Of a stretch of 64,000 bases of DNA, positions 1 through 64,000 are shown piece after piece. Each line of letters opens with the position of its first letter. The first letter of the stretch is position 1. The notes under the pieces are model-generated. The model was not told the DNA's origin and searched no databases. It saw only the letters and a program-made list of their open reading frames with translations. Location of the stretch: positions 124,001 through 188,000 of the forward strand of contig QJJF01000005.1 in NCBI GenBank assembly GCA_003202005.1. The letters are read 5' to 3'. This DNA is from Williamsia faeni (lineage in GTDB: Bacteria; Actinomycetota; Actinomycetes; Mycobacteriales; Mycobacteriaceae). The translations under genes and the position numbers were made by a program.

Positions 1-129
1 CGCCCGCTCCGGTGATGGAGTCCAACGCGCCGCCGACCAGCCTTCCCGGCACACCGGGATTTACCTTACCGCGGTGGATGTGTCGTGTACGTCGCGAGAA
101 TCGCCGCGCGATGACGCAGACTGGTGCGC
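1..129. other. Window edge, no gene identified
   Basis: The first 129 bases carry no reading frame I can assign. They presumably hold the promoter and leader of the NCS2 permease that follows and possibly the start of a divergent gene lying outside the window. Reading frames here are short and look like high-GC shadows. Confidence 0.4.
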
Positions 130-1419
130 ATGGCGCAGGAAGATCTGAAACGTTCATCCCTGTTCAGCTGGACGGCGGTCGGCAGCGGAGACGTTGTCTC
201 GCCGCAGGAACGGTTGACGTGGCCACGCACCGTCGGCATCGGTTTGCAACATGTGGTTGCAATGTTCGGTGCGACCTTCCTCGTTCCGGTGCTCACCGGA
301 TTCCCGCCGGCGACGACGCTGCTGTTCTCCGGCATCGGCACGATCCTGTTCTTGCTGATCACCCGCAACGAGTTGCCGAGCTACCTCGGTTCGAGTTTTG
401 CGATCATCGCCCCGGTACTCGCCGCGACAGCCTCGGACGGGCACGCGTCGGCGTTGGGCGGCATCGTGATGGTCGGTGCGGTATTGATCGTCATCGGTGT
501 GGTGGTGCACTTCGCCGGCACAGGCTGGATCCACGCGCTGATGCCGCCGATCGTGACCGGAACCATCGTCGCTCTGATCGGTTTGAACCTGGCGCCGACG
601 GCGAAGACGAACTACGAGCAGGACGCGGTCACGGCCACGCTGGTCTTGGTGTTGCTGATCGCATCGTTGGTGTTGTTCAAGGGTTTGCTCGGACGGCTCG
701 CGATCTTCACCAGCGTTGTCATCGGCTATCTGTTCGCACTGGTCCGGGACAAGGTTGATACCGACCCCATCGGTGCCGCCGATTGGATTGGCCTGCCCGA
801 CTTCCAGTCACCGTCGTTCAACCTCTCGGTGCTGCCGATGTTCTTGCCGGTGGTGCTGGTGCTGGTGGTCGAGAACATCGGGCACGTGAAGTCGATCAAC
901 ACCATGACCGGCATCAACTACGACCACAAGATCGGCCGGGCATTGGCGGCCGACGGTATCGCCACGATGCTGGCCGGCAGCGGTGGCGGTTCTGCCACGA
1001 CGACGTACGCCGAGAACATCGGTGTCATGGCGGCCACCAAGGTCTATTCGACCGCCGCCTATTGGGTGGCCGGTATCGCGGCTGTACTGCTGGGTCTGTC
1101 GCCGAAGGTGGGGGCGGTCATCGCATCGGTCCCGCCGGGAGTTCTCGGCGGTGTCACCACGGCGCTCTACGGCCTTGTGGGGATCCTGGGTGTGCATATC
1201 TGGGTGACCAACAAAGTGGACTTCTCCAAGCCCGTCAACCAGTTCACCGCAGCCATCGCGCTGGTGATCGGTATCGCCGACTTCTCGTGGACCATCGGCG
1301 ATTTGAGCTTCAGCGGAATCTCCCTCGGAGCAATCGCGGCACTGCTGATCTACCACGTCATGCGCGTGGTCGGCGGCTGGCGCGGAACCGTTGTCGTGGA
1401 CACGGAGGACGTCGAGTAG
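130..1419 (+). CDS. NCS2 family uracil/xanthine permease (UraA-like)
   Basis: A 429-residue polytopic membrane protein of the nucleobase:cation symporter-2 family, which imports uracil or xanthine with protons. Visible family features are the N-terminal stretch QHVVAMFGATFLVPVLTG, the segment VVENIGHV in the middle, and the NAT signature AENIGVMAATKV with the conserved Glu-Asn-x-Gly core. About 12-14 hydrophobic segments cover nearly the whole length, the usual size for UraA/PyrP. I chose the ATG at 130; a GTG lies two codons upstream at 124. The closest UraA-like signatures favour uracil, but xanthine/urate cannot be excluded. The pyrimidine degradation operon at 54-60 kb could use such a substrate, but it is far away and not linked by operon structure. 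Confidence 0.9.
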   Translation: MAQEDLKRSSLFSWTAVGSGDVVSPQERLTWPRTVGIGLQHVVAMFGATFLVPVLTGFPPATTLLFSGIGTILFLLITRNELPSYLGSSFAIIAPVLAATASDGHASALGGIVMVGAVLIVIGVVVHFAGTGWIHALMPPIVTGTIVALIGLNLAPTAKTNYEQDAVTATLVLVLLIASLVLFKGLLGRLAIFTSVVIGYLFALVRDKVDTDPIGAADWIGLPDFQSPSFNLSVLPMFLPVVLVLVVENIGHVKSINTMTGINYDHKIGRALAADGIATMLAGSGGGSATTTYAENIGVMAATKVYSTAAYWVAGIAAVLLGLSPKVGAVIASVPPGVLGGVTTALYGLVGILGVHIWVTNKVDFSKPVNQFTAAIALVIGIADFSWTIGDLSFSGISLGAIAALLIYHVMRVVGGWRGTVVVDTEDVE

Positions 1420-1487
1420 GCGGGACGAATGTGGCCGGCCGTCGGCGGTCTCCCTGATGTCTGGTCAGCGCCCTGTAGCCCGACGAG

Positions 1488-2315
1488 TCAGGAGGCTTGC
1501 CCGGGTTGTTGATCAGCCACCCTGGTCAAGTGGGTACGGAGGGCGTCAGCAACGATTTCGGGGTTCTCGAGCATCGGAATGTGGCCGACGCCCGGCAGGG
1601 TGACCACTTCGACGTGGTCGGGCAGTCCATCGATCAGTCGCTGCATGCACTTTTCCCGGGTGAGGAACGTATCGAACTCGGACAGCATCAACGATGCCGG
1701 CGCGGTGACACGACGGATGTTCTGGTCCGTGAGCGGTCCATCGCGGAGATACGCCAGTTGCATTGGCAGGTAGATGGGACAGTGCGATACTGCGCGGATC
1801 GTGTTCACTGCGTCTTCGGGGATGACCGCAGTCATGTCGCGGACGCAGTTTCGGATGATCGGGCGTTGAAAGACTTCGCGAGTTGTCACTCGATCACCGA
1901 ACACGCGGGCAGCAGCGGCAAGCGGAAACTGTGCAATGAATCCCAAACCAAGGCGAAATTCGGTGTAGGAGAAACGTTTCCACCCTCCGCTGGGGTTTAT
2001 TGCTGCGAGTGATCTCGCGCGGCCGCGGCTTTCGAGTTCGAATCCGATCTCTCCGCCCAGTGAGGTTCCGGCTATGTGGCAGGTTTCCCAGCCGAGCTTG
2101 TCGAGTTCACGTTCCACCCCGTCGGCGATCCCGCGGACCCCTACATCGCGCAGTCGCAGCCGGGGTCCGGCCCAATGTCCTGGCATCGTCATCGCGAGGA
2201 CGTCGTAGTCGCTGGAGAGGTCGTCGACAACTCCGTGCCATAAATGATGGGACAAGGTGTATCCGTGTAGCAGCAGCACAGGCTCGCCCGATCCAGCCCG
2301 ATTCATAGATGTCAC
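1488..2315 (-). CDS. Alpha/beta hydrolase
   Basis: A 275-residue alpha/beta-hydrolase fold protein of unknown substrate. The HG oxyanion motif (LLLHGY) lies near residue 16, the nucleophile elbow GTSLGG has Ser85, the likely acid is Asp215 in SEFDTF and the likely base is His245 in GVGHIPM, so the catalytic triad looks complete. There is no signal peptide, so it should be cytoplasmic. The start is GTG at 2315, with an ATG three codons inside at 2306 as the alternative. The gene is convergent with the NCS2 permease (68 bp gap). The upstream 220 bp separate it from the SAM-riboswitch operon, so it is probably an independent unit. The family covers esterases, lipases, C-C hydrolases and haloperoxidase-like proteins; nothing here narrows it. 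Confidence 0.8.
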   Translation of the reverse strand: MTSMNRAGSGEPVLLLHGYTLSHHLWHGVVDDLSSDYDVLAMTMPGHWAGPRLRLRDVGVRGIADGVERELDKLGWETCHIAGTSLGGEIGFELESRGRARSLAAINPSGGWKRFSYTEFRLGLGFIAQFPLAAAARVFGDRVTTREVFQRPIIRNCVRDMTAVIPEDAVNTIRAVSHCPIYLPMQLAYLRDGPLTDQNIRRVTAPASLMLSEFDTFLTREKCMQRLIDGLPDHVEVVTLPGVGHIPMLENPEIVADALRTHLTRVADQQPGQAS

Positions 2316-2538
2316 GAAGCCCCCCTCGCCCTTGACCCCTCAGTAGTAGCAAAGGTGGTCTGGACGTGTCCAGCGCTGGGAACGGTGGCAGTCCGCTCCC
2401 GATCAGCGATCCATCGGCGCCGGCACGGCTGGCGGCATCACCCTGCCCGACCCAGACAGGCGGGTGTCACGCAAGGTCAAAATCACGGTGATTCCAAACG
2501 TAAAGCGCAGTGTCACAACACAAATCGTTTGCCTCTAC
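2316..2538. other. Intergenic region, nothing recognised
   Basis: This stretch between the hydrolase and the riboswitch promoter must contain the divergent promoter of the hydrolase. I see no conserved RNA, repeat or convincing reading frame. Confidence 0.5.
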
Positions 2539-2568
2539 TTGACGGCTGGTCTGTCGAGCACATAGATT
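2539..2568 (+). promoter_or_regulatory. Predicted sigma-70-type promoter of the first SAM-riboswitch operon
   Basis: TTGACG at 2539-2544 and TAGATT at 2563-2568 are separated by 18 bp, a good match to the primary sigma factor consensus. Transcription would start near 2575, almost exactly at the 5' edge of the riboswitch. The same arrangement recurs before the other two riboswitches, which supports the call. Confidence 0.65.
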
Positions 2569-2576
2569 CCTCCTGA

Positions 2577-2664
2577 CCATCCAGAGCGACCGAGAGACTT
2601 GGCTCTTCGACGTCGCAGCAACCCCGTCCCAGGACGTGTGGGTGCTACCGCCAAGACCGATGGA
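2577..2664 (+). promoter_or_regulatory. SAM riboswitch (S-box / SAM-I-like)
   Basis: The sequence has the S-box core in order: ATCCAGAG, GAGAGACTTGGCTC, GCAGCAACC and GGTGCTACCGCC, closed by a P1 helix in which CCATC near 2578 pairs with GATGG near 2659. S-box RNAs bind S-adenosylmethionine and switch off methionine/sulfur genes. The 3' strand of P1 runs directly into an AGG Shine-Dalgarno sequence (GATGGAGG), so SAM binding may hide the ribosome site of the leader peptide that follows. It could belong to the related SAM-I/IV variant class; a covariance search would decide. Two further copies lie at 23.5 and 29.6 kb. Confidence 0.85.
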
Positions 2665-2673
2665 GGAACGATT

Positions 2674-2748
2674 ATGGACCGCGCTTTGTGGCGACGTTTG
2701 CACGTCGACCTGTGTCGAGCGGGCACCTGCGTCTGTACGCAGGTCTGA
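2674..2748 (+). CDS. Cysteine-rich leader peptide (putative attenuator uORF)
   Basis: A 24-codon reading frame with a strong GGAGG Shine-Dalgarno (around 2661) that directly follows the SAM riboswitch. The peptide contains RRLHVDLCR and ends with TCVCTQV, giving three Cys codons at 2713, 2728 and 2734. RR(L/R)H(V/I)DL peptides with Cys near the end are known from actinobacteria as putative leader peptides before sulfur-uptake genes. The last Cys codons lie inside a perfect 8-bp hairpin (2725-2732 with 2737-2744, loop CTGT). Ribosome stalling at Cys codons would open it, which is a classic attenuation layout. Regulation by cysteine is inference; codons and hairpin are seen directly. Confidence 0.75.
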   Translation: MDRALWRRLHVDLCRAGTCVCTQV

Positions 2749-2832
2749 CACACCACATCCACACACATTTTCTCTGCCCTATTGGAAGGCTTCTTCAGCG
2801 ATGCTCGCTGCCCGCACACACCGGTGGTTACG

Positions 2833-3789
2833 GTGACCCAGATAGTTACCCGCCCCACTCCCGACGCCTCGGTCGAGGTAGATGACGTCGACCTCGTCAT
2901 CGCACGTACGTGGCATCCGTGGCGTTGGATCATCGCGATTGCCGTGCTGATCGTCGTCGCCCAGTTCTTGCACGGATTCGCGACCAACCCGGGCTGGGAT
3001 TGGAGTACGTTCGCGCAGTACTTCACTGCGCCGTCCGTGATGCATGCACTGTGGCTGACCATCCAGCTGACCTTCTGGGGATCCCTGCTGGGATTCGCGA
3101 TCGGAATCGCGCTGGCTGCGGCGAGACTGTCGAATAATCCTGTGCTGCAGGTGATTGCCTGGTTCTACATTTGGGCCTTCCGGTCCATTCCGCTGATCGT
3201 CCAGTTGCTGTTCTGGTTCAACATCGCGTACCTCTATCAGACTCTTTCGGTAGGAGTTCCCTTCGGGCCGGGCTTCTTCGAGTTCAATGTCAACAATGCG
3301 ATCAGTGGTTCCACTGCCGCCATCATCGGTCTGGCGTTGCATCAGGCGGCGTATTCGGCGGAGATCATCCGGGCCGGCATCATCTCGGTGGACCAGGGAC
3401 AACTCGAAGCCGCTGCAGCGCTTGGTATTCCGAAACACCGCGAGTTCTTCAAGATCATCCTGCCGCAGGCGATGCGCGGCATCCTCCCGAACGCCGCGAA
3501 CGAGGTCATCAGCTTGTTCAAGGGCACCTCGATCGTGTCGGTCATGGCGATCGCTGAGCTCTTCTACCAGGTGCAGGTCATTTACGGGCGCAGCGGACGC
3601 GTTGTACCGCTGCTCATGGTCGCCACTGTCTGGTACATCGTCTTCACGTCGATCTTGTCGATTGTGCAGTTCTACGTGGAGCGGCATTATGCCAAGGGTG
3701 CGGTGCGCAACATTCCGTTGACTCCGATCCAGAAGGTCCGAAAGAGGTTCTCGGACATCAACTTCGCGCCGCGCGGGGCGACCCGATGA
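2833..3789 (+). CDS. Amino-acid-type ABC transporter permease (HisM/TcyB-like)
   Basis: A 318-residue inner-membrane permease of the polar amino acid ABC family. It has a cytoplasmic N-terminus of about 35 residues, hydrophobic segments from [11 protein letters not shown] onward, and the EAA loop [22 protein letters not shown] that contacts the ATPase. The likely start is GTG at 2833, because the region further upstream in frame falls in untranslated leader. It is the first structural gene after the SAM riboswitch and Cys leader peptide and overlaps the ATPase gene by 4 bp (ATGA). The regulation suggests a sulfur-containing amino acid such as cystine, methionine or a related compound; this is inference from context, not from binding-site residues. 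Confidence 0.88.
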
Positions 3790-4568
3790 CCGAGCCGGTG
3801 GAGAAGTCGCAGTATGCGGTCGAGGTCAGGGGAGTTCGCAAGTCCTATGGTCCTCTCGAGGTTCTCAAAGGCATCGACCTGGTCGTGCGTCCGGGTGAGG
3901 TCACCGCGATCATCGGGCCTTCAGGATCAGGAAAGTCGACGCTCTTGCGCGTCCTCAACCACCTGGAGAAGGTCGACCACGGCATCGTCCGTGTCGACGG
4001 TGACCTGGTGGGGTACAAGCGTAAGGGCAACAAGCTGCACGAGCTGAGCAACAAGGAAATTCTGCAACAGCGCTCGCGGATCGGCTTTGTGTTCCAGAAC
4101 TTCAACCTGTTTCCGCATCTGACCGTGCTCGAGAATGTCATCGAGGCGCCGATCTCGGCGCAGCGGCGCAAGCGGTCGGACGTCGAGCCCGAGGTACTGG
4201 CATTGCTCGAACGCGTCGGCGTCGCAGACAAGGCGCACGACTACCCGCGCAGGCTCTCAGGTGGGCAGCAGCAGCGCGTTGCCATCGCCCGGGCACTTGC
4301 ACTGCGGCCCAAAGTAATTCTGTTCGACGAGCCGACATCTGCGCTCGATCCTGAACTTGTCGGCGAAGTCCTCGAGGTCATTCGAGGGCTCGCACGTGAC
4401 GGTGCAACGCTTGTCATCGTGACCCACGAGGTGGGTTTCGCACGCGAGATCGCCGACACTGTGGTGTTCATGGACGGCGGCGTCATCGTCGAACAGGGAA
4501 CCCCGTCGGAAATCATTGATTCCCCGAGGGAAGAACGCACCAAAGCGTTTCTCGCACACGTCCTCTGA
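3786..4568 (+). CDS. Amino-acid-type ABC transporter ATP-binding protein
   Basis: A 260-residue ATPase of the GlnQ/HisP type that powers the importer encoded around it. Walker [10 protein letters not shown] is at 44-52, the Q-loop in [10 protein letters not shown] about 101-110, the signature LSGGQ at 157-161, Walker B VILFDE at 177-182 and the switch His in VTHE further on. Everything needed for ATP hydrolysis is intact. It overlaps the permease stop (ATGA) and is followed 32 bp later by the binding-protein gene, so the three form one operon under the riboswitch at 2577. Confidence 0.93.
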
Positions 4569-4600
4569 TTCATCTCAATTTCAACAAACAAGGAACAAAC

Positions 4601-5575
4601 ATGCCCAAAACAAGCCGGCGACTCGCGCTTGTCGCGTCCGCGTTGGTCGCGCTCGCACTGACAGCCACTGCGTGCAGTGACCCTGAGACCGAGAACGAGG
4701 TCGTCACCTCCGACGGACAGAGCTTCGACCTGTCACCGGAGCAGTCCACGCGTGTTCGTGTCGACAAGGTCGACGACATCGCCGCGAAGGTGCCCCAGGC
4801 GATCCGCGACCGCGGCACGCTCATCGTCACCGGATCCGGCGGTACCGCACCGCCACTGCGGTTCTACGCTTCGGATGACAAGACGATCGTCGGATCCGAG
4901 GTCGACTTCTCGTACCTGGTCGCGGACATTCTCGGTCTCAAGGTCGACCTGAAGGTCGCTGACTGGTCGCAGAACTTCGTCAAGATCGACTCCGGTGAGA
5001 ACGATGTGTTCATCTCCAATGTCACGGTGACCGAGGAGCGTAAAGACAAATACGACTTCGCCACATACCGCCTCGACAACCTCGCCTTCGAGGCGAAGAA
5101 GGACAGTGGCTGGAAGGTCGACGGCCGAAAGGACGTTGCAGGCAAGAAGATCGGCGTCGGTTCGGGAACCAATCAGGAGCAGTTGCTGGTCGACTGGAAC
5201 GAACAGAATGTCGCAGAAGGCCTCGCGCCGGCAGAGATCGTGTACTACCAGAACGCCGCCGACTACTACCTGGCACTCGGTTCGGGTCGCATCGACGGAT
5301 ACTTCGGCCCCAACCCGTCGTCGGTGTACCACGCTGCAACGTCGGGCGAAACAGAGATTATCGGCACGTTCTCCGGTGCAGGTGATGCACTGCAGGGTGA
5401 GATCGGGGTCCTGACGAAGAAGGACAACGGCCTCATCGAAGCCGTCAACGAGGCAATCAACCACGCGATCGAGGACGGTAGCTACCAAAAGGTCATCGAC
5501 CGCTGGGGTCTGCAGACCGAGGCCGTCACCACGTCGGAGGTCAACCCGGCCGGACTTCCCCGTACCGACGCATAG
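4601..5575 (+). CDS. Amino-acid ABC transporter substrate-binding lipoprotein
   Basis: A 324-residue extracytoplasmic solute-binding protein of family 3. The signal sequence runs through LVALALTATA to a lipidation Cys at residue 25. The mature part has the typical order: the opening strand of lobe one (RDRGTLIVTGSGG), the ADWSQNFVKIDSGENDVFISNVTVTEERKDKY region, which corresponds to the first hinge crossing, and GKKIGVGSGTNQEQ in lobe two. The Shine-Dalgarno AAGGAAC lies 8 bp before the ATG. It is the last gene before a strong hairpin at 5590. Ligand unknown; cystine, methionine or a sulfonated compound would fit the SAM and Cys control of the operon. Confidence 0.9.
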   Translation: MPKTSRRLALVASALVALALTATACSDPETENEVVTSDGQSFDLSPEQSTRVRVDKVDDIAAKVPQAIRDRGTLIVTGSGGTAPPLRFYASDDKTIVGSEVDFSYLVADILGLKVDLKVADWSQNFVKIDSGENDVFISNVTVTEERKDKYDFATYRLDNLAFEAKKDSGWKVDGRKDVAGKKIGVGSGTNQEQLLVDWNEQNVAEGLAPAEIVYYQNAADYYLALGSGRIDGYFGPNPSSVYHAATSGETEIIGTFSGAGDALQGEIGVLTKKDNGLIEAVNEAINHAIEDGSYQKVIDRWGLQTEAVTTSEVNPAGLPRTDA

Positions 5576-5589
5576 AAATTAGTTCGTTG

Positions 5590-5636
5590 AAAGTAGTGGT
5601 CGTCGGCGGGCACGTTGCGCCGGCGACCACTACTTT
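5590..5636 (+). terminator. Strong intercistronic hairpin, probable terminator
   Basis: Two 19-base arms (5590-5608 and 5618-5636) pair along their whole length with one G-U and a 9-base loop, beginning 15 bp after the binding-protein stop. There is no long T-run (only TTTCG follows), common for actinobacterial terminators. It may instead be a processing or mRNA-stabilising element that lowers expression of the three genes downstream. Confidence 0.7.
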
Positions 5637-5682
5637 CGCCCGTGAAATGGGCAGGCCCCCGGACCGATGGAGGGAAACACGA

Positions 5683-6213
5683 ATGAGTGCACTAGGCTGT
5701 GGCGCCTCCGGAACGACCACGGACACTGTCGATTCCGCCCAGTTGCAGATCGCCACCGTCCATCAGGACGATCCACTGGCAGCCCCGCTCATCGAGGAGT
5801 TGGCGCTCGAGTACAGCTCTCGCTACGGACGCAGCCCGGGGGAGCAGTACAGCGCGTTACGGGCATATCCCGCAGAAGAGTTTGCGCCGCCGGGCGGTGT
5901 GCTGATCGTCGCGTTGGCCGACGGCGTCCCGGTCGCCGGTGGTGCGTTCCGTCAGTACGACGCCACCACTGCCGAACTCAAGCGAATCTGGACGTCGTCG
6001 GCGTTCCGTGGCCGCGGTTACGGCAAGACGATCGTGGCAGAACTCGAAAAGATCGCGATCGACCGTGGCTATCGCCGAATCTTTCTCACGACCGGATGGA
6101 ACCAGCCCGAGGCGGTGGCGTTGTATCTCGCTGCCGGCTACACCCCGCTGTACGACACGACACTTCCCTCCGATGAAGTCGGTGTGCATCCGTTCGAAAA
6201 GAGCCTGGCATGA
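5683..6213 (+). CDS. GNAT family N-acetyltransferase
   Basis: A 176-residue acetyltransferase using acetyl-CoA; acceptor unknown. The pyrophosphate-binding motif A is visible as RGRGYGKTIVAELEKIA, followed by the beta-strand/helix GYRRIFLTTGWNQPEAVALYLAAGY typical of the GNAT C-terminal half. I used the ATG at 5683, which has AGGGAA 7 bp upstream, rather than an in-frame start at 5587 that would run through the hairpin. The MFS gene begins 6 bp after its stop, so the two are co-transcribed. GNAT genes beside amino acid importers often acetylate the imported amino acid or a toxic analogue; that role here is only a suggestion. Confidence 0.85.
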   Translation: MSALGCGASGTTTDTVDSAQLQIATVHQDDPLAAPLIEELALEYSSRYGRSPGEQYSALRAYPAEEFAPPGGVLIVALADGVPVAGGAFRQYDATTAELKRIWTSSAFRGRGYGKTIVAELEKIAIDRGYRRIFLTTGWNQPEAVALYLAAGYTPLYDTTLPSDEVGVHPFEKSLA

Positions 6214-6219
6214 AATCGG

Positions 6220-7674
6220 GTGATACCGATATCAACGCTGCGGGTTGACCCACAGACCGCCGCCGGATCACGCGCAGAGGTGTTCGTCTGCGCTGCAGCG
6301 GGATTCACCACCCTGCTCGACTCTGCGGTTCTCGGTATCGGCATTCCGGCAATTCGTACATCGCTCGATGCCGGAACCGCCGAGGTGCAGTGGATTCTGG
6401 CCAGTTATTCATTGATGTTCGGGCTGGCACTGGTTCCGGCAGGCAGGCTCGGCGATGTGATCGGCCGACGGAGACTGTTCCTCGTCGGCCTGTCACTGTT
6501 CACGGCAACGGGCATCGTCGGCGCGCTGGCGTCGGGTCCGTGGATGGTCGTGGCCGCTCGCCTCGGTCAGGGAGCCGGGGCCGGGATCGTCAGCTCCCAG
6601 GTCTTGGGGATCATCACCGACCGGTTCACCGGTCGGCAGCGCGCGAAAGCGCTGGGTGCCTACAGCACCGCAGGGGGCCTGGCGGGACTGATCGGACCGA
6701 TCATCGGTGGTGTGCTGCTCGGGATGGCCGACGAGGACCTGGGTTGGCGATTGCTCCTGATGCTCAATGTCCCGTTTGCCATCGCCACACTGGTGATGGC
6801 AGTGATCTACTTACGGCCCGATCGCACGTCGAGTGTGGGGGCGAGTATCGATACCGTGGGGTTGATTGCACTTGCCGTTGCAACGCTCGCCCTGTTGCTG
6901 CCGTTGGTGTCGTCGTTCGGGGCAGTGTTCTCCGTCATGTCCGTCGCGGTATCGGTGGCCGCGCTGATCGGATTCTGGTTCTGGGAACGCAGATTCGCCG
7001 CGCGCGGTGGTACTCCGGTCCTCTTACCTGCATTGATTGCGGCGCGCGGTTACACACTCGGGACGATGGTGGCCCTGTTCTGGTTCGGTGCCGTCTTGGC
7101 ATTGAACGCGGTCCTGAGCCTGTACCTCATCGAAGGGCTCGGCTATTCGGCTTTGCAGGCGGCACTGGTGATGTCGGGCAGCGCGGTGACGATGGCCGTG
7201 ACGTCGGCCTTCGGCTGGCGTCTTGTGTCGAGATTCGGACGTGGCGCTGTGGTGTGCGCTGTCGCCACCGAAGTCGTCGTCGTCGCGGGGTACATCGCCG
7301 CCGTCAACGTGGTGCCACGCGAGCACATCATCCCGGTGTTTGTCGTGCTGGCGGTGGTATCCGGAATCGCGAGCGGGCTGGTCGACGCGCCGAACCGTGC
7401 ATTGACGCTCGAGTACGCGCCGGCCGGGGCCAGTGGCGTGGCTGCTGCATTCCTTCAGCTGTCGCAACGGCTTTCGGCAACGATATCCTTGGCGGCTGTT
7501 TCGGGTCTGTACCTTGGAATACTGGCGAGCACGGGTGATTTCGGGCCGGCGATTGCTGCCGGCCTCGGTGTGAGTCTCGTGATGCTGCTGGCCTCCTTGC
7601 TGTGCGCGGTGGCCGACCTGAGACGACGGCAAGAAGCTCGGCCCCGGGAACAATCGAATGCATTTGAGAGTTGA
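6220..7674 (+). CDS. MFS transporter, 14-TM DHA2 (EmrB/QacA) type
   Basis: A 484-residue efflux-type major facilitator protein. The hallmark loop between helices 2 and 3 is present as GRLGDVIGRRRLFLVG, and motif C-like sequence (GGLAGLIGPIIGGVLLG) follows. About 14 hydrophobic segments can be counted, fitting drug:H+ antiporters of the DHA2 class. The start is GTG at 6220, directly after the GNAT stop, and a quinone-reductase-like gene follows. Substrate unknown. In this cluster it could export an amino acid derivative, for example a product of the neighbouring acetyltransferase; this is inference from position only. Confidence 0.87.
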   Translation: MIPISTLRVDPQTAAGSRAEVFVCAAAGFTTLLDSAVLGIGIPAIRTSLDAGTAEVQWILASYSLMFGLALVPAGRLGDVIGRRRLFLVGLSLFTATGIVGALASGPWMVVAARLGQGAGAGIVSSQVLGIITDRFTGRQRAKALGAYSTAGGLAGLIGPIIGGVLLGMADEDLGWRLLLMLNVPFAIATLVMAVIYLRPDRTSSVGASIDTVGLIALAVATLALLLPLVSSFGAVFSVMSVAVSVAALIGFWFWERRFAARGGTPVLLPALIAARGYTLGTMVALFWFGAVLALNAVLSLYLIEGLGYSALQAALVMSGSAVTMAVTSAFGWRLVSRFGRGAVVCAVATEVVVVAGYIAAVNVVPREHIIPVFVVLAVVSGIASGLVDAPNRALTLEYAPAGASGVAAAFLQLSQRLSATISLAAVSGLYLGILASTGDFGPAIAAGLGVSLVMLLASLLCAVADLRRRQEARPREQSNAFES

Positions 7675-7682
7675 GGTGCGGT

Positions 7683-8624
7683 ATGACACGTGTAGCAGTA
7701 GCAACAGCTTTCGGCGGGCCCGAAGTCATCGCCATTGTTGATGAGCAACTCGCTGAACCTGCGGCGGGACAGGTGCTCGTCGAGGTCAAGGCGATTGGCG
7801 TCAATCCCATCGACTACAAGCTCTACAGCGGCGCATTCGGGAGCGACGTGTCCACTCTCCCCTTACATTTGGGCAACGAGGCCAGCGGAGTCGTGGTCGC
7901 GGTGGGTGATGCGGCGCAGGGTCGCGGCGGCCCGGTCTCGGTGGGCGACGAGGTCATCGTGAAAGGTGTCGGTGGGGTATACGCGGAGAAGGTGCTCGTA
8001 CCCGCAGAGGCTGTGTTGCCGAAGCCGGCTGAACTCGATTGGGAGAGCGCTGCCGGCCTCCTCGGCGTTGCCGGCACGGCATTCGACACCTTGGAGACCG
8101 TCGGCATCGCCGCCGGCGACACACTTCTGGTGCATGGCGCCGCCGGGGGAGTGGGTTCGATCGTCGTGCAGCTGGCCAGGGCCCGCGGTGCACGGGTGAT
8201 CGGGACAGCCAGAGCGATCAATCACGACGCGCTGCGCGAATACGGCGCCGAACCTGTCGAATACGGTCCGGGACTGATCGAGCGCATTCGTGAATTGGCG
8301 CCTGATGGAATCGATGCGGCGATCGACGCCGTCGGCACCGACGAAGCGATCGACGTGTCACTGGAATTGTTGTCGGATACTTCGCGTTTGGTGACGATTG
8401 CTGCATTCGGGCGTGCTGCGAAGGACGGGTTCCCTTCGGTCGGCGGCGCCAACCCGCAGAGCTTGGAACGGCGTTCGAATGCAGCGTTGTCCCTCATCGC
8501 ACAGGCGGCTGCAGGCGAGTTCACCGTCACCATCGCAAAGACGTTTCCGCTCAGTGATGCGGCGAAGGCTCATGCGGAGTTGCAGTCGGAGCATCCGCGC
8601 GGCAAGTTTGTGCTGATTCCATGA
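7683..8624 (+). CDS. Zinc-independent NADP-dependent oxidoreductase (quinone oxidoreductase/MDR family)
   Basis: A 313-residue medium-chain reductase. The N-terminal GroES-like domain includes VKAIGVNPIDYKLYSG, and the nucleotide-binding domain carries LLVHGAAGGVGSIVVQLAR (AAxxGVGxxxxQxA fingerprint). The catalytic zinc cysteine is absent, as in QOR-type enzymes that reduce quinones or enones with NADPH. The ATG at 7683 follows GAGGTG; the MFS stop lies only 9 bp upstream, so it probably closes the 5.7-8.6 kb transcript. It ends 14 bp before the convergent FAD-protein gene. Physiological substrate unknown. Confidence 0.88.
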   Translation: MTRVAVATAFGGPEVIAIVDEQLAEPAAGQVLVEVKAIGVNPIDYKLYSGAFGSDVSTLPLHLGNEASGVVVAVGDAAQGRGGPVSVGDEVIVKGVGGVYAEKVLVPAEAVLPKPAELDWESAAGLLGVAGTAFDTLETVGIAAGDTLLVHGAAGGVGSIVVQLARARGARVIGTARAINHDALREYGAEPVEYGPGLIERIRELAPDGIDAAIDAVGTDEAIDVSLELLSDTSRLVTIAAFGRAAKDGFPSVGGANPQSLERRSNAALSLIAQAAAGEFTVTIAKTFPLSDAAKAHAELQSEHPRGKFVLIP

Positions 8625-8638
8625 GCGGCGACGCAGCC

Positions 8639-10504
8639 TTACCGGGCCATCGCCACGCTCGACTGTTCGATTTCTGCGGCCACCTCTGCGCTGAGCAGTT
8701 CGGACGCGAGTGAATCGTTGTGACGGAAGAAGCCTGCGTTGGTTCGGGGCCGGGGGAATGCGCTCGACCAGGTGTGGCCGGCGACCCAGGGACCGATCGC
8801 GTATCGAAGCGGGTGAACGACACCCTCGGCGTCCAGGATCCGTGACCGGCCGTCGACGGCGATCTTTGCCGCGCTGTCGGCAGTCGCTCGCACTTCAGTG
8901 ATCTCGCCGCGGGCGAACAACGTGCGCAGCAGGGCGTCGCCGCTTGCTGAGATCGAGGCGACGGGAAGCCGGGCATCGATGAGCGTGTCGGCATGAACGG
9001 TGTCCGGGTGAGCGGTACTGCTCGCCCGGAATGTGCCGGTGGCGGCATCAGCGGTGAACGACACCTCGGGTCCCAGGAACCGAACCACGCCCGCGCGGGA
9101 AAGCGCGAGCAACTGCTCCAGGCGCAGCGGAGGGGGACCGCTGGCGTAGAAGCTGAAGAACGAATGCAGCCACCCTTCGATGTCCGTCGCAATCGACTGG
9201 GCCGGGATTCTGCCGCGGCGCAGCAGTTCCCCGACTGTCATGTAGACCGACAGGAGTGCCGAGAACACCGCTGCGTCGTAGCTGAAGTACGGGTTCGAAC
9301 GTCGGTGCAGATCGTCCTCGATGTACGCGTTCAGGCGCTGCGTCACCTCATCTAGCCCCGTGAACGTCTCCCCGGACAGCGGTCGGTCCAGCCGATCGAG
9401 GTCGATGCGATCCTCCTCGCCGGGAACGAAGGTGCCGACGAGCTGGTCGAGTGTCGCAGACCCCCACTCGAGCGCGTCGAACTGGGACTCGAAATCGGCC
9501 CACGTCCCGCTGGTGCGGTCAGGATGGGCCGCGAAAAGTCGGTGATAGTGCGCCCACGCGATTTCCTTCGACGCCACCGGCCAGATGTCGTCCCGGAAGC
9601 TCAGCGGGCCGTCGCCGGCAAAGGCGTCGGCAGTGAAGTACTTGGGAAGCGGCGGGCGGGCCGCAGCGATGTCGTATGAGATCTTCGCGTGGTAGGGCAC
9701 GCCCCGGCGCGATCCGGCGTACATGAGCGGTTCTCTGCCCGACGGCGAATAGGTAAGGGCGCCTTCGGTGTTGCGTGCGAATGTTCCGCCGCGACTCTCG
9801 GCGAGCAGCACCATCCAGTCGATGAATGCCAAGCCCAGGCCGGCGACGAGGATCGGCTCATCTGCGGGAACGACGTCGGGGTCCAGGTCGGCGGTGTATC
9901 CGGGACCGACGTACGTCAACCCGTTGCCGGCCGCAAAGTCGTGGAGTGCGCGCTCGCGTTCCGAAGGGAGTGAGTCCGGGTGACCTTGCGCCAGCACGAC
10001 GATGTCCGCGCCGATGACCGAGCCATCGTCGAGCGAGATTTCCTGCGGGCCTTGGCCGGTGATGTCGACGACGGTGCCCTGGTGGTACGTGACCCGCGCC
10101 GAGTCGTCCGCGGTCGCCTGGTCGAAAACCCAACTCAGATAACGACTCTGCAGAGTGCGGGAGGCAAAAGACCCCGGGGTGAACTCCCGTAGCTCGTCGC
10201 GTAGTTCGGGATCCCTGCCGAGTTCTTCTGCGTTCGCCTGCACCCATTCGGCCAAAGTGGGTCCAGGGCGTACGGGGCCTTCGACCGCGGTTGTGTCGTC
10301 GGTGAACATCGTCACGTCGTCCGCGACGGAGTTCATCCACAGCAACGAAGGTTGGCTTTCGCGCCAGATACGACCGGCTCCGGGAGGGAACGGATCGATG
10401 ACGTGGATGTGAAGGTCAGGGTCGGTGGCACGTGCCAGCAGCCGCTCGAGAACGCCGGTTCCGCGTGGGCCGGCGCCGACGATCGCAATGGTCAACGGGC
10501 TCAT
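8639..10504 (-). CDS. FAD/NAD(P)-binding protein (HI0933/PF13454-like)
   Basis: A 621-residue flavoprotein. The N-terminus TIAIVGAGPRGTGVLERLL is a Rossmann dinucleotide site followed by an acidic strand end (IHVIDPFPPGAGRIW). A later segment, EPILVAGLGLAFIDWMVLLAE, looks like a second nucleotide-binding strand with GLGLA. Such proteins are annotated FAD-NAD(P)-binding and occur near N-hydroxylases and peptide or opine metabolism genes, but the reaction is unknown. The ATG at 10504 gives the canonical N-terminus; an upstream frame extension has no merit. The gene is divergent from the hydrolase at 10679 (174 bp gap). I cannot give a pathway. Confidence 0.8.
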   Translation of the reverse strand: MSPLTIAIVGAGPRGTGVLERLLARATDPDLHIHVIDPFPPGAGRIWRESQPSLLWMNSVADDVTMFTDDTTAVEGPVRPGPTLAEWVQANAEELGRDPELRDELREFTPGSFASRTLQSRYLSWVFDQATADDSARVTYHQGTVVDITGQGPQEISLDDGSVIGADIVVLAQGHPDSLPSERERALHDFAAGNGLTYVGPGYTADLDPDVVPADEPILVAGLGLAFIDWMVLLAESRGGTFARNTEGALTYSPSGREPLMYAGSRRGVPYHAKISYDIAAARPPLPKYFTADAFAGDGPLSFRDDIWPVASKEIAWAHYHRLFAAHPDRTSGTWADFESQFDALEWGSATLDQLVGTFVPGEEDRIDLDRLDRPLSGETFTGLDEVTQRLNAYIEDDLHRRSNPYFSYDAAVFSALLSVYMTVGELLRRGRIPAQSIATDIEGWLHSFFSFYASGPPPLRLEQLLALSRAGVVRFLGPEVSFTADAATGTFRASSTAHPDTVHADTLIDARLPVASISASGDALLRTLFARGEITEVRATADSAAKIAVDGRSRILDAEGVVHPLRYAIGPWVAGHTWSSAFPRPRTNAGFFRHNDSLASELLSAEVAAEIEQSSVAMAR

Positions 10505-10678
10505 GTCGTCCCTTCGTGGGTGTGTGTGGCGCGCGGACGAATTCGCCGCATTTGCCACAGTATGCACGGGCTGAAAATACGGGCGAATTCCGCAAAATCA
10601 CGCTGAGCAAAACCCTTTCCGCCGGTGGGAGGCAGCCGTAGTGTCTGATGCACGTGTGGTCTATGGCGGAGGTGCGAG

Positions 10679-11380
10679 ATGGTTCGGGTGAATGTCCGAC
10701 GGTGGGGGAGCGGGGATCGACACGCGGTTCTCATCCATGGTCTCGGCAACTCGTCGGAGTCGTGGTGGGAGGTCGGGCCCGAGCTCGCCCGTCGTGGCTT
10801 CAACGTGCTTGCCGTTGATCTGCCGGGACACGGGGCCAGTGAGCATCTCGACGAATACTCGGTGGAGGCGCTGGTGGATGCAGTCGTGGGCGCAGTGCCG
10901 GGGGAACCGGCTCTTGCGATCGGGCATTCACTCGGTGGTCTGGTCCTGGCGCACGCCGCGCCGGCGTTGCGTCCCGGCCTGGCCGTATACGAGGACCCCG
11001 CCTGGACCATCACCGCCGATCGGGCGGTCGTGGATGCGTTCCGTGCTCAGAAGAACTGGACCACAGCGGATATCGATGCTGCATACCCGAAATGGAGTGA
11101 GGGGAGCAAGGCTCGCAAACTCGTTGCACTCGGGCAGTGGGACGAGCGAATCCTCGATGGTCTGAGTTCGTTCACGCCGGCGAGTGTGACTGCGCCGGTA
11201 GTTCGATCCATCGTGGTGCTCGCCGATCCCAGTTATCTGATCCCCCCGGCACGTGCCACAGAATTGCGTGCCGCCGGATTCGAGGTGCGCTCCGTGCGGT
11301 ACGCCGGACATGTCGTTCATTTCGACGACCTGCCGGGCTTTCTGGAAGCGTTGGATCTCGCCCCCGTACATCCAGGCTGA
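10679..11380 (+). CDS. Alpha/beta hydrolase
   Basis: A compact 233-residue alpha/beta hydrolase. It shows the oxyanion motif IHGLG near residue 19, nucleophile elbow GHSLGG with Ser84, and a C-terminal base in AGHVVHFDD. The candidate acid is Asp in VLADPSYL. It has no signal peptide. ATG at 10679 is preceded by GGAGGTG. The TauD-family gene begins 44 bp downstream in the same direction, so they may be one transcript. Substrate unknown. Confidence 0.82.
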   Translation: MVRVNVRRWGSGDRHAVLIHGLGNSSESWWEVGPELARRGFNVLAVDLPGHGASEHLDEYSVEALVDAVVGAVPGEPALAIGHSLGGLVLAHAAPALRPGLAVYEDPAWTITADRAVVDAFRAQKNWTTADIDAAYPKWSEGSKARKLVALGQWDERILDGLSSFTPASVTAPVVRSIVVLADPSYLIPPARATELRAAGFEVRSVRYAGHVVHFDDLPGFLEALDLAPVHPG

Positions 11381-11424
11381 TCCTAAATCTCGATCGCACG
11401 GCGCAATCGGCTTAGCGTCGAATC

Positions 11425-12240
11425 ATGACAGCCACACTTTCTTACCGAATCCGTCGAGCCGGACCATTGTTCGGTGCCGAAGTCTCTGACATCGACCTCA
11501 CCGCGCCGATCGACGACAGCACTCGTGCAGCACTCCGGCGTGAGTTCGACGAACATAAGGTTCTCGTGTTTCGAGGCGCGAACTTGACTCCGGCGCAGCA
11601 GGTCGAAGCCGTGCGGATCTTCGACGAACCATTCGATCACCCCACCGCGATCCGGCACGATGAGCATCCCCTGGTGTATCCGTACGACGTCCGGAGTACC
11701 GGCAAGGCCAGCTCCTGGCACGTCGGAGGAGTGTGGCGGACTCCACCGTTCTCGATCGAATCACTCGTCTTCGAGGAAGTCTCGGACCTCGGTGGCCATA
11801 CGTTGTGGGCGGATCTCCAGGCCGCCTACGACGACCTATCCGATCCCTTCAAGGCACTACTCGAAGGTGTGAGTGCCGTATATGACTCCAACGCAGTGCA
11901 TTACGCCCAAGGTGCGGAACGCGGGGACGTGAAGACGACTGTTTCGCACCCAGTGGTCCGCGTGGACAAGAACGGTCGGAAGGGTCTGTTCATCAGTACC
12001 GGCGCTCTGCGGTTGGAAGGATTGTCCGACTCCGAGGGCCGGGCGGTGCTTTCCTATCTGCTGGAACACGCGTCGTCGCCGAACTACACCATCCGATTCG
12101 GTTGGGATGCAGGAGATTTCGTTCTGTGGAACAACCTCGCGACCTGGCACTACGCGATCGACGACTATGGCACGCAACCCCGCCGCTACCGCAAGGTGCT
12201 CGCGGCATCGCCATCGGAGGACGCCGTCGGCCCGGTGTGA
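11425..12240 (+). CDS. TauD/TfdA-family protein with an HxG iron site (dioxygenase or halogenase-like)
   Basis: A 271-residue member of the Fe(II)/2-oxoglutarate TauD/TfdA family. The N-terminus (LFGAEVSDIDL) and the segment GGHTLWADLQAAYDDLSDPFKALLEG align with taurine dioxygenase. The distal His is His242 in ATWHYAIDDY and the oxoglutarate Arg lies in PRRYRK (253-256). The usual proximal HxD motif reads SSWHVGG, so His99 is followed two residues later by Gly101 instead of Asp; the codons CAC GTC GGA at 11719-11727 show this directly. Losing the carboxylate ligand is the hallmark of non-haem iron halogenases (HxG/HxA), but also occurs in inactive relatives. It overlaps the convergent next gene by 55 bp. 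Confidence 0.85.
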   Translation: MTATLSYRIRRAGPLFGAEVSDIDLTAPIDDSTRAALRREFDEHKVLVFRGANLTPAQQVEAVRIFDEPFDHPTAIRHDEHPLVYPYDVRSTGKASSWHVGGVWRTPPFSIESLVFEEVSDLGGHTLWADLQAAYDDLSDPFKALLEGVSAVYDSNAVHYAQGAERGDVKTTVSHPVVRVDKNGRKGLFISTGALRLEGLSDSEGRAVLSYLLEHASSPNYTIRFGWDAGDFVLWNNLATWHYAIDDYGTQPRRYRKVLAASPSEDAVGPV

Positions 12241-13397
12241 CGCGGAGCCTGATCGTCGGGCAACACCACAGCGCGTAGTCCGGCGCGCAGGGTTTCCTTG
12301 GTCTGCATCCAACCGTCGGCCTCGTGGAGGCACGCGCGGGCCTCGTTCTGGTCGCCACGATCGGCGGCGACGTCTGCGGCGCGACGCCATTCGATCGCCT
12401 CATCGGTGCTGATTTGCAGGTAGTGCAGGATCGCGTCGCGGTCGTGGTCGCAGATCTCGGCCACCTCGTGGGGGGCGAGGAGGCCGGCGCTGTCGGGATC
12501 GAGATGCAACAGCACTATCAGCGCGGGCGGTAGCCCTCTGGTGTCATCGGTAGGTGTGGATCCCGGTTCGATCACATCGCCGGTGGCGCCGGCACAGACA
12601 ATCTCACGAGCGATTGCGCCGGCGCCGACACGCATGAACTTGAACCAGGCATGCAGCGCTTGTTCGAAGGCAGCGGCTATGAAAACTGTTGCATCAAAGC
12701 TGATCTGGGCGATTGCGTGGTTGTGGGAGACGCCGAAATCGACCGCTGGCCACTGCGGGTCGTGGAGATCGAAAACAGCTGTCACATGGGGGTTGGTGTC
12801 GACGTCGCGTGCGAGCATCGTGAACAGGTCGACGTACGACTCGTTGGGCCGCACGCGCAGCCATGAAGTGAGGCCACCGAGTGTGAAGGTGATGTCGCCG
12901 TCGTGGTCTTTGGTGATGGGGTCGCAGGTCACCTGGGCGAGAACGCCCTCGACCAGCGCCTGCAGATGGGCCGGACCGCTGGGACGTACCGACACCGTCG
13001 CGAGTGACGTCCCGGGGGAATCGTCGAGGGCGGGCCGGTCGAAGAACGCGGGATGCACAACCTGCCAGTGGTCACGGATCACGGCGGTGACGTCGGCGGC
13101 CATCTTGTCGACATGACGTCGGCCGACGGACAGGGTGAGCTCGCCGGAGGTGAGTTCACGCCAACCGCGCCCGAGTAGCGCTGCTGCCCACTGACTGTTG
13201 ACCAGCCCACAACGCACCCGGCCGCCGCGGGTCACGGTGAAGGTGAGCGCCTGCGCGTCTTCATCGAAGGGCGAATCGGGCCGTTCGATGACATGGCGGG
13301 CGCCGTATTCCAAGGCCGCCAGTGTATCGGCGAGGTGTAGCCGGAACTGTGCCCAGGCATCGTCCATCGACCTGTCGAAGTCGAGAGGTTCGGGCAT
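12186..13397 (-). CDS. Hypothetical protein, possibly TY-Chap/YbjN-like
   Basis: A 403-residue soluble protein I do not confidently recognise. The middle repeats a pattern seen in YbjN/type III chaperone-like folds: SVRPSGPAHLQALVEG, a segment TFTLGGLTSWLRVRP and VDLFTMLARDVDTNPHVTAVFDLHD, reminiscent of actinobacterial TY-Chap domains. The C-terminal 100 residues are charged and helical. There are no membrane segments. The ATG at 13397 has GGAG 8 bp upstream. Its 3' end lies inside the end of the convergent TauD gene (55 bp antisense overlap). Its neighbours give no functional hint. Confidence 0.7.
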   Translation of the reverse strand: MPEPLDFDRSMDDAWAQFRLHLADTLAALEYGARHVIERPDSPFDEDAQALTFTVTRGGRVRCGLVNSQWAAALLGRGWRELTSGELTLSVGRRHVDKMAADVTAVIRDHWQVVHPAFFDRPALDDSPGTSLATVSVRPSGPAHLQALVEGVLAQVTCDPITKDHDGDITFTLGGLTSWLRVRPNESYVDLFTMLARDVDTNPHVTAVFDLHDPQWPAVDFGVSHNHAIAQISFDATVFIAAAFEQALHAWFKFMRVGAGAIAREIVCAGATGDVIEPGSTPTDDTRGLPPALIVLLHLDPDSAGLLAPHEVAEICDHDRDAILHYLQISTDEAIEWRRAADVAADRGDQNEARACLHEADGWMQTKETLRAGLRAVVLPDDQAPRHTGPTASSDGDAASTLR

Positions 13398-13504
13398 GGT
13401 TGCTCCTGACTCTTGCCGGCCGGGGTACACACCCGTGGCCCGATGGCGGATCTGATTTGACGGCTTTTGACCGCAAATTGCACGCTATCGGAGGGGTCCG
13501 ACAG

Positions 13505-15187
13505 TCAGTCTTCGTCGTGTGAGTGAAGCCAGACTCGGGCGTCGGCGTAGGCGGCCAGGGTTGATTCACCGAGTACCGCGGTGGCCGGGAAGAACTCCAG
13601 TTTGATGCCCTGATGGGCCAGCAGCTTGTCGGTCCATTGGTCGCGAACGTGTGGGTCGACGCCGCTCAGGTAGAGGCGACCGCCGACCTGCTCGAGGCGG
13701 TCGGCGTAGTCGGCGATGACCGCGAAGAAGGTGGCACTGACGGAGGTCCGGCCACGTAAGCGCAAAACCACGACAGGGGAGCGGGCTGTGGCGGGGTCGG
13801 GCAATTTGGCTTGCAGGGTTCGGGCACCCGCGTAGAACAAGCTGCCGTAGATGTCGAGAATCACGACACCGTGGTCGCGCAGATGATCGGGAGCTTTCGT
13901 TTCGACGAGATGCTCGCCATCGACAGCGAGTCCGATCACTCTCAGATCCATCGCTTCTTGATTGAGTTGCAACAACAACGACAGGGCTACGCCGACGGCG
14001 ACCGCGATGGTCACCGGGAAAAACAACGTTGCCACGAATGTCACCAATAGCGCTGTACGCGAGATGAATCCGCTGCTCCAGATGGCATGGACGCGAGTGA
14101 AGTTGACAGCACCGGCAGCCGAGACGATCAACACCGCAGCGAGGGTCGGCATCAGGACCTTACCCACCAGACCCGACAACGCCACCAGGATCACCAGCAA
14201 CCACAAGCCGGAGAAGATTGCGGCCCACCGCGTTCGCGCCCCGACGGTTTGATTGAGGGCGGTCTGCCCGACCGAGGCCCCGACCGGCATGCCATTGAGC
14301 AGTCCGGCTCCGATATTGCCGAGACCCTGCGCCGCGAAGTCCTGGTTGGCCCCGGCACGCGAACCGTCGGGATTGGGTGTGGTTTCGGCAACCCCGGCAC
14401 CCTGCACGAGCACGATCACCATGACGGCCAGAGCTCCGGCGACGAGATTGGGCGTAAGGACGGTGAAATCCGGTAGCCCGGGGACGGGTAGGCCCGAGGG
14501 GATCGCTCCTTCGTCGGACACGGTGGGTACCGAGTTCCAGCTGCAGACCCAGGCCAGCAACCACGGCAGCGTCAACGCTGTCACCGCGGCGAACAGTTTC
14601 AGCCTGGTGCCTCCGAGAACGACCATGAGGACCAGCGCCATGACGCCCACGATCAGCGACGGAATGTCGATGTCGCCGGGATTGGTGACGACGTCGAACG
14701 CCTTTTCCACCGCGCGCCCGGCGTCGACGTCCATGCCGGCCAACGCGGGCAGCTGACCGCAGATGATATTCGCCGATACGCCGACCAGAAATCCCGTCAT
14801 CACCGAATGGGAGACGAACCGGGTGTATCGGCCCAACCTCAATATCCCGGCCACGACCATCATCACGCCGGCGATCAACGTGAGTACCACCAGCGCCGCA
14901 GACCGGTCCTGCGCCGGCATATCCGCCAGTGCTGACCCGGCTGCAAGGGCCGACGCGCTCGTCGTGGTCACCACCATCAACCGGCTGCTGGTACTGAATC
15001 CGCCGAAGACACGCCCGGCCACGCTGGCATACAGGCCCTGCACCGGACCCACGCCGGCGAGAACACCCGCTGCCATTCCGTCGGGAACGCTGCCGATGGC
15101 GCCCGGAACCCCGGCCATGACATCGACCTTCGACATCGGCTGGGTCGAGATCAGGCGGCGCGTCCGGTGCCACATCGCAGCGATCAT
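13505..15187 (-). CDS. SulP family anion permease with STAS domain
   Basis: A 560-residue inner-membrane transporter of the SLC26/SulP family (sulfate, bicarbonate or dicarboxylate). The N-terminal half has the family signature region GVPGAIGSVPDGMAAGVLAGVGPVQGLYAS, many hydrophobic segments follow, and a C-terminal STAS domain begins around HLRDHGVVILDIYGSLFYAGA and continues to the end. I prefer ATG at 15187; TTG at 15199 is possible. Sulfate is an attractive substrate because this window holds so much sulfur-linked regulation, yet no riboswitch or Cys leader is visible upstream, so the anion remains open. Confidence 0.88.
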   Translation of the reverse strand: MIAAMWHRTRRLISTQPMSKVDVMAGVPGAIGSVPDGMAAGVLAGVGPVQGLYASVAGRVFGGFSTSSRLMVVTTTSASALAAGSALADMPAQDRSAALVVLTLIAGVMMVVAGILRLGRYTRFVSHSVMTGFLVGVSANIICGQLPALAGMDVDAGRAVEKAFDVVTNPGDIDIPSLIVGVMALVLMVVLGGTRLKLFAAVTALTLPWLLAWVCSWNSVPTVSDEGAIPSGLPVPGLPDFTVLTPNLVAGALAVMVIVLVQGAGVAETTPNPDGSRAGANQDFAAQGLGNIGAGLLNGMPVGASVGQTALNQTVGARTRWAAIFSGLWLLVILVALSGLVGKVLMPTLAAVLIVSAAGAVNFTRVHAIWSSGFISRTALLVTFVATLFFPVTIAVAVGVALSLLLQLNQEAMDLRVIGLAVDGEHLVETKAPDHLRDHGVVILDIYGSLFYAGARTLQAKLPDPATARSPVVVLRLRGRTSVSATFFAVIADYADRLEQVGGRLYLSGVDPHVRDQWTDKLLAHQGIKLEFFPATAVLGESTLAAYADARVWLHSHDED

Positions 15188-15366
15188 GCTGTTCGACAAA
15201 TTATCCGGCCAACCCCGTCACGTTGATGTTCGTTGGATTTCTACCCTAGGCGTCGCATAGCCGAAACTCGACGATCTTCCGACCGAGCAATTCTGTTGCG
15301 AGTTCGGCGGAGTTTCAGATGTACTCGACTGACAAGGAACTTGATGGTGGAGGCGGAGCGACAAAT

Positions 15367-16068
15367 ATGACGGCAGCACCTGCGCGCCTACCCGACGAGC
15401 ATGTCCTCGATGACCCGATTGGTGCTTCGCTCAACGGTTTTCATGCCGGGTTCGCTCGGGTACGAGGGCGGGTTCGGCGATTTGAGCCGGACGTATCGAA
15501 GTTCATGTCGATTCCCCCGGATCCCACTGATGACGACTGGGCATCGGCGGCGTCGCTGGCGGTGTCGTCGCCGGCGATCCTGTTCAGTGCCGAGCGGTAC
15601 ACGGTCCCCGAATATTGGCCGGCGGTCAACACACTTGATCTGGTTCAGATGGTGGCGCACGACGTCAGCGGTGTCGGTGATCCGGACGCCGTGGACCTGG
15701 GCGAGGCCGATGTTCCCGAGGTGCTGGCCCTGACCTCGGCGACCAAGCCCGGACCATTCGAGATCCGCACCATCGAGCTCGGCACCTACGTGGGTATTCG
15801 GGACCGAGGCGAACTGGTGGCGATGGCAGGGGAGCGGATGCACGTTCCGGGCTGGACCGAGATCAGTGCGATCTGCACGGCGCACAGCCATCGCGGACGT
15901 GGGCTCGCAGTCCGGCTCATCCACACACTGGTCGGTCAGATCGAAGCTCGCGGGGAACAGGCTTTCCTGCATGCGGCGATCACGAACACATCGGCGATCG
16001 ACCTGTACAACCGCCTCGGTTTTCGGGAGCGCCGCCGCCTGGTGGCGACGGGTTTGAGTGCGATCTGA
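15367..16068 (+). CDS. GNAT family N-acetyltransferase (FR47-like)
   Basis: A 233-residue acetyltransferase. The N-terminal 120 residues are variable; the acetyl-CoA site is in ICTAHSHRGRGLAVRLIHTL (RGRGLA), and the C-terminal half ends with the strand pattern HAAITNTSAIDLYNRLGFRERR typical of FR47-like GNATs. The ATG at 15367 has GGAGGCGGAG 8 bp upstream; an in-frame ATG at 15319 would add 16 low-complexity residues and is less likely. Acceptor unknown. It precedes the CofH-like gene by 90 bp on the same strand. Confidence 0.82.
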   Translation: MTAAPARLPDEHVLDDPIGASLNGFHAGFARVRGRVRRFEPDVSKFMSIPPDPTDDDWASAASLAVSSPAILFSAERYTVPEYWPAVNTLDLVQMVAHDVSGVGDPDAVDLGEADVPEVLALTSATKPGPFEIRTIELGTYVGIRDRGELVAMAGERMHVPGWTEISAICTAHSHRGRGLAVRLIHTLVGQIEARGEQAFLHAAITNTSAIDLYNRLGFRERRRLVATGLSAI

Positions 16069-16158
16069 CGTCGGTGGAACCGCCCGGAGCCCGCGCGGCA
16101 GGCCGCCCAGGTGCACCTGCAACGAATGCATGTGCCGACCCGGTTCTAGAGTCGAAGG

Positions 16159-17283
16159 ATGACGTTGCGAAGGTCCTGGGCCGAAGACACTCGGCTCCCC
16201 GGGTCCACGGTGCGTCCTGCGCTGCGCCGAATCGCTGATGGTTCGGCACCGCTCGCCGATGCCGACTGGATACTGCTGCTGCAGGCGCAGGACGATGAGC
16301 TGGACGAACTGTGCGATCTGGCCGATGTCGCCCGTCGAAACGCAGTGGGCGACGAACTCACATTCGTCGCCAATCGGAACTTCGACACCGGTACCGTGCT
16401 CGACCTGATCGGGACACCGAGGCTCGAGGATCTCGTGGCCGAGGCGTGGACGCTGGGCGCCACCGAGATCTGCCTGCAAGGTCCGGTACCGCCGTCGCGG
16501 CCGGCCAGTGACTACCTGACCGTGGTCGAGCGCATCAGGGCCGTCGCGCCGGAGATGCATGTGCACGCCTACCGGGTGCCCGAGGTAATTGACGCAGCGC
16601 AGCGCCTCGACATCACCGTCCGAGAGTTCCTGTTGGCGGCACAGGCGGCCGGGGTGGGCACTGTGCCCGGTACGGCCGCGCAGGTCCTCGATGACTCGGT
16701 CCGTGCAGCGCTCTCGCCGACTGGCGAGGCGCTGTCGGTGGCCACCTGGGTGGAGACGATCACCACCGCCCACGGCGTCGGCCTCAAGTCGACCGCAACG
16801 ATGCTCTACGGCCACCTCGAGCGGCCCGACCATCAGGTCGCGCATCTGCGGCTGCTGGGCGCCATCCAGACACGCACGGGCGGGTTCACCGAACTCATTC
16901 TGATGCCGATGCTCCCGGAACTCGCGCCGTCACATCTGCGGGAGATGGCAACCCACGGTCCGTCCGCGCGCGAGACCCGGGCGGTGCACGCGGTCGCGCG
17001 GCTGATGCTGCAGGAATCTTTCGATCACCTCCAGGCCGCGTGGACGAAACTCGATGCCGACGCGCTGACAGCGGTCCTCCGCGGTGGCGCCGACGATGTG
17101 GGAGGCGTTCTGATCGACGGGACACTGATGCCAGGTGCCGGGCCGGAAAGTGGCCGGCAGCTGGTTCCGGCCGATGTGGAGCGCCTGGCCGCCGACTTGG
17201 GGCGGACCGTCCGCCAACGCACCACCCCGTACGGTTCGGCCCCGGCCGAACGCTGCGACGTCCTGCGCCGGGTCTTTGCATGA
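16159..17283 (+). CDS. CofH/FbiC-C-terminal-like protein lacking the radical-SAM cysteines
   Basis: A 374-residue protein clearly related to CofH, the second half of FbiC that helps make the deazaflavin Fo of coenzyme F420. Shared landmarks include ANRNFD (71-76), GATEICLQG, MHVHAY, GVGTVPGTAAQVLDD, STATMLYGH, RTGGFTEL and the C-terminal GRTVRQRTTPYG. In CofH the segment after NRN carries the CxxxCxxC iron-sulfur motif; here about 20 residues are missing at that point and the protein has only three scattered Cys (52, 105, 366). It therefore cannot bind a radical-SAM cluster as CofH does. It overlaps the monooxygenase gene by 4 bp (ATGA), so the two are coupled. Function unknown; a non-radical role tied to that flavoenzyme is plausible. 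Confidence 0.82.
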   Translation: MTLRRSWAEDTRLPGSTVRPALRRIADGSAPLADADWILLLQAQDDELDELCDLADVARRNAVGDELTFVANRNFDTGTVLDLIGTPRLEDLVAEAWTLGATEICLQGPVPPSRPASDYLTVVERIRAVAPEMHVHAYRVPEVIDAAQRLDITVREFLLAAQAAGVGTVPGTAAQVLDDSVRAALSPTGEALSVATWVETITTAHGVGLKSTATMLYGHLERPDHQVAHLRLLGAIQTRTGGFTELILMPMLPELAPSHLREMATHGPSARETRAVHAVARLMLQESFDHLQAAWTKLDADALTAVLRGGADDVGGVLIDGTLMPGAGPESGRQLVPADVERLAADLGRTVRQRTTPYGSAPAERCDVLRRVFA

Positions 17284-18776
17284 CGCGGCCGCTTCTTCCC
17301 GACTACGTTGATGTCGCTATCGTCGGGGCCGGGTTCGCCGGCATCGGGATGGCGATCCGCACTGCCCGGCGAGGCAACGAGAGCTTCGTGATCCTTGAAC
17401 GGGAGAACGCGGTCGGTGGCACCTGGCGCGACAACAAGTATCCGGGGGTGGCCTGCGACGTACCCGCACACGTGTACTCGTTCTCGTTCCGGCCGCCGGG
17501 CGACTGGGAGTCGCTGTTTGCCGCCGGCGATCAGATCCACAGCTATCTCGAGCAGGCGGCCGTTGATGAAGGGCTGATGCCGCATCTGCACCTCGGTGTT
17601 GACGTGAAGCAGACGCGGTGGTTGCCCGACGAATTGTGCTGGGCGGTCTCGACGAGCGCCGGTGAACTCCGGGCACGAGTTCTGGTGGTCGCGGTGGGGC
17701 GTCTCGCCGACCCACTGGTACCCCCGATTCCGGGCCGGAACGCGTACTCGGGCAGCGTTTTTCACACCGCGCGCTGGGATGACACCGCACCGATCGATGG
17801 TGCTCGCGTCGGTGTGGTCGGCACCGGTGCCTCGGCGATCCAGCTGGTTCCGCAACTGGCGCAGCGGGCCGAGGAGTTGGTGGTCTTCTCCCGTAGCGCG
17901 CCGTACGTGGTTCCACGCGGCAACCGGCACTACAGTCCGGTTGAACGCGAAGAACTACGCGTGAAGGAGAACGCCGATCGCCTTCGTGAGGAGCTCTTCA
18001 CGGAGGCGGACAAGGCATTTGGGCAGCGTCGTGGTCTGCACCCCGACATCGACCAGATCCGCGACCGGGCGCTGGGGCATCTCCATTCCCAGGTTGCCGA
18101 TCCGGGTCTGCGTGCCGATCTCACGCCGCACTACGAGATCGGTTGCAAGCGAATCCTGTTGAGCGACGACTTCTTTCCGACGATGACCCGGCCGAACGTG
18201 ACGCTCGAACCATCCGCGCTGGCACAGTTCGACGGATCACGGGCGGTCGCGGCCAGCGGGAAATCGTTTGAACTCGACACAGTGGTGATGGCTACGGGGT
18301 TCTCGGCTGCGCGCCCGGAGTTCGCCACGCGGATTGTCGGAGTCGACGGGGAACGGTTGTCGGAGCACTGGCGGGCCGGGATGGTGTCGTACGCCTCCAC
18401 CGCAATCAGCGGTTACCCCAACATGTTTGTGCTTGACGGCCCGAACGCGGCCCTGGGCCACAATTCGGCGATCTACATGATCGAGACCCAGATCGACTAT
18501 GTACTGGGGGCCCTGGATCACCTGAACGACAGCGGAACCCGGGCCGTCGAGGTGACGGCGGCCGCGGAGCAGGCGTACACGCGTGAGATCGACGAGCGCA
18601 GCGCATCGACGGTGTGGCTCAGCGGGTGCAGCAGCTGGTACCTCGATCCGACCAGTCGCCGCTTGACCCTGCTCTGGCCCGGAACCGGCAGGTCATTTCG
18701 CGAACGTAATGGAACCTTCGACCCGTATCACTACGAGCGGCTGTGGGCGCCGGACTCGGTGGACCTGCCGGTCTGA
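17280..18776 (+). CDS. Flavin-containing Baeyer-Villiger-type monooxygenase
   Basis: A 498-residue class B flavoprotein monooxygenase (FAD, NADPH, O2). The FAD Rossmann motif GAGFAG is at 16-21, the BVMO-like fingerprint YSGSVFHTARW at 156-166 and the NADPH Rossmann motif GTGASA at 181-186. Length fits cyclohexanone-monooxygenase-like enzymes. Such enzymes oxidise ketones to esters or oxygenate N/S atoms. The fingerprint starts with Tyr rather than Phe, a common variation. The start codon overlaps the stop of the CofH-like gene. An AhpD-like gene follows after 83 bp. Substrate unknown. Confidence 0.88.
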   Translation: MTRPLLPDYVDVAIVGAGFAGIGMAIRTARRGNESFVILERENAVGGTWRDNKYPGVACDVPAHVYSFSFRPPGDWESLFAAGDQIHSYLEQAAVDEGLMPHLHLGVDVKQTRWLPDELCWAVSTSAGELRARVLVVAVGRLADPLVPPIPGRNAYSGSVFHTARWDDTAPIDGARVGVVGTGASAIQLVPQLAQRAEELVVFSRSAPYVVPRGNRHYSPVEREELRVKENADRLREELFTEADKAFGQRRGLHPDIDQIRDRALGHLHSQVADPGLRADLTPHYEIGCKRILLSDDFFPTMTRPNVTLEPSALAQFDGSRAVAASGKSFELDTVVMATGFSAARPEFATRIVGVDGERLSEHWRAGMVSYASTAISGYPNMFVLDGPNAALGHNSAIYMIETQIDYVLGALDHLNDSGTRAVEVTAAAEQAYTREIDERSASTVWLSGCSSWYLDPTSRRLTLLWPGTGRSFRERNGTFDPYHYERLWAPDSVDLPV

Positions 18777-18859
18777 GATCGGCCCCTGTCACGTTTCGCG
18801 AGGCTGTCTCGTCTACCCCATATAGGCGCACATCGCGCCGAAGATTGGGAGGAACAGAC

Positions 18860-19453
18860 ATGGCACGGATACCAGCAGTGGCCCCTCAAGACGCCGGCTT
18901 GCTCGTCAAGGGTGCGTATCGATACGCCGAGCGCAGGTTCGGGTCGGTGCCCGAACCTTTTGCTGTCCTGGCTCACCACCGGGGGTTGTTCACGGCATCG
19001 GCGCTGCACGAGTGTGTGGTGGAACGCGCATCGAAGGTCTTGCCGCCGAACATCCGTGAGATCGCGGTGTACCGGACGGCCTGGGTGGTCGGATGCTCGT
19101 GGTGCATCGATTTCGGCACGATGCTGCAAAAGCACGACGACCTCGACATCGACCGGCTGGAACACATCGCCGACTACGCGACGTCACCGCTCTACAGCGA
19201 CGACGAGCGGGCGGCGATCGCCTACGCGGACGCGATGACCGCCACGCCGATGACGGTCACCGATGAACAGGTCGACGACCTTCGCGACCGATTTGGGATC
19301 GACGGACTCATTGAACTGACTTACCAGATTTCGCTGGAGAACCAGCGATCACGGATGAACGCGGCGCTGGGCCTGACCGATCAGGGATTCTCGACCGATT
19401 CGTGCCGGGTGCCCTGGGCCGCTGATGCGGCGTCGGACACCGGACCGAGCTGA
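18860..19453 (+). CDS. Carboxymuconolactone decarboxylase/AhpD-like protein
   Basis: A 197-residue all-helical protein of the CMD/AhpD family. The redox motif Cys79-Ser-Trp-Cys82 follows REIAVYRTAWVVG as in alkylhydroperoxidase D, so peroxide or thiol redox chemistry is more likely than decarboxylation. The Shine-Dalgarno GGGAGGA precedes the ATG. The last 73 bp overlap the convergent ECF41-like sigma factor gene. CMD genes are the classical partners of ECF41 sigma factors, so this adjacency supports a regulatory pair. Confidence 0.87.
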   Translation: MARIPAVAPQDAGLLVKGAYRYAERRFGSVPEPFAVLAHHRGLFTASALHECVVERASKVLPPNIREIAVYRTAWVVGCSWCIDFGTMLQKHDDLDIDRLEHIADYATSPLYSDDERAAIAYADAMTATPMTVTDEQVDDLRDRFGIDGLIELTYQISLENQRSRMNAALGLTDQGFSTDSCRVPWAADAASDTGPS

Positions 19454-20355
19454 GCGACGTCGATGGCGGTCAGCTTGGCGGGATCGGCGATGTCGTAGAC
19501 GGCCGCCACCCGGCCGTCGCGGACGACAAAACTGAGGACCCGCGGTGGTGAGGCCCGACGATCTCCCTCGTCGTCCCAGCCGGCGGAATAGGTTCCGAGT
19601 TCACCGTTGACCCGGACCGGAATCTGCAGGCTGAGCATGTCCGGCCCATAACGCCGCAGGAGCCCGAACAGGAATCTGGCAACACCGACCGCACCGCGAA
19701 TCGGTTTGACCGCCGTGGGAGCGGTGCGGTTGGCGTCGCCGACGATCATCGCGTCCGGATCCAGCGCGGCCAAGACCGCATCCATGTCGCCGGACGCCAT
19801 CGCCGCGACCAGCCGGCCGACCGCTTCAGCCTGCGCGGTGTCGCCGGCGGGGGCCGGTACGTCGGCGACGGTCCGGCGGGCCCGGGAGGCAAGTTGTCGT
19901 GCCGATGCGGTCGAGGTGCCGAGGATCTCGGCGACATCGGCGAACGGGACACCGAAGCCGTCGTGGAGGACAAAGGCGACGCGCATTGCCGGAGTCAGGG
20001 TTTCGAACAGGACCATCGCGGCGTAACGACTGTCCTCGGCCGCGATGACGGCCTGTAGTGGATCGCGGTATTCGGGAGCGGGAGCTATCGGTGTCACGAT
20101 CGGTTCCGGAAGCCATTGACCCACATAGCTTTCGCGCTTGACAGCCGCTGATTTGAGTCGATCGAGGCAGATTCGGCCGACGACGGTGGTCAGCCAGGCG
20201 CCGAGGTCGTCGATCGAGTCGCTGTCGGCGGCGTCGAGGCGCAGCCAGGACTCCTGAACGGCGTCTTCGGCATCGCTGATGCTGCCGGTGATCCGGTATG
20301 CCACCGACAGCAGTCGACTGCGCTGATCTTCGAATCGTTCACCGAGAGACCCCAT
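19381..20355 (-). CDS. ECF41-type RNA polymerase sigma factor with SnoaL-like C-terminal domain
   Basis: A 324-residue ECF sigma factor. Region 2 spans about residues 5-75 (AYRITGSISDAEDAVQESWLRL), the linker motif WLPEP typical of ECF41 is at 81-85 and region 4 covers about 105-165. The C-terminal domain of about 140 residues is SnoaL-like and in ECF41 acts as a built-in regulator instead of an anti-sigma factor. The conserved DGGGK motif of that domain appears here as DANRT (207-211), and the NPDKL motif as DPAKL (291-295). The start is ATG 20355. It lies 23 bp behind the iron-dependent dehydrogenase on the same strand and overlaps the CMD gene tail-to-tail. Confidence 0.85.
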   Translation of the reverse strand: MGSLGERFEDQRSRLLSVAYRITGSISDAEDAVQESWLRLDAADSDSIDDLGAWLTTVVGRICLDRLKSAAVKRESYVGQWLPEPIVTPIAPAPEYRDPLQAVIAAEDSRYAAMVLFETLTPAMRVAFVLHDGFGVPFADVAEILGTSTASARQLASRARRTVADVPAPAGDTAQAEAVGRLVAAMASGDMDAVLAALDPDAMIVGDANRTAPTAVKPIRGAVGVARFLFGLLRRYGPDMLSLQIPVRVNGELGTYSAGWDDEGDRRASPPRVLSFVVRDGRVAAVYDIADPAKLTAIDVAQLGPVSDAASAAQGTRHESVENP

Positions 20356-20378
20356 GACTGCATGGTAGATCCCGAGGA

Positions 20379-21446
20379 TCAGGAGTTGGCAGTCGGACGG
20401 ATTCCGGAGGTGGCATCGGCGAGGAGCCCGCCAATTCCTGATGGGGTGACCGGCCTCGGGTTCGGATATGGCTTGGCGGTGGCCAATTCGCATGCGCGAG
20501 GGATGGATTCGGTATCGAATCCCAATTCGGCCAGCGACACCGGTCCGCCGAGCGAGGCCACGAGGTCATAGACACCGGCAGCCGCGTCGGGCACGCCCAT
20601 GGCATCGGAGATACGCTCCATCACGCTCGCAGCGGCGGGCGCGTTATAGGCCATGGCATGGGGCAGCACGACGGTATGTGTCGGAGCGTGTGGCAGGCCG
20701 AAGCTGCCGCCCAGAGTGTGGCAGAGCTTGTGGTGCAGACCCATTCCGACTGATCCCAGGCAGGTGCCGGCCAGCCATGCCGCACGCAGGAGGTCGGCTC
20801 GGGCATCGGTGTTGTGGAGGTCCGCCATCACGCGGGGGAGTGCGCGGCTGATACTCGCGACGGCTTCGAGCGCCATCAGGTCGGTGACCGGATTGCGCTC
20901 TGCCGAATACAGCGCCTCGACCGCATGCGCCAGGGCATTGATCGAGCTGGTGAGTGTGATCGCGGCCGGTAGATCGAGGGTCAGATCGACGTCATAGATG
21001 ACGGTCTCGGGCAGGATGTCTGCCGAACTGCGGGTGGTCTTGACCCCGTCGACAGTTTCTCCGAGGACGGGTGTGACCTCGGACCCGGCATACGTTGTCG
21101 GAACGATGATCTGGTCGTATCCGCCGCGAACCGCCAGCGCCTTCGACAACCCGGTGGCCGAACCACCTCCGATCGCGACCACGCAATCGACAGCACTGGT
21201 TTCGGCCAGTTCCATCGCGCGGGTGGTGACCTCGAGCGGTGTGTGCATGGCGGCGCCGTCGAAGCGGGCCACGACCCGAGTGCCCAACTGGGCGGTCAGG
21301 TCGGCGACCAGGTTTTCGAGCCGCGGTCCGGCGAGCAGCAGAACCCGATTGCCACCGAGTCTGCTGACTTCATCGCCGACGGCCCCGAGTGTGCCGCTCC
21401 CGAACACGATCCGCGACGGCAGCCCGGTGTAGGTGAAGTTTCTCAT
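20379..21446 (-). CDS. Iron-containing alcohol dehydrogenase, maleylacetate reductase-like
   Basis: A 355-residue group III dehydrogenase. The nucleotide site (AIGGGSATGLSKALA), PTTYAGSEVTPV and metal-binding His regions (NALAHAVEALY and HHKLCHTLGGSFGLPHAPTHTVVLPHAMAYN) match maleylacetate reductases, which reduce maleylacetate to 3-oxoadipate in hydroxyquinol/chlorocatechol degradation. It is 27 bp behind the pirin gene in a VOC-pirin-reductase run, consistent with a response to, or breakdown of, aromatic or quinone compounds. The upstream intradiol dioxygenase of a full hydroxyquinol pathway is not in the window. Confidence 0.87.
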   Translation of the reverse strand: MRNFTYTGLPSRIVFGSGTLGAVGDEVSRLGGNRVLLLAGPRLENLVADLTAQLGTRVVARFDGAAMHTPLEVTTRAMELAETSAVDCVVAIGGGSATGLSKALAVRGGYDQIIVPTTYAGSEVTPVLGETVDGVKTTRSSADILPETVIYDVDLTLDLPAAITLTSSINALAHAVEALYSAERNPVTDLMALEAVASISRALPRVMADLHNTDARADLLRAAWLAGTCLGSVGMGLHHKLCHTLGGSFGLPHAPTHTVVLPHAMAYNAPAAASVMERISDAMGVPDAAAGVYDLVASLGGPVSLAELGFDTESIPRACELATAKPYPNPRPVTPSGIGGLLADATSGIRPTANS

Positions 21447-21473
21447 CAGGTCTGAGCCTATGGCCCGTGGGTG

Positions 21474-22262
21474 TCAGGCCGCTATCGCTGCATGCATTTC
21501 CCACACGATGACCTCGGCGTCGGTGCCGGCGGTCAGTTGCTGCCCGCCACCACCGTTGACGCGAACCGCGTCACCTTCGCGGAGTTCACCGACCCCCTCC
21601 ATGAACACCTCGCCGCGCGGAACGAAGACGTGGAGCATGGGAGCATCCGGCAATGTCACCGGAACCTGTCCCGGCTGCATGCGCGCGACGTGCATCGCCG
21701 CGTACTTGTTCTTGATCCGGATGGCGGAATGGTCGATGTACTCCGGCATCCCGGTGGCAACCGGAACCAGCCCACCGGAGAGCAGTTCGTTGTCGATCTC
21801 GAGTTGCTCGTAGCCGGGCGTGATGCCGGACTCGTCGGGGACAACCCACATCTGGATGAAGTGGACCGGTTCGTCATGCTTTTCGGCAGCGGTGCCCGAG
21901 ACGGTGTCGAGGCGCCACGAGTCGTTCTTCTCCGAATGCCTGATCCCGGTGCCGGCGCTCATCCGCTGCGCCAGGCCGGGGTAGATGACGCCGTTGTGGC
22001 CCATGGAGTCCTGATGCACCAGGGAGCCCTGCAGAACCCAGGTGATGATCTCCATGTCCCGGTGCGGGTGGGTGTCGAAACCCTCACCCGGGAGGACGAT
22101 GTCGTCGTTGTTGACCATCAGGACACCGTGGTGGGTGTTGGCCTGGTCGTAGTGATGGCCGAAGGAGAAGGAGTGTTTGGAGTCGAGCCAGCCGGCGTTG
22201 GTCTTGAACCGGCCCTCGGCCCGGCGGACGTCGAACTGTGCGGAGGTGGTCGCTGAAGTCAT
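21474..22262 (-). CDS. Pirin family protein (quercetinase-like cupin)
   Basis: A 262-residue bicupin. The metal ligands are visible in FDTHPHRDMEIITWVLQG and in the following LVHQDSMGHNG and GTGIRHSE segments, matching bacterial pirins such as YhhW, some of which oxidise quercetin. The second cupin (VPRGEVFMEGVGELREGDAV) has no obvious metal site, as usual. It is the second gene of a minus-strand operon after the VOC gene. The role is likely protection from, or oxidation of, phenolic compounds under the divergent MarR regulator. Confidence 0.9.
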   Translation of the reverse strand: MTSATTSAQFDVRRAEGRFKTNAGWLDSKHSFSFGHHYDQANTHHGVLMVNNDDIVLPGEGFDTHPHRDMEIITWVLQGSLVHQDSMGHNGVIYPGLAQRMSAGTGIRHSEKNDSWRLDTVSGTAAEKHDEPVHFIQMWVVPDESGITPGYEQLEIDNELLSGGLVPVATGMPEYIDHSAIRIKNKYAAMHVARMQPGQVPVTLPDAPMLHVFVPRGEVFMEGVGELREGDAVRVNGGGGQQLTAGTDAEVIVWEMHAAIAA

Positions 22263-22291
22263 CGCGAAGGGCCTTTCAGGGGACTGAAGAA

Positions 22292-22801
22292 TCAGAGGAC
22301 GTGATTGCCGTACATCTCACCGAGTGGATCGGCGATCAATTCGATGCGTGCGCCGTCGGGGTCGCGGAAGTAGAGCGACACCTCGCTGTGTTCGGCGAGT
22401 TCCACGCCGGCGTCGATCAGCTTGGTGCGCAGTGCTTCCCATCGCGTGGGCTCGACACTGATGGCGACATGATGGAGACCGCCGAGGACTTCCTGATATG
22501 GCCCGACGTCGAGACCGGGGAAGTCGAAGAACGCCAGCAGGTTTCCGTTGCCGATGTCGAAGAAGAAGTGCGATGAACCGGGGTAGTCGCGGTTCTCGAT
22601 GAGCTCGGTCAGGGGGAACTCCAGGATGCCCTGATAGAACCGCACGGTCTGCTCCACGTCACTGCTGACAAGAGCTGTGTGGTGCAGGCCCCTGGCGGAG
22701 GAGGCAGGCCGTGTCGATGCCGGCTTGAGGTGCTCGGAACGGATGCGGTCGCGTTGCTCTGCGAAATCTTGTGAACGCTGTTCTTCGGCTGCAGTGGTCA
22801 T
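22292..22801 (-). CDS. VOC family protein (glyoxalase/extradiol dioxygenase fold)
   Basis: A 169-residue vicinal-oxygen-chelate protein with two beta-alpha-beta-beta-beta units. Candidate metal ligands are His in GLHHTALVSSD, His in GLHHVAISVE and Glu in ARIELIAD. An N-terminal 35-residue charged extension precedes the domain. GGAGGAAGG before the ATG gives a strong ribosome site. It leads the VOC-pirin-MacA-like operon and is divergent from a MarR gene, with a putative MarR box 21 bp upstream of its start. VOC genes under MhqR-type MarR proteins detoxify quinones; this parallel is inference. Confidence 0.85.
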   Translation of the reverse strand: MTTAAEEQRSQDFAEQRDRIRSEHLKPASTRPASSARGLHHTALVSSDVEQTVRFYQGILEFPLTELIENRDYPGSSHFFFDIGNGNLLAFFDFPGLDVGPYQEVLGGLHHVAISVEPTRWEALRTKLIDAGVELAEHSEVSLYFRDPDGARIELIADPLGEMYGNHVL

Positions 22802-22821
22802 GATGGGCCTTCCTCCGAACT

Positions 22822-22876
22822 AGTTGCTTTGTCAACGACTTGAATCTAAACCCAGGTAGTTGTTTTGTCAACCACT
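22822..22876. promoter_or_regulatory. Two near-identical MarR-type operator candidates
   Basis: AGTTGCTTTGTCAACGACT (22822-22840) and AGTTGTTTTGTCAACCACT (22858-22876) are two 19-bp copies with 2 mismatches, 36 bp apart, each with a dyad (TTG...CAA). They lie between the divergent VOC and MarR genes, so the MarR protein probably represses both directions from here. Confidence 0.65.
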
Positions 22877-22893
22877 TTGGATATGCTCGTCAG

Positions 22894-23364
22894 GTGGACG
22901 ACACCCGATGGCTCAGCGACGCCGAACATCAGGCCTGGCGCGCCTACCTCGACGCCACGCGCCTGCTGCTGCGGACGCTTGACCAGCAGCTCACCCGCGA
23001 CGCCGACATGTCCTTCACGGACTTCGAGATTCTGGTGATCCTGTCCGAGGCGCCCGGCGGACGTCTGCGGATGCGCGAGCTGGCCGACGCCATGACGACC
23101 ACGCGCGGAGGCGCGACCCGGGCGATCGGGCGGCTGGTCACGGCCGGATGGGTGCGGCGGGTGGAATGTGAGGACGACAAGCGCGGGATGATGGCCGAGC
23201 TGACTGAGGATGGGACCGACAAGCTGGCAGCTGTCAGTCCCGGTCACGTGGCCGAGGTGCGTAAGACGATGTTCGACCTGCTCAGCCCGCGAGACGTCTC
23301 GGTGCTCGGCCGGGTGTTCGAAGAGATGCGGGAACGCATGCTCGACGGTCAAGGCGCCGATTAA
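22894..23364 (+). CDS. MarR family transcriptional regulator
   Basis: A 156-residue winged-helix repressor. The DNA-binding region runs FTDFEILVILSEAPGGRLRMRELADAMTTTRGGATRAIGRLVTAGWVRRVECEDDKRGMMAELT, with the wing DDKRG. Start GTG at 22894, two bases after the CAG of a weak ribosome site and 17 bp past the second operator copy. Divergent from the VOC-pirin operon it most likely controls. MarR proteins of this class respond to phenols, quinones or oxidants; no sensing Cys can be singled out other than the one in VECEDD. Confidence 0.88.
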   Translation: MDDTRWLSDAEHQAWRAYLDATRLLLRTLDQQLTRDADMSFTDFEILVILSEAPGGRLRMRELADAMTTTRGGATRAIGRLVTAGWVRRVECEDDKRGMMAELTEDGTDKLAAVSPGHVAEVRKTMFDLLSPRDVSVLGRVFEEMRERMLDGQGAD

Positions 23365-23445
23365 AATTCCGCCTGATTGAAACCTTGTTGTGTACGTCGA
23401 CCACGGAGTCCGTCACAGAGTCTGCCCTGCAGGCGAATTCGCTGT

Positions 23446-23474
23446 TTGACCGTTTTCGGGAGTGCGCTTAATGT
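23446..23474 (+). promoter_or_regulatory. Predicted promoter of the LLM monooxygenase operon
   Basis: TTGACC (23446-23451) and TAATGT (23469-23474) with a 17-bp spacer put the start of transcription near 23481, immediately before the SAM riboswitch. Same layout as the promoters at 2539 and 29523. Confidence 0.65.
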
Positions 23475-23482
23475 CGAGAAGC

Positions 23483-23576
23483 ATCATCAGGAGCGATTGA
23501 GAGACCCGGCTCGCTGACATCGCAGCAACCCCCCGCTTCGGCGGGTGAGGGTGCTACCGCCGGGACCGATGAAGGT
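23483..23576 (+). promoter_or_regulatory. SAM riboswitch (S-box / SAM-I-like)
   Basis: Core elements in order are ATCAGGAGCG, GAGAGACCCGGCTC, GCAGCAACC, a variable hairpin CCCGC-TTCG-GCGGG and GGTGCTACCGCC, with P1 formed by TCATC near 23484 and GATGA near 23568. This is the same architecture as at 2577. It precedes five LLM flavin monooxygenase genes, so high SAM should reduce their expression. Confidence 0.85.
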
Positions 23577-23607
23577 TGTGTGCTGTGTTCTCAGTTCAGG
23601 AGTTTGG

Positions 23608-24675
23608 GTGAAATTCTTATTGATCAGTCTGATCACCCACACCCCCCATCCCGTAACCGGCGTGACGATCAGTCCGTCGGAACGGCTGCGGGAAGTGGTT
23701 GACAATGCTGTCCTCGCCGAGGAACTCGGCTTCGACGGCTTCGGTGTCGGCGAGCGGCACGAGCGGCCGTTCATCTCGTCGTCGCCGCCGGTGGTGCTGA
23801 GCAACATCGCGGCGCGCACGTCGTCGATAGCTCTGTTCACTGCCGTGACGACCTTGAGCCTGCTCGATCCGGTCCGGGCGTTCGAGGACTACTCGACCTT
23901 GGACAACCTCTCGGGTGGACGCCTGCAGCTGATGATCGGCAAGGGTAACGGCGCCGCGCAGGCCAAGCTGTTCCATGTCACCGAGGCCGATCAGTGGGAT
24001 CGGAATCGTGAGGGATACGAACTCTTCCGGCAATTGTGGGAGAACGACACCGTCACGTGGGAGGGGAAGTACCGCCCATCGCTGACCGAGGCCGAGGCGT
24101 TGCCCCGGCCGCTGCAGAAGCAGATCCGGATCTGGCACGGCAGCGCGACCAGTCGCGAATCAGTAGATCTCGCAGCGTCTTACGGTGATCCGCTGTTCTC
24201 GGCCAACGTCACCAACCCGATCGAGCCCTACGCGGAGCTGATCGATTATTACCGGGAGCGCTGGGCGGCCTATGGCCACGATCCGGCGGCGGCCCTCGTC
24301 GGCGCAGGCTCGGCCGGTTTCTATGCGACCAAGAACTCGCAGGACGCGATCAACACCTACCGTCCGCTTTTCGACGCCACGGTCGCGCGAATCGGGTCTT
24401 TCGGGCTGCCGCTTGTCTTCCCGACTCTCGAGGACGCGATCGAACGGAGTTCCTTGTTGCTGGGCAGTCCGCAACAGGTGATCGACAAGGTGCTGCGTTA
24501 TCACGAGAAGTTCGGGCACGAAGTGATGCACCTGCACGCCGACGCCAGCGGGCTCACCGACGCGCAGCACCGAGATTCGCTCGAGTTGTTCCAGAGTGAG
24601 ATCGCACCGGTCCTGCGGCGGGAGATCCCGAGCCGGCCGATCAATGCGCCCGCCCGGGTAGCGGTCCCGACATGA
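23608..24675 (+). CDS. LLM class FMN-dependent monooxygenase
   Basis: A 355-residue TIM-barrel flavin monooxygenase of the bacterial-luciferase-like family. The N-terminal strand VKFLLISLITHTPHP, the segment ELGFDGFGVGERH, LSGGRLQLMIGKGNGAAQ and IWHGSATSRESVDLAASYGDPLF are typical; the last resembles the phosphate-binding part for FMN. The GTG at 23608 has CAGGAG 5-10 bp upstream. An ATG at 23569 in frame would add 13 residues including Cys-Cys, but it lies inside riboswitch helix P1. First gene after the SAM riboswitch, overlapping the next gene by 4 bp. Reduced flavin must be supplied by a separate reductase. Likely oxygenates an organosulfur compound (inference from regulation). Confidence 0.88.
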   Translation: MKFLLISLITHTPHPVTGVTISPSERLREVVDNAVLAEELGFDGFGVGERHERPFISSSPPVVLSNIAARTSSIALFTAVTTLSLLDPVRAFEDYSTLDNLSGGRLQLMIGKGNGAAQAKLFHVTEADQWDRNREGYELFRQLWENDTVTWEGKYRPSLTEAEALPRPLQKQIRIWHGSATSRESVDLAASYGDPLFSANVTNPIEPYAELIDYYRERWAAYGHDPAAALVGAGSAGFYATKNSQDAINTYRPLFDATVARIGSFGLPLVFPTLEDAIERSSLLLGSPQQVIDKVLRYHEKFGHEVMHLHADASGLTDAQHRDSLELFQSEIAPVLRREIPSRPINAPARVAVPT

Positions 24676-25814
24676 CCACGTCGACTTCCGCGTCCTCACG
24701 AGTGCCGCTGTCGATACTCGACCTCTCGCCGATCAGCGAAGGATCGGATGCGGCGACGGCGTTGAAGAACTCGGTGGACCTCGCCCAGCACGCCGAGTTG
24801 TGGGGTTACTCCAGATACTGGCTGGCCGAGCACCACTTTGTGGCGGTCGCGAGTTCGTCACCGACCGTGGTGGTCGGGCAGATCGCTGCCGCGACCTCCA
24901 CCATTCGAGTGGGGTCTGCGGCCGTTCAGGTCGGTCAGCGGACCGCGGTGTCGGTCGTGGAGGAGTGGGGCATTCTCGACGCGTTTCACCCTGGCCGGCT
25001 CGACCTCGGGCTCGGACGGTCGGGTCAACGCCGGTCCGAAGCGCAGAAGGCGGGTTCGGCACCATCACCGACCGCCCCGGATCGCCGGCGTGAGGTGATC
25101 GCCGGTGTGATCGTGCCTGCGCCGTTCGACCTGTCCGTGTTGCTGAAGGCGTCGCGGCTGGCCGCGATGGCCGAGGTGCTGACCCAACCCGGAGCGCAGC
25201 CCCCCGACTTCACCGACCAGGTCGCCGACATCGAAGCGCTCATCGCCGGTACTTACCGCACGCCGTCCGGCGTCGAATTGCATGCCAGCCCAGGGGAGAA
25301 CGCCGGTCTGGAGCTGTGGATCTTCGGCACCAGCAAGGGCCAGAGCGCCCAGGTGGCCGGCTCGCGTGGTTTGCCCTTCGTGGCCAACTATCACGTGACC
25401 CCGGCGACCACTCTCGAAGCGGTGCAGGCCTATCGGGAGGCTTTTGTTCCGTCCGCCACGCTCGCCGAACCGCACGTGGTGGTGTCCGCCGACGTGGTGG
25501 TCGCCGACGATGACGCGACCGCGAAAGAACTCGCGTCGTCATTTCCGCAGTGGGTGTACAGCATTCGCAGTGGGCACGGCGCCATCGCCTATCCGGACCC
25601 CGCGACGGTGGCCCCACTGTCGGACGAACAGTTCGCTCTCGTCGCCGATCGTGTCGAGACGCAGTTCGTCGGTGGCCCGGAGACCGTGGTCGCGCGCCTC
25701 GAAGCGCTGCAAAAGCTCACTGCCGCAGACGGACTGGTGATCACCTCGGTCACCCATCGTCATGAGGACCGACTCCGATCGCATGAACTGCTCGCCAAGG
25801 CGTGGGGCCTGTAA
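24672..25814 (+). CDS. LLM class flavin-dependent monooxygenase (MsnO8-like)
   Basis: A 380-residue luciferase-like protein. LSILDLSPISEGS at the N-terminus, YSRYWLAEHHFVAVASSSPTVVVGQIAAATSTIRVGSAAVQ and LDAFHPGRLDLGLGRS resemble the MsnO8/YhbW-type LLM subgroup. An additional helical segment (about residues 130-195) interrupts the barrel after the GLGRS motif, longer than in the shortest members. The start ATG overlaps the previous stop (ATGA). It is followed by 60 bp containing a perfect tandem 18-bp repeat before the SsuD-like gene. Substrate unknown; sulfur acquisition suggested by the shared riboswitch. Confidence 0.87.
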   Translation: MTTSTSASSRVPLSILDLSPISEGSDAATALKNSVDLAQHAELWGYSRYWLAEHHFVAVASSSPTVVVGQIAAATSTIRVGSAAVQVGQRTAVSVVEEWGILDAFHPGRLDLGLGRSGQRRSEAQKAGSAPSPTAPDRRREVIAGVIVPAPFDLSVLLKASRLAAMAEVLTQPGAQPPDFTDQVADIEALIAGTYRTPSGVELHASPGENAGLELWIFGTSKGQSAQVAGSRGLPFVANYHVTPATTLEAVQAYREAFVPSATLAEPHVVVSADVVVADDDATAKELASSFPQWVYSIRSGHGAIAYPDPATVAPLSDEQFALVADRVETQFVGGPETVVARLEALQKLTAADGLVITSVTHRHEDRLRSHELLAKAWGL

Positions 25815-25817
25815 TCG

Positions 25818-25853
25818 CTCCTCGTTCCACTTTCACTCCTCGTTCCACTTTCA
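25818..25853 (+). repeat. Perfect 18-bp tandem repeat between LLM genes
   Basis: CTCCTCGTTCCACTTTCA occurs twice head-to-tail without mismatch (25818-25835 and 25836-25853) in the only real gap of the five-gene LLM operon, starting 3 bp after the second gene's stop. Two exact copies suggest a recent duplication; any function is unknown. Confidence 0.85.
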
Positions 25854-25874
25854 TCTGAAGACAGGACCAACGAC

Positions 25875-26981
25875 ATGCCAGTAGAATTCCTGGGCATCGC
25901 GGGCACGAACGACGCCACCGAGATCCGGCCACGCACCACCGCCAGCTCCTTCGACAAGGAGTACACGCTCAAACTTGCTCGCGCACACGAAGATTTCGGC
26001 TGGGACCGGATCCTTTTCGCCTACGGCTCCGGGGCCCCCGAGCCGGCAGCTGCCGCGTCGTACATCGTCAGCCACCTCGATCGCATCCAGATCCTGCTGG
26101 CGCATCGCCCGAATGTCTCGTATCCGACGTTTGCCGCCAAGACCTTCGCCACGCTCGACCAGATCTCGGGCGGAAGGGTCACGGTGCACTTCATCACCGG
26201 CGGCAACGACGCCGAGCAGCAGCGCGAGGGCGACTTCCTGACGAAGGACGAACGGTACGACCGGACCAGGGAGTACATCCAGATCGTCAAGAAGGCCTGG
26301 ACCAGCCGGGAACCGTTCTCTCACAACGGCACCCATTACCAGTTCAACGACTTCGTCTCCGACATCTTCCCGGTCGCACAGCCCCGGCCCAACATCTCCT
26401 TCGGTGGTTCGTCGGAGGCGGCCTATGCCGTCGGTGGCGCCGAAGCCGACATCTATGCGCTGTGGGGTGAGCCGCTCGAGAACACTGCGGAGCAGATCGC
26501 CTCGATCACCGCCGCGGCGAAGGCTGCCGGTAAGCCGCGACCGCGTCTGCAGATCGCTTTCCGGCCCATCATCGCCCCCACCGACGAATTGGCCTGGCGC
26601 AAAGCAGAATCCATCGTCGAACAGATCAAGGGCCGCGTCGCAGGCAATCCCGTCTTCTCGCGCATGCTGTCGCTGACGGCACCGCAGAACGCCGGTTCAC
26701 AGCGTCTGCTGGCCATCGCAGATTCGGTGGATCGCTTCGGCAAGGCGGGCTGGACGGCCACGTCGAAGGCAACCGGCGGCGGCGGCAATTCCAACGCACT
26801 CGTGGGCTCACCCGAGACCGTCGCCGAAGCCCTCCTCGAGTACTACGACCTCGGAATCGACATCCTGTCGGCCCGCGGCTACGACCTGCTCGACGACGCC
26901 ATCGATTTCGGCCGGTACGTCATCCCGATCGTTCGTGAGGAAGTTGCCAAGCGCGACAAGAAGATCCAGGGTGTGGCATGA
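25875..26981 (+). CDS. SsuD-family alkanesulfonate-type monooxygenase
   Basis: A 368-residue LLM monooxygenase very close in pattern to SsuD, the FMNH2-dependent enzyme that cleaves alkanesulfonates to aldehyde and sulfite. Diagnostic stretches are FDKEYTLKLARAHEDFGWDRILFAYGSGAPEP, LLAHRPNVSYPTFAAKTFATLDQISGGRV, FITGGNDAEQQREGDFLTKDERYDRTREY and ISFGGSSEAAYAVGGAEADIYALWGEP. Third gene of the SAM-riboswitch LLM operon, coupled by ATGA to the fourth. Exact substrate could be an alkanesulfonate, a sulfone or a related compound. A second SsuD-like gene lies at 34796. Confidence 0.9.
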   Translation: MPVEFLGIAGTNDATEIRPRTTASSFDKEYTLKLARAHEDFGWDRILFAYGSGAPEPAAAASYIVSHLDRIQILLAHRPNVSYPTFAAKTFATLDQISGGRVTVHFITGGNDAEQQREGDFLTKDERYDRTREYIQIVKKAWTSREPFSHNGTHYQFNDFVSDIFPVAQPRPNISFGGSSEAAYAVGGAEADIYALWGEPLENTAEQIASITAAAKAAGKPRPRLQIAFRPIIAPTDELAWRKAESIVEQIKGRVAGNPVFSRMLSLTAPQNAGSQRLLAIADSVDRFGKAGWTATSKATGGGGNSNALVGSPETVAEALLEYYDLGIDILSARGYDLLDDAIDFGRYVIPIVREEVAKRDKKIQGVA

Positions 26982-28060
26982 GCGAGTTTGTCCTCGGTAT
27001 CGAGGTCGACGGCGACGGCTACCACCCGGCAGCATGGCGCCGGGCGCACCACACACAGGCTCAGTTGCTCACCGGAGCTCGCAGCCGGACCGTGGTCGCG
27101 GCGGCGGAGAACGCCGGCTTCACCTTTGCCTCCTTCGATGATTCACCCATCGGACCGGCGGATGGTCCGGACATCGCCGGCCGGATCGACGCGGTCAACC
27201 GCGCCGCGTTCGTCGCCGGCACCACGAGCACAATCGGTCTCGTGCCGGTGATCTCGACAACCTTCGCCGAACCGTTCCACACCTCCTCGCAGCTGGCGAC
27301 ACTCGATTACGCGTCGCGTGGTCGCGCCGGCTGGATCACGACGAGAAGTCCGGAACCCGAGGCCGCCGCTGCCTTCGGTGTACCGGTGCCGTCGGAGTCC
27401 AAAAGTGCAGCAGATCAGCGCGATTCGGTCCGGGTGGCGCAGGCTCTGTGGGACTCCTGGGACGACGACGCCGTGATACGTGATCATGCGACCGGACGGT
27501 TCCTGGACCGCACCAAACTCCACTACGTCGACTTCGAGGGCGAGAACTTCTCGGTCAAGGGCCCATCGATCGTTCCCCGGCCACCACAGGGCCGGGTTGT
27601 GGTCTTCGGTCGCCCCGGTGAGGTGCCTGCTGACCTGATCGACGTGGCCATCGTCTCTGGCACGTCGCCGGCCGAGATCCGGGCCGCCGTCGACGATGCC
27701 CGAACAGCCGGCGCCGCGAGGGTGATCGTCGACGTGTACGTCGCGATCGACCTCGACACCGCCACCGCCGCACAGCGGATCGCCGACCTCGATGCCCACA
27801 CGCCGCACGACCTCCCCGCCGGAAGCTTCGGTTTCAGCGGAACGCCGACGGAGCTGGTCGCTGCGCTGACCTCGCTCGCCGATGTCGCCGACGGAGCCCG
27901 GATCCATCCGCTGGTCCTCGACGAGGACCTGCGTACCCTCACGCGCTCGGTGCTGCCGCCCCTCATCGAGAGCGGCGTCGTGTCGCGCCCGCTGATCGGG
28001 GCCACCCTGCGTGATCACCTCGGACTCGACCGTCCGGCAAACCTGTTGGGAGCGCGATGA
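26978..28060 (+). CDS. LLM-family protein, short NtaA/DszA-like paralogue
   Basis: A 360-residue LLM protein. The part LHYVDFEGENFSVKGPSIVPRPPQGR is shared with NtaA/SnaA/DszA-type monooxygenases, and DYASRGRAGWITTRSPEPEAAAAFGV mirrors the LSGGRAGWNVVTT motif of the next gene, but the protein is about 100 residues shorter and the C-terminal half is diverged. It sits between the SsuD-like and DszA-like genes with 4-bp overlaps on both sides. It may be an active enzyme for a separate step or a non-catalytic partner subunit, as in luciferase LuxAB; the sequence alone cannot decide. Confidence 0.8.
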   Translation: MSEFVLGIEVDGDGYHPAAWRRAHHTQAQLLTGARSRTVVAAAENAGFTFASFDDSPIGPADGPDIAGRIDAVNRAAFVAGTTSTIGLVPVISTTFAEPFHTSSQLATLDYASRGRAGWITTRSPEPEAAAAFGVPVPSESKSAADQRDSVRVAQALWDSWDDDAVIRDHATGRFLDRTKLHYVDFEGENFSVKGPSIVPRPPQGRVVVFGRPGEVPADLIDVAIVSGTSPAEIRAAVDDARTAGAARVIVDVYVAIDLDTATAAQRIADLDAHTPHDLPAGSFGFSGTPTELVAALTSLADVADGARIHPLVLDEDLRTLTRSVLPPLIESGVVSRPLIGATLRDHLGLDRPANLLGAR

Positions 28061-29460
28061 CCAGGTATTCTTCGGACGATTACGCCCGCCCGGACGCGAA
28101 CGTCCACTTCGGGGTGTTCTTCCAGGGCGTGAACCACAACACGATCTGGTCCGATCCGGCGAGCGCATCGCAGATCGATTTCGAGACCTTCCGACGCGTG
28201 GCGCTGACAGCGGAACGAGGACTGTTCGACGCGTTCTTCCTCGGTGAAGGCCTGCGATTGCGGGAGCAGCAAGGCAAGATCCTCGATCTCGACATCGCCG
28301 GACGTCCCGACGCGATCACGCAACTTGCTGCGCTCGCCGGCATCACCAGCAAGATCGGTCTGGTTGCCACCCAGAACTCGACATACAACGAACCCGCCGA
28401 CCTGGCGCGTCGTCTCTCGGGTCTGGACCTGTTGTCCGGTGGACGGGCCGGCTGGAACGTCGTCACCACCGACAACGCCTGGACCGGTGAGAACTTCCGG
28501 CGCGGCGGTTTCCTCGACCACGCTCTGCGTTACCAGCGCGCCGGGGAGTTCATCGACACGGCCCGGGCGATCTGGGACGGATGGTCCGACGACGCGATCG
28601 CCGATGCCGACTCGGCGCGATGGTCACGTGAGGGCGCGATCAACCATGTCTCCCAGTCGAGTTCGCAGTTCGACATCTCCTTGAGGCCCACGCTTCCGCG
28701 GAGTCGGCAAGGCCACCCGGTGCTGTTCCAGGCCGGCGACTCCTCGCAGGGTCGTGACTTCGGTGCGAACTATGCCGACGTGATCTTCTCCGCGCACGGT
28801 AGCGATTTCGACGACGCGCTCGCCTTTGCCACCGACATGCGAAGCCGGCTGCGTGCGGCCGGCCGAGCGGCGGGGGAGCTGCGGATCCTTCCCGGCAGCG
28901 AGGTCGTGCTCGCGGAGAAGGAGTCGGAGGTCGAGGACAAGCTTCGCTGGGTCCGTGAGGGCCAGTACAGCGGCGCCACCGCTTTGTCCCTGGTGGAGCA
29001 GGTGTGGGGTCGTGATCTCTCGCACCTGGACCCCGACGGACCTCTGCCGACGGACGACCCGGTGGCCGCGCCGATCTCGGTCACCCGCGGTGCTGCACGC
29101 GATGGCAAGGACCCGCACGCGATCGCTGCGCAGTGGCGGGCGCTCGCCGAGGCAAAGAACCTGTCGATCCGGCAACTGGCGATCGAGACCTCGGCCCGCA
29201 GTGGCTGGATCGGAACACCCGCCCAGGTGGCCGAACGACTCATCCATTTCGTGCGCAGCGGTGCCATCGACGGGCTCAACATCTCGCCGTACATCGTCCC
29301 GGGTGGTCTCGATGACATCGTCGATCTCCTGATCCCCGAACTGCAGGAACGCGAGGCCTACCGGACCCGCTACACCGGCAGCACACTGCGCGAACACCTG
29401 GAGCTGCCGCCGGTGCGATCGAGACATCACAGCGTCGGCGCCGACGCTGAGGCGGGCTAG
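28057..29460 (+). CDS. NtaA/SnaA/DszA-family flavin monooxygenase
   Basis: A 467-residue LLM enzyme of the nitrilotriacetate monooxygenase/DszA group, which uses FMNH2 made by a separate reductase. Family marks are HFGVFFQGVNHNTIW, RGLFDAFFLGEGLRL, LSGGRAGWNVVTTDN and the long insert up to PVLFQAGDSSQGRDFGANYADVIFSAH. DszA opens dibenzothiophene sulfone; other members act on sulfones, EDTA or pristinamycin, so the family alone does not fix the substrate. It ends the SAM-riboswitch operon that starts at 23608. The regulation argues for a sulfone or similar organosulfur compound. Confidence 0.9.
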   Translation: MTRYSSDDYARPDANVHFGVFFQGVNHNTIWSDPASASQIDFETFRRVALTAERGLFDAFFLGEGLRLREQQGKILDLDIAGRPDAITQLAALAGITSKIGLVATQNSTYNEPADLARRLSGLDLLSGGRAGWNVVTTDNAWTGENFRRGGFLDHALRYQRAGEFIDTARAIWDGWSDDAIADADSARWSREGAINHVSQSSSQFDISLRPTLPRSRQGHPVLFQAGDSSQGRDFGANYADVIFSAHGSDFDDALAFATDMRSRLRAAGRAAGELRILPGSEVVLAEKESEVEDKLRWVREGQYSGATALSLVEQVWGRDLSHLDPDGPLPTDDPVAAPISVTRGAARDGKDPHAIAAQWRALAEAKNLSIRQLAIETSARSGWIGTPAQVAERLIHFVRSGAIDGLNISPYIVPGGLDDIVDLLIPELQEREAYRTRYTGSTLREHLELPPVRSRHHSVGADAEAG

Positions 29461-29522
29461 TTTTAACTCGTCTGATTTTTACCGAAGACGCTGGTACGCA
29501 ACGGTTTATCGCTGTCGATGAA

Positions 29523-29553
29523 TTGACAGTTGGTTGCGGGCCCGCCGTAGACT
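29523..29553 (+). promoter_or_regulatory. Predicted promoter of the third SAM-riboswitch operon
   Basis: TTGACA (29523-29528) and TAGACT (29548-29553) with a 19-bp spacer, 5 bp before the riboswitch. The -35 element is a perfect consensus; the spacer is slightly long. Confidence 0.6.
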
Positions 29554-29557
29554 CACG

Positions 29558-29642
29558 ACCATCCAGAGCGGCCGAGAGACCTGGCTTCAGGACGCCGCAG
29601 CAACCCGCCTCAGCGGCGGGTGCATCGCCAGGATCAATGGAG
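29558..29642 (+). promoter_or_regulatory. SAM riboswitch (S-box / SAM-I-like)
   Basis: Contains ATCCAGAGCGGCCGAGAGAC, CTGGCTTC, GCAGCAACC, a variable hairpin CCCGCC-TCAGC-GGCGGG and GGTGCATCGCC. P1 pairs CCAT at 29559 with ATGG at 29636. The P1 3' strand is fused to the Shine-Dalgarno (ATGGAGGAAACGA then the ATG at 29650), so SAM binding could block translation of the binding-protein gene directly. Confidence 0.82.
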
Positions 29643-29649
29643 GAAACGA

Positions 29650-31275
29650 ATGAAGGCACGTATGTCCCGCCCGATACTCGCCGTGGTCGGCGCCACACTG
29701 ATGTCAGCCTCGCTGCTCAGTGCCTGTGGCTCCGATGCATCGGGCACCGATGGCGACGCCGGTCCCGCACAGCCGGGCGGCACGTTGCGGTACGGGCTGT
29801 CCCAGGCTCCGACTTGCTCGGATCCGGCGCAGGGCGGCAGCAACCAGACGATCTACGTCACCCGCCAGGTGGTGGATTCGCTGACCGACCAGAATCCGGA
29901 GACGGGCGAGATCACCCCCTGGCTGGCGCAGAGCTGGGACATCAGCCCCGACGCCAAGTCGTTCACCTTCCACCTCAAGGATGGTGTCACCTTCAGTGAC
30001 GGCACCCCGGTGACGGCTGATTCGGTCAAGAAAAACTTCGACGCCATCATCGCCCTCGGTGCGGCCAAGTCCGCTCTGGCGGGTAGCTATCTCTCCGGCT
30101 ACACCGGTACGACCGTCGTCGACCCGCTGACCGCTCAAGTGGACTTCAGCTCACCCAACGCCCAGTTCCTGCAGGCGACGTCGACCTCGCAGCTGGGTCT
30201 GCAGGCCGACGCCACCGTCGCGAAGACCGCTGAGGAGCGCTGCACCGGTACCAACATCGGCAGTGGACCGTTCACGTACGCGGATTGGCAGCAGGACCGG
30301 TCGGTCTCCCTGGCCAAGCGAGTCGGCTACAACTGGAGCTCTCCTGTCTTCGGTCACACCGGCGACGCGTACCTCGACCGCATCGACTTCACTGTGATTC
30401 CCGAATCGGGTGTGCGCACCGGATCGTTGGCTTCCGATCAGCTCGACGCGGTCAGTGACGCGCTGCCCCAGGACGCCCCGCAGATCGAGGCGGCCGGCGG
30501 CCAGATCCTCACCACGCCGAACCCGGGTGTCACCTTCGGATTCCAGCCGAACGTGACCCGCGGTGTCCTCGCTGACCCCGCAGTGCGGCAGGCGATCATT
30601 CCGGCCATCAATCGGCAAGAGCTCATCGATACCGTGCTGAACTCCGACTTCAAGGTCGCAACCAGTGCACTGGCGGCCAACACCCCCGGGTACAAGGATC
30701 TTTCTTCTGACGTGACGTTCGATCAGGAGAAGGCGAAGTCCATCCTCGATGCGGCCGGTTGGGTCGAAGGCAGTGACGGCATCCGTGAGAAGGACGGCCA
30801 GAAGCTCTCGTTCACCCTCACCTTCAGCGCCGTCTTCGCCGGTAACCAGGCGATCCTCGAACTGGTCCAGCAGCAGCTCAAGGCCGTCGGGATCGATCTG
30901 AAACTCGGACTCGTCTCCACCCCGGAGTTCACAGCCCTGCAGGGCAGTGGCGACTACGACGCGGTGTACTACAACGCAACGCGCGCCGATGGTGACATCC
31001 TGCGCACCAGCTTCGGACTCACCGGCCGCAACCTGAACCATCGCGGCCCGATCCCCGCACTCGACGATGCGTTGACCGGCCAGCTGGCTGCGACCGACAA
31101 GACCCAGCGTGATGCATTGCTGGCCACCGCCCAGGAGCAGATCATCTCGAACGGTCTGTGGCTCCCGACCGTCGAGTTGTCACAGGTCATCGGCGCGGCC
31201 ACGCATACCCAGGACGTGAAGTTCGATGCGTCCGCGAGACTGGCGTTCTACGACACCTGGATCTCCGGGAACTGA
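29650..31275 (+). CDS. ABC transporter substrate-binding lipoprotein, family 5 (oligopeptide/nickel type)
   Basis: A 541-residue extracytoplasmic binding protein. The signal peptide ends in LLSAC with lipidated Cys26; the mature protein begins with GGTLRYGLSQAPTCSDP and contains AQSWDISPDAKSFTFHLKDGVTFSDGTPVTADSVKKNF, the classical SBP family 5 signature. Typical ligands are peptides, nickel complexes, glutathione or other small molecules. The ATG at 29650 follows GGAGG from the riboswitch. It heads a five-gene operon ending with SsuD, so an organosulfur ligand (for example a sulfonate, sulfone or thioether) is likely by context. Confidence 0.92.
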   Translation: MKARMSRPILAVVGATLMSASLLSACGSDASGTDGDAGPAQPGGTLRYGLSQAPTCSDPAQGGSNQTIYVTRQVVDSLTDQNPETGEITPWLAQSWDISPDAKSFTFHLKDGVTFSDGTPVTADSVKKNFDAIIALGAAKSALAGSYLSGYTGTTVVDPLTAQVDFSSPNAQFLQATSTSQLGLQADATVAKTAEERCTGTNIGSGPFTYADWQQDRSVSLAKRVGYNWSSPVFGHTGDAYLDRIDFTVIPESGVRTGSLASDQLDAVSDALPQDAPQIEAAGGQILTTPNPGVTFGFQPNVTRGVLADPAVRQAIIPAINRQELIDTVLNSDFKVATSALAANTPGYKDLSSDVTFDQEKAKSILDAAGWVEGSDGIREKDGQKLSFTLTFSAVFAGNQAILELVQQQLKAVGIDLKLGLVSTPEFTALQGSGDYDAVYYNATRADGDILRTSFGLTGRNLNHRGPIPALDDALTGQLAATDKTQRDALLATAQEQIISNGLWLPTVELSQVIGAATHTQDVKFDASARLAFYDTWISGN

Positions 31276-31277
31276 TC

Positions 31278-32282
31278 ATGTACCGGTATGTCGGATTGAG
31301 GGTGCTGCAGGCGATCGGCGTTCTCTGGGCGTCGTTCACCATCGCCTTCGGGATCCTGTTCATCCTGCCGTCTGACCCGGTCAGCATTGCGGTGCAGGGT
31401 AATTCGGCATCGCCGGTGGATCAGCAAGCCGTAGCGGACCTGCAGGCCCGCTACGGCTTGGACCAGTCGCTTCTGTCGCAGTATTGGACCTCCTTGTCGC
31501 ACGCCGTCCGTGGCGATTTCGGTACCTCGATCTCGACGGGGCAGCCGGTGACCACCGCGATCGCGGACGCGCTGCCGAGCACGCTGCAGTTGGCGGTCGG
31601 AGCATTGGTGCTCGCCGTGCTGTTCGGTTCGCTCATCGCGTTCGCGACCACCTACAGCCGGGCGCAGTGGCTGCGCACCGCGTTGCAGGCGCTGCCACCA
31701 CTCGGTGTCGCGATTCCGACTTTTTGGGTCGGTCTGATGCTGTTGCAGGTGTTTTCGTTCAACCTGCACATCTTTCCGGCATTCGGCGACAAGGGCTTTT
31801 CCAGCCTGGTGCTGCCGGCGCTCACGCTGGCGATCCCCACCGGCGCGGTGCTCGCGCAGGTGCTGGCGTCGAGTATGGGTACAACCTGGCGGCAACCCTA
31901 TGTCGAAACAGCTCAGGCCAAGGGAGCCAGCAGGTTTCGGGTCGTGACGCATCATGTCGTGCGGCTGGCCAGCATTCCGGCGCTGACCATCGCGGGTGTG
32001 CTCATCGGAAATCTACTGGCCGGCGCGGTTGTCGTGGAGACCGTCTTCTCCCGGGCGGGCGTCGGTCGGCTCACGCAGACATCGGTGATGGCCCAAGACA
32101 TTCCGGTGGTGCTGGGCATCGTCGTGATGTCGACGCTCGTGTTCGTCCTGGTGAACCTCATCGTCGACCTGCTGTATCCGCTCATCGATCCGAGGATCGT
32201 CGGGAACACCCGGAAGAAGAAGTCCCCGGAACCGGAAAAGACGGCCGCGGGCCGAACCGATGTGGAGGCCGCACATGTCTGA
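31278..32282 (+). CDS. ABC transporter permease, DppB/NikB type
   Basis: A 334-residue inner-membrane permease. MYRYVGLRVLQAIGVLWASFTIAFGILFILPSDPV at the N-terminus is the family's first membrane segment, and the EAA loop appears as YVETAQAKGASRFRVVTHHVVRLASIPALT. About six hydrophobic segments. ATG at 31278 is 2 bp after the binding-protein stop. It forms the translocation channel with the next permease, which it overlaps by 8 bp. Confidence 0.92.
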   Translation: MYRYVGLRVLQAIGVLWASFTIAFGILFILPSDPVSIAVQGNSASPVDQQAVADLQARYGLDQSLLSQYWTSLSHAVRGDFGTSISTGQPVTTAIADALPSTLQLAVGALVLAVLFGSLIAFATTYSRAQWLRTALQALPPLGVAIPTFWVGLMLLQVFSFNLHIFPAFGDKGFSSLVLPALTLAIPTGAVLAQVLASSMGTTWRQPYVETAQAKGASRFRVVTHHVVRLASIPALTIAGVLIGNLLAGAVVVETVFSRAGVGRLTQTSVMAQDIPVVLGIVVMSTLVFVLVNLIVDLLYPLIDPRIVGNTRKKKSPEPEKTAAGRTDVEAAHV

Positions 32283-33177
32283 CCTCATACTCGCCGAGAA
32301 CGAGATCCGCGACGCCGAAACCGCGCCAACGAGTCTCGAGATCGAACAGCATCCGGCGCCGCGACGGTTCGGTATCCGTGCCGTCCTGAAGAATGCGGTG
32401 CTGGCACTGTCGGTCATCGTGGTGCTCCTCGTGATCGGCTTCGCGCTGTTCCCCTCGGTCTTCGCCAGTGGCGACCCGCTGAAGGGTGTACCGGCCGACA
32501 AGTTCCAGGCACCGAGCCTTCAGCACTGGTTCGGTACCGACAACATCGGCCGCGACGTCTACACCCGAGTGGTACACGGGTCCGGATTGTCTTTGACCGC
32601 AACACTGGTGGCGGTGGGTATCGCTCTGGTCGTGGGTACCCTGGTGGGTCTGGTCTCGGGGGCCATCGGCGGCATCCTCGACGCCGGATTGATGAGGCTC
32701 GTCGACGTCATGCTGTCGATCCCGGCACTGCTGCTGTCGCTGGCCCTGGTGACCGCACTCGGCTTCGGGACGATCAACGTCGCCATCGCCGTCGGCATTG
32801 CGATGGTCGCGGGCTTTGCCCGGGTGACGCGCTCGGAAGTTCTGCGGGTCCGTCGGGCCACCTATGTCGAGGCCGCCTTTGCCTCCGGCGTCCGCTGGCC
32901 CACCGTCCTGTTCCGGCACATCCTGCGCAACTCGTACGCGCCGGTCATCTCGCTGGCGGCAGTCGAGTTCGGTATGGCGATCCTGGCGGTGTCCGCCCTG
33001 AGCTTCCTCGGATTCGGTGCGGTACCGCCGACGCCGGAGTGGGGATCGCTGATCGCCGAGGGCCGTAACTACCTCGCCGTTGCCTGGTGGATGACCACAC
33101 TGCCCGGTCTCGTAATCATTGCGGTGGTGCTCTCCGCTCACCGCATCGGACATCAACTGAATCGGGATGGACACTGA
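32275..33177 (+). CDS. ABC transporter permease, DppC/NikC type
   Basis: A 300-residue permease with a charged N-terminus of about 40 residues followed by VLALSVIVVLLVIGFALF, the motif FGTDNIGRDVYTRVVHGSGLSL characteristic of DppC-like proteins, and the EAA loop YVEAAFASGVRWPTVLFRHILRN. ATG at 32275 has GGAGG 7 bp upstream, inside the preceding gene; a second ATG at 32260 is less likely. The stop overlaps the ATPase start by one base. Confidence 0.92.
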   Translation: MSDLILAENEIRDAETAPTSLEIEQHPAPRRFGIRAVLKNAVLALSVIVVLLVIGFALFPSVFASGDPLKGVPADKFQAPSLQHWFGTDNIGRDVYTRVVHGSGLSLTATLVAVGIALVVGTLVGLVSGAIGGILDAGLMRLVDVMLSIPALLLSLALVTALGFGTINVAIAVGIAMVAGFARVTRSEVLRVRRATYVEAAFASGVRWPTVLFRHILRNSYAPVISLAAVEFGMAILAVSALSFLGFGAVPPTPEWGSLIAEGRNYLAVAWWMTTLPGLVIIAVVLSAHRIGHQLNRDGH

Positions 33178-34799
33178 TGACCGATCCGCAACCTCTGCTC
33201 AGGCTCTCCGGTCTGCGCGTTCAATACGGTTCCGGCCCCGATGTCGTCACCGCCGTCGATGGGATCGACCTCGACGTCGCGCGCGGCGAAGTCGTTGCGA
33301 TCGTGGGCGAATCGGGATCCGGCAAGTCGACGACCGCTCAGGCCGTCATCGGCCTGCTGTCGGGTACGGGCAAGATCACCTCCGGCACGGTCACATTCAA
33401 CGGTGACCGCATCGACAACGCGAGCGACCGGGCACTGGAAAAGATCCGCGGTGCGCACATCGGTTTGGTGCCGCAGGATCCCACCACCTCGCTGAATCCG
33501 GTGACGCGGATCGGCGAACAGGTCGGTGAGGTGTTGCGCATCCATGGGCGGGCGAACCGCCGCACTGCCGCAGTGGAGGCGCTGCGAATCCTGACCGAGG
33601 CGGGTCTCGATCATCCGGAGCTGCGCGTCAGGCAGTATCCACAAGATCTCTCCGGTGGGCAGCGGCAGCGGGTTCTGATCGGGATTGCCCTGGCCTGCGA
33701 GCCGGAACTCATCATCGCGGATGAACCGACCAGCGCCCTCGACGTGACCGTGCAGCGCCGCATCCTCGACCACCTCGACGAACGGATCGCCGCGACCGGC
33801 GCCGCCGTACTGCTCATCACACACGATCTCGGTGTCGCGGCCGACCGCGCCGATCGCATCGTGGTCATGAGTGACGGCCGCATCGTGGAAACCGGTACGG
33901 CCCATCAGGTTCTGACCAATCCACAGCACGAGTACACACAAAAGCTCCTCGCTGCCGCCCCGAGCATGACCGCAGTATCCGGTGTGGCCACACGCAAACC
34001 TCGCACGGCGGCCGAAGGCCCGGCGCTGCTGTCGGTGCGCAACCTGACCAAGACCTTCCGGATCGGGCGTGGCGCCGCGTTGACCGCGGTCAACGACGTG
34101 ACGTTCGATGTGCCTCGAGGACAGACGTTTTCACTCGTCGGCGAATCCGGTTCGGGCAAATCGACCACTGCCCGGATCGCTGCCCGCATCGAGACCGCAT
34201 CGTCGGGTGTCGTCGAATTCGACGGTGCACCGATCACGGGACTGCGCGGCAAAGACTTGCGCCAGCTGCGCCGCCGGGTCCAGCTCGTCCACCAGAATCC
34301 CTATGCGTCACTCGATCCCAAGCTGACGATCGACAAGATCGTCGCCGAGCCGCTACAGGCGTTCGGAGTCGGCACCTCGGGTGAGCGCCGCGAAAAGGTG
34401 CGCGAGCTGCTCGATCAGGTGGCACTCGGAGACAAGTACCTGTCCCGGCATCCGGCCCAGCTGTCCGGTGGGCAGCGGCAGCGCGTCGCGATCGCGCGAG
34501 CGCTGGCGCTGAATCCGCAATTGGTGGTCCTCGATGAGCCGGTGTCGGCGCTCGACGTCTCAGTGCAGGCGCAGATACTCGACCTGTTGGCGCGGTTGCA
34601 GCGAGACTACGACCTGAGTTATCTGTTCATCTCTCACGACCTCGCCGTCGTCCGCCAGATCAGTGATGGGGTGGCTGTCATGCGGCGTGGCCAGATCGTC
34701 GAAACCGGGCCGATCGCAGACGTTTTCGACAATCCCCAGCACGAGTACACACGGGAACTGCTCGATGCCATTCCGGGTAAGAAAGTCGCCCTGCGGTGA
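33177..34799 (+). CDS. Dual-domain ABC transporter ATPase (DppD-DppF fusion type)
   Basis: A 540-residue protein with two complete ABC domains. Domain 1 (about 1-265) has Walker A GESGSGKST, signature LSGGQRQR and Walker B LIIADEP; domain 2 (about 280-540) repeats [17 protein letters not shown] and LVVLDEP. Each carries the oligopeptide-type C-terminal extension (HEYTQKLLAA and HEYTRELLDA). One polypeptide thus replaces the separate D and F ATPases. It is coupled to the upstream permease (TGATG) and overlaps SsuD by 4 bp. Confidence 0.94.
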   Translation: MTDPQPLLRLSGLRVQYGSGPDVVTAVDGIDLDVARGEVVAIVGESGSGKSTTAQAVIGLLSGTGKITSGTVTFNGDRIDNASDRALEKIRGAHIGLVPQDPTTSLNPVTRIGEQVGEVLRIHGRANRRTAAVEALRILTEAGLDHPELRVRQYPQDLSGGQRQRVLIGIALACEPELIIADEPTSALDVTVQRRILDHLDERIAATGAAVLLITHDLGVAADRADRIVVMSDGRIVETGTAHQVLTNPQHEYTQKLLAAAPSMTAVSGVATRKPRTAAEGPALLSVRNLTKTFRIGRGAALTAVNDVTFDVPRGQTFSLVGESGSGKSTTARIAARIETASSGVVEFDGAPITGLRGKDLRQLRRRVQLVHQNPYASLDPKLTIDKIVAEPLQAFGVGTSGERREKVRELLDQVALGDKYLSRHPAQLSGGQRQRVAIARALALNPQLVVLDEPVSALDVSVQAQILDLLARLQRDYDLSYLFISHDLAVVRQISDGVAVMRRGQIVETGPIADVFDNPQHEYTRELLDAIPGKKVALR

Positions 34800-35920
34800 C
34801 GTCGGTCCCGCCCAGGTTTCACTGGTTCCTGCCCACCGGCGGTGACGACGAGAAACTCGGCGCGAGTTCGCATGGTGTGTCGATCGCCGGCGGTTACGAG
34901 CGCGATGCTGCAGCCGCCGACGGTCATCGTGACGCATCGCTGGAGTATCTGACCGAGCTGGCCCGGACCGTCGACGAACTCGGCTTCGATGCAGTGCTGA
35001 CCCCGACGGGCGGTCACTGCGAAGACGCGTGGCTCGTCACCTCGGCCTTGATTCCGGCGACCCGGCGGCTGAAGTTCCTGGTCGCGTTCCGGCCCGGAGC
35101 GGTGGCGCCGGTCTTGGCAGCACAGATGGTCAGCACGTTTCATCGGCTGTCGGGAGGCCGCATCCTGCTCAATGTGGTTGTGGGCGGCGATGATACCGAA
35201 CAGCGCGCCTTCGGTGACACGCTCGGCAAGGACGAGCGCTATGCCCGGGCCGATCAGTTCCTGCAGATCGCCAGGAACGTCGGTCAGGGCAAACCGGTGC
35301 ACGTTGACGGTCCGTACTACACGGTCGACCGCCTTCAGTCATCCGGATTTGCCGGTCACCCGAATGTCCCACTGCCCGACGTCTACCTGGGCGGATCCTC
35401 CGACGCCGCAATCGGTGTCGCGGCCCGGCAGGCCGACGTCTTCCTCACCTGGGGTGAGCCCCCGGCGGCCGTCGGGGAGAAGCTCGCGCGGGTGCGGCAG
35501 GAGGCGGCAGCGGTCGGGCGCACCATCCGCGGGGGAATCCGGTTGCATGTGATCGCCCGGGACACGGCTGCGGAGGCGTGGCAGGCCGCCGAGGAGCTCA
35601 TCGCCGATGTCGACCAGGACACCATCGCCACTCGCCAAAAGCAGCTCGCTGCAATCGGATCCGAGGGCCAGCGCCGGATGCTCGCTCTGCACGGCGGTGA
35701 TCGCGACAATCTTGTGGTCGGGCCCAACCTGTGGGCCGGCATCGGTTTGATCCGTGGCGGTGCCGGAACAGCACTCGTCGGTAGCCATGATGAGATCGCC
35801 GATCGCATCGATGAGTATCGCAGCGTCGGCATCGAGGAGTTCATTTTCTCGGGCTATCCCCACATCGAGGAAGCACGCCACTTCGGGACGGGCGTGCTGC
35901 CCCGATACCGCAACAACTGA
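34796..35920 (+). CDS. ssuD: SsuD-like alkanesulfonate monooxygenase
   Basis: A 374-residue FMNH2-dependent LLM monooxygenase. FHWFLPTGGDDEKLG, TPTGGHCEDAWLVTSALIPATRRLKFLVAFRPG, NVVVGGDDTEQRAFGDTLGKDERYARADQFL, VYLGGSSDAAIGVAARQADVFLTWGEP and IFSGYPHIEEARHFGTGVLP follow SsuD from end to end. SsuD oxidises alkanesulfonates to an aldehyde and sulfite. GTG start at 34796 overlaps the ATPase stop. Unusually it is paired with an oligopeptide-type importer rather than SsuABC, and the flavin reductase SsuE is absent nearby. Confidence 0.92.
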   Translation: MTSVPPRFHWFLPTGGDDEKLGASSHGVSIAGGYERDAAAADGHRDASLEYLTELARTVDELGFDAVLTPTGGHCEDAWLVTSALIPATRRLKFLVAFRPGAVAPVLAAQMVSTFHRLSGGRILLNVVVGGDDTEQRAFGDTLGKDERYARADQFLQIARNVGQGKPVHVDGPYYTVDRLQSSGFAGHPNVPLPDVYLGGSSDAAIGVAARQADVFLTWGEPPAAVGEKLARVRQEAAAVGRTIRGGIRLHVIARDTAAEAWQAAEELIADVDQDTIATRQKQLAAIGSEGQRRMLALHGGDRDNLVVGPNLWAGIGLIRGGAGTALVGSHDEIADRIDEYRSVGIEEFIFSGYPHIEEARHFGTGVLPRYRNN

Positions 35921-35926
35921 CCGCGT

Positions 35927-36505
35927 CTAGCCGATGTTCACGCCGTAGTCACGCGCGATGCCGGCGAGACCCGAGGCGTAACCCTGTCCGATGGCACGGA
36001 ACTTCCACTCACCGCCGCGGCGATAGATCTCGCCGAAGACCATCGCGGTTTCGGTGGAGGCGTCCTCGCTGAGGTCGTAGCGGGCCAGTTCCCGGTTGTC
36101 GGCGCGGTCGACGACCCGGATGAAGGCACCATGCACCTGACCGAAACTCTGGTTGAGCGAGTCCGCGTCGTGGATGGTCACCGGGAAGATGATCGACTCG
36201 ACGTCCGGGGAGAGTGCCTGCAGATCGACGGTGATGGATTCGTCGTCGCCCTCACCTTCACCGGTCCGGTTGTCGCCGGTGTGCTCGATGGCGCCGTCGG
36301 GCGAGCGAAGGTTGTTGTAGAACACGAAAAATGAATCGTTGACGACTCGCTTGGCGGAGTTGATGCCCAGCGCGCTGGCGTCGAGGTCGTAGTCGGCGCC
36401 GGTTGTCGACCGCACATCCCAACCGAGACCCACGCTGACCGCCGTGAGGTTCGGCGCCTCTTTGCTCAGCGATACGTTTCCACCCTTGGCCAGGCTGACT
36501 GACAT
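35927..36505 (-). CDS. TerD family stress protein
   Basis: A 192-residue calcium-binding beta-sandwich protein of the TerD/tellurium-resistance family. Start MSVSLAKGGNVSLSKEAPNLTAVSVGLGWDVRSTTGADYDLDASA, then the acidic calcium loop region and ESIIFPVTIHDAD, are near-canonical. The ATG at 36505 gives the standard N-terminus; longer upstream frames are shadows. It stands alone, without other ter genes, and is convergent with the ssuD operon (6 bp gap). General stress or membrane-associated function in actinobacteria. Confidence 0.93.
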   Translation of the reverse strand: MSVSLAKGGNVSLSKEAPNLTAVSVGLGWDVRSTTGADYDLDASALGINSAKRVVNDSFFVFYNNLRSPDGAIEHTGDNRTGEGEGDDESITVDLQALSPDVESIIFPVTIHDADSLNQSFGQVHGAFIRVVDRADNRELARYDLSEDASTETAMVFGEIYRRGGEWKFRAIGQGYASGLAGIARDYGVNIG

Positions 36506-36603
36506 CGTGTCCTCCGTTGCTCGACATGCGTGCGTGTGTTCATTCCAGCCTACCGATGGCGGCGGTTCGTCGGTTCGGATTTGTTGCCACGCAGGGTGGA
36601 CGG

Positions 36604-36789
36604 TCAGGGGACGAGATAGTCGCTGTCGCGTTTGTCGGTGATGACCATGTGTCCGGGGGCGTGGCCGATCGCCAGGTCCGGGCGGGATTCCATCACCGCG
36701 GCCTGCGGGGTGACACCACACGGCGGTAGATGCGGTAGAGGGGCGCGTCGGTCCGGATCCAGCGTTGCGGGATCTGTCACCTGGTCCAC
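36604..36789 (-). pseudogene. Remnant of a DUF1445/YcsI-type putative hydro-lyase (C-terminal end only)
   Basis: The 61-codon frame contains [27 protein letters not shown] and ends KRDSDYLVP, which is the conserved C-terminus of DUF1445 proteins (YcsI, D-glutamate cyclase-like), normally about 260 residues long. The first roughly 200 residues are absent; homology seems to begin where pxpC ends, so a deletion probably joined the gene tail to the pxp operon. DUF1445 genes often accompany pxpABC. It overlaps pxpC by 13 bp at GTG 36789. Non-functional fragment most likely. Confidence 0.75.
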
Positions 36790-37652
36790 CGCAGGTGGAT
36801 GTGTTGTCCGGGCCGGATCTGTGCGGCGAGGTCGACGTCCTCGTCGATCACGACCGCGACCACCGGATATCCACCGGTGACCGGATGGTCGGCCAGGAAG
36901 ATCACCGGTTCGCCGCTGGGCGGTACCTGGATGGCACCGCGCACGATGCCCTCGCTCGGGAGCTGGCGGCCGGATTCGCGATGCGAGAGCCCGGAGGTGT
37001 TGCCGCTCAAGCGCATCCCGACCCGGTCGCTCCGGTGGGATGCCTGCCAGCGGGTCTGCGCCAGGGCATCGGCATCGACGACCCAGTCGTCGCGTGGACC
37101 ACGAAGGATCCGGAGCTCGACCTCGTCGGCCGTTGGCATCGCCACTGCGGCGACATCGATGTCGGGCAGATCGCCCGGACGCGGTCCGAGACCGAGGACA
37201 TCTCCGACGGTCAGAGACTGTGGGCCCAGGCCGGACAGGGTGTCGGTACTGCGCGAACCCAGTGTCTCGGGTACATCGAAGCCGCCGCGCGCAGCGACGT
37301 ACGCACGTAGCCCGGAGCGGGCCATGCCGAGCGTCACCACGTCGCCGGCAAGGACCCGGAACGGCGCGTTCATGCCGATCGGATGCCGGCCGGATCCGTT
37401 GTCCACGAGGACGTCCACGTCGGCGCCGGTCACGGCCAGCCAGACCTCCCCGCGAGCCCGCAGCGACAAGCCACCGAGGGTCACTTCCAGCGCGGCGGAC
37501 CTTTCGCTATTGCCGAGCAGGCGATTGGCCAATGAGTGGGAGTGCCGATCCGCCGCACCCGACCGGCCGACTCCGAGGGCGGCAAATCCGGGTCGCCCCT
37601 GGTCCTGCATGGTCGTCAACGGTCCGGTCGCGAGCACCTCGAGGTCATCCAT
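36777..37652 (-). CDS. pxpC: 5-oxoprolinase subunit C (biotin-dependent carboxyltransferase-like)
   Basis: A 291-residue subunit of the ATP-dependent 5-oxoprolinase PxpABC that converts 5-oxoproline to glutamate. It starts with [45 protein letters not shown], the hallmark of the KipA/PxpC family, and includes [33 protein letters not shown] at 37652 lies inside the end of pxpB (8 bp overlap). Length is normal. The gene ends against a DUF1445 remnant. Confidence 0.93.
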
Positions 37653-38289
37653 TCGCCGATCTCCCGGAACTGCGCCCGGCGTCCCGGAACTGTACGAGGC
37701 ATCCGGGTCGCAGCAGCGCCGGTGGGTCGCGGGCGGCGTCCCACATGGGCAGGTCGGTGTGACCGAGCAATTGCCAGCCGCCGGGCGATGTGCGGGGATA
37801 GATTCCGCTGAACTCCCCGGCAAGTCCGACCGCACCGGCCGGGACCCGGGTCCGGGACTCGTCGCGGCGGGGGACCTCGAGCCGGTCGTCTCCACCGACC
37901 AGATACGCGAATCCGGGCGCGAACCCGCCGAACGCGACCTTCCATGTCGCTCCGGTGTGGGCGGCGACCACCTCGTCGGTGGACAGCCCGGTGAGTCGCC
38001 TGACGTCATCGAGGTCGGCCCCGTCGTAGATCACCGGAACCTCCACGACTTCGTCGTCGGCGTCAGATGCTGTGGCCGAGGTGTCGGGGGACAACGCGCC
38101 GATTGTCTTGCGAAGTCGCGGGAGGTGTTCGGGCCCGTCGGCGACCAGCAGGACCGTCCGTGCCCCGGGGATGATGTCGAGAACGCCGGGGAGGTCTGCG
38201 TCGCCCAGCGCGGATGTCCAGGCGATCACCTCCTCGATGGTGTCCACCTCCACCATCAGGGACCGGTCACCGTAGGCGAGGACCTTCAT
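37645..38289 (-). CDS. pxpB: 5-oxoprolinase subunit B
   Basis: A 214-residue KipI/PxpB-type protein acting with PxpA and PxpC on 5-oxoproline. The cyclophilin-like domain carries [72 protein letters not shown], all highly conserved. It overlaps pxpA and pxpC by a few bases. Nothing unusual. Confidence 0.93.
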
Positions 38290-39044
38290 GTGAACGGCTC
38301 CACCTCAACACCTTCGGCGGTGAGCAACTCGCGGACGGCAACGGCCATCGCCACGGCCGCCGGTGAATCACCGTGTACGCAGACAGAATCCACGTCAATG
38401 GCGATCTCGGTGCCGTCGACGGCCACGACGATCTTGTCGGTGACCATGCGCAACACCCGGTCTGCGACGGTGGCCGGATCGTGCAGCAGTGCGCCCTCCT
38501 CGCTGCGCGGCACCAATGTGCCGGCGGGGGTGTACCCGCGATCGGCGAATGCTTCGCGCACCACCCGCAAGCCACGTTCTTCGCCGAGGGCGAGCAGGCG
38601 GGAGCCGGGTAGACCGAGCAATGCCAGATCCGGGTCCAGTGCGGCGATCGCGTCGACCACGGCCAGCGCGTGTTCCTCGTGGTGAACAGCCGTGTTGTAG
38701 AGCGCGCCATGGGGTTTGACGTAGGTGACCCGTCCGCCGGCAGCTGCTGTCAACGCCTGCAGGCCACCGATCTGGTAGACGATGTCGTCGGTCAGTTCGG
38801 TGCGGGTGGCATCGACGAATCGACGCCCGAACCCGGCGAGGTCGCGATAGGAAACCTGCGCCCCGATACGAACTCCGCGGTCGACCGACCATCCCGCGGT
38901 CCGTGCAATGGTGCTCGGATCGCCGGCGTGGAAACCGCAGGCGATGTTGGCGCTGGTGACCACGTCGAGCATGGCTTTGTCATCGCCGAGTTCCCACCGG
39001 CCGAACGATTCGCCGATGTCACTGTTGAGGTCGATGGTGCTCAC
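38286..39044 (-). CDS. pxpA: 5-oxoprolinase subunit A (LamB/YcsF family)
   Basis: A 252-residue TIM-barrel subunit. Canonical sequences include [67 protein letters not shown] and [16 protein letters not shown]. First gene of the pxpABC operon; 39 bp downstream of the sensor kinase gene on the same strand, so partial read-through from the kinase promoter is possible. Salvages 5-oxoproline formed by spontaneous glutamine cyclisation. Confidence 0.95.
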
Positions 39045-39083
39045 AAACCGAGCGTATCCCGCGCAACACGCGGCGCGGAACCC

Positions 39084-40298
39084 TCAGGCTGGGGTGCCCT
39101 GGCCCCACCGGGCAATTACGCGGTAGCCGCCGCCGGAGGATTTCGGGCCCACTTCGATTGTCCCTCGGCTCGATTCGACCCGTTCGGTCATGCCGATGAT
39201 GCCGAGTCCGGTACCGGGTTCCGGTGCAACAGCTTTCGTTCCATCCGGCCGACCACCGTCGTCGGAGACACTCACCGCGAGGCGATGTGGCGGATCGGCG
39301 ACCACCGAGATCTCGACCACGGGGGCGGTGCCGGCGTGGCGACGCACATTGTTGAGGGATTCCTGGATCACCCGGAAAGCCGCCGTGCTCATCGACGATG
39401 ACACCGCGTCGACGTCGCCTTCGGGGTGATAGTTCACCGTCAGGCCGTCCGCGCGGGCGCGCTCGATGAGGCCGGGGACCTGGCCGAGCGTTGCCGTCGG
39501 TGATCGGGGCGCGCCTTGATCGTGGTCCCGCAAGGTCTCGAGCATGGTGCCGAGCTCGTCCAGAACTTCGCTGCTGGCCTGACGGATTGCCTCGAGCGCG
39601 GCTTTCGCCTGATGCGGTTGCCGGTCGAGGAGATGGGCCGCCACCCCCGCCTGCACGTTGATGGTGGCCAGGGCGTGGGCGACCGAATCGTGTAGGTCGC
39701 GCGCGATGTTCAGGCGTTCATCGGTCATCGCCTGCCGGCGGCGCATCTCGTCGCGTTCACGCTGCGCCGCCGCCCGTTCGGTCCGCGCGGAGAGCAGGAT
39801 GCCCGCCAATGCCAGGGTGAAAGCCCATGCCGGACCGGCAATTGCGATCGTCCCGAGGTGTCCTTCGCCGATCCATTGCCCGGTGATCACTGCAGCCGAC
39901 ATGATGGTGGCACCCACCAGCGCCACCGTGCGCGAGGCCCGGTAGCCGGCCAGGGCCATGGACAGTGGGCCGACCAAAAGTGCTGGGCCACCAGGGTATC
40001 CACGAGCAAGGTAGGCAAAGATCACGGTCGCGGCGACACCGATCATCACCTGCGGAAACCGGCGGGACACCGCAAGGGACAGGGCGCCGATGATGCCGAG
40101 TGCGATAGCGAGGCCGTCGATGGGTTGGTCGGCCGAATCGGTGTGCCCCGAGATGCTGCCGACGATGACCAGGATGATCACCACCAACACCAGCGCGAGG
40201 TCGGACCAATGCACCTCCAGTGCGCGGAATCTGTTCGACCATCTGACGTTCACCTGGCCGATCGTAGAGTTGATCGATACCGGCGCGCGTCGGTTCAC
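39084..40298 (-). CDS. Two-component sensor histidine kinase, NarL-partner type (HisKA_3)
   Basis: A 404-residue membrane kinase. The N-terminal half has about five hydrophobic segments without a large sensor domain; HisKA_3 follows with ARDLHDSVAHALATINVQAG (phosphoacceptor His), then an HATPase_c domain with N-box RVIQESLNNVRRHA and G-box GTGLGIIGMTERVE. Start GTG 40298; GTG 40253 would remove 15 residues and is equally possible. Divergent from its presumed response regulator (110 bp gap), an uncommon arrangement. Probably senses the membrane or an antibiotic, in view of the ABC exporter behind the regulator. Confidence 0.9.
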   Translation of the reverse strand: MNRRAPVSINSTIGQVNVRWSNRFRALEVHWSDLALVLVVIILVIVGSISGHTDSADQPIDGLAIALGIIGALSLAVSRRFPQVMIGVAATVIFAYLARGYPGGPALLVGPLSMALAGYRASRTVALVGATIMSAAVITGQWIGEGHLGTIAIAGPAWAFTLALAGILLSARTERAAAQRERDEMRRRQAMTDERLNIARDLHDSVAHALATINVQAGVAAHLLDRQPHQAKAALEAIRQASSEVLDELGTMLETLRDHDQGAPRSPTATLGQVPGLIERARADGLTVNYHPEGDVDAVSSSMSTAAFRVIQESLNNVRRHAGTAPVVEISVVADPPHRLAVSVSDDGGRPDGTKAVAPEPGTGLGIIGMTERVESSRGTIEVGPKSSGGGYRVIARWGQGTPA

Positions 40299-40408
40299 TG
40301 TTGAGATCTACCTGCCTTCCGATATTTCTGGTCGGCAGTTGTGTACGTCAGGTGTGGAGATCGGCGCGGAAGCAGTCGCGGAGATCGGCCGCTGGCTACC
40401 CTCGAAAC

Positions 40409-41074
40409 ATGATTCGGGTCGCACTGGCGGATGATCAGCTCCTGGTACGGACCGGCTTTCGTGCGTTGCTCGACGCCGAGGAGGACATCGAAGTGGTCGG
40501 GGAGGCCTCCGACGGAAACGAGGCGGTCGCGGTCTGCGTCGACCGCCGGCCGGACGTCATCATCATGGACATCAGGATGCCGGGCTGTGATGGACTCGAA
40601 GCGACCCGGCTGATCACTGCCCGGGACGACCTGGCTGCGGTGAAGGTGCTGATCCTGACTACTTTTGAACTCGACGAGTACGTGTTCGAGGCCCTGCGTG
40701 CCGGCGCCAGCGGGTTCTTGGTCAAACACACCCAGCCGGCCGAACTGATTCAGGCTGTCCGTGTCATCGCCGCCGGTCAGGCGCTGTTGTCGCCGGGCGT
40801 GACGCGGCGCCTGATCACCAAATTCGCGCAGGAGCCCGCCGAGACGCAGGCGCCGATCGCGCCGGATTCGATCGTCGATCTGCTCACCACGCGCGAACTC
40901 GAGGTGGTGCGACTGGTGGCGGCCGGACTGTCCAACGATGAGATCGCGGCCCGATGGGTGGTCAGCAATGCGACGGTCCGGACCCATGTGAGCCGCGCGA
41001 TGTCGAAGCTTCAGGCGCGCGACCGGGCGCAAATGGTGGTCTTCGCCTACCGGCACGGATTGGTTCGCATCTGA
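40409..41074 (+). CDS. Response regulator, NarL/LuxR family
   Basis: A 221-residue two-domain regulator. The receiver domain has acidic pocket Asp8/Asp9, phosphoacceptor Asp54 (VIIMDIRMP) and Lys106 (GFLVKH); the C-terminal LuxR-type helix-turn-helix reads LTTRELEVVRLVAAGLSNDEIAARWVVSNATVRTHVSRAMSKL. The ATG at 40409 is the first credible start. Partner of the divergent kinase at 39084; it is followed by an ABC exporter that it likely controls. Confidence 0.93.
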   Translation: MIRVALADDQLLVRTGFRALLDAEEDIEVVGEASDGNEAVAVCVDRRPDVIIMDIRMPGCDGLEATRLITARDDLAAVKVLILTTFELDEYVFEALRAGASGFLVKHTQPAELIQAVRVIAAGQALLSPGVTRRLITKFAQEPAETQAPIAPDSIVDLLTTRELEVVRLVAAGLSNDEIAARWVVSNATVRTHVSRAMSKLQARDRAQMVVFAYRHGLVRI

Positions 41075-41172
41075 TGCGGTCCATATTTACAGTGGGTCCA
41101 CACATTCGACGTAGTCCCGATGTCCACATCAGGCTGACGACGTGAGGCCTTCGCAGCGGCATCGTTGTGTAC

Positions 41173-42168
41173 ATGAAATCGAACACATTCACCCCAGATC
41201 GAACATCGACACCTGAGTTGCCGAACCGAACTGCGCGCGTGGCGGTTTCGCCCGTGGCGGTTTCAGTTGACGGCATCACCAAGAGATATCGAAAGCGCAC
41301 TGCCGTCGACACCGTGTCCTTCACGGTGCCAACCGGCTCGGTCACCGGCCTGATCGGACCGAACGGAGCCGGAAAGACGACGGTCATGGCGATTCTGCTC
41401 GGCCTAGTCAAGCCCAGCAGTGGCGATGCGATCATTCTCGGTGCACCGATTCGGCAACGTGGGCATTATCTTCCGAAGGTTGGCGCCCTCATCGAGTCGC
41501 CGGCATTTCACCCGGCGGTTTCCGGTCGCGACAACCTGAGGTCGCTCGCGGCGCTGTCCGGGCACACTGGCGACGACATCGACGGATTACTCGACCTCGT
41601 TGGTCTCGGCGATCGCGGTGGTGATCGCTTCGGCAGCTATTCGCTCGGGATGAAGCAGCGGCTCGGGATTGCTGCGGCCCTGCTCGGCGACCCCGAGCTG
41701 GTGATTCTCGACGAACCGACCAACGGACTCGACCCGCAGGGAATGCAAGAGGTCCGCGATCTCATCGGCCGCATCTCGGAGCAGGGACGTACCGTCATCG
41801 TCTCGTCGCACCTGCTCGCTGAACTCGAACAGGTCTGTGACTGGCTGGTGGTGCTCGATCACGGCGGACTGGTCCATGTCGGAACCCCCGAATCGCTTGG
41901 TGCGACGGCTGATTCGCTGGTCCTCGCCTCGGAGTCGGAATCAGACCTCGATGATCTCGAAGTCATCGCCCGGGCGACGGGCCTGGAGACCGATCGCTCA
42001 GGTGGCCACGTGACGATCACGCTCACCGATGCGGTTGAGGCCCGTCGTCTGGCCGCCGACTTGAACCGTCGCGCTCACACGGCCGGGATTGTGCTGGCCG
42101 AATTGCACCATCGCCGTGCCGATCTCGAGGCTCGCTATCTGGGCCTGATCAACTCGTCCGCGCTCTGA
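41173..42168 (+). CDS. ABC transporter ATP-binding protein (exporter, DrrA/BcrA-like)
   Basis: A 331-residue ATPase with one ABC domain: Walker A GPNGAGKTT, Q-loop region around GALIESPAFHP, signature SLGMKQRLGIA, Walker B LVILDEPTNGLDPQG and switch VSSHLL. The C-terminal 100 residues form the extension common in multidrug/bacitracin ABC exporters. An unstructured 30-residue N-terminal tail precedes the domain. The start is ATG 41173 or GTG 41167. It works with the permease at 42206; control by the adjacent two-component system is likely. Confidence 0.9.
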   Translation: MKSNTFTPDRTSTPELPNRTARVAVSPVAVSVDGITKRYRKRTAVDTVSFTVPTGSVTGLIGPNGAGKTTVMAILLGLVKPSSGDAIILGAPIRQRGHYLPKVGALIESPAFHPAVSGRDNLRSLAALSGHTGDDIDGLLDLVGLGDRGGDRFGSYSLGMKQRLGIAAALLGDPELVILDEPTNGLDPQGMQEVRDLIGRISEQGRTVIVSSHLLAELEQVCDWLVVLDHGGLVHVGTPESLGATADSLVLASESESDLDDLEVIARATGLETDRSGGHVTITLTDAVEARRLAADLNRRAHTAGIVLAELHHRRADLEARYLGLINSSAL

Positions 42169-42205
42169 CATCGGCGATTCTGTGACAAATCTGAAAGGCA
42201 ATCCG

Positions 42206-43006
42206 ATGAACCTTGTGAATTCTTTTCGGTCCGAATGGATCTTGCTGAACCGCCGACGCCTGTGGGCCGGCATGGGTATCACCACAGTGGTGTTCAGTAT
42301 CGTGGCCACCTGGTTGCTGCTCGAAGCTGCGGAGCCCGCCGGTCGAGGCGGTAATGGCCCACGAGTGCCCCTCGAAGCCCTCGCCGGATCCGGAGGTGCC
42401 ACCGCCGCGATCATCTCGTCGATGAGCTTCGCCACCGTCCTCGTCGTCGCGTCATTTGCTGCCGCGATGGGAAATGAGATCAGCCGGGGCACATTGCGGG
42501 CGGCGCTGACCCGGCAACCGAGTCGGTTGTCGCTCATCGCCGGGAAACTCACGGCGCGGGTGAGCCTGGCCGCGGTGCTGATGGCAGTGGCACTGATTGT
42601 CGGAGCCGTGACGGCTGTTGTAGTGGCACCGGCGGTCGATGTCGGCACCGACGGGTGGTTCGGCGCCGACGCGATCGGAAGCGGCCTGGCCGATTACGGG
42701 CGATTGCTGGTGTTCGTTTCGATGTACGCGCTGATCGGCACCACCGTGGCGATCCTGGTGAAGTCGACACCGATCGCGCTCGGCATTTGTCTCCTGTGGT
42801 TTGGTCCCATCGAAAATGTTCTCGGGGAGGGCCGCGACTGGGCGCAGCGATGGTTCCCCGGCCTGGTCATGCGGTCGCTGGTGCAACCGGATGCTCCCGA
42901 TGCCCTGTCGCTGGGTGTCACGCTGACCACCCTCGCGCTCTACGCTGTGGTGTGCGGAGGTGTGATCGCGTTTGTGATGTCCCGCCAAGACGTCACCGCA
43001 GGTTAG
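42206..43006 (+). CDS. ABC transporter permease (ABC-2 type)
   Basis: A 266-residue membrane protein with about six hydrophobic segments and the ABC-2 family signature NEISRGTLRAALTRQPSRLSLIAGKL (E-x-x-x-G-T after helix 2). GAAAGG 8 bp before the ATG at 42206. It lies 37 bp behind its ATPase, together forming a two-component exporter for an unknown compound, perhaps an antimicrobial peptide or drug. Confidence 0.88.
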   Translation: MNLVNSFRSEWILLNRRRLWAGMGITTVVFSIVATWLLLEAAEPAGRGGNGPRVPLEALAGSGGATAAIISSMSFATVLVVASFAAAMGNEISRGTLRAALTRQPSRLSLIAGKLTARVSLAAVLMAVALIVGAVTAVVVAPAVDVGTDGWFGADAIGSGLADYGRLLVFVSMYALIGTTVAILVKSTPIALGICLLWFGPIENVLGEGRDWAQRWFPGLVMRSLVQPDAPDALSLGVTLTTLALYAVVCGGVIAFVMSRQDVTAG

Positions 43007-43013
43007 GAATTCC

Positions 43014-43541
43014 ATGGTCTCCAACAACTTTCAGCTCGGAAAGCGTTCGCGCCAGGCGGTCCTGACGATCCACATCGTGGTCGCTGTCGCCTGGATAGGC
43101 GTGAACCTCGCATTTCTGGCTCTCGATGTGGTTGCTTTGACCACCGCTGACGGACGACTCGTGGCGGCGTGCATCTCGGCGATAGTGATCATCATCCCGC
43201 CGGTGGTACCGGCGCTGGTCGTCGGGATGATGATCAGCGGTGTGGTGCTCGGGCTCGGAACGAAGTGGGGTCTGGTCAGGCACTGGTGGGTGACCAGCAA
43301 GCTGATCATCGGCACGGTGTTGCTGGTGTTGGTAGCAGTTTTGCTACTTCCCAATGCGTTGTCGATGGCAACACCGGACCCCAACCTGTCAGCGGATCAA
43401 CTGCGAGATCAATTCGACATGAGTTCGCTGCTGATGCCCCCGATCGTGTCGTCGGTCGCGCTGGTCGCGGCCACCGTGCTGTCGGTATACAAGCCCGCCG
43501 GCCTGGTTCGACAGCCGTCGACCCGAGTTGCGGTCTCTTGA
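43014..43541 (+). CDS. Small integral membrane protein (DUF2269-like)
   Basis: A 175-residue protein with four to five hydrophobic helices: ILTIHIVVAVAWIGVNLAFLALDVVAL-like first segment, AISAIVIIIPPVVPALVVGMMISGVVLGL, LIIGTVLLVLVAVLLLP and MPPIVSSVALVAATVLSV. The His in the first helix and the overall pattern resemble DUF2269 proteins. Start 7 bp behind the permease stop, so it belongs to the exporter operon. Role unknown. Confidence 0.75.
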   Translation: MVSNNFQLGKRSRQAVLTIHIVVAVAWIGVNLAFLALDVVALTTADGRLVAACISAIVIIIPPVVPALVVGMMISGVVLGLGTKWGLVRHWWVTSKLIIGTVLLVLVAVLLLPNALSMATPDPNLSADQLRDQFDMSSLLMPPIVSSVALVAATVLSVYKPAGLVRQPSTRVAVS

Positions 43542-43559
43542 GTAGCTGTAGCGTGAACG

Positions 43560-44087
43560 CTACTGCCGGGCGAGCTCGATCAGCTTCTCGACGGTTCGGA
43601 GATTGCGGCCGGTGCCCTGGACACCGAGGCCCTTGGCGATGACCGGCGCGGTGAGCTTGGAGACTCCGGCGCCGGCTTCATAGCGAATGTGGAGGTTGTC
43701 GCCGATGACCTTGAACTCGTCGCCGCCGAAGTCGCGTTTGTGAAATTCCGTGACCGCTGTTGATGCGGGGACCGCGGTCAGGCAGTAGACGTAGGAGTAC
43801 TTGGGTTCGACAACGTCGAACGGATGCTCGGCCAGCGCGGCGGCGAGATCGTCGACTGATCTGCTGATGACTTCACGGACGTAGCCATAGCGGTCGGTGA
43901 TCGCCTTTTCGAGAGCGCGATCGAAGGCGGCAGGGTCGTCGGCCGGGGTGCACAGGAGGTTCCCGGAGGCGATATAGGTCGAGATGTTGGTGGCGCCCAG
44001 GTCTGCGGCGAGCTCGCGGAGCTCGGCCATCGGGAGCTTGGCGCCGCCGACGTTCACTGCCCGGATGAGGATCACTCGTTGTGCCAT
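43560..44087 (-). CDS. DUF1697 family protein
   Basis: A 175-residue protein. It begins RVILIRAVNVGGAKLPMAELRELAADLGATNISTYIASGNLLCTP, the unmistakable opening of DUF1697, with conserved RAVNVGG and YIASGN. Widely distributed, function unknown. ATG at 44087. It is convergent with the exporter operon (18 bp gap) and divergent from the CoA-binding protein gene. Confidence 0.92.
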   Translation of the reverse strand: MAQRVILIRAVNVGGAKLPMAELRELAADLGATNISTYIASGNLLCTPADDPAAFDRALEKAITDRYGYVREVISRSVDDLAAALAEHPFDVVEPKYSYVYCLTAVPASTAVTEFHKRDFGGDEFKVIGDNLHIRYEAGAGVSKLTAPVIAKGLGVQGTGRNLRTVEKLIELARQ

Positions 44088-44142
44088 ACCTTCGATTGAA
44101 CACCACCGGTGCCGCCTGTCAGGGGCCTCTACGATCGTAGGT

Positions 44143-44562
44143 ATGCCTGATACAGACGACGTGGTTGAACAGATTCTCTCCACCTACGAGACCATCACAG
44201 TTGTTGGTGCCAGTGCGGCCCCGGAGAAGGCCGCCCATCGAGTTCCGGTGCACATGCAGAATCACGGGTGGCGCATCATCCCGGTCAATCCGAAGGCCGA
44301 TGAGCTGTTCGGTGAGAAGGTGTATCGCGTTCTGGCCGACATCCCCGAGCAGGTGGGTCTGGTCGACGTCTTCCGCCCTTCGCCGGACACCCCGGAGATC
44401 GCCCGCCAGGCGGTCGCGGCCGGCGCGACAGCGTTGTGGCTGCAGCTCGGCATCGTGTCGCCCGAGGCGCGCAAGATCGCCGAAGACGCCGGGTTGCTCT
44501 ACGTCGAGGATCGCTGCCTGATCATCGAACAGCGTCGTCTGGGCGTGGCCGCACCGAAGTAG
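44143..44562 (+). CDS. CoA-binding domain protein (YccU family)
   Basis: A 139-residue Rossmann-fold protein. ITVVGASAAPEKAAHRVPVHMQNHGWRIIPVNPKA, VDVFRPSPDTPEIARQAVAAGATALWLQLGI and a C-terminal VEDRCLIIEQRR are standard for the small CoA_binding_2 proteins. Biochemical role unknown. ATG at 44143, with a short 55-bp divergent promoter region to DUF1697. Confidence 0.92.
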   Translation: MPDTDDVVEQILSTYETITVVGASAAPEKAAHRVPVHMQNHGWRIIPVNPKADELFGEKVYRVLADIPEQVGLVDVFRPSPDTPEIARQAVAAGATALWLQLGIVSPEARKIAEDAGLLYVEDRCLIIEQRRLGVAAPK

Positions 44563-44583
44563 AACCATTTGAATGGTGGCGAG

Positions 44584-45351
44584 GTGACTACCCTGTCAGC
44601 GGTGAACACTTTGACCCGAATAGACGGATCCGGGGCGGTCCGGCTGGCCGTTCGTACCTCGGGTCCGCTGACCGGCAAGCCGGTGTTGCTGGTTCATGGC
44701 ATGGGCGGCGATCACCAGACGTGGCGCGCGTTGGCGGGGGAACTTCGTGCCGATGGGCGCACGGTCATCTCGTACGACCAGCGTGGCCATGGTCGGAGCT
44801 CGCGATCGAAGTCTTATCTGCTGAATGACTTCCGCGATGATCTGAGTTTTGTCCTCGACGGCCTCGGCGTCGACGAGGTGGACGTGATCGGGCATTCGCT
44901 GGGCGGTCAGACCGCGATTCGGCTCGCGACCCTCGACCCGTCCCGCATCGGCAAGCTGGTGCTGGAGGAGATCCCGCCGATGCCTCGCGATCAGTCCGAT
45001 GTCGACGAACACATCGTGCCCTTCAGCGGTATCGCCGACCGCATGCGTGGGTTGTGGTCGACGGTGCGCTATCCGAGTCCGGTGCTGCGCTTTGATCACC
45101 GGATGTCGGACATCGTCGCCCGGCAATTCGATGCGGTCGATACGGCGTGGTGGGAGTCGTTGTCGCAGCTGACATTTCCGACCTTGGTGGTCTCAGGTGG
45201 TCAGCGCAGCTTCTTGCCGCCGCGACACCTGGTGAGCCTCGCCGAAGCGTTGCCCGACGGCCATTTCGGTCAGATCGACGCCGGCCACAGTGTCCATCGC
45301 GATCGGACCCAGGAGTTCAACAAGTTGGTGACGGACTTCTTGCGGCGTTAG
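44584..45351 (+). CDS. Alpha/beta hydrolase
   Basis: A roughly 255-residue alpha/beta hydrolase. VLLVHGMGGDHQTW provides the oxyanion site, IGHSLGGQTA the nucleophile Ser, and AGHSVHRD the base His; the acid could be Asp/Glu around SGGQRSFLPP. Starts GTG 44584, TTG 44569 or GTG 44602 cannot be separated because no clear ribosome site is visible. Cytosolic; substrate unknown. The IS element lies 46 bp downstream of its stop. Confidence 0.8.
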   Translation: MTTLSAVNTLTRIDGSGAVRLAVRTSGPLTGKPVLLVHGMGGDHQTWRALAGELRADGRTVISYDQRGHGRSSRSKSYLLNDFRDDLSFVLDGLGVDEVDVIGHSLGGQTAIRLATLDPSRIGKLVLEEIPPMPRDQSDVDEHIVPFSGIADRMRGLWSTVRYPSPVLRFDHRMSDIVARQFDAVDTAWWESLSQLTFPTLVVSGGQRSFLPPRHLVSLAEALPDGHFGQIDAGHSVHRDRTQEFNKLVTDFLRR

Positions 45352-45382
45352 GTGCAGTGACCGGAACGTCGTGAACGGTGAT

Positions 45383-45397
45383 TTTCAATGTCGGACC
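45383..45397 (+). repeat. Target-site duplication, left copy
   Basis: TTTCAATGTCGGACC directly precedes the first base of the IS481-like element and is repeated exactly at 46846-46860, immediately after the last base of the element. Confidence 0.93.
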
Positions 45398-46845
45398 TGT
45401 GAAGTCCCACGACATCGGTGACAGTTCTGGATCAGAACATCGGTGACACTTCTGGTGTTGTTGGTGGTGACACTTCCCCCCGAGTAACCGAGGTGTGGTG
45501 GCGATGGTTCGACTGGGTTGGTGCCGAGGAATGAACCTGTTGATCCCCGTATTCGTCTTGCCATCACACAATGGCCGCCAGATGCGCCACGTGGGGCGGT
45601 GACCACATTCTGCGCCGAGCACGGCCTGAGTCGAAAACGTTCTACGCCATTCGTGCTCGCGCCGCTACGGAAGGGCAAGCGGCAGCGCTGGAACCGCACT
45701 CTCGTCGCCCGAGAACCAGCCCGCACCAGATCACCGACGGGGTTAAGGAACAGGCGTTGGGGGTGCGGGCGGCGTTGGAGTCCTCTGGCCTGGATTACGG
45801 GCCGATCAGTGTGCACGACAAGATGCGCGCGATGGGACTGGACCAGGTTCCATCCACGGCATCGCTGGCGCGGATCTTTCGCCAGCCCGGCGTTGCTCGT
45901 CTCGAGCCCAAGAAGAAACCCCGGGCTGCGTGGCGGCGGTTTGTCTATCCAGCGCTGAACGCGTGCTGGCAACTCGACGCCACCGAATATGTCCTCACCG
46001 GCGGTCGTTCATGCGTGATCTTTCAACTCATCGATGACCACTCACGTTTGGCGCTGGCCTCCCATGTGGCGCGAAGCGAGACCACGAAGGCCGCCATCGC
46101 CGTGTTCGACAAGGCCGTCGCTGCGCATGGGGTGCCGCAAAGATTGTTGTCCGACAACGGCATTGCTCTCAATCCGTCGCGACGTGGATATCTCGGCCAG
46201 TTCGTCGAACACCTATCCAAGCTCGGTGTCCAAGCGATCACCGGCAAACCCTACAAACCCACCACCCAGGGAAAGAACGAACGATTCCATCAGACACTGT
46301 TCCGCTACCTCGACAAGCAGCCACTGGCAGGCACATTCAGCGAACTTCAAGCCCAGGTCGACGCATTCGATCACATCTACAACACCGAACGCCCACACCA
46401 GGGACTACCGGGGCGCATTACCCGCACGCAGCCTGGGAAGCCACCCCCAAAGCCGACGCGCCGCGCCCGCAACCCGACCCACCCTTTGTCGTCAAACGCC
46501 ACCAGAGGGCACTACTGCCCAAAGACCTACCTCCCGGAACACACCTCAAAACACTAGGCAGCAACGGCACATTCACGTTGGGTGCAGTCACCTACAATGT
46601 TGCTGGCCGATACGCCTTCGAGCAAGTCATCGTTACCACCGACGGCGACACGATCATCGTTGCCAACCTCGAGCGCGGAGTTCTCATCGAACACACCCGT
46701 CCCGCGCCGGGAGTGAAATACGTCGGCAACGGCAAACCCAGCGGCCCGCCACCCAAAACCCGGTGAACTGTCACCGATGTCCCGACACACCAACTGTCAC
46801 CGATGTCCTGATGCAGAACTGTCACCGACGTCCCGATACATCACA
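45398..46845 (+). mobile_element. IS481-like insertion sequence, 1448 bp
   Basis: The boundaries are set by 29-bp imperfect terminal inverted repeats (TGTGA...TCGGTGACAGTT at the left, its complement at the right, 23 of 29 matching) and a perfect 15-bp target duplication. Further copies of the internal repeat ACATCGGTGAC(A/T)... follow at the left end (near 45437) and right end (near 46766 and 46792), probably transposase binding sites. One transposase gene fills the interior but is frameshifted twice. The exact target duplication means that the insertion has not been rearranged since it occurred. Confidence 0.93.
45521..46766 (+). pseudogene. IS481-family transposase, two frameshifts
   Basis: The intact protein would be about 415 residues: N-terminus VPRNEPVDPRIRLAITQWP and EHGLSRK in frame one (from 45521), the DDE core ALNACWQLDATEYVLTG, LSDNGIALNP and TTQGKNERFHQTLFRYLD in frame two, and a C-terminus VVKRHQRALLPKDLPPG to PKTR in frame three. 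Frame one changes to two at an AAAA run near 45640 and two changes to three at CGCAGCC near 46434. Both could be repaired by adding one base. Programmed -1 slippage at the first site is possible but not at the second, so the copy is probably inactive unless these are sequencing errors. Confidence 0.85.
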
Positions 46846-46860
46846 TTTCAATGTCGGACC
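46846..46860 (+). repeat. Target-site duplication, right copy
   Basis: Exact copy of the left duplication at 45383-45397. It contains the ATG at 46851 that would be an alternative start of the DUF222 gene, so the insertion lies right at the 5' end of that gene. Confidence 0.93.
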
Positions 46861-46880
46861 CCTCTTATAAACTCGCATGT

Positions 46881-48599
46881 ATGTTCGAGGGGGAGATCGA
46901 AGATGCAGGTGGGGACCCAGAAATGAGTCCTGAAGACCTGCGTGCGAATGAACTGCTGCGCGGCACCGAGCTCGCGCGGGCGCAGCAGGGTCAGCTGGAA
47001 TGGCAGCGCTACGCCAATGCGGCGGAGTTGCATGCACTGTTGGTGGAACCGTCCGCTGGGACCGAGGCCGAGATGCGGGCGATCGATCCATTCGCCCAAT
47101 GCGCAGCGCGACTGTCTGCCTCACAAGAGATCACCCAGCACACCGCGGAGTTGCAGATCAATCGGGCGCTGGCGTTACGGGATCGTCTGCCCGAGGTGAA
47201 TGCACGGCTGAAGGCGGGGCGGGTGGCCGCCGAGCATATTCCGGACATTGTGTCGCGGACCGAGCTTATCGACGCTTCGGAATATCGGACTGAGATTGAT
47301 CAGGCGATTGCCGACGCGTTGGGTCGGCGGGGCTCGTGGTCGAAGAACCGGATGCGCGACATGGTCGATGCGATCATCTTTCGCCGCGATCCCGACCTGG
47401 TGCGGCAGGCCCGCGAGGATGCGAAGAACCGGCGTGGGGTGTGGGGCTCGCACGCTGATCACGGCATGGCCGTCCTGGAGGCACAGTCCACCGCTGAAGA
47501 GATGACGATGATCATGGCGCGGCTGGAAAAGCTCGCGACGTCGACGTGCAAGGCTGATCCGCGCCGCAAAGCTGAGCGGATGGCCGATGCCTTGTTTGCG
47601 ACGGTGATGGGCCGTGAGTTCAGTTGCCAGTGCCCGGACGACCCGAAACATCCCTGCACGGCCGAGATCGTCACGGTCCCAGCGGATCAGGTGATCTCCG
47701 GGGTCGACGTCAAGATTGTTCTGCACGTCATCAGTGACCAAGCCACGCTCGACGGGACGGCCGACAATCCTGGGTTTCTGGACGGTCATGGTGTCATCTC
47801 CGCCGCCCATGTCCGCGACATCGCCGACCGCACCGAAACAGTGGTGCGGCCGATGGGCAACAAGACTGTTCAACCCGAACCAGCACCTGCACAGGCCGAG
47901 CCTGCTGAACCCGAACCCGCACAGCCGAAACCTGAGGAACCGCAGCCGGATCCGGGGTCGAAGCCTGACAAGCCGACGGTGTACATGCGGTCGCCGGAGA
48001 ATCCGCCGGTCGGTGACTTCCCGGATGACGACAATGACTGCGTCACAGCACCGTTTGCCCAGATCGTTCCGCTGCCGGCGACCCAACCTGGTGACGAGTA
48101 CCGGCCGTCGGTGGTCCTTGACAGCTACATCCGGATCCGGGATTGCTACTGCATGTGGCCCGGTTGTGACAAGAAGGCGTGGGGCGCTGATCTCGATCAC
48201 TCCCACGAATACAACCACTACGATCCGGAGTCTGGTGGGTGCACCCATCCGTCAGAGATGAAGACACTCTGCAGGTTTCACCATCTGATGAAAACCTACA
48301 GCGACTGGCTCGACGATCAGTATCCCGATCCCCGGATCGGACGACCGAGGCTGATCTTCACCACTCCGGAAGGCCGCAGCTACGACGGCCCGGCCTGGAC
48401 GGGTGATGATCTGTTCCCGACACTTCGGCAAATTGTCTTCGACAATCAACGCGGCTCACCCTGCCGGCCACCACCCACAGCACCGGACTCCCGGCAGCAA
48501 TCACGTACCGCTGCCAAACACGTACGCCGCCAACAAGAACGACTACGGAACCGCAGAATCCGCGAGGAGCAGGAAAGGAAAGATCCACCGCCGTTCTGA
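46881..48599 (+). CDS. DUF222 and HNH endonuclease domain protein
   Basis: A 572-residue protein of a family greatly expanded in mycolic-acid actinobacteria. DUF222 covers roughly residues 50-330 (LRANELLRGTELARAQQGQLEWQRYANAAELH, ADPRRKAERMADALFATVMG), a Pro/Glu-rich linker follows (EPAPAQAEPAEPEPAQP), and the C-terminal HNH part reads CMWPGCDKKAWGADLDHSHEYNHY ... CRFHHLMKTY, with Cys pairs for zinc. Often thought mobile or nuclease-related; the role is unproven. ATG 46881 is preferred; ATG 46851 lies inside the IS target duplication. TATAAA at 46866 may be a -10 element. The IS inserted just upstream. Confidence 0.88.
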   Translation: MFEGEIEDAGGDPEMSPEDLRANELLRGTELARAQQGQLEWQRYANAAELHALLVEPSAGTEAEMRAIDPFAQCAARLSASQEITQHTAELQINRALALRDRLPEVNARLKAGRVAAEHIPDIVSRTELIDASEYRTEIDQAIADALGRRGSWSKNRMRDMVDAIIFRRDPDLVRQAREDAKNRRGVWGSHADHGMAVLEAQSTAEEMTMIMARLEKLATSTCKADPRRKAERMADALFATVMGREFSCQCPDDPKHPCTAEIVTVPADQVISGVDVKIVLHVISDQATLDGTADNPGFLDGHGVISAAHVRDIADRTETVVRPMGNKTVQPEPAPAQAEPAEPEPAQPKPEEPQPDPGSKPDKPTVYMRSPENPPVGDFPDDDNDCVTAPFAQIVPLPATQPGDEYRPSVVLDSYIRIRDCYCMWPGCDKKAWGADLDHSHEYNHYDPESGGCTHPSEMKTLCRFHHLMKTYSDWLDDQYPDPRIGRPRLIFTTPEGRSYDGPAWTGDDLFPTLRQIVFDNQRGSPCRPPPTAPDSRQQSRTAAKHVRRQQERLRNRRIREEQERKDPPPF

Positions 48600-48633
48600 T
48601 CCACGGGGCGAGTACACCGGATTGCGAGGTCGG

Positions 48634-49668
48634 CTACGAATAGCGCACTATGCGCGATAGCTTCTTCGCGTCGGTGAGCATGCTGTCGATGATCGCGCCG
48701 GCGACTGCGTCGAATTCCTCGGCCGCCTGATTGAGGCGCTCTGATCCCAATTCGTCTTCGGCTGCAACAACATACTCGTCGGAATCGTCCTCGGTGCCGA
48801 TCTGGTTGACCCATTCCAGTTTGGCGAGTTGGCGGTCCACCTGCTCGATGCCGGCGCGGTAGCGTGCGAAGGCCTGGAGCCGCTGGACCAGCAGGCCGAG
48901 CCGTTCGTCGTGCACCTGGGCCCTGCCGAGGTGGATCGCGACTATATCGGGATCATCGCCGAGATCGCCGTCAGGAAGGGGGCCGAGCTTGTCGACGGAA
49001 TCTCGGAGCCGTGCGCAGCTGCGGCTGATCTCGGCGACCTCGGCGTCGAGATCGACTCGAATCATCTTGTCGTCGAAGATGTCGTGGCGCCACGAGGCAC
49101 TCAGTTCGATCGCGGTTGCCGTCGAACATGCAAAGTACGCAAGCTTTCCGATGGGATGTGCGCGCATCGCGTCAATCGTCTTCTGGTCGTCTGGGGATAG
49201 CTGTGATCGGCGCAGCTGCCGGCGGAGCGAGCGCGGATAGTGCTCCTCGTCGCTGCGGACGGCCCAGTCATCGGTCTTGCTCGCGTCGCGATCCAACAGG
49301 TCGGTGAGGTCGATCCGGGTCGAGCCGCCCCGCCAGGTGTCGACCGCGATGAACGCGAAACGTATGGAGGTGGCATCACCGGGCCGGGGGCCGCCCAGAT
49401 GATTGATCCAATACGGCGTGTTTGTGGTCTTCGCCAAGCCGGTCAGCCCGATGTCGGGTTCCGGCCTCCGACGCGGTGGGGCGTCGTCGTCGGGTTCGGG
49501 TAGAGGTAGATTCTGGGGTCCGGCGACGCCGCGGGGGCGCGATGCCTCCCGGAACTTCTCGGACCAGTTGATCGACTTGACCCACTCGGTGCCGACGAAG
49601 GCCAGTGCGGTCATGGCAAACATCAGCACAAAGCCGACGATTGCTGAGACGTACACCATCTGTCCCAT
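48634..49668 (-). CDS. Hypothetical membrane-anchored protein
   Basis: A 344-residue protein I do not recognise. One N-terminal membrane segment (VYVSAIVGFVLMFAMTALAFVG) anchors a large charged soluble domain. A Pro-rich linker (LPEPDDDAPPRRRPEPD) follows. The rest is helical with a likely coiled-coil stretch (AEISRSCARLRDSVDKL and QVDRQLAKLEW). It has a Cys pair-free body, no enzyme motif, and lies 51 bp behind the NrtR-like gene on the same strand, so it may be co-transcribed with this ADP-ribose-linked regulator. Confidence 0.65.
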   Translation of the reverse strand: MGQMVYVSAIVGFVLMFAMTALAFVGTEWVKSINWSEKFREASRPRGVAGPQNLPLPEPDDDAPPRRRPEPDIGLTGLAKTTNTPYWINHLGGPRPGDATSIRFAFIAVDTWRGGSTRIDLTDLLDRDASKTDDWAVRSDEEHYPRSLRRQLRRSQLSPDDQKTIDAMRAHPIGKLAYFACSTATAIELSASWRHDIFDDKMIRVDLDAEVAEISRSCARLRDSVDKLGPLPDGDLGDDPDIVAIHLGRAQVHDERLGLLVQRLQAFARYRAGIEQVDRQLAKLEWVNQIGTEDDSDEYVVAAEDELGSERLNQAAEEFDAVAGAIIDSMLTDAKKLSRIVRYS

Positions 49669-49719
49669 TATCCCGATTTCGGAGACTGTGTGCTCGCACT
49701 TGGCTTGACCAGGGCATTG

Positions 49720-50370
49720 TCATCGTCGATCGAGGGGGTTTCGCCGACGCCGGAACAATTCCGCGGGCCGCCCGGTATCCGACGAAGACCGTTCTCCGGT
49801 GCCTTCGAGTTCGCCGATGAACCGGCGGCGGAAGGTGTCTTTGGGAAATGCTTCCGAGAAGATCGCCTCGTACAGCCGGCGTAGCTCCAGCAGTGTGAAC
49901 TGGTCGGGCAACAGGTTGTCGGGGTCGGGTATCGGTGAATACCGTTGGCGCAGAACGTGAACTGCTTGTACAACCATGTCGTTGTGGTCGAAGGCCAGTG
50001 GTTCGTCGGCCACGCCGCCGGTGATCGGGACCAATCGGGTCGCCGGTGGCAATCGATCGTTCGCGATTGCCGCGCTGTGCGCCATGGACAGGACCCAGCC
50101 ACGATCGTCGCGGGTCGGATCGTCGTACATCCCGAGCTGGTGGAACGCGAGGTCGGTGATCCCGGCCTTGGTTTCCAAGGCCCTCGCGGCGGCGTCCCGG
50201 AGCGTCTCGTGCGGGTGGAGGAAGGTGCCGGGCAGGGACGATCCGCGGTCGGAGTCGACGGTGACCACGCAGAGCTGGTCGCCCCGCACGGTCAGGACTG
50301 CCACATCGACCGCGACCGAAGGCCGGATGAAGTCGTCCAGTGCCTTGCCCGAGGAATCTTTCCACACCAT
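49720..50370 (-). CDS. NrtR-like transcriptional regulator (NUDIX domain plus winged helix)
   Basis: A 216-residue protein with an N-terminal NUDIX fold (VAVDVAVLTVRGDQLCVV, LPGTFLHPHETLRDAAARAL, LGMYDDPTRDDRGWVLSMAH) and a C-terminal winged-helix (LLPDQFTLLELRRLYEAIFSEAFPKDTFRRRFIG). This is the NrtR architecture: regulators of NAD metabolism that bind ADP-ribose. The NUDIX box lacks the REx2EExG catalytic core (ALETKAG instead), so it is probably a sensor without hydrolase activity. Start ATG 50370 or GTG 50379. A palindromic operator lies directly upstream. Confidence 0.87.
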   Translation of the reverse strand: MVWKDSSGKALDDFIRPSVAVDVAVLTVRGDQLCVVTVDSDRGSSLPGTFLHPHETLRDAAARALETKAGITDLAFHQLGMYDDPTRDDRGWVLSMAHSAAIANDRLPPATRLVPITGGVADEPLAFDHNDMVVQAVHVLRQRYSPIPDPDNLLPDQFTLLELRRLYEAIFSEAFPKDTFRRRFIGELEGTGERSSSDTGRPAELFRRRRNPLDRR

Positions 50371-50380
50371 GCCTTGCACA

Positions 50381-50400
50381 TTAGCGCATTCATGCGCTAA
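50381..50400. promoter_or_regulatory. Palindromic operator candidate 1
   Basis: TTAGCGCATTCATGCGCTAA: 9-bp arms TTAGCGCAT/ATGCGCTAA around a 2-bp centre. It lies 1-10 bp upstream of the NrtR-like start, where it could block transcription of that gene. Confidence 0.7.
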
Positions 50401-50403
50401 CCT

Positions 50404-50423
50404 TTAGATCAATATTGATCTAA
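50404..50423. promoter_or_regulatory. Palindromic operator candidate 2
   Basis: TTAGATCAATATTGATCTAA is a perfect 20-bp palindrome, 3 bp from the first and 17 bp before the ADP-ribosylglycohydrolase start. Its sequence differs from candidate 1 except for the outer TTAG/CTAA, so the two may bind one protein with shared ends or two different regulators. Confidence 0.7.
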
Positions 50424-50440
50424 CTGATTGCGAGGGTGTG

Positions 50441-51385
50441 ATGACACCGATCGAACGAGGGTTGACCGAAGCGCAGCGGGATCGCGCCGCGGGTGTCCTG
50501 GTGGGGACCGCGGCCGGCGATGCGCTGGGCGCAGGCTACGAATTCACCTATCCCACAGCGGATATGCCGATCTTCATGAAGGGCGGTGGGGCCTTCAACT
50601 GGGCGCCGGGGGAGTGGACCGACGACACGTCCATGGCCCTGTGTGTGGCAGAGGGTCTGACGCGCGGACGCGCAGACCTCGATGCCATTGCGGCCGGATT
50701 CATGCGCTGGTACCGGTCGAATCCCCCGGACATCGGCAATCAGACGCGTACGGTCCTCTCGGCCGGGACGGTCGGCGCCGCGCAGATGGCGGACGCTGCG
50801 GCGAGGCTGACCGGGCGCACCGGCGGAAACGGGTCGTTGATGCGCACTGCTCCGGTGGCTCTGGCATTCCTCGACGACCTCGAGGGCTGCATCGACGCCG
50901 CGGGATCGATCAGTGATCTCACGCATTTCGACGTACGTGCCCGGGAGGCCTGTCAGATGTGGTCTGTCGGGATCCGCTACGCAGTGCTGACCGGCTCACT
51001 CGACGGCGTGCGCCTGTTCTTGGACGCGGCCCCGGCATCCACCAGCGACTACTGGTCGCCGCTGCTGGATATCGCCGAAACCGGTTCGCCCGCGGACTTT
51101 CCCAACAACGGGTGGGTGGTGCACGCAGTGCAGACGGCCTGGTGGGCGATCACCACGGCCGGCGCAGACCTGCCGCAGACGCTCGAACTCTGTGTTCGGG
51201 CCGGCAATGACACCGACACCACTGCGGCGATCGCCGGTGGACTCGTCGGCGCGACTCGTGGCATCTCCTCGATTCCCGCTGATTGGGTCGACCTCCTCCA
51301 CGGGTACCCGGGGGCAACGGCCGCGGATCTGCGCGCGCTCACCGACAAGATCGTCAACATCAATCCAAAGGAGGCCACACCATGA
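50441..51385 (+). CDS. ADP-ribosylglycohydrolase family protein (DraG/ARH-like)
   Basis: A 314-residue enzyme that should remove ADP-ribose from an arginine or another acceptor. Metal- and ligand-binding motifs are GTAAGDALGAGYEF, WTDDTSMAL, GNGSLMRTAPVAL and AGNDTDTTAAIAGGLVGA, all intact, indicating a dinuclear Mg active enzyme. Length is typical. ATG 50441 follows GAGGG; GTG 50438 is an alternative. It overlaps the macrodomain gene by 4 bp and is divergent from the NrtR-like regulator, forming an ADP-ribose module. Confidence 0.92.
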   Translation: MTPIERGLTEAQRDRAAGVLVGTAAGDALGAGYEFTYPTADMPIFMKGGGAFNWAPGEWTDDTSMALCVAEGLTRGRADLDAIAAGFMRWYRSNPPDIGNQTRTVLSAGTVGAAQMADAAARLTGRTGGNGSLMRTAPVALAFLDDLEGCIDAAGSISDLTHFDVRAREACQMWSVGIRYAVLTGSLDGVRLFLDAAPASTSDYWSPLLDIAETGSPADFPNNGWVVHAVQTAWWAITTAGADLPQTLELCVRAGNDTDTTAAIAGGLVGATRGISSIPADWVDLLHGYPGATAADLRALTDKIVNINPKEATP

Positions 51386-51891
51386 CCATCATCGACGTCA
51401 CCCAGGGTGACATCACAAAGGTCCGCGCGGATGTCATCGTCAATGCTGCGAACTCGTCGCTGCTCGGCGGTGGGGGTGTGGATGGCGCGATCCACCGCGC
51501 CGGCGGGCCGGAGATTCTCGCCGAATGCCGCGTCCTGCGGGCGAGCACGCTTCCCGACGGTCTCGACGTGGGTGCGGCGGTGGCAACAACTGCCGGGAAC
51601 CTGCCTGCTCAGTGGGTGATCCACACCGTGGGGCCGCGCTACTCCCGACACGAGGACCGGTCGGCGCAATTGCGCAGCTGCTACCAGCGCAGCCTCCTGC
51701 TGGCGCGGTCGTTGGGCGCGTCGTCGATCGCGTTCCCGCTGATATCGAGTGGTGCCTACGGGTGGCCCGTCGACGATGCGGTGGCCCAGCAGGTCGGTGC
51801 GATCAAGGCTGCCGACGTCAGCGTCGACATCGTCACCCTCGTCGCATTCTCGCGCCAGATCGCCCAGCTGACCAGGAGGCTCGTCGAATGA
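51382..51891 (+). CDS. Macrodomain protein (ADP-ribose/O-acetyl-ADP-ribose hydrolase type)
   Basis: A 169-residue single macrodomain. [25 protein letters not shown]-type loop 1 is seen as [20 protein letters not shown], and loop 2 as [12 protein letters not shown], matching YmdB/MacroD-class enzymes that hydrolyse O-acetyl-ADP-ribose or de-ADP-ribosylate Asp/Glu. AAAGGAGG gives a strong ribosome site. Translationally coupled to the glycohydrolase; together they should strip ADP-ribose of two linkage types. Confidence 0.94.
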   Translation: [169 protein letters not shown]

Positions 51892-51960
51892 TGATCGATT
51901 AAAGACCGAGCACCCGCTCGGCCGGTAGGGTGTGATGTGCCGCGAGCCACGGGAGATGAC

Positions 51961-52863
51961 ATGAAGAGATTTGCACTTCGGACGAAGACCGGTGAACTCG
52001 ATCCCGAACGGGATTTCGTGGAGATCAACCGGCTTCTGGCCACGGTCGAGTTTCCCTGGGACATCAATCAGGCCCTGAGTTTTGCCTTGTTCCGTACCTA
52101 CGCCGTTCCGTCGGTGGGGCAGTTGTTGTTCGACACCGGCGAGTTCACCGAGCGGGTGCAGAAACGGTACGACGACACGACCCTGCTGCTGGATGCGGTT
52201 CTGGAACACGGCTTCGACAGCGACCAGGGCCGCAACGGAATTCGCCGGGTGAACCAGATGCACGGCAACTACGACATCTCGAATGACGACATGAGGTACG
52301 TCCTGGCGACCTTTGTGGTCACGCCGGTGCGGTGGATCGAGCAGTACGGATGGCGACAGCTCACGCACAACGAGGTGGTCGGCGCGACCAACTACTACCG
52401 ACAACTCGGAACACTGATGGGAATCAAGGGCATTCCCGCCAACTACACCGAGTTCGCCCGTTTCCTGGACGAATACGAGGCCACGCACTTCGCCTACAAC
52501 GCGGGTGCCCGCAAGGTCGCCGACTCGACCCTGGACTTGATGACCACATTCCCGCCGAATGACAAGGCGCCGAAATGGTTGATCAACATCTTTGCGCGTT
52601 CGCTGATGGATGATCCGCTACTGAACGCATTCGGTTATCGGCATCCAGCGCGGCCGGTCCGGGCGCTGTCGCGGGGTGCGCTGAAGGCGCGCGGCCGGCT
52701 GGTGCGATTCTTCCCGGTTCGCAAGCAGCCCAAGTACGCGCGTGACCTGCCCAATATCCGCACGTATCCCGGTGGCTACGACCTCCTGAAGCTCGGTACG
52801 TTCCCGCGCGGATGCCCGGTGGCGCATGGTGATTCGGCCGACAAGCTGGAGTCCACCACCTAG
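51961..52863 (+). CDS. DUF2236/MpaB-like oxygenase family protein
   Basis: A 300-residue protein of the haem-containing latex-clearing/MpaB-like DUF2236 family, common in mycolata. The core YDDTTLLLDAVLEHG, RVNQMHGNYDISNDDMRYVLATFVVTPVRWIEQYGWR and NYYRQLGTLMGIKGIPANY match; the His in QMHG is the proposed haem ligand in the family. ATG 51961 follows GGGAGATG. It starts 70 bp after the macrodomain gene. Substrate unknown. Confidence 0.85.
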   Translation: MKRFALRTKTGELDPERDFVEINRLLATVEFPWDINQALSFALFRTYAVPSVGQLLFDTGEFTERVQKRYDDTTLLLDAVLEHGFDSDQGRNGIRRVNQMHGNYDISNDDMRYVLATFVVTPVRWIEQYGWRQLTHNEVVGATNYYRQLGTLMGIKGIPANYTEFARFLDEYEATHFAYNAGARKVADSTLDLMTTFPPNDKAPKWLINIFARSLMDDPLLNAFGYRHPARPVRALSRGALKARGRLVRFFPVRKQPKYARDLPNIRTYPGGYDLLKLGTFPRGCPVAHGDSADKLESTT

Positions 52864-52874
52864 GGCAGGGCGTT

Positions 52875-54080
52875 CTAGGTCATCTTCGAATCTTTGGCGG
52901 CGACAAGTGCGGATCCGGTGAGGGGGATCAAGGCCAGCGACAGAACGCCCATCGCCAGAGTCCAGGAACCGGTGATGTCGTGTAGCGCACCGATGGCGAG
53001 GGGACCGATGGCGGCAAGGCAGTAGCCGATCGACTGGGCCATTCCCGAGACCTGGCTTGTCTGTGCGGTACTCGAGCTCCGGAGAACCATGAACAGCAGC
53101 ACCAAACTGATGCCGGCGCCCGGTCCGCAGGCGATCAGCAGGACCCACAGAACGGTGAGCACGTCGGTGGTCACGAGGCCGGCGAAACCGACGGCGCAGA
53201 CGGCGCAGAAGGCGAGCGTGACCACTCGCTGGTCCCGGAAGCGGGCCGCGACAATCGGTGCCACCAGCGACATCAGGAGTGCGACGGTCTGAGCCAGCGC
53301 CAGTACTCCACCGGCAGCGGCCTTCGACGTCCCCCGGTCCATCAGGTACTCGGGCAGCCAGGCGCTGAAGGTGTAGAAGATGAGTGATTGCGATGCCATG
53401 AAAACCGTGATCGCCCAGGCGATCTTGTTGCGCCACAGCGATGCCGGCAGAGGTGTCGTGCTGATCCGGTGGATCCGCGACAACTGCGGTATCCACAAGA
53501 TCAGCCCGAGAGCCGCGAGAAGTGCCCAGCTCCCCAGTGCGACTCGCCAGTTGTCGCCCGCGGCGGCGTAGATCGGGACCGTCAGGCCGGCCGCGAGCGC
53601 CGCGCCACCGGACAACGTCATCGAGTAGAGGCCGGTCATCAGGCCGGATCGATGCGAGAAGTCGCGCTTGATCAGCGCGGGCAGGACCACATTGCAGATA
53701 CCGATCGCCACGCCCGCCAACGCGGAGCCCACGAACAGCGCAAACAGGTTGGGGATCATGCGCACCACGATGGCGATACACAGGAGGGCCATCGCGCCGA
53801 ACACCGTGCGTTCGATCCCGAAGCGCGCTGCAATACGAGGTGCAATCGGTGCGACGAGCCCGAAAAACAGCACCGGCAAGGTGGTGAGCAACCCGGCCGC
53901 GGCGCTACTGAAGCCCTCGGATGCCTTGATGTCGTCGATGAGTGGTCCGACGGCGACCACCGCCGGTCGCAGATTCGCTGCGATCACCATGATCCCGAGG
54001 GCGGCGAAGATCGCGGATGTGCGTCCGAGTGAGCCGGCGTCGGGTGATGGGTTCGAGGTGGTCGCGGAAGGGTGCGTCAT
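52875..54080 (-). CDS. MFS transporter, CynX/NimT family
   Basis: A 401-residue 12-TM permease. GIMVIAANLRPAVVAVGPLIDDI at helix 1 is the signature of the CynX/NimT/YeaN group; LLTTLPVLFFGLVAPIAPRIAARFGIERTV and LPALIKRDFSHRSGLMTGLYSMTLSGGAALAAGL follow. It overlaps the GntR-family regulator (4 bp) and is divergent from the pyrimidine/hydantoin operon, so it probably moves a compound related to that pathway (pyrimidine, hydantoin or N-carbamoyl amino acid). Confidence 0.9.
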   Translation of the reverse strand: MTHPSATTSNPSPDAGSLGRTSAIFAALGIMVIAANLRPAVVAVGPLIDDIKASEGFSSAAAGLLTTLPVLFFGLVAPIAPRIAARFGIERTVFGAMALLCIAIVVRMIPNLFALFVGSALAGVAIGICNVVLPALIKRDFSHRSGLMTGLYSMTLSGGAALAAGLTVPIYAAAGDNWRVALGSWALLAALGLILWIPQLSRIHRISTTPLPASLWRNKIAWAITVFMASQSLIFYTFSAWLPEYLMDRGTSKAAAGGVLALAQTVALLMSLVAPIVAARFRDQRVVTLAFCAVCAVGFAGLVTTDVLTVLWVLLIACGPGAGISLVLLFMVLRSSSTAQTSQVSGMAQSIGYCLAAIGPLAIGALHDITGSWTLAMGVLSLALIPLTGSALVAAKDSKMT

Positions 54081-54754
54081 GACAGGGCTTCGACCGATTT
54101 GGTGAGGTAGTGGTCGACGGCGGCAAGGGCGGCGGCCGAGTCGCCCTTGCTGATCGCCTCGACAACCTCGGCGTGTCCGGTCGGGTGAGGATGGGCATCG
54201 ACGTCGGCGGCGATCAGCGTCGCGTGCGTGCGGCCCATCACCTCGGCCACCCCGGCGTACAGCTCTGATAGCAACGAATTCCCGGCGGCGGCAACCAGAG
54301 TCGTGTGGAAAGCGATGTCTGCGTCGATGTAGCGCTGCAAGTCGTTGTCATCGAAGGCCGACCGCATCGCGACGAGGAGATCGCGCAGCGTCTGCACCTG
54401 ATCATCGGTCCGATTCCGGGCCGCCGATCCGGCGGCCTCACGTTCGAGGGCCCGGCGCACCTGGAGCAGTTCGAGGACTTCGGTGCTCGACACACATCGG
54501 CCGATCGCGGCCGCGAGGAGGTTGCGGCTACGGACATACGTGCCGTCGCCGCGCCGGGGTTCGAGGAATCCGGCGTGCTCCAGGGCGCGTACGGCTTCGC
54601 GGATGGTGTTGCGACCGACCCCCAATTGCTCCACCAGCTGCGGTTCGGCGGGAATACGTGAACCCACCGGCCAGTCGCCGGTTCGGATGAGTTCCTGCAT
54701 CCGTTCGACCACCATCTCGCTGGTGCGGCGTGGACGCTCGATCTGCGTGGACAT
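54077..54754 (-). CDS. GntR family regulator, FadR subfamily
   Basis: A 225-residue repressor. The N-terminal winged helix has MVVERMQELIRTGDWPVGSRIPAEPQLVEQLGVGRNTIREAVRALEHAGFLEPRRGDGTYV, and the C-terminal FCD all-helical domain with His/Asp ligands (DADIAFHTTLVAAAGNSLL, HAEVVEAISKGD) binds an effector, usually an organic acid. Divergent from dihydropyrimidinase with 103 bp between the starts and upstream of the MFS gene; likely controls both directions. Confidence 0.9.
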   Translation of the reverse strand: MSTQIERPRRTSEMVVERMQELIRTGDWPVGSRIPAEPQLVEQLGVGRNTIREAVRALEHAGFLEPRRGDGTYVRSRNLLAAAIGRCVSSTEVLELLQVRRALEREAAGSAARNRTDDQVQTLRDLLVAMRSAFDDNDLQRYIDADIAFHTTLVAAAGNSLLSELYAGVAEVMGRTHATLIAADVDAHPHPTGHAEVVEAISKGDSAAALAAVDHYLTKSVEALS

Positions 54755-54767
54755 GGAAAGAACCTAA

Positions 54768-54791
54768 CATCCCATGTTTGCCATCCTATGT
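54768..54791. promoter_or_regulatory. Candidate GntR operator (two near-identical repeats)
   Basis: CATCCCATGT (54768-54777) and CATCCTATGT (54782-54791) are direct repeats 14 bp apart in the divergent promoter between the GntR gene and the dihydropyrimidinase operon. Each has ACAT/ATGT-like symmetry. Confidence 0.45.
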
Positions 54792-54857
54792 ACGGCCCAA
54801 CCAGTCCAACGCAGGTAGGCTTTGCAGACGCAGAACTGCCGGAAAGCGGGGAATCTG

Positions 54858-56279
54858 ATGGAAACAACCCTCATCCGTGGAGGCACGGTGGTCTCGGCCA
54901 CCGGCCGCCAGCTCATCGATGTGCTGATCGACGGTGAAAAGATCGTCGCCCTCCTCGAACCGGGCGCCACGACGTTCGGGACCGATCTCGCCGCCGCCGT
55001 CGACACCGTGATCGATGCCACCGGAAAGTACGTGATCCCCGGCGGTGTCGATACGCATACGCACATGCAGATGCCGTTCGGTGGGACCACGGCCTCGGAC
55101 ACATTCGAAACCGGTACGCGCGCTGCGGCATTCGGCGGGACCACCACGATCGTCGACTTCGCGATCCAGACACCGGGTGAATACCTGCAGGACACCCTCG
55201 CGCAGTGGCACCAGAAGGCCGGCGGGCAGAGCGCCATCGACTACGGATTCCACCAGATCATCGGTGACGTGAACGATCAATCCATCTCTGCGATGGGCGA
55301 ATTGATCAACGAAGGTGTCACCAGCTTCAAACTGTTCATGGCCTATCCCGGGGTCTACTACTCCAACGACGCTCAGATCCTGCGGGCCATGCAACGTGCC
55401 GCCGACACCGGTGCGCTGATGATGATGCACGCCGAAAACGGCATCGCCATCGACGAATTGGTGTCGCAGCACCTCAAACGCGGTGAGACCTCGCCGTACT
55501 ACCACGGCGTGTCACGGCCGTGGCAGCTCGAAGAAGAAGCCACACACCGGGCCATCATGCTGGCCGATGTCACCGGGGCGCCGCTCTACGTGGTGCACGT
55601 GTCGGCCCGCCAGGCACTCGAACAGATCGCCGCCGCTCGCGGTCGCGGGGCCAACGTGTTCGGGGAGACCTGCCCGCAGTACCTGTACCTCTCGCTGGAA
55701 GAACAGCTCGGGGCGCCGGGTTTCGAGGGCGCCAAGTGGGTGTGTTCGACCCCGCTGCGTTCGCGTGCCGAGGGCCATCAGGACGAGCTGTGGAAGTTCA
55801 TCCGGACCGGCGACGTCGCCGGGGTCGCAACCGACCACTGCCCGTTCTGCATGGTCGATCAGAAAGAGATGGGCATCAACGATTTTTCCAAGATCCCCAA
55901 TGGAATCGGTGGCGTCGAGCACCGGATGGACCTGATGTACCAGGGCGTTGTGGACGGCCGGATCAGTCTCGAGAAGTGGGTCGAGGTCTGCTGCACCACC
56001 CCGGCCCGGATGTTCGGCATGTACCCGCGCAAGGGTGTCATCTCGCCGGGCGCCGATGCCGACGTCGTCATCTACGATCCGGCCGGGCACACCAGCATCG
56101 GCCTGGGCAAGACCCACCACATGAACATGGACTACTCGGCCTGGGAAGGCTATGAGATCGACGGGGCCGTGCAGACGGTGTTGTCGCGCGGATCGGTGAT
56201 CGTCGACGCCGGGGAGTATCTCGGAAAGAAGTCCGACGGACGGTTTGTGCGACGCGAGCTGTCGCAGAACCTGATCTGA
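54858..56279 (+). CDS. hydA: Dihydropyrimidinase (hydantoinase)
   Basis: A 473-residue amidohydrolase that opens dihydrouracil/dihydrothymine or 5-substituted hydantoins to the N-carbamoyl amino acid. Zinc ligands are in GGVDTHTHMQMPFGG, carboxylated Lys in GVTSFKLFMAYPG, then MHAENG, YVVHVSARQALEQI and VATDHCPFC. Length and motifs are as in bacterial D-hydantoinases. ATG 54858. First gene of the catabolic operon; F420-type LLM, amidohydrolase and aminotransferase follow in order of the pathway. Confidence 0.94.
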   Translation: METTLIRGGTVVSATGRQLIDVLIDGEKIVALLEPGATTFGTDLAAAVDTVIDATGKYVIPGGVDTHTHMQMPFGGTTASDTFETGTRAAAFGGTTTIVDFAIQTPGEYLQDTLAQWHQKAGGQSAIDYGFHQIIGDVNDQSISAMGELINEGVTSFKLFMAYPGVYYSNDAQILRAMQRAADTGALMMMHAENGIAIDELVSQHLKRGETSPYYHGVSRPWQLEEEATHRAIMLADVTGAPLYVVHVSARQALEQIAAARGRGANVFGETCPQYLYLSLEEQLGAPGFEGAKWVCSTPLRSRAEGHQDELWKFIRTGDVAGVATDHCPFCMVDQKEMGINDFSKIPNGIGGVEHRMDLMYQGVVDGRISLEKWVEVCCTTPARMFGMYPRKGVISPGADADVVIYDPAGHTSIGLGKTHHMNMDYSAWEGYEIDGAVQTVLSRGSVIVDAGEYLGKKSDGRFVRRELSQNLI

Positions 56280-56306
56280 GTCATCAACAACCGACAGGAG
56301 CGGGAC

Positions 56307-57326
56307 ATGGACTTTGGTGTTGTCATGCAATGTAATCCGCCGGCGTCACGGGTCGTCGAACTCGCCGTTGCGGCCGAGAACCGGGGCTTCTCGTATGTCT
56401 GGACCTTCGACTCCCACGTGCTGTGGCAAGAACCCAACGTGATCTACAGCCAGATCCTGGCCGCGACGCGCAACGTGATCGTGGGGCCGATGGTGACGAA
56501 CCCGATCACCCGCGACGCCACGGTCACCGCGTCGACGTTCGCCACGCTGAACTCGATGTTCGGAAACCGGACCATCTGTGGCATCGGCCGCGGTGACTCG
56601 GCGGTCCGGGTGATCTCGGGCAAGCCGTCCACCCTGGCAGCTTTGCGCGAGAGCATCTCTGTCATCAAAGAATTGGGCAATGGCCGAACCGTGACCATCA
56701 AAGACACGGACATCCGGTTCCCGTGGGCGGCACGATCCCGGCTGGATGTCTACGGGGCGGGATATGGGCCCAAAGCGCTGGACCTGATCGGGGAGGTGGC
56801 CGACGGATTCATTCTGCAACTGGCCGATCCGGCGATCGTCGAGTGGACGGTGAAGCGGGTGAAGGCCGCTGCGGAGGCCGCCGGACGAGACCCCGACGAG
56901 GTGAAGATCGTGGTCGCGGCCCCGGCGTACGTCGGCGATGATCTTGCGCACCAACGTGATCAGTGCCGCTGGTTCGGCGGGATGGTGGGTAACCACGTTG
57001 CGGAACTGGTGGCCAAGTACGGTGGCGACGGTTCCGAGGTACCCGCCGCGTTGACCGATTACATCAAGAACCGGCAGAGCTACGACTACAACGAGCACGG
57101 CCGGGTGGGCAACTCGCATACGAGTTTTGTGCCCGACGACATCGTTGATCGCTTCTGCCTGCTGGGAACAGCGGAGCAACACATCGCGCGGCTCGGAGAG
57201 CTGCGCGACCTCGGCGTCGATCAGTTCTCGATCTACCTGCAGCACGACGGCAAGGATCAGACCCTGGAGGCGTACGGAGAGAAGATCATTCCGGCGATGG
57301 CGCCGACTCTCGCCGCCCGCTCGTAA
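56307..57326 (+). CDS. LLM class F420-dependent oxidoreductase-like protein (TIGR03842 type)
   Basis: A 339-residue LLM TIM-barrel resembling methylenetetrahydromethanopterin reductase: MDFGVVMQCNPPASRVVELAVAAENRGFSYVWTFDSH, GPMVTNPITRDATVTASTFATLNSMF, ICGIGRGDSAVRVIS and VYGAGYGPKALDLIGEVADGFILQL. As far as I recall this group occurs beside dihydropyrimidinase genes. Deazaflavin F420 use is inferred from family. Its place between hydA and the amidohydrolase suggests reduction of the pyrimidine ring (replacing dihydropyrimidine dehydrogenase), but this is inference. Shine-Dalgarno AGGAG before ATG. Confidence 0.88.
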   Translation: MDFGVVMQCNPPASRVVELAVAAENRGFSYVWTFDSHVLWQEPNVIYSQILAATRNVIVGPMVTNPITRDATVTASTFATLNSMFGNRTICGIGRGDSAVRVISGKPSTLAALRESISVIKELGNGRTVTIKDTDIRFPWAARSRLDVYGAGYGPKALDLIGEVADGFILQLADPAIVEWTVKRVKAAAEAAGRDPDEVKIVVAAPAYVGDDLAHQRDQCRWFGGMVGNHVAELVAKYGGDGSEVPAALTDYIKNRQSYDYNEHGRVGNSHTSFVPDDIVDRFCLLGTAEQHIARLGELRDLGVDQFSIYLQHDGKDQTLEAYGEKIIPAMAPTLAARS

Positions 57327-57351
57327 TTTCCCCAGACGAAAGGATCCTTCG

Positions 57352-58665
57352 ATGAGTTCTTCAGGATCGGCGCCCGGCAACGCAGTTCGGGTCTCCACCG
57401 ACCCGGCCACCGACCGCGCGTTCATGGACGATTTCACGACCATGTCGACATTCGGCGCGACGGCGGCAGGCGGAGTCGAGCGGCAGGCCGCCACCGAAGC
57501 CGATGGCCAGAACAGACAATGGCTGGCCGGCTGGCTGATCGAGCGTGGCTTCATGGTGGCGTACGACCGGATCGGCAACATGTTCGGTCTGTATGAGCTG
57601 GTGCCCGATGCGCCCTATGTGTTGGCCGGGTCGCATCTGGACAGTCAGCCCCGTGGCGGTCGCTATGACGGCGCCTACGGTGTCCTGGCCGCAGCGCACA
57701 CGATGGACCGGCTCCGGCAGTACTACATCACCAATCCTGGTGAGGCCGTGTACAACTTGGCAGTGGTGAACTGGTTCAACGAAGAGGGATCACGCTTCAA
57801 ACCGTCGATGCAGGGCAGTGGCGTCTTCACCGGCAAGATCGAGCTGCAGGCCGCACTCGACACCGCAGACGTTGCCGGTATCACGGTGGCCAGTGCGCTC
57901 GGGGACCTGGACATGCTGGGGGACAAGGACGTCTTCACCACCGGCGAGCACCACACAGCAGGCGGGTTGAAGGTCGCGTCGTATGCCGAAATCCACATCG
58001 AGCAGGGTCGTGAACTCGACAAGGCCGGTGTGCTGATGGGTGTGGTGCCGTCCACCTGGGGCGCCAACAAGTACGAGATCTCGGTCATCGGAGCGCAATC
58101 GCACACCGGTGCCACGGCCATCGCCGATCGTCAGGATGCGCTGTTCGGTGCCGCGAAAGCGGTTGTGGCCCTGCGTGATCTGGCCGACGAATACGGCGAG
58201 GATCTGCACACCTCCTGTGGTCAGCTGACCGTGTACCCGAACTCTCCGGTCGTTGTGGCCCGTGAGGTGCACATGCACCTGGATCTGCGTTCGCCCTCCG
58301 ATGACCTCCTGGCCGAGGCCGACGTGAAACTCAATCGGGCGTTCGCGGAGATCGAGGTCGCGGCCGATGTGGAGATCGAGCGGCGTTTCGCCCACACCTG
58401 GAAGGGTCACACCTACCAGCCCGAGGGAGTTGCGTTGGCCGAGAACGTGATCGATGCGCTCGGTCACAGCCACATGCAGGTGCGGACCCGGGCCGGCCAC
58501 GATTCGACAAACATGAAAGACCTGGTTCCGACGGTGATGTTGTTCATTCCCAGTGTCGACGGTGTCTCCCACGCGGAGAACGAGTACACCCATGACGCCG
58601 ACCTCACGGCCGGCGTGGACGTTTTGACCGAGACCGTCGGTCGCATGGTGGAAGGTGCTCTCTGA
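57352..58665 (+). CDS. M20-family N-carbamoyl-amino-acid amidohydrolase (beta-ureidopropionase type)
   Basis: A 437-residue binuclear metallohydrolase of the allantoate/N-carbamoyl-L-amino acid amidohydrolase family; releases ammonia and CO2 from N-carbamoyl-beta-alanine to give beta-alanine. Metal and substrate motifs are GSHLDSQPRGGRYDGAYGVLAA, NWFNEEGSRFKPSM, EIHIEQGRELD and TRAGHDSTNM. ATG 57352 has AAAGGATCC upstream. It shares a TGATG junction with the aminotransferase. Whether the substrate is pyrimidine-derived or a carbamoyl alpha-amino acid is not decided by the sequence. Confidence 0.92.
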   Translation: MSSSGSAPGNAVRVSTDPATDRAFMDDFTTMSTFGATAAGGVERQAATEADGQNRQWLAGWLIERGFMVAYDRIGNMFGLYELVPDAPYVLAGSHLDSQPRGGRYDGAYGVLAAAHTMDRLRQYYITNPGEAVYNLAVVNWFNEEGSRFKPSMQGSGVFTGKIELQAALDTADVAGITVASALGDLDMLGDKDVFTTGEHHTAGGLKVASYAEIHIEQGRELDKAGVLMGVVPSTWGANKYEISVIGAQSHTGATAIADRQDALFGAAKAVVALRDLADEYGEDLHTSCGQLTVYPNSPVVVAREVHMHLDLRSPSDDLLAEADVKLNRAFAEIEVAADVEIERRFAHTWKGHTYQPEGVALAENVIDALGHSHMQVRTRAGHDSTNMKDLVPTVMLFIPSVDGVSHAENEYTHDADLTAGVDVLTETVGRMVEGAL

Positions 58666-60056
58666 TGCCTGATGCGCTGTTCGGCGGCGACACTCCGTTT
58701 GCCGACGCGGACGAACTGGAAGCAGCCAAGGCAGCCGGGCGCAGAGCCTACGAGCTGGACCGGGCACATGTGTTCCACTCGTGGTCGGCGCAGGCCCAGG
58801 TGAAACCGATGACCATCCTCGCGGCGTCGGGCTCCTACGTCTGGGACGGTGAGGGGAACCGCCTGATCGACTTCTCGTCGCAGATGGTGAACACCAACAT
58901 CGGGCATCAGCACCCCAAGGTGGTCGCGGCGATCGCCGAGCAGGCGAACAAGCTCTGCACCATCGGACCGGCGCACGTCAACGATGCCCGGTCGGAGGCG
59001 GCCCGCCTGATCGCCGAGCGGACGCCCGGGGATCTCGACAAGGTGTTCTTCACCAACGGTGGCGCCGATGCGGTGGAGCATGCCGTGCGGATGGCGCGCC
59101 TGCATACCGGCCGGCGCAAGGTGCTCACCCGCTACCGCTCGTATCACGGTGGTACCGATACCGCGATCAACATGACGGGCGATCCCCGGCGCTGGCCCAA
59201 CGACTACGGGTCGGCGGGCGTGGTCCATTTCTTCGGTCCCTTCCTGTACCGCAGCCAATTTCACGCCGAAGATGAGCGACAGGAATGTGAGCGTGCGCTC
59301 GAACACCTCGAGTCCGTGATCTCGATGGAGGGACCGCAGACGATCGCAGCCATTGTGCTGGAACCGGTTCCGGGTACCGCCGGTATCATGGTGCCACCGG
59401 TTGGCTACCTGGCCGGAGTTCGCGAGCTGTGTGATCGCTTCGGGATCGTGATGGTCGCCGACGAGGTGATGGCCGGATTCGGCCGAACCGGAAAGTGGTT
59501 CTCCATCAACCACGCCGACGTGGACCCCGATCTGATCACGTTCGCCAAGGGCGTGAACTCGGGATACGTCCCGCTGGGTGGTGTCGCCATCAACAACGAG
59601 ATCGCCCGGACATTTGCCGATCGGCCGTACCCCGGTGGACTCACCTATTCGGGGCATCCGCTGGCCACCGCCGCTGCCGTCGCCACCATCAACGCAATGA
59701 CCGACGAAGGCATCGTGGACAACGCCGCGACCATCGGATCAGATGTCCTCGGGCCGGGTTTGGAGAAGCTCGCCGCGCAGCATCCCAGTGTCGGCGAGGT
59801 CCGTGGCACCGGCGTCTTCTGGGCAGTGGAGCTGGTGAAAGACCCCACTACCCGCGAGCCACTTGCGCCCTACGGTGGTTCGAGTCCGGCGATGACCAAG
59901 GTGCTCGCCGCGTGTAAATCGGGTGGCCTGCTGCCTTTTGCCAACTTCAACCGGATCCACATGGTGCCGCCGTGCACCGTCACCGCCGACGAGGTGGCCG
60001 AGGGGCTGGAAATCCTGGATGCGGCGCTGACCGTGGCCGATTCGTTTGTGGACTGA
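58665..60056 (+). CDS. Class III aminotransferase (omega-amino acid:pyruvate type)
   Basis: A 463-residue PLP enzyme. IDFSSQMVNTNIGHQHPKVVAAI, FFTNGGADAVEHAVRMARLHTGRRKVLTRYRSYHGGTDTAINMTGD, MVADEVMAGFGRTGKWF and the PLP Lys in ITFAKGVNSGYVPLGG are conserved. In this operon it should convert beta-alanine (or 3-aminoisobutyrate) to malonic semialdehyde. ATG overlaps the amidohydrolase stop; the NUDIX gene begins 8 bp after its end. Confidence 0.93.
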   Translation: MPDALFGGDTPFADADELEAAKAAGRRAYELDRAHVFHSWSAQAQVKPMTILAASGSYVWDGEGNRLIDFSSQMVNTNIGHQHPKVVAAIAEQANKLCTIGPAHVNDARSEAARLIAERTPGDLDKVFFTNGGADAVEHAVRMARLHTGRRKVLTRYRSYHGGTDTAINMTGDPRRWPNDYGSAGVVHFFGPFLYRSQFHAEDERQECERALEHLESVISMEGPQTIAAIVLEPVPGTAGIMVPPVGYLAGVRELCDRFGIVMVADEVMAGFGRTGKWFSINHADVDPDLITFAKGVNSGYVPLGGVAINNEIARTFADRPYPGGLTYSGHPLATAAAVATINAMTDEGIVDNAATIGSDVLGPGLEKLAAQHPSVGEVRGTGVFWAVELVKDPTTREPLAPYGGSSPAMTKVLAACKSGGLLPFANFNRIHMVPPCTVTADEVAEGLEILDAALTVADSFVD

Positions 60057-60064
60057 GGCGCGCG

Positions 60065-60520
60065 ATGGCCAAGCGTAGTGCGGGGATGCTCCTGTTTCGT
60101 CGCAATGATGGTCTCGAGGTGTTGATCGCACATCCGGGTGGACCGCTGTGGGCACGCAAGGACGAGGGTGCCTGGTCGATACCGAAGGGGCTCTACGCCG
60201 ACGACGAAGAACCCCTCGCGGCCGCTCGGAGAGAGTTCGCCGAGGAGGTCGGGCTGGCGGTCCCCGATGGGAACGTCGTCGAACTCGGAGAGATCAAGCA
60301 ACCGAGCGGAAAACTGGTGACCGCCTTCGCCGTTGAGTCCGACCTCGACATCACCGATTCCGTCAGCAACACCTTCGAGATGGAATGGCCACGCGGATCA
60401 GGCAAAACGCGGTCCTATCCCGAAGTCGACAAGGTGGAATGGTTCGGCGTCGACGCCGCCCGGGACAAACTGCTGAAAGGCCAGCGCCCGTTTCTGGACC
60501 GACTCCTCGAACAGCTGTGA
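60065..60520 (+). CDS. NUDIX hydrolase
   Basis: A 151-residue NUDIX domain protein. The box with REFAEEVGL is complete (Gly at its head, then Glu, then REx2EExGx), so hydrolase activity is expected. AGMLLFRRNDGLEVLIAHPGGPLWARKDEGAWSIPKG is typical of the group with the ADP-ribose/diadenosine or RNA-cap-like substrates. It follows the aminotransferase within 8 bp, so is likely in the operon, but its metabolic link is unclear. Substrate not predictable. Confidence 0.9.
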   Translation: MAKRSAGMLLFRRNDGLEVLIAHPGGPLWARKDEGAWSIPKGLYADDEEPLAAARREFAEEVGLAVPDGNVVELGEIKQPSGKLVTAFAVESDLDITDSVSNTFEMEWPRGSGKTRSYPEVDKVEWFGVDAARDKLLKGQRPFLDRLLEQL

Positions 60521-60538
60521 CCGCTGTCGCGCGGTCGG

Positions 60539-61147
60539 TCAGGCGAAGCGCAACACGTCGTCGTCGCTGAGGCGGGGAAGCCGGTCGAACCAGGGGTCCT
60601 TGCCCGGATGGCCGAGGTTGACCAGAAGTGTCGATTTCCAGCGGCCGTCGGCGAAGAACTCGGAATCAACACCGGCGGAATCGAATCCGGCCATCGGGCC
60701 GGCGGTCAGACCCACCGAGCGGACCGCGAGGATGAAGTACCCGGCCTGCAGGGTGCTGCCGAAGGTGCCCATCGAGGTACGCATGTCCTCGTTGGCTTCC
60801 AGTACGTCCTTCATCTCGGGCCGGAAGGGCAAGACGGTCGGGATGTGCTCGTGGAACGCCGAATCCATCGCCAGCACGGCGGTCACCGGTGCGCTGCGGA
60901 CCTTGGCGACGTTGCCCTCGGCGACATGTGGGAGCAGGCGTTCCTTGGCTTCGTCGCTGCGGACGTAGAGGACGCGCAGCGGCTGGGTGTTGGCAGCGGT
61001 GGGTGGCCACTTCGCCAGCTCCCAGATCTCCTTGAGCGCGGCGTCGCTGACCGGTTCCGAGCTGAAGGTGTTGGCTGTGCGAGCGTTGCTGAAAAGCAGC
61101 TCCCGCGAATGCGGGTCGAGCGCGGTGACGGTGTCGGCGTGGGTCAT
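60539..61147 (-). CDS. RutE/HadB-type nitroreductase family (malonic semialdehyde reductase-like)
   Basis: A 202-residue FMN nitroreductase-fold protein. RTANTFSSEPVSDAALKEIWELAKWPPTAANTQPLRVLYVRS, STLQAGYFILAVRSVGLTAGPMAGFD and LVNLGHPGKDPW match RutE-type enzymes, which reduce malonic semialdehyde to 3-hydroxypropionate. It is convergent with the NUDIX gene and 483 bp from the aminotransferase that would create its substrate, so it plausibly completes the pathway. GGAGTACATCATG gives the start at 61147. Divergent from an HxlR regulator. Confidence 0.88.
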   Translation of the reverse strand: MTHADTVTALDPHSRELLFSNARTANTFSSEPVSDAALKEIWELAKWPPTAANTQPLRVLYVRSDEAKERLLPHVAEGNVAKVRSAPVTAVLAMDSAFHEHIPTVLPFRPEMKDVLEANEDMRTSMGTFGSTLQAGYFILAVRSVGLTAGPMAGFDSAGVDSEFFADGRWKSTLLVNLGHPGKDPWFDRLPRLSDDDVLRFA

Positions 61148-61170
61148 GATGTACTCCGTTTTCTCAAGGG

Positions 61171-61213
61171 ACTACTAAAATAAAAGCGACTACGGATCAC
61201 TGTAGCAAACGGT
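61171..61213. promoter_or_regulatory. Putative operator between reductase and HxlR gene
   Basis: The divergent gap contains ACTACTAAAAT (61171-61181), also found at 62107 before the FUSC-type gene, and further on CTAC...GTAG (CTACggatcactGTAG) with dyad symmetry. This suggests regulator binding; which protein binds is unknown. Confidence 0.45.
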
Positions 61214-61224
61214 ATGCTGGCGTG

Positions 61225-61572
61225 ATGCCCCGGGAAATCGACGTCACGCACGAGCCGCGTGCCTGTGACGGCGCACTGCGGGATGCGTTCACCCTTCTCG
61301 GCAAGCGATGGAACGGCGTCCTGTTGGGAAGCCTGATGCACGGACCTGCGGGTTTTGCGGAACTACGCACCGCGATCGGTGGAATCAGCGACTCAGTGTT
61401 GTCGGGGCGGCTGGTCGAACTGGCTGAAGCCGGCGTGATCGAGCGCACGGTCGAATCGGGTCCTCCGGTGTCGGTGTCGTATCGGCTGACTCCGTCGGGT
61501 GAGGCCCTCATGCCGATACTCGAAGGGCTGACCCGATGGGCGGCCGGGAATCTGTGTACGCGAGAGAGCTAG
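61225..61572 (+). CDS. HxlR family transcriptional regulator
   Basis: A 115-residue winged-helix protein. It has the usual N-terminal Cys (RACDGALRDAFTLLGKRWNGVLLGSLMHGPAGFAELRTAIGGISDSVLSGRLVELAEAGVIER), with Cys14-like position close to that of oxidation-sensing HxlR/YodB proteins. ATG 61225 (GTG 61222 possible). Divergent from the RutE-like reductase, which it probably controls. Its end overlaps the MarR gene tail-to-tail by 4 bp. Confidence 0.9.
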   Translation: MPREIDVTHEPRACDGALRDAFTLLGKRWNGVLLGSLMHGPAGFAELRTAIGGISDSVLSGRLVELAEAGVIERTVESGPPVSVSYRLTPSGEALMPILEGLTRWAAGNLCTRES

Positions 61573-62099
61573 TGATTGTCGATCGAGCGGGAGATCTTGC
61601 GTAGCAAGGTGATCAGGATCGAACGTTCCTCGGCTGTCAGTGGCTGCAACAGCGCTTCGTCCCGTGCGAGCCGCCGCGGAAAGTGGGTGTCGACGAGCTG
61701 CCTTCCGGCATCGGTCAATTCGAGCAGGACGACCCGGCCATCCCTCTCGGACTTCTTGCGCTCCAACAGACCCAGATCGTTGAGGCGCTCGGTGAGCTTG
61801 GTGATCGAGGCACCGCTGAGCATTGTTGTCGACACGACCTCGCTGGCGCGCAGTGGTCGATCGGATCGCGCGAGCGCGCCGAGGACGTCGAACTCCGAGC
61901 GGCCGATCGAGTGGGCGTCGAGGTCCTTGTCCAGCTGATGGGCGAGGAGCGCGGAGATGCGGTTGACGCGCGCGATCACCTCGATGGGTTCGGTGTCGAG
62001 GTCCGGGTACGCGAGCGCCCATTCTCGGCTCACGCGTTCGACGACGTCGATCGGGTCGGTCTCTGGGCTCACGGAGCCATCGTAGGTCATGTTCGACAT
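61569..62099 (-). CDS. MarR family transcriptional regulator
   Basis: A 176-residue winged-helix regulator. Dimer helix region EPIEVIARVNRISALLAHQLDKDL, then FDVLGALARSDRPLRASEVVSTTMLSGASITKLTERLNDLGLLERKKSERDGRVVLLELTDAG with the wing SERDGR. ATG 62099 (or 62090). Divergent from a FUSC-type transporter gene, which it likely regulates through the operator between them. Confidence 0.9.
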   Translation of the reverse strand: MSNMTYDGSVSPETDPIDVVERVSREWALAYPDLDTEPIEVIARVNRISALLAHQLDKDLDAHSIGRSEFDVLGALARSDRPLRASEVVSTTMLSGASITKLTERLNDLGLLERKKSERDGRVVLLELTDAGRQLVDTHFPRRLARDEALLQPLTAEERSILITLLRKISRSIDNH

Positions 62100-62106
62100 T
62101 TACTTC

Positions 62107-62131
62107 ACTACTAAAATAGTTGTAAAGTAGT
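62107..62131. promoter_or_regulatory. Putative MarR operator
   Basis: ACTACT (62107-62112) and AGTAGT (62126-62131) form an inverted repeat with a 13-bp spacer, 8 bp from the MarR start and 3 bp from the FUSC start, so binding would block both. Confidence 0.55.
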
Positions 62132-62134
62132 TTC

Positions 62135-63274
62135 ATGCCGATCAGTGGAACCCTCTCCGACCATTACCTGCGCAGGCGGCGCGCATTGGCCCACTCGCTG
62201 ACGCCCGGTACCTGGCGCGACGCCGCGACGACGCTGAACCGTGGCCAGGCCACCGTGTGGGTGCCCGTTCGGGTTGGCATTGCGATCGCGGTGGTTTTTG
62301 TCGTCGGAGGATTGATCGGGCGTGGCGACATCGCGGGGTTCGCGGCGCTGGGCGCATTGACCTCGGCATTCTGCCGGGCTGATCCGTATCCCATCCGGAT
62401 GCCACGGTTGCTCGTGACCTCAGGAACGCTGGTGCTGTTTGTCGTTTTCGGAGCCGTGCTCGGCGCGGCCGGTGTGTCGATGCCGGTTCAGGTGGTCGCC
62501 ATGGCGATCGCGGCGGGCATTGCCGTCCTGGTGCTGGGTGCCTGCCGCATCGTCGGACCGGGGCCGGTGGTCATGATCTTCGCCGCAACTGCTGCGGTGG
62601 GCTTTGCGACGTCAGTTGGCGACGTCGTCGAGGTCGCTGTCGCCGCCGTGGTCGGTTCGGTCATCGGGGTCGCCGCCTCGCTGGCGCCGTGGATGTTCCT
62701 TGCTGCCCGTGGTACCGACCGCGACAGTCACGCACCGCGGGTGTCGGTGCGGGCCGATCTGCGACGCGTCACCGAGCCTGACCTGGTCACGACTGCGCTC
62801 CGCGTCGCCGTGGCGTGCGCTGTCGCGGCCGGTGTTGCGGCTGCCGCTGGGCTGTCGCATCCGATGTGGGCCGCCATGGGTGCTATCGCCACCCTGCAGG
62901 GACTGAGCTTCCATCTCAGTGTCCATCGCGGTGTTCAACGACTCATCGGAAACATCGCGGGTGCGTTGATCGCGGCGGGGTTGCTCGCGCTTCCGCTCGG
63001 CTATTGGGGTGCAGTGGTTCTCATCGTGCTGCTGCAGACCGCGGCGGAATTGCTGGTCACCATCAACTACGGACTGTGCTCGCTTGCGGTGACTCCGATG
63101 GCGTTGTTGCTCACCGCACTTGGTGCCGGCCTTACGCCGGACGTCGCACTGGATCGGGTGCTGGACACCGCAGTGGGGGTTGTGCTCGGAATTGTGGTCG
63201 GAGCGTTGACCATTGCGCGGCATGACACCGCGCATCACACCGTCGCTGGCGCGCAGGTAGTCGCCGCGCGCTGA
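62135..63274 (+). CDS. FUSC family membrane protein (aromatic acid exporter-like)
   Basis: A 379-residue membrane protein with two FUSC-like sets of helices: IAIAVVFVVGGLIGRGDIAGFAALGALTSAFCR, VLFVVFGAVLGAAGVSMPVQ and the later LRVAVACAVAAGVAAAAGLSHPMWAAMGAIATLQG with RGVQRLIGNIAGALIAAGLLALPLG (the FUSC_2 core). Relatives export aromatic acids or are of unknown function. ATG 62135 with almost no leader, so perhaps leaderless translation. Under the divergent MarR. Confidence 0.85.
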   Translation: MPISGTLSDHYLRRRRALAHSLTPGTWRDAATTLNRGQATVWVPVRVGIAIAVVFVVGGLIGRGDIAGFAALGALTSAFCRADPYPIRMPRLLVTSGTLVLFVVFGAVLGAAGVSMPVQVVAMAIAAGIAVLVLGACRIVGPGPVVMIFAATAAVGFATSVGDVVEVAVAAVVGSVIGVAASLAPWMFLAARGTDRDSHAPRVSVRADLRRVTEPDLVTTALRVAVACAVAAGVAAAAGLSHPMWAAMGAIATLQGLSFHLSVHRGVQRLIGNIAGALIAAGLLALPLGYWGAVVLIVLLQTAAELLVTINYGLCSLAVTPMALLLTALGAGLTPDVALDRVLDTAVGVVLGIVVGALTIARHDTAHHTVAGAQVVAAR

Positions 63275-63420
63275 CTTCGGTCTGGTGCTGAATGCCGGTG
63301 TCTCTTCTCCGACAATCCACACAATTCGGTCAATTCGGACTTTCCGATTCGATTACTTAGCAATACACAACTAATCTGGTTCGAGTAACTGCAACGAAGT
63401 GACTCTGGCTGGTGGTAGTG

Positions 63421-64000
63421 ATGACACGAACGACCCGCAGTTCCGACTCTGATCGGACCAGAATTCGCACCGCGGCCGAACTCGGTCCGCGTTACAAGTG
63501 GGTTGCCCTTTCGAACACGACGCTCGGGATGCTCATCGCCACGATCAATTCGTCGATTGTGCTCATCGCGTTGCCGGATATTTTCAAGGGCATCAACCTC
63601 AATCCCCTGGAACCGCAGAACACGAGCTATCTGCTCTGGATGATGATGGGGTTTCTGGTCGTCACGGCGGTCCTCGTGGTCAGTTTTGGCCGACTCGGCG
63701 ACATGTTCGGTCGGGCGCGGATGTACAACATGGGCTTCGCAGTGTTCACCGTGTCATCAATCTTCCTGGCGATCACCTGGTTCGACGGTGAGGCCGCCGC
63801 GATCTGGCTCATCGCCTGGCGTGTGGTGCAGGGCATCGGCGGTGCGTTTCTGATGGCGAACTCATCGGCGATCCTCGCAGACGCCTTCCCGTCCGATCAG
63901 CGTGGACTCGCCCTGGGTATCAACGGTGTCGCTGCCATCGCCGGATCATTTCTGGGCCTCCTCGTCGGCGGATTGCTGGCCCCGATCAACTGGCACCTGG
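63421..64000 (+). CDS. MFS transporter, DHA2 drug:H+ antiporter type (5' part, cut by window end)
   Basis: Reading from ATG 63421 the frame stays open to the end of the window (193 codons). The sequence after KWVALSNTTLGMLIATINSSIVLIALPDIF has GRLGDMFGRARMYNMGFAVFT (loop 2-3 motif A), WRVVQGIGGAFLMANSSAILADAFP and GINGVAAIAGSFLGLLVGGLLA (motif C), all diagnostic for EmrB/QacA-like pumps. The start is a good fit; GTG 63418 also possible. The 146-bp upstream gap holds no visible operator. Remaining two thirds lie outside. Confidence 0.88.
   Translation, partial: MTRTTRSSDSDRTRIRTAAELGPRYKWVALSNTTLGMLIATINSSIVLIALPDIFKGINLNPLEPQNTSYLLWMMMGFLVVTAVLVVSFGRLGDMFGRARMYNMGFAVFTVSSIFLAITWFDGEAAAIWLIAWRVVQGIGGAFLMANSSAILADAFPSDQRGLALGINGVAAIAGSFLGLLVGGLLAPINWHL

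Follow-up and report, generated by a model that had tools for sequence, protein, structure and literature searches.

How would the expression of an importer be set when its leader carries a SAM riboswitch and a cysteine leader peptide in series? Such a leader had been noticed, from the letters alone (hereafter the sequence-only reading), in a 64-kb window, by which we mean the whole stretch of 64,000 nucleotides analysed here. The features of the locus are collected in Table 1.

Table 1 Features of the leader and of the operon behind it, in window positions
Feature	Position	Strand	Basis
Sigma-70-like promoter, TTGACG (2539-2544)-18 nt-TAGATT (2563-2568)	2539-2568	+	sequence match
SAM-I (S-box) riboswitch aptamer	2574-2666	+	RF00162, full model 1-108
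P1 helix, inner 5' strand CCAUC	2577-2581	+	pairs with GAUGG 2659-2663
P1 3' strand GATGGAGG, containing the leader Shine-Dalgarno (SD) GGAGG (2662-2666)	2659-2666	+	sequence
Leader ORF MDRALWRRLHVDLCRAGTCVCTQV*, 24 codons, ATG 2674 to TGA 2746-2748	2674-2748	+	NF042934, kept in relatives
8-bp hairpin ACCTGCGT-CTGT-ACGCAGGT spanning the final two Cys codons; probably incidental	2725-2744	+	
Conserved Cys codon TGT, offset +11 from the motif His, three codons before the stop	2734-2736	+	
Candidate rut (Rho-binding) region: C-rich, G-poor segment that follows the leader stop	2749-2808	+	composition
ABC permease, GTG start	2833-3789	+	best NCBIfam match cystine ABC permease, below cut-off
ABC ATPase	3786-4568	+	best match L-cystine TcyN, below cut-off
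Substrate-binding lipoprotein SBP_bac_3	4601-5575	+	best NCBIfam match cystine-binding, below cut-off
GNAT acetyltransferase, start codon uncertain	5596-6213	+	

Promoter, aptamer and importer genes

A covariance search placed the S-box above the gathering score of RF00162 (49.1 bits vs 44.4; E 2.4e-10 in a local search), as the sequence-only reading had anticipated with an extent of 2577-2664, slightly shorter than the model match. This aptamer is predicted to bind SAM. The proposed promoter was also recovered, as the single sigma-70-like match within 2400-3000, where 0.1 was expected in shuffles. Upstream of the loci in which an S-box precedes a cysteine leader, hereafter tandems, the starts of TANNNT hexamers clustered 10-17 nt before the S-box (90 distinct upstream regions), and transcripts should therefore start at the aptamer; in the window, the start is expected near 2574-2576, at its 5' edge.

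The importer described behind the leader was likewise found, as three ABC genes whose best NCBIfam matches are of the cystine type. Because all three fell below the curated cut-offs, its substrate is a guess. The GTG start of the permease at 2833 was backed by orthologues. An MFS transporter gene follows the GNAT gene, and homologues of the GNAT acetyltransferase occur directly after S-boxes in some relatives.

The cysteine leader is conserved as a peptide

The 24-codon ORF contains three Cys codons, as had been proposed, at 2713-2715, 2728-2730 and 2734-2736. It matched NCBIfam NF042934 (cis_reg_atten, 'putative leader peptide') with a borderline 27 bits, exactly the cut-off of 27, and with 24.9 bits, under the cut-off, in the genome scan. 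Membership in NF042933 (Ms5788A Cys-rich leader) was rejected at 18.3 bits against a cut-off of 45.

Conservation was evaluated in 87 distinct coding segments from 95 loci, 17 of which had been picked by an exact DNA pattern. The leader motif, HxDL.R, was taken from NF042934 matches, and its His, Asp, Leu and second Arg were selection criteria; the Cys that lies at offset +11 relative to the motif His played no part in any selection. This Cys was present in 84 of the 87 segments and was encoded by TGT in 81 of these 84, TGT being a minor codon in the downstream genes (33 of 121 Cys codons). An Arg two codons before the motif His, also outside the selection, occurred in 84/87 leaders, with base entropies of 0.69, 0.00 and 1.88 at its codon. 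In 72 of 85 leaders, the last Cys lay 0-3 codons from the stop. Judged from the sequences, the leader is selected as a peptide, and its Cys codons would sense cysteine. TGT at +11 was discarded as an S-box-linked mark, being shared by 9 of 11 comparison leaders (one of which, L229, lies behind SAM-IV).

The leader might alternatively be a SAM-controlled relay ORF only, handing ribosomes on to the first gene by reinitiation or coupling as uPPE2 does in Mycobacterium tuberculosis, with its Cys codons incidental. A precedent is given by the B12 riboswitch-uPPE2 system, as far as its description was accessible (PMC11260477), and a possible reinitiation relay was seen in group g22 (L127, L129, L134, L136 and L147), where, in all five places, the uORF served by the S-box SD has seven codons, none of them for Cys (VIIEDPS), and its stop overlaps the start codon that follows. 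The near-constant +11 Cys and its TGT codon argue against a mere relay, as do the short degenerate leaders that retain Cys and the tens of bases separating the leader stop from the gene; we judge it improbable for the leader studied here. In group g6, the leader is shortened to nine codons (MNICTCTHA and variants), devoid of HxDL, in seven places; five of these retain two Cys codons and the other two a single one.

The leader SD overlaps helix P1

The GGAGG of the leader lies 7 nt upstream of its ATG, and the first two G are inside the inner P1 helix. The window shows the arrangement of translational SAM-I riboswitches, in which the P1 3' strand holds the SD of the ORF that follows, and this strand reads GATGGAGG in 56, GATGGAAGG in 18 and GATGG alone in 4 of the 78 listed tandem loci, window included, so that one of the first two occurs in 74/78. 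The 5' strand is CCATC in 74 of them, CTATC in 3 and TCATC in 1, its ATC being part of the look-up and hence not independent. The spacing from GGAGG to the start codon is 3-9 nt in 68 of the 87 leaders, namely those with GGAGG. Of the 63 listed S-box places for which no Cys leader was counted, 32 have GATGGAGG as well; an SD in P1 is therefore common whether or not a leader follows. The suggestion of the sequence-only reading that SAM could control translation of the peptide therefore appears sound, as the SD overlaps P1 in the manner of a described riboswitch class with the ribosome-binding site in P1.

The SD would be only partly paired. In the window, Watson-Crick P1 pairs cover two of the five SD bases, and two of the three outer pairs are mismatched. 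Across 29 distinct loci, the next three P1 pairs outward were canonical in 1, 14 and 17, near the level of shuffled letters (4.4, 11.2 and 11.3). The inner pairs, intact in 29/29, were set aside as evidence, the loci having been chosen by those letters. Nor is an open SD at low SAM evident, because ligand-free folding of 2574-2760 favoured an SD paired with leader codons over one in P1 (-66.3 vs -63.1 kcal/mol). Folding of the 299-nt leader RNA was no better than that of shuffles (z -0.47). With P1 open, RNAfold places this pairing of the P1 3' strand and SD with leader codons in 2640-2720. A perfect-looking anti-SD, TTCCTCC (2567-2573, against GGAGGAA), was rejected: it shares bases with the -10 box, precedes the expected start of the transcript and is thus probably absent from the RNA.

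The tandem recurs in actinobacteria

The RF00162 search of 401 genomes of the family gave a match in 114, above the cut-off in 110. The matches listed amounted to 152 distinct S-box places, in 108 genomes of 13 genera, with five places that had been retrieved twice counted once. The leader scan used a motif of His/Tyr, then Ile/Val/Leu/Ala/Met, Asp/Glu and so on, and admitted only C, G, S, A, T and R at offset +4; on reading the listed S-box places outside the scan, we found none with K, Q, L or V there. A motif leader followed 78 of the 152 places (55 genomes, 8 genera) and another Cys-containing leader followed 11, making 89 with a Cys leader. The 63 uncounted places include L088 and L133, each with a short two-Cys ORF. 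The identical scan in ten control windows at each of 151 loci yielded 0 leaders; the tandem is therefore more than chance.

An exact DNA pattern (GATGGAGG, a start codon and HxDLCR-type codons) was found in 60 stretches of named genomes. Rfam analysis of 35 of them identified an S-box overlapping the pattern in 29; L199 has an S-box by eye that is under the cut-off, and L179 is truncated by the end of the stretch. L175, L180, L182 and L186 look like chance matches and were rejected. The Rfam-confirmed tandems belong to Rhodococcus, Rhodococcoides, Pseudonocardia, Blastococcus, Geodermatophilus, Kineococcus, Plantactinospora, Segeticoccus and MAGs, and the tandem is distributed over six orders (Mycobacteriales, Pseudonocardiales, Geodermatophilales, Kineosporiales, Micromonosporales and Micrococcales).

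The first genes behind annotated representatives encode a cystine-type importer, an SsuA-type binding protein, a MetN-like ATPase, sulfurtransferases and a DmoA-type monooxygenase, and some are not clearly sulfur-related (family-5 binding protein, OsmC, isochorismatase). Fifty-three orthologues of the importer permease had an S-box, 31 with an HxDL leader, 10 with another Cys leader and 12 uncounted; in several of these 12 (L036, L037, L076 and L132) the S-box SD directly serves the permease. An S-box with its SD in P1 looks like the common base, the leader having probably been inserted between S-box and gene. In the genus of the window, 5 of 9 genomes had an S-box match and, among those found, the tandem occurred only in the genome of the window, which may therefore have acquired it. 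Group g6 contains the closest orthologous permeases (79-86% identity).

S-boxes without a Cys leader and leaders without an S-box both occur, as would be expected if the two were independent neighbours, each acting alone and with no hierarchy. The only visible expression platform of the S-box, however, is the SD of the leader, and no terminator-like site separates the two; we regard independence as very improbable.

SAM-IV riboswitches precede similar leaders

An HxDL-type leader with Cys near its end followed 15 of the 70 SAM-IV places examined (L276, L279, L280, L293, L297, L298, L302, L303, L305, L306, L307, L309, L311, L314 and L317), a count obtained with a looser motif than in the S-box scan and without control windows, in a set of which 3 places had been chosen for an already-known nearby leader. 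The distance from aptamer start to the first in-frame leader start was 90-160 nt in 14 of the 15 and greater in L317. L229 is a further case outside the 70 places. Leaders of this type apparently occur in series with two riboswitch classes, SAM-I and SAM-IV. At L234/L317 (G018), SAM-IV is followed by two serial short ORFs, VPEHRTDLLGVHPLAVADVDCR and then MSRSLRPRVPLVRRRAVDLRRTASAVCP, the first having a GGGGAG SD just after the aptamer.

NF042934 matches (E <= 0.1) were present in 36 of 41 genomes (that of the window and those of relatives), over the cut-off in 20. Among 20 NF042934 leader loci checked with Rfam, none had an S-box and two (L229 and L234) had SAM-IV upstream on the same strand. 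Cys sensing by such leaders would therefore need no SAM.

On balance, it seems probable that actinobacteria widely use a SAM riboswitch, SAM-I and apparently SAM-IV, to license a cysteine-counting leader, SAM vetoing the Cys readout, and that this module has been reused before different operons.

The region between leader stop and importer

A key role had been given to the perfect 8-bp hairpin. It exists, but it is missing from ten related leaders and has neither a U-run nor a terminator-like site, and we rejected it as an attenuator. Several of these ten leaders carry other local stems instead, and the 64 kb contain 13 perfect 8-bp stems with loops of 3-8, the leader hairpin among them, or 0.06 per 295 nt. 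A simple consensus scan for intrinsic terminators (hairpin plus U-run) found 0 in 2400-3000, unlike what a classical attenuator would show.

The composition shifts at the leader stop. The following 60 nt had mean fractions of C 0.43 and G 0.24 in 68 distinct tandem loci, with C exceeding G in 67/68; the window segment (2752-2811) had C 0.35 and G 0.17. The controls gave C>G in 35/68 upstream of the S-box and in 47/68 in coding sequence. The aptamer itself had C>G in 57/68 loci, with a much smaller difference (means 0.36 and 0.31), and base composition is therefore weak evidence. C>G was also seen in 8 of 16 gene-upstream windows of the 64-kb sequence, one being the tandem locus, and after the stop of 15/15 SAM-IV-linked and 9/10 other leaders. 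By composition, the segment is as C-rich and G-poor as a Rho-dependent, tnaC-like leader attenuator requires. We favour termination by Rho because of this post-stop segment, the lack of a terminator-like site and the Rho domain that the genome encodes.

The same two inputs could instead have a translational output, in which a ribosome stalled on the Cys codons would alter pairing and free the ribosome site of the importer with no part for Rho. A stalled ribosome that frees a ribosome site is a model for mycobacterial Cys uORFs, and the lack of a terminator-like site in 2400-3000 also suits it. RNAalifold on one group of 14 sequences paired the leader-stop region with the gene start through several covarying (two-type) pairs. 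Possible conserved pair sets between leader and gene were seen in groups permg23, where 6 of 21 predicted pairs were kept with two types, and sbp23, and translational output stays a rival because of them. Between leader and importer, the window's own group showed little conserved structure (of 10 predicted pairs, 3 were kept with two types), and so did sbp6 (3 two-type pairs, all inside the leader). The leader-to-gene distance, which varies from about 40 to 180 nt, also speaks against a translational output, and the C-rich segment would be left unexplained; we consider this output unlikely, with a modest chance of being the correct one. In group g23 (L100, L101 and L107), a second short ORF, MSTPSGSAP (MSIPSGSAP in L101), lies between Cys leader and permease and ends in GTGA, overlapping the permease start.

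A proposed hierarchical gate for SAM and cysteine

Starting from the observed parts, their positions and recurrence, the conservation of the leader and the composition of the segment behind it, we infer SAM binding, ribosome stalling, a Rho step and a gate logic as follows. When SAM is bound, P1 would be stable and part of the leader SD occupied, so that the leader would stay untranslated; at low SAM, ribosomes would translate it. With plentiful Cys-tRNA, they would finish the leader and leave at the stop codon. With scarce Cys-tRNA, they would be held up at the Cys codons; the final one usually lies no more than three codons from the stop. The C-rich segment beginning at the stop would be a Rho-loading site that is shielded only when a ribosome has stalled at the leader's end. 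A Rho site masked by a stalled ribosome resembles the geometry of tnaC. Rho would thus be free to end transcription at high SAM, where no ribosome arrives, and also at high Cys, where the ribosome has left, and RNA polymerase would reach the importer genes only when both SAM and Cys are low.

We hold with moderate confidence that the leader is such a hierarchical two-input RNA regulator, in which SAM blocks the leader, low Cys stalls the ribosome and Rho decides. The sequence-only reading had proposed an AND/OR gate for SAM and cysteine. Both sensors do lie in one leader, and the gate is likely the sharper, both-low form, because the SAM switch sits on the SD of the leader and not on the start of the importer. 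That reading was right about S-box, promoter, Cys leader and importer, and its idea of SAM acting on the peptide was a good one; the hairpin as a key element found no support, and both the recurrence and SAM-IV were missed. The parts are ordinary, and their arrangement is unusual and recurrent. The architecture is well supported, and the function is read from it.

If the model is true, the leader would be a natural series gate of an aptamer and a ribosome-based amino-acid sensor, found in six actinobacterial orders when the aptamer is SAM-I and in one when it is SAM-IV, and the tandem would be a compact two-input part. It suggests that many such riboswitches act first on a leader peptide and not on the annotated gene, in which case the S-box and SAM-IV regulons of Rhodococcus and its relatives would need rereading.

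Relation to known systems

For polycysteine uORFs and the Cys leader peptides of actinobacteria, the main paper is reportedly Canestrari 2020, and Sherlock 2018 reportedly deals with tandem riboswitch logic gates. Our literature search, which covered few subscription journals, found no description, in titles, abstracts or accessible passages, of a cysteine leader placed in series with a SAM riboswitch; the comparisons below refer to the accessible parts of the papers. SAM-I riboswitches with the ribosome-binding site in the 3' side of P1 are a described class (Barrick & Breaker 2007, PMC2258182). The window shares with it the RF00162 aptamer and the position of the ribosome site, and differs in that the ORF served is a cysteine leader, not the first enzyme or transporter gene.

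Mycobacterial Cys leaders without terminators have been reported, with Rho proposed as a weak prediction (PMC1262725). Like NF042934 and actinobacterial Cys leaders (PMC1262725, PMC4633059), the window leader is a short ORF with the HxDL.R motif, Cys near the stop and no intrinsic terminator. Unlike these, it has its SD inside a riboswitch, and its residue at offset +4 is Cys (HVDLCR), a position at which the 11 comparison leaders (L229 behind SAM-IV among them) carry other residues. A Cys uORF before cysS in Rhodobacterales, uORFC-8-2, also places Cys codons, two in its case, in a short upstream ORF, and ribosome-mediated attenuation was proposed (PMC8632094). Unlike the window leader, uORFC-8-2 has an intrinsic terminator, and the accessible text mentions no riboswitch.

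The closest published systems, as far as they are described in the accessible texts, are two riboswitch/uORF pairs. The M-box riboswitch of M. tuberculosis controls the rv1805A uORF with Rho-dependent termination (PMC12810186). There, as proposed here, a riboswitch directly controls a small upstream ORF and termination is Rho-dependent; the aptamer is another one, and the window uORF has conserved Cys codons, which would give a second input. In the B12 riboswitch-uPPE2 system, a leader likewise under riboswitch control must be translated for the downstream gene (PMC11260477). It uses termination-reinitiation at an overlapping start, and the accessible text reports no amino-acid sensing.

Two metabolites are also read in a single leader by tandem riboswitch gates, such as SAM-I and B12 at metE of Bacillus clausii (PMC2258182). 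Those gates consist of two aptamers, whereas in the window an aptamer would stand in series with a ribosome-based amino-acid sensor.

A putative sulfur-scavenging region around the locus

RF00162 had three matches in the genome at E <= 0.001 (2574, 23481 and 29556), all in the 64-kb window and within 27 kb. Luciferase-like monooxygenases (sulfonate or DmoA type), a family-5 binding protein and an alkanesulfonate monooxygenase are encoded near the other two. The part from 2500 to 36000 looks like a sulfur-scavenging region and may be mobile. A plasmid collection yielded 2 records, and in both of them under a quarter of the query was covered. The part from 2500 to 36000 also contains a taurine-dioxygenase-like gene, sulfonate monooxygenases and ABC genes. 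The S-box at 23481-23575 lies before the luciferase-like monooxygenase genes without an SD in P1 (GATGAAGG), and that at 29556-29643 (39.3 bits, below the cut-off) is directly on the gene for the family-5 binding protein.
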